7,314 bases of DNA from an uncultured Fidelibacterota bacterium (GTDB lineage: Bacteria; Fidelibacterota; Marinisomatia; SCGC-AAA003-L08; D37C17), in assembly GCA_913049525.1 (NCBI GenBank), contig CAJWYZ010000074.1:1-7314 (forward strand), given 5' to 3'. Positions 1 through 7,314 of the stretch are shown piece after piece. Numbering within the stretch: position 1 is the stretch's first letter; each line of letters begins with the position of its first letter. The notes under the pieces were generated by a model, which had not been told where the DNA came from, made no database searches, and worked only from the letters and a program-made list of their open reading frames with translations. The translations under genes and the position numbers were made by a program.

Positions 1-6
1 TACGAT

Positions 7-80
7 TCCGGTATAGCTCAGTTGGTTAGAGCAGCGGACTGTTAATCCGCGTGTCGCTAGTTCGAGTCTAGCTACCGGAG
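7..80 (+). tRNA. tRNA-Asn (anticodon GTT)
   Basis: A full cloverleaf can be folded by eye. The acceptor stem pairs TCCGGTA (7-13) with TACCGGA (73-79). The anticodon stem GCGGA/TCCGC encloses the loop CTGTTAA, with GTT at 41-43. The T arm GCTAG/CTAGC encloses TTCGAGT. The D loop contains GTTGG. The discriminator base is G80, as usual for tRNA-Asn. The CCA end is not encoded (CAACC follows). The gene carries its own terminator immediately downstream, so it is the last or only gene of its transcript. Confidence 0.97.
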
Positions 81-85
81 CAACC

Positions 86-116
86 AAAACCCTTCTTATG
101 TAAGAGGGGTTTTTTT
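86..116 (+). terminator. Rho-independent terminator of tRNA-Asn
   Basis: The stem ACCCTTCTT (89-97) pairs with AAGAGGGGT (102-110) with one G-T wobble around a four-base loop ATGT. It can be extended by A-T pairs at its base and is followed by a run of seven T (110-116). It starts only a few bases after the tRNA 3' end. Confidence 0.92.
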
Positions 117-142
117 ATGTGCCTATTATTTAGTGGAAAAAC

Positions 143-148
143 TATAAT
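143..148 (+). promoter_or_regulatory. Candidate -10 box (TATAAT)
   Basis: A perfect TATAAT lies in the gap between the tRNA terminator and the gene at 277. No convincing -35 hexamer stands 16-18 bases upstream, so this rests on the -10 box alone in AT-rich DNA. If used, transcription would start near 155 and give a leader of about 120 bases containing the inverted repeats at 154-203. A second -10-like box, TATAAC, is at 241-246. Confidence 0.3.
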
Positions 149-153
149 ATATA

Positions 154-203
154 TTACAAAAACCCTACTATCCCCCCTTCATTTGTAAGGGATATCTTAC
201 AAA
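154..203 (+). promoter_or_regulatory. Competing inverted repeats in the 117-276 gap
   Basis: TTACAAA occurs at 154-160 and again at 197-203, and its exact reverse complement TTTGTAA lies between them at 182-188. The middle copy could pair with either neighbour. CCCTT (175-179) could also pair with AAGGG (187-191), which overlaps the middle copy and excludes the other two pairings. This could be a leader with alternative hairpins or a set of operator half-sites. The rest of 117-276 shows no gene, only AT-rich sequence and the ribosome binding site of the next gene. Confidence 0.4.
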
Positions 204-276
204 ATTAATTATTTTCTCATGATGGTACTTTAACGTAATTTATAACCACAAAGTAAAAAAACAAAAGGAAACTAAT

Positions 277-501
277 ATGAAATATCCAGTTGACACTTTA
301 GTATTAATAAATAACCGTGAATGGAGAGTAGCTGAGTATCGTATGGGCAGAGGTAGAGAGTGGGTGTATACACTTGCCAATGAACGTACAGATGGCAGTT
401 ATGATACTATGCGTTTAAATGAACTGGCTATTGGGAAAATATTAGTTGAAGAACCTCAGGGTGATTTGTCCTTTACTGCTCCTGCGGAAAGTTTTGCTTA
501 A
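277..501 (+). CDS. Small conserved-looking protein of unknown function (74 aa)
   Basis: I do not recognise this protein. The ATG at 277 is supported by AGGA at 266-269 with a seven-base spacer, and the reading frame is clean. There is no signal peptide or membrane segment, so it is probably cytosolic. Residues 5-55 alternate hydrophobic and charged residues in short strand-like runs (TLVLINN, EWRVAEY, EWVYTLA) with a DGSYD turn, which suggests a small beta-barrel of SH3 or KOW-like type. The C-terminal 15 residues look disordered. It stands alone, with its stop 13 bases from the stop of a convergent gene at 515. A faint resemblance to that convergent protein is discussed in the findings. No function is assigned. 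Confidence 0.75.
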   Translation: MKYPVDTLVLINNREWRVAEYRMGRGREWVYTLANERTDGSYDTMRLNELAIGKILVEEPQGDLSFTAPAESFA

Positions 502-514
502 ATAAATCGAGAGG

Positions 515-700
515 TCAATCTGAATTTTCTGTAGATTCGACTAAATCTACTTCATGTGTCCTAAAGTAGTTAATCTTACCTGAATCGTTTGTAGTTTTAT
601 ACCGGGTGGGATAAAAACAAATCTCTACCAAAGTTACAACTTCATCATTTTCTTTAACCTTAAATTTTGCTCCAATTGGTACTTGTGTTAAAATATTCAT
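515..700 (-). CDS. Small protein of unknown function (61 aa), possibly last gene of the heme operon
   Basis: I do not recognise this protein. The ATG at 700 is preceded by AGGG (plus-strand CCCT at 708-711) with a seven-base spacer. It begins 18 bases after the stop of the DUF2231 gene on the same strand, so it may be cotranscribed with the cytochrome operon. It has no CxxCH site, no signal peptide and no membrane helix, so unlike its upstream neighbours it should be cytosolic. Strand-like stretches (AKFKVKEN, EVVTLVEICFY, INYFRTHEVDLVE) with a NDSG turn suggest a small all-beta fold. It could be a regulator or an unrelated passenger. No terminator hairpin is visible in the 13 bases before the convergent gene. 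Confidence 0.65.
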   Translation of the reverse strand: MNILTQVPIGAKFKVKENDEVVTLVEICFYPTRYKTTNDSGKINYFRTHEVDLVESTENSD

Positions 701-718
701 AGTACGGCCCTGTTTTAT

Positions 719-1147
719 TTAATTATTTTCCAAAATTCTACCGGCGACTTTTGCTCCTAAATGAGAACCGTAAAATAATATCCCCACTGAAAGGGAGTGT
801 AGTAGAAAGTAGATATTTTTTTTCATTCCGTCAAATCGAATATCCACATCATATTTTATTCGAACTCCAAATAATATAGATAGAAATATAGTGGCTGATA
901 GTTGGATTAGTCCATGATGAAAATGAAAAATATCAGAGATTGAGCCTATTTCAAAAAAGGCGATCATGCCACTAATTATTGCAAAGAAACTGGATATAAG
1001 ACCCACAAACATGGTATAAAACCCTGCCGTTTCCAACTCATCTTTTTCCAAAACATATGACGAAATATCAAACAGCAATCCGGTTGAAAAAAGTGCAATT
1101 GGGAAATGTATAAGTAATGGATGAATTTCAGTGATAGACCAGGGCAT
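719..1147 (-). CDS. DUF2231 family integral membrane protein (142 aa)
   Basis: The N-terminus HPLLIHFPIALF (residues 9-20) is the hallmark of the DUF2231 family of small four-helix membrane proteins. Predicted helices are at about 9-30, 42-63, 77-97 and 112-130. Histidines H9, H14, H75, H77, H78, H117 and H129 lie in or next to helices, so b-heme binding is conceivable, but that is inference. I chose the ATG at 1147 because AGGG (plus-strand 1154-1157) sits six bases upstream and the family motif starts nine residues in. A longer reading from 1243 would overlap the preceding cytochrome gene by 86 bases and add a non-family extension. The gene starts 10 bases after that cytochrome's stop. Family members are of unknown biochemical role but often lie beside cytochromes. 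Here it is the likely inner-membrane member of the operon, possibly touching the quinone pool. Confidence 0.85.
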   Translation of the reverse strand: MPWSITEIHPLLIHFPIALFSTGLLFDISSYVLEKDELETAGFYTMFVGLISSFFAIISGMIAFFEIGSISDIFHFHHGLIQLSATIFLSILFGVRIKYDVDIRFDGMKKNIYFLLHSLSVGILFYGSHLGAKVAGRILENN

Positions 1148-1157
1148 AGGTTTCCCT

Positions 1158-1526
1158 TTATTTTTTAGGTTTAATAGTTTGAGGATATTTTGACCCGCGG
1201 TGGCATGTCCAACAGGAAATTTGAAGAATATCGTCATGGACATTCAGAGAATCTCCCAGCAATGGGAAAAAATTCTTATTTAAATCCATCTGCATGCGCA
1301 TCATTTTCCGTGCAATTTTCTTATGATCAGTATCAATTGATGTATCATTCAAATCATGGCAGAATTTACACTTAACCCCCAGGTCTTTAGATATTGATTT
1401 CATATATTTCTTCAAATCTCGCTCAGATTCAAAATCTAATACCTGCAGATTTTTCGGTTTGTCCTGCATGAAACCAAGTGATGATACAGTAAATAGCATT
1501 GTTAATACATGGATCAGTTTTTTCAT
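1158..1526 (-). CDS. Periplasmic diheme c-type cytochrome, reaction-centre cytochrome subunit-like (122 aa)
   Basis: An N-terminal hydrophobic signal (residues 1-20, no lipobox Cys) directs it to the periplasm. Two c-heme sites are present: CKFCH at 53-57 and CWTCHRG at 105-111. The arrangement NLQVL near residue 26, a helix with M42 eleven residues before the first CxxCH, a second helix rich in Met (MMRMQM, 75-80), then CxTCHRG matches small proteins of the photosynthetic reaction-centre cytochrome c subunit family (PF02276). That family is widespread in non-phototrophs, so the name does not imply photosynthesis. M42 is the best candidate axial ligand of heme 1. The gene begins 11 bases after the porin stop and ends 10 bases before the DUF2231 start. 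There is no clear Shine-Dalgarno, so coupling to the porin gene is likely. Its probable role is soluble electron transfer between the membrane protein and the heme-porin. Confidence 0.88.
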   Translation of the reverse strand: MKKLIHVLTMLFTVSSLGFMQDKPKNLQVLDFESERDLKKYMKSISKDLGVKCKFCHDLNDTSIDTDHKKIARKMMRMQMDLNKNFFPLLGDSLNVHDDILQISCWTCHRGSKYPQTIKPKK

Positions 1527-1537
1527 TTTATTGTTTA

Positions 1538-2647
1538 CTAAAACCAGAAATGAGTTTGGATGAGATATTCGGGATCGGGCGTTACAGCATTTTCCAAATC
1601 AATTTGATTCATTCGTAGCTGAAGTTTAATTTCCATAATATTCAGCGGATAGATCTCTGCACCAAATGTATAGCGGGATATTGAACCGGTCTGCCAGTCT
1701 GTTTTCGGGTCAAAATAATCATATTTACCCATTAGGTGAATCCCCTGAATTATTTCCCAGACGATTTCATCATACAGCGCCAGGGAGGTATTCCCCTCAA
1801 TCCAGTTTTCTGCCTGGTCTGCTTCAAATGTGTAGGTGAAATCACCAAATGACAACCCCCCAGATATCCCCAACATGCTGAAATTATTTTCCTGCATATA
1901 GCTGAAACCTCCCATATAGCTAATATTATCATTAATATTACCTGTATAATTGAACTGGGTAGTTAGATTATTTAATTCTTCGTTGCTTTTGACTATACCT
2001 GTACCAATACTGCTGGTCCATTGCAAACCCCCGAACATGGGTACGCCCAACTCCAGGATTGAAGGAGGATTGAGATAAGGACCAAAGATTAATCCTTCCT
2101 TATCTAAATCTAATAATGTTCTGCTGAAATTTCCGCCACGTATGAATGAAGTATGGTCATCCACCCGGAGTCCGTAATTGGGGAGCGTACGCCCAATCCT
2201 CAACCAGGCATTTTGGGGCAGATTGCTCAGTAGTGCCCAGTATTCGGTACTTAATGAACTGCTTCCCCTCACACCAATCTTGGTAAAAATTCCTGCATTG
2301 TTGTTTAATTTAAGGTAAGAATAAATATCTGCCTGCATGGGGAAAAAAGCAGATTTTCGGGTTGAATCTGTTTCGTTATATTGGACGCCCTGAAGGCGAA
2401 AGTCACCACCAATTTGCAGATGATCACTGATATAGCCATCCCAGTCTTCATTGCCTTTATCCAACCAGCGCTCTAGGGGTAATTCTTCCAGAGCCACTAC
2501 ATTGGTTCCATAATCATTCCGCAGACCACTGCCGGTGGGGTTTACATGGCAGGCAATACAGGAAGCCCCATTTTGTATAGCAAAACGGGGAAGGGCAAAA
2601 CTGAGGTTGAGGATGAAAAGGAGACTAAAAAAATTCCAAATTTGCAT
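1538..2647 (-). CDS. Predicted outer-membrane beta-barrel with N-terminal c-type heme site (369 aa)
   Basis: Residues 1-18 form a signal peptide with likely cleavage after SFA. The mature N-terminus carries one heme motif, SCIACH (29-34), followed by NPTGSGLRNDYG, a short segment resembling N-termini of several uncharacterised cytochrome-porin proteins. From about residue 75 to the end the protein is a run of amphipathic strands with aromatic girdles and Asn/Gly turns. It closes with THFWF, and a terminal Phe is the usual outer-membrane barrel signal. About 12-16 strands would fit the length. One heme in the barrel N-terminus suggests a heme held in or near the periplasmic mouth of the pore. 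The ATG overlaps the preceding lipoprotein stop by one base (TAATG), so the two are translationally coupled. It differs from MtrB-type conduits, whose hemes reside in a separate multiheme partner. Electron transfer across the outer membrane is inferred; a simple porin is the alternative. Confidence 0.82.
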   Translation of the reverse strand: MQIWNFFSLLFILNLSFALPRFAIQNGASCIACHVNPTGSGLRNDYGTNVVALEELPLERWLDKGNEDWDGYISDHLQIGGDFRLQGVQYNETDSTRKSAFFPMQADIYSYLKLNNNAGIFTKIGVRGSSSLSTEYWALLSNLPQNAWLRIGRTLPNYGLRVDDHTSFIRGGNFSRTLLDLDKEGLIFGPYLNPPSILELGVPMFGGLQWTSSIGTGIVKSNEELNNLTTQFNYTGNINDNISYMGGFSYMQENNFSMLGISGGLSFGDFTYTFEADQAENWIEGNTSLALYDEIVWEIIQGIHLMGKYDYFDPKTDWQTGSISRYTFGAEIYPLNIMEIKLQLRMNQIDLENAVTPDPEYLIQTHFWF

Positions 2648-3126
2648 TAATTGTCCAGCGCTCCTTCATCTATCCAGGTTGCGATTAAATTGATTTGATC
2701 TGATGTTAATTGCCCACTGGGGGGCATTGATCCAGAATTAACTTTTTGCCAGAGTAAACTATTGGCGTGATCTCCAGAAACAATTACTGGCCCATTAGTG
2801 CTATTCCCTGACATGATATTTGTATAATTAGATAGACTCAAATTATTACGTGTACTAGTGATATGACAAGGGGTGCAGTTTGCGTCAAAAATGGGTTGAA
2901 TTTCAGTAGAATAGTGAACACAACTTGAGCTATCCCCGCAACAATCATCACTATTTAATCCGGAACCATCACACTCTCCACAGACATCTATTGTAGCAGT
3001 TCCCCCACATTCACCGGCACAATCCAATCCTTCAGTACAATCATTACTTAATGGATCACCAGCATCTGAACAACTCCAGAATACTAGAAATATGAAACTG
3101 AGAATGAATGAAAAAAGAATTTTCAC
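2647..3126 (-). CDS. Monoheme cytochrome c lipoprotein, planctomycete-type cytochrome domain (159 aa)
   Basis: The start is GTG. No ATG is available, because an in-frame stop lies seven codons upstream. Residues 1-18 are a hydrophobic signal ending in FWSC, so C19 would be lipidated. Residues 30-69 form a Cys-rich linker (C30, C36, C40, C49, C52, C62, C63, C69) with DCAGECGG and CGECDG patterns, like the Cys-rich repeats of many Marinimicrobia-type secreted proteins. The cytochrome domain follows: IQPIFDANCTPCH with heme site at 84-88, a variable middle, then VSGDHANSLLWQKV, SGSMPP with M134 as probable axial ligand, and a C-terminal helix ending DEGALDN. This order matches the planctomycete-type cytochrome c family (PF07635). 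It is the first gene of the heme operon. It probably sits on the outer membrane; which face is unknown. Confidence 0.88.
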   Translation of the reverse strand: MKILFSFILSFIFLVFWSCSDAGDPLSNDCTEGLDCAGECGGTATIDVCGECDGSGLNSDDCCGDSSSCVHYSTEIQPIFDANCTPCHITSTRNNLSLSNYTNIMSGNSTNGPVIVSGDHANSLLWQKVNSGSMPPSGQLTSDQINLIATWIDEGALDN

Positions 3127-3133
3127 AGGGGAT

Positions 3134-3163
3134 ATTTTAATGAGTTACACTTTAGGAAAGCAA
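3134..3163 (-). promoter_or_regulatory. Candidate promoter of the heme operon
   Basis: On the minus strand TTGCTT (plus 3158-3163) stands 18 bases before TAAAAT (plus 3134-3139). Transcription would begin at about 3127-3126, on or beside the GTG start at 3126. No Shine-Dalgarno is present before that GTG, so a leaderless message is consistent with the sequence. The call rests on hexamer resemblance in AT-rich DNA. Confidence 0.35.
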
Positions 3164-3187
3164 GTATGAACTACAATCTTATAGTAA

Positions 3188-3216
3188 TTGAAACTAATAC
3201 GTGAATATTACATATT
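3188..3216 (+). promoter_or_regulatory. Candidate promoter of the heme-sensor cyclase
   Basis: TTGAAA (3188-3193) stands 17 bases before CATATT (3211-3216), which matches TATAAT at four of six positions. It lies about 43 bases before the cyclase ATG. It shares the 132-base divergent region with the heme operon promoter. No strong Shine-Dalgarno precedes the ATG at 3259. Confidence 0.25.
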
Positions 3217-3258
3217 TTAAGATGTGCAGGTATCTTGCAACCCACTTAAATTACCATA

Positions 3259-5460
3259 ATGGATACCACTAATGCGGATATGGAAAAACAAAAGGGTTCA
3301 ATAATTCAACAATTACGCCGAACTCCCCTGGAAATTAAAATATTAATCCTGATTGTTATCTGCCTTACCCTAGGATTTGGTACTTACGTCATTTATTCCC
3401 TCAATTCAGAGTCTAAAGCGCTCATGCATCAGCATCGGTTGCGCTCACATCTTTTTGGAGAAACCCTAATCTCAGGCATCCGTAATATTATGCTGTCTGG
3501 CAGGGCGCCTTATGTCCGTGCCTTTGTTGAAGAAGCCCGGGAAGAATTTGACAAAGTAGGTGAATTCCATCTCTTTAATAATAAAGCCGAAGAAATATTT
3601 CCTGCCAAAGACCCTCATATTTCTATCCCCATAAAAAACCCGAAATTAAAAGAACGATTAGAGCATAACCGGTTTTCGGATAATCTATACCCAATAAAAA
3701 ATGAAGCCTCCTGCAAGGCCTGCCATGCAGATGAGATAGAAAATAGGGGTGCTGTACAGTTAGACTTCACCCACAATGCCGATTGGGAAAAAGCCCTCAT
3801 TCAGGTTGTGCAGGGTGCCTTTCAAGCAATCATGCTCTCCGGGAAGGGTGAATATGCCGATACCCTACTCCTGGATATTAACCAATTAATGGGTGTAAAT
3901 CTTGTTCAGGTCTATGATGAAGATGGTATTTATGTGGCTTTTGGCGATGACAATGTTGAGGTAGATGAAGATACTTTAGAAGATGTTGCAGAGACTTTTC
4001 ATGATAAACTTGAATTAGGCAGCACAGTTAAAAAAAACAACTATCATTTTGCACCCTTTCTTAATATGGAATCCTGTCATGTCTGTCATGGTCCCGATTC
4101 AAAATTGCGGGGTATTCTGGCAATGAAGATGCAGACTGATAATGTGCAGAGGGAGCATGTAATAAATTCCGTTATCATCGGATTTAAAAATCTCATGCGC
4201 CTGCAGCGGGCTTCCTATGCCGGGGCCTACATTGATGAAATCCGCAATCTGTCTTTTGTACAGAATTTCCAGGTATTTGATAATGGACATGTATCTGATT
4301 CCGGGTTTCATGAATTATGGGTTCCCAATCCGGATTATTCCAGTATTACTTCAGATACTTCGGCGGCTAACCTGATTGCACAGAATAATCTCAGGTCTCC
4401 TGAGGAAGATCAGTTGGAATACATTGAACAAATCGCGGATATAGATCATCTCACCCAGATGGTACCTATTATTAATGATGAAAAGTGTCAGGCTTGCCAT
4501 GAGCCGCCTGAGAAAGATACTCCCCTCTATGAATCACAGAAAGATAAATGGAAAGTGCGTTCGGTTGTGAAAGTGTCTACTTCAATGAAAGATATTCAGG
4601 AAGAAATTCAGAAAAATACCCAGGCTTCCGTCATTGTAGGGTTGGTGACAATAATATTGGTAACCCTGCTGTTGCGACTATTTATGAGAGCCACGGTTCT
4701 CAAACCCTTAGATGTTATCGGTGGGGTTGCAGATAAAATTGGTGAGGGGGACCTTTCAGTCCATGCCCAAGTAAAATCTCAGGATGAGATAGGGGTTCTC
4801 GCCCAGCGGATTAACAAAATGATTAAGGGATTGCAGGAACGGTTGCACCTCACCAAGTTTGTATCGGATGAAGCGTTAACGGCCGTAAAAAAGGTGGGAT
4901 TAGAAGGCCTGAAGATGGGGGGTGAACGGAAGGTAGCCACTATAATGGAAACCGATATCCGTGGGTTTACATCCATGTCTGAAAAGATGGAGCCGGAAGA
5001 AGTTGTGAGTCTTCTCAATACTTATCTGGATAAACAAACCGAAATGATACAAAGCTATGGAGGCGACATTGATAAATTTATAGGTGATGCGGTACTTGCA
5101 GTTTTTACAGGTGAAGAGATGGCTGATAATGCAGTGCAGTGCGCCATTAAAATTCAAAAAGAAATCAATACATTAAATCAATCATTGGGGAAAAATACCA
5201 TGATAGGTATTGGGATTGACACTGGTCCCCTAGTTATGGGCGCTATGGGCAGCAAAGACCGCATGGATTTTACAGTGATTGGAGATCATGTGAATACAAG
5301 TTCCCGCCTATGTGATGCAGCGCTCCCTGGGGAGGTTATCATCAGTGAAAATACTGAGAAATTATTAAAAGAGGAAAATTATCAATTAAAACAATTAGAC
5401 CCGATTCAGGTGAAGGGCAAGGAAAAGCCCATAAAGATTTACAAAATAATTAATGATTAG
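3259..5460 (+). CDS. Membrane class III adenylate/guanylate cyclase with triple c-type heme periplasmic sensor and HAMP (733 aa)
   Basis: It is predicted to make a cyclic nucleotide, probably cAMP, in response to a periplasmic signal. Order: cytosolic tail 1-26; first membrane helix about 27-47; periplasmic region 48-455 with heme sites C152-H156, C273-H277 and C410-H414; second membrane helix about 456-476; HAMP 477-530 (P483, DEIG at 509-512); helical linker; cyclase domain about 557-730. Catalytic residues appear intact: metal ligands D566 (TDIRGFT) and D610 (DKFIGD), base-recognising K606 and T672 (the Lys/Thr pair of class IIIb adenylate cyclases), and transition-state residues N679 and R683. 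The periplasmic part consists of three related modules, listed separately. Methyl-accepting sensors with c-type heme in PAS-like periplasmic domains are known in Geobacter (GSU0582, GSU0935); here the output is a cyclase. The gene is divergent from the heme operon. M8 is an alternative start; neither start has a clear Shine-Dalgarno. Confidence 0.92.
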   Translation: MDTTNADMEKQKGSIIQQLRRTPLEIKILILIVICLTLGFGTYVIYSLNSESKALMHQHRLRSHLFGETLISGIRNIMLSGRAPYVRAFVEEAREEFDKVGEFHLFNNKAEEIFPAKDPHISIPIKNPKLKERLEHNRFSDNLYPIKNEASCKACHADEIENRGAVQLDFTHNADWEKALIQVVQGAFQAIMLSGKGEYADTLLLDINQLMGVNLVQVYDEDGIYVAFGDDNVEVDEDTLEDVAETFHDKLELGSTVKKNNYHFAPFLNMESCHVCHGPDSKLRGILAMKMQTDNVQREHVINSVIIGFKNLMRLQRASYAGAYIDEIRNLSFVQNFQVFDNGHVSDSGFHELWVPNPDYSSITSDTSAANLIAQNNLRSPEEDQLEYIEQIADIDHLTQMVPIINDEKCQACHEPPEKDTPLYESQKDKWKVRSVVKVSTSMKDIQEEIQKNTQASVIVGLVTIILVTLLLRLFMRATVLKPLDVIGGVADKIGEGDLSVHAQVKSQDEIGVLAQRINKMIKGLQERLHLTKFVSDEALTAVKKVGLEGLKMGGERKVATIMETDIRGFTSMSEKMEPEEVVSLLNTYLDKQTEMIQSYGGDIDKFIGDAVLAVFTGEEMADNAVQCAIKIQKEINTLNQSLGKNTMIGIGIDTGPLVMGAMGSKDRMDFTVIGDHVNTSSRLCDAALPGEVIISENTEKLLKEENYQLKQLDPIQVKGKEKPIKIYKIIND
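3442..4587 (+). repeat. Three tandem heme-sensor modules within the cyclase gene
   Basis: At protein level the periplasmic region repeats three times, at about residues 62-175, 178-296 and 299-443 (bases 3442-3783, 3790-4146, 4153-4587). Each copy has a leading helix (IRNIMLSG, FQAIMLSG, FKNLMRLQ) with a Tyr four residues on. Next comes a PAS-like strand pair (FHLFNN, VQVYDED, FQVFDNG), then P-[IF]-x-N-x(3)-C-x-x-C-H, then a strand (RGAVQLDF, RGILAMKM, VRSVVKVS) leading into the next helix. In the third copy that helix becomes the second membrane span. The copies are diverged and not visible as DNA repeats, so the duplication is old. Confidence 0.85.
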
Positions 5461-5469
5461 AATATGGTT

Positions 5470-6333
5470 TTATTTTAATGCCTCACCCCGACTTCCATAA
5501 GCCACAGCCAAGACTATAAGTCCACCACCCATATACCCCAAAAATCCAAGAACTTCTCCAGCAAATACAATGGCAAAAAAGGCTGCAAATACCGGCTCCA
5601 GAGCAAAGATGATAGCAATTTGACTGGGGTTTAGAATTTGTTGTGCCCAAATCATAATGAGTATGGAGATAAATGTAGCAGCAATTCCCGTTACCAATAA
5701 GGCAGAGATCAGGCGGGTAGACCAAATAGCAAATGTGGGTTCAAATATGAGACTATTGAAAAAGGATAGGCCTGAAACAGCCCATGCCTGGACTAAGAAA
5801 AAGGGTAGAATCCGCACCTCCTTTTTAACATAGTAGCCCTGAAAAATAATATGAACTGCAAAACCCAGTGCACATCCAAAAGTGAGAATGTCACCCCAAT
5901 TCATCCTACCTCCTCTGGGGTCAAGTAAAATATAGAGACCAATTGTAGCCAATGCTACTGCAGTCCATATTCTTATTTTGACCTGCTGAATATTAAATAG
6001 ATATAAAATAATAGGTACCATTAGTACACTCACGCTGGTGATAAATGCCGATTTGCTGGCTGAGGTTTGCATGAGTCCAAAATTTTGAAAGGCATATCCA
6101 CAAAAGAGAAAGAATCCGCAGACCAAGCCCCCCACAACCTCTGTTTTTGTCAGAGTGAAAATGGATTTATTAACAACTATCAGGGTAAGAACGCCAGCAA
6201 TAGTGAAACGGAGTGCACCAAAAGCAAATGGGCCAGCATCATTCAGGGCATCCTTCACCATTATAAAGGTTATCCCCCAAATTAATGTTACTAAAACCAA
6301 TGCAACCTGAGCCATTCTTTTTTTATTATTCAT
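5470..6333 (-). CDS. EamA-family (DMT superfamily) transporter (287 aa)
   Basis: An integral inner-membrane protein of ten predicted helices built from two EamA repeats (about 9-137 and 146-279). Typical marks are TLIWGITFIMVKDAL at the first helix, the charged R42 in LRF near helix 2, and ALEPVFAAFFAIVFAGEVLG (residues 244-263) in the second repeat. The 287-residue length fits the family. Members export or import small metabolites such as amino acids or drugs; the substrate cannot be read from sequence. The ATG overlaps the end of the ubiE gene by eight bases. AGGA (plus 6341-6344) lies seven bases upstream, so the two are probably cotranscribed and coupled. Its stop is nine bases from the stop of the convergent cyclase gene, and no terminator hairpin is evident between them. 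Confidence 0.92.
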   Translation of the reverse strand: MNNKKRMAQVALVLVTLIWGITFIMVKDALNDAGPFAFGALRFTIAGVLTLIVVNKSIFTLTKTEVVGGLVCGFFLFCGYAFQNFGLMQTSASKSAFITSVSVLMVPIILYLFNIQQVKIRIWTAVALATIGLYILLDPRGGRMNWGDILTFGCALGFAVHIIFQGYYVKKEVRILPFFLVQAWAVSGLSFFNSLIFEPTFAIWSTRLISALLVTGIAATFISILIMIWAQQILNPSQIAIIFALEPVFAAFFAIVFAGEVLGFLGYMGGGLIVLAVAYGSRGEALK

Positions 6334-7042
6334 CTTTATATCCTAAAAAGATTGTAGAGACCCCAAAGGTGAGGTCATGTAATTCTGCTCGCTGAAACCC
6401 TGAGTAAATAATTTTCCGACATATATCGTGACGGGAGGGAAAAAAATCTACAGATTCAGGAAGATATCTATATGCATCAGATCGTGAAAAAAAGCTGGCG
6501 ATTCGAGGAAGAATATGATGAAAATATATTTTAAAAATAAAGCCAATAATTTTTGAGGTTGGTTTTGAAAATTCTAGAATTCCTAATTTCCCACCGGGTT
6601 TAAGAACGCGGTAAAATTCTTCTAATGCTTTCTCATAATTTGAAATATTACGAAATCCATAAGAAATGGTGAGACAATCAATGGAATTAGATTCAAAGGG
6701 TAAATTTTCAGCATCACCCTCAATAAATGAAATGTTATCCATCTTTTTCTGAAGAGATTTTTTTTGAGCAAGTTCAACCATCTTTGGTGATAAATCAATT
6801 CCGGTAACAGAAACAGAATGTCTCTTAAGAATTTCAAATCCTACATCTCCCGTACCACAAGCAACATCTAAAATTGAAATGTCATTTTTAATATTTAATT
6901 TTTGGATGAACTTTTTACGCCAATAAATGTCCATTCCAAAACTGAGGAAATGATTTAAAAAATCATAGCTGGGAGAGATGTCGTCAAACATCTTTCGGAC
7001 AAATTCTTTTTTTACATTACCAGTATGACTAAATTCCGGCAT
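6326..7042 (-). CDS. ubiE: Demethylmenaquinone / ubiquinone C-methyltransferase UbiE (MenG) (238 aa)
   Basis: This SAM-dependent enzyme performs the final C-methylation of demethylmenaquinone (MenG role) and, in organisms making ubiquinone, of its benzoquinol precursor. Family signatures are all present: FDDISPSYDFLN (19-30), the SAM-binding LDVACGTGD (58-66), GIDLSPKM (81-88), GDAENLPF (109-116), YGFRNI (128-133), RVLKPGG (145-151) and YRYLPESVDFFP (191-202), with GVSTIFLGYK near the end. The length is close to the family norm of 230-250. I chose the ATG at 7042 because AGGAGG lies just upstream; a GTG at 7072 would add ten charged residues and has no ribosome binding site. A likely menaquinone gene starts divergently at 7135, favouring the menaquinone role. 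The downstream EamA gene overlaps it by eight bases. Confidence 0.96.
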   Translation of the reverse strand: MPEFSHTGNVKKEFVRKMFDDISPSYDFLNHFLSFGMDIYWRKKFIQKLNIKNDISILDVACGTGDVGFEILKRHSVSVTGIDLSPKMVELAQKKSLQKKMDNISFIEGDAENLPFESNSIDCLTISYGFRNISNYEKALEEFYRVLKPGGKLGILEFSKPTSKIIGFIFKIYFHHILPRIASFFSRSDAYRYLPESVDFFPSRHDICRKIIYSGFQRAELHDLTFGVSTIFLGYKDE

Positions 7043-7045
7043 TTT

Positions 7046-7051
7046 CCTCCT
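7046..7051 (-). promoter_or_regulatory. Ribosome binding site that fixes the ubiE start
   Basis: The minus strand reads AAAGGAGGAAA directly before ATG. The AGGAGG core (plus CCTCCT) is only three bases from the start codon. The spacing is short, but the match is far stronger than anything before the upstream GTG at 7072. Confidence 0.7.
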
Positions 7052-7074
7052 TTCTTCCTTCTTATTCGGCACAG

Positions 7075-7130
7075 AAATTTACATCAAGATAGTATTTTAT
7101 ACCTCTAATCCTTTTGAAACCTGTAAATTT
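7075..7130. promoter_or_regulatory. Divergent ubiE / menF-like control region with a 9-bp inverted repeat
   Basis: The gap 7043-7134 separates divergent genes. A perfect inverted repeat, AAATTTACA at 7075-7083 and TGTAAATTT at 7122-7130, brackets a minus-strand -10-like TATAAAAT (plus 7094-7101). Each arm also contains TTTACA, a -35-like hexamer, but the distance to the -10-like box on the minus strand is 20 bases, longer than usual. The pair may be a shared operator or only AT-rich chance. Confidence 0.35.
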
Positions 7131-7134
7131 TCAC

Positions 7135-7314
7135 ATGGTAGAATTGACCAAAGAAAAAAACTTGGAACAGGGGATATCAAATTCCCTTGAAAAAGCAAAT
7201 AATTTTAGTAAGGGAATTTTATTTTCTTATTCATTTCGATTTGAAGTCCGTGACTTGTTGCCAATTCTGACGCACCCTGCTGATAAAAATACTATTCGAA
7301 TATATTGGGAACAG
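7135..7314 (+). CDS. Probable isochorismate synthase N-terminus (partial, cut by window end)
   Basis: An open frame starts at ATG 7135 and runs 60 codons to the last base without a stop. The visible protein is an acidic/basic helical start followed by ILFSYSFRFEVRDLLPIL and IRIYWEQ. A short beta stretch ending in an aromatic-rich YW(E/S)Q-like motif before the main chorismate-binding domain is typical of MenF/EntC isochorismate synthases. Isochorismate synthase performs the first committed step of menaquinone synthesis, which suits a divergent position beside ubiE/menG. The catalytic domain lies outside the window, so the call depends on the N-terminal pattern and context. No Shine-Dalgarno is visible before the ATG; a TTG at 7114 is in frame, and a stop at 7090-7092 bounds the frame upstream. 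Confidence 0.55.
   Translation, partial: MVELTKEKNLEQGISNSLEKANNFSKGILFSYSFRFEVRDLLPILTHPADKNTIRIYWEQ

Follow-up and report, generated by a model that had tools for sequence, protein, structure and literature searches.

An uncultured Fidelibacterota bacterium (Marinimicrobia group) encodes a 733-residue membrane protein in which three predicted c-type heme modules, homologous to one another by sequence profile, lie in tandem ahead of a HAMP domain and a class III cyclase domain. We propose that the protein is an adenylate cyclase controlled by three predicted periplasmic c-type hemes through their redox state, a reading to which we assign a probability of about 0.5. The triple array, which is apparently old, is a new architecture within a recently defined sensor family for which this class of output is already listed. 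Also new are the linkage of the sensor to a cytochrome and outer-membrane-barrel cluster in three families, and an exchange of the cyclase domain between two alleles. Such a protein would join covalent-heme extracytoplasmic sensing to cAMP, and it raises the question of whether a series of like redox switches could yield a graded output. The protein further gives an entry point to signalling in an uncultivated phylum described as abundant in oxygen-deficient waters (PMC10359470).

The triple-module sensor and its cyclase

The window, meaning the whole stretch of DNA analysed, comprises 7,314 nt of contig CAJWYZ010000074.1, read on the forward strand. Open reading frame 3259-5460 specifies, in order, a first membrane helix (TM1), three CxxCH modules, a second membrane helix (TM2), HAMP and a class III cyclase domain:

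3259..5460, plus strand: 733-aa predicted triple-module heme sensor/class III cyclase (ORF and Pfam)
3319..3405, plus strand: TM1, residues 21-49 (hydrophobic stretch; modelled within a single helix, 24-79, that enters module 1)
3427..3768, plus strand: module 1, about residues 57-170 (PF21563 match at 70-168, HHalign, model)
3490..3492, plus strand: Met78, predicted distal heme ligand, aligned with GSU0935 Met60 (alignments)
3712..3726, plus strand: CKACH, residues 152-156, predicted attachment of heme 1 (sequence and family conservation)
3781..4131, plus strand: module 2, about residues 175-291 (HHalign to modules 1 and 3, model)
3832..3834, plus strand: Met192, predicted module 2 counterpart of GSU0935 Met60 (joint module alignment)
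4075..4089, plus strand: CHVCH, residues 273-277, predicted attachment of heme 2 (sequence and family conservation)
4141..4587, plus strand: module 3, about residues 295-443 (PF11845 match at 378-433, HHalign, model)
4195..4197, plus strand: Met313, predicted module 3 counterpart of GSU0935 Met60 (joint module alignment)
4486..4500, plus strand: CQACH, residues 410-414, predicted attachment of heme 3 (sequence and family conservation)
4615..4707, plus strand: TM2, residues 453-483 (hydrophobic stretch; helix 444-495 in the model)
4681..4839, plus strand: HAMP, residues 475-527 (PF00672, 44.1 bits)
4936..5448, plus strand: class III cyclase domain, residues 560-730 (PF00211, Guanylate_cyc, 93.3 bits; alignment to CyaB)

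By curated profile cut-offs, the protein belongs to the sCache_heme family (PF11845; PF21563). Specifically, it scores 61.9 bits against PF21563 (Mcp40H-20_sensor; cut-off 27) and 34.2 bits against PF11845 (Tll0287-like; cut-off 24.1), the latter with its best stretch in module 3 only. Among 23 aligned family proteins, PF21563 is found at E<=0.001 in all 23 and PF11845 in 21. Pfam alone shows the module copies poorly, because only one of the three PF21563 stretches seen at E<=1 passes by itself at E<=0.001. HHalign, run on profiles from 42 full-length family proteins that include the window protein, gives probabilities of 99.48 for modules 1 and 2, 99.67 for 1 and 3, and 99.45 for 2 and 3, with the register kept from the first helix to CxxCH. 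Nine control comparisons, in which a module was set against one of three slices from the cyclase or TM2-HAMP region (two of them overlapping), reach only 0.03-0.34, which rules out chance likeness. The profiles indicate that the three modules are homologous to one another, as an earlier note made from the DNA letters had proposed in describing three copies of one c-heme-type module at 3442-4587. That span corresponds to residues 62-443 and fits the array, the motif P-[IF]-x-N-x(3)-CxxCH given in the note recurs in all three modules, and the hydrophobic stretches and Pfam matches bear out its placement of the modules between two membrane helices followed by HAMP and a cyclase.

A full-length AlphaFold2 model built with 23 family proteins (mean pLDDT 79.4; pTM 0.48, at which the placement of parts relative to each other is unreliable) repeats one order of elements three times: helix, helix, two to three strands, helix, one to two strands, short CxxCH helix, long strand. 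Both in sequence and in predicted element order, the CxxCH helix precedes the last strand of each module; module 3 carries a 13-residue insert after its CxxCH. Three unrelated folds, one of the outcomes that the earlier note had named as fatal to its idea, emerge neither from the sequence profiles nor from this order. In the model, TM1 continues into the opening helix of module 1 as a single helix (24-79). Modules 1 and 2 end in strands (162-170 and 283-291) that lead, across linkers of 5 and 6 residues, to the first helix of the next module, starting at 176 and 298; module 3 likewise ends in a strand (433-442), and the TM2 helix (444-495) comes next. Helices 24-79, 176-193 and 298-313 are predicted to stop at the Met or one residue beyond it.

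Sequence likeness to solved structures is weak. Searched against the PDB, module 1 matches GSU0935 (3b42) at E 0.014, module 2 matches no heme sensor, neither 3b42 nor 3b47, and module 3 reaches 3b42 at E 0.3 and 3b47 at E 1.5, ranked under unrelated sigma-factor rows. Structural comparison of the full-length model with the PDB returns cyclases or cyclase-bearing proteins in all of the best 50 rows of each list. A low-confidence sensor-only model (five sequences, pLDDT 56.4) has no PDB match at E<=0.001; 3b42_B ranks 7 (E 0.052) and 3b47 ranks 28 (E 0.13), amid roadblock-type chains.

The predicted heme sites are invariant in the family. The roughly 400 residues between the hydrophobic stretches hold exactly six Cys, all of them inside the three CxxCH. 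All 42 full-length family proteins, the window protein included, possess the three CxxCH and a Met in each module; thus, the tandem array is no accident of one genome. In the larger set of 54 proteins, whose 12 partial members are left out of the 42-protein counts, CxxCH 1, 2 and 3 are intact in the 50, 52 and 54 proteins that cover them, the motif Asn is kept in the same way (50/50, 52/52, 54/54), and Met is present at 78 in 47/47, at 192 in 50/50 and at 313 in 53/53. Chance occurrence of the CxxCH motifs is ruled out by the Pfam profiles, this conservation and the module-module HHalign results. Purifying selection acts on each of the three modules (dN/dS 0.04-0.20 in nine comparisons). Pairwise alignment with GSU0935 puts M78 on Met60 once C152 is set on Cys140 (numbering of PMC8396549), and when 42 modules from 14 proteins are aligned jointly, GSU0935 and all 42 modules have Met at the position of Met60. 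Each module is therefore predicted to carry the equivalent of GSU0935 Met60. By its sequence, the window protein lacks the axial Cys of the stand-alone redox type represented by Tll0287: no module Cys lies outside CxxCH, and Met stands where the Tll0287 type has Cys. One extra Cys occurs in 4 of the 42 family proteins, at or beside residue 435-436.

The family to which these modules belong was named sCache_heme in a 2026 preprint (PMC12889525), which moves it from PAS to Cache and thereby dates the term "PAS-like" in the earlier note. CxxCH is conserved in 99% and 99.4% of its members in two data sets, and histidine kinase, GGDEF/EAL and Guanylate_cyc are listed as partner domains, so that chemotaxis, cited in the note as the known output, is one among others (PMC12889525). 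The window protein resembles this family in placing CxxCH on a short helix that precedes the final strand and in being extracytoplasmic, flanked by membrane helices and linked to HAMP. It departs from the family in its three tandem modules; the main text of PMC12889525 uses neither the word "tandem" nor the word "double". With GSU0582 and GSU0935 (3B47, 3B42) it shares the position of CxxCH, the Met60 equivalent and HAMP after TM2, while those proteins have one module and a methyl-accepting chemotaxis output. The single-domain precedent drawn from them in the note needs amending, as the text of PMC8396549 describes two heme motifs in 2 of 12 Geobacter signal transducers that carry such motifs. 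Open-licence full-text literature yielded no multi-module heme-Cache cyclase and no characterised triple-heme cyclase, in accord with the note, which knew of none.

The cyclase domain, which the earlier note had called apparently active, retains the class III catalytic set. Specifically, D566 and D610 are what we take to be the metal Asp residues, K606 and D670 presumably select adenine, and N679 and R683 presumably serve the transition state. The set is kept in 41 of the 42 full-length family proteins. In alignment, K606 and D670 agree with CyaB and not with the guanylyl cyclase Cya2; thus, by class III residue rules, the domain is a predicted adenylate cyclase. At residue 564, two positions ahead of the metal Asp, 12 of the 42 have Glu, the window protein among them, and the other 30 have Phe. 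Unlike the class III adenylate cyclases CyaB and CyaC, this protein has a triple heme-type array as its input. Heme input also controls a class III cyclase in soluble guanylate cyclase, where the likeness is by analogy: the H-NOX domain of that enzyme is an unrelated, cytoplasmic heme domain with non-covalent heme, whereas the window protein is predicted to be adenylyl, with a predicted periplasmic input.

The neighbouring cytochrome and barrel cluster

Upstream of the sensor gene, on the opposite strand, lie genes for three further CxxCH proteins and for a DUF2231 membrane protein:

2647..3126, minus strand: monoheme c-type cytochrome (PSCyt1), probable lipoprotein, divergent neighbour of the sensor (Pfam)
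1538..2647, minus strand: 369-aa protein with N-terminal CxxCH and C-terminal F, probable outer-membrane barrel (homologues)
1158..1526, minus strand: diheme c-type cytochrome (NF033196, PufC-related; profile match)
719..1243, minus strand: DUF2231 membrane protein, start uncertain, overlapping the diheme cytochrome gene (Pfam)

The 369-aa barrel-like protein matches nothing in Pfam or NCBIfam. Among its homologues longer than 330 aa (109 of 120 listed), 105 carry a CxxCH in their first 70 residues, and the C-terminal residue is F, W or Y in 108. The barrel may resemble fused porin-cytochromes such as Cyc2, and the family may be an outer-membrane electron conduit.

A homologue of the lipoprotein occurs within the sensor cluster at 6 of 6 sensor loci read (BLAST against the seven window proteins, E 7e-7 or better). 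At the four loci from the genus it directly adjoins the sensor. Four of the six clusters include the barrel; in the remaining two, the contigs of G158 and G156 stop at the lipoprotein. G062 and G070, from two other families, have all four genes on one strand, running lipoprotein, barrel, diheme cytochrome, sensor; the genus instead has divergent lipoprotein and sensor genes. In G062 and G070, the lipoprotein homologue, upstream of barrel and diheme cytochrome, lacks a strict CxxCH, and the barrel and diheme proteins retain theirs. Because the linkage survives a change of orientation, gene order argues for a functional tie between the sensor and the cytochrome and barrel cluster. The cluster can nonetheless exist without the sensor, since the barrel is found at E<=1e-10 in 64 of 245 genomes of the phylum, 59 of which lack this sensor (58 with no match, and G181 with a different protein). 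No palindrome was seen by eye in the intergenic region, where conserved columns lie mostly toward the lipoprotein gene.

The genome from which the window comes (G000; 1.49 Mb, 91.7% complete) harbors six class III cyclase matches, counting the 733-aa protein, one CRP-like regulator of 228 aa with a cNMP_binding match, and one match above cut-off to PF01578 (cytochrome c assembly). PF21563 is found in it at E<=0.001 in the 733-aa protein only. CRP-type sites show no excess (34 weak matches, 30 expected), and none falls in 3127-3258. Five profiles that each find matches in 6 to 11 of 14 control genomes find none here, at 91.7% completeness: Cu nitrite reductase (TIGR02376; 7/14 controls), heme-copper oxidase/NO reductase (PF00115; 8/14), bd oxidase (PF01654; 10/14), molybdopterin oxidoreductase (PF00384; 11/14) and NosZ (TIGR04246; 6/14). 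The window alone sets three CxxCH proteins beside the sensor, in a genome with no oxidase or molybdopterin oxidoreductase matches.

Candidate signals read by the array

Heme loading, ligation and switching, the direction of the response and its target are what we infer from these data and from precedent. The earlier note saw in the triple array a possible graded or cooperative reading of redox state or of ligands such as NO or CO. Met binds the reduced heme in GSU0582 and GSU0935; oxidation frees it, and CO and NO displace it (PMC8396549). If that behavior carries over to the three sites here, the His of each CxxCH would ligate its heme, with M78, M192 or M313 as second ligand in the reduced state. 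The Met would come off upon oxidation or when NO or CO binds. Because Met78 ends the predicted TM1 helix, the final strands of modules 1 and 2 lead into the next module and the final strand of module 3 leads into TM2, release in any module would be expected to shift the relation of TM1 to TM2 and, via HAMP, the cyclase dimer. The resulting cAMP would act on the one CRP-like regulator of the genome, for which the adjacent cytochrome and barrel cluster is a plausible target.

For redox switching we count the conserved CxxCH and Met, the lack of a spare Cys, the helix ends, the purifying selection and the catalytic set, together with the lipoprotein linkage at all six loci, the PF01578 match and the presence of one cNMP_binding protein. 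Against it we count that the sole HAMP-linked sCache_heme protein studied was read as an NO sensor (PMC12889525), that five other cyclase matches could feed the same CRP-like protein, that E564 stands two residues ahead of the metal Asp, and that CRP sites show no excess. The barrel genomes without a sensor, the CxxCH missing from the lipoproteins of G062 and G070, and the poor sensor-only model (pLDDT 56.4) also count against it.

Redox switching via the three Met ligands is favored over NO sensing, with which it shares its heme chemistry. Were NO the signal, it would bind one or more hemes, displace Met and alter cAMP, redox state merely poising the system; we regard this as the main rival, albeit a somewhat unlikely one. 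Two of the three named near relatives, Arabian9 and NIOZ-UU, carry names that point to oxygen-poor waters. The HAMP-linked sCache_heme of P. azotoformans binds NO tightly, forms no stable oxy complex and has the properties of an NO sensor (PMC12889525), and GSU0582 and GSU0935 lose Met on binding NO (PMC8396549). The same preprint describes redox-like properties for a stand-alone member with a Cys ligand (PMC12889525). Set against NO are the 91.7% complete genome, which matches no NO source or sink of its own (Cu nitrite reductase, PF00115, NosZ), and the gene neighborhood, which holds cytochromes and a barrel but no NO enzymes.

The same neighbors could suggest that periplasmic cytochromes load the three hemes singly and that the cyclase reads the load. 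The linkage of the sensor to the CxxCH-barrel cluster and the short modelled linkers between modules would suit such an electron relay, but inter-heme distances are unreliable in either model and nothing points to contact with the diheme cytochrome, and we consider it improbable. Tandem extracellular repeats can serve as stalks, and one module might sense while the other two act as structural spacers or heme-bearing stalks. We deem this very improbable given CxxCH and the ligand Met in every module of all 42 proteins and a similar constraint across modules, both in dN/dS and in mean majority fraction (0.644, 0.607 and 0.620 for modules 1, 2 and 3). Redox switching through the Met ligands could also take an elaborate form, which we think unlikely though less so than a relay: three hemes, each with its own Met switch and potential, would make a periplasmic redox ladder wired to an outer-membrane cytochrome conduit, cAMP stepping with electron load. 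If so, a membrane cyclase would read how backed-up extracellular electron flow is.

Spread, age and exchange of the cyclase domain

The same domain order exists in other genomes, as the earlier note's proposed search, made here in 245 genomes of the phylum, reveals. The sensor part is matched at E<=0.001 in 7 of the 245, and the triple sensor is therefore sporadic within the phylum. Full triple proteins occur in five of the seven: the source genome, three of the same genus, and G062, of another family. The match in G070 is a one-module chimaera, and that in G181 is weak, to a different protein with two CxxCH. A pattern scan of genome contigs (80 stretches) returned three loci, all near relatives with 82-96% identity. 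Source names among the relatives are Candidatus Marinimicrobia or Neomarinimicrobiota (P0014, P0036) and Bacteroidetes (P0043). The 54-protein set leaves out P0042, a likely chimaera annotated DUF4175 (Mesonia mobilis), which shows 81% identity over one third of the sensor query.

In a module tree of 14 of the 42 full-length proteins plus GSU0935, modules 1 and 2 of 13 proteins each form one group by position (support 95/90 and 100/100), and module 3 of those 13 forms two supported groups, of 3 and 10 proteins, from an unresolved fork. Position labels change 4 times on the tree, versus a shuffled mean of 20.1. From this grouping by position, the triplication likely predates the divergence of the 13 proteins. 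P0054 breaks the pattern, its three modules clustering on long branches; these, like that of GSU0935, are of unsure placement, and the clustering may reflect an independent triplication or an artefact.

The cyclase domain has a history of its own:

4900..5460, plus strand: stretch exchanged relative to the otherwise near-identical G158 gene, edges to about 150 bases (DNA identity, trees)

Measured per 150 bases, DNA identity to the G158 locus (L020, 665-2860) is 91-99% over 3100-4899, falls to 58-71% over 4900-5499, and returns to 91-99% over 5500-6999 (EamA, ubiE). In the sensor tree, P0001 pairs with P0002 (support 1.0), while in the cyclase tree it groups with P0005 and P0008 (support 0.985). 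The cyclase domain has been exchanged between two alleles, which differ at residue 564. A paralogous cyclase of the same genome is unsupported as donor, the best of the five having only 34% identity.

Finally, some of the matched proteins differ in module number or output. In G070 (L017, about 1430-2826; L024, 9307-10521), the front half of module 1 leads directly into the CxxCH-bearing half of module 3, with TM1 encoded in a different frame, which reflects either internal loss with a frameshift or an assembly error. The G181 protein (L018, 491-2365), read by eye, has two N-terminal CxxCH followed by HAMP, PAS and a histidine kinase. The family profile also matches P0064, P0067, P0068 (which carries the name Oceanispirochaeta) and P0070, HAMP histidine kinases with a single CxxCH at residue 161.
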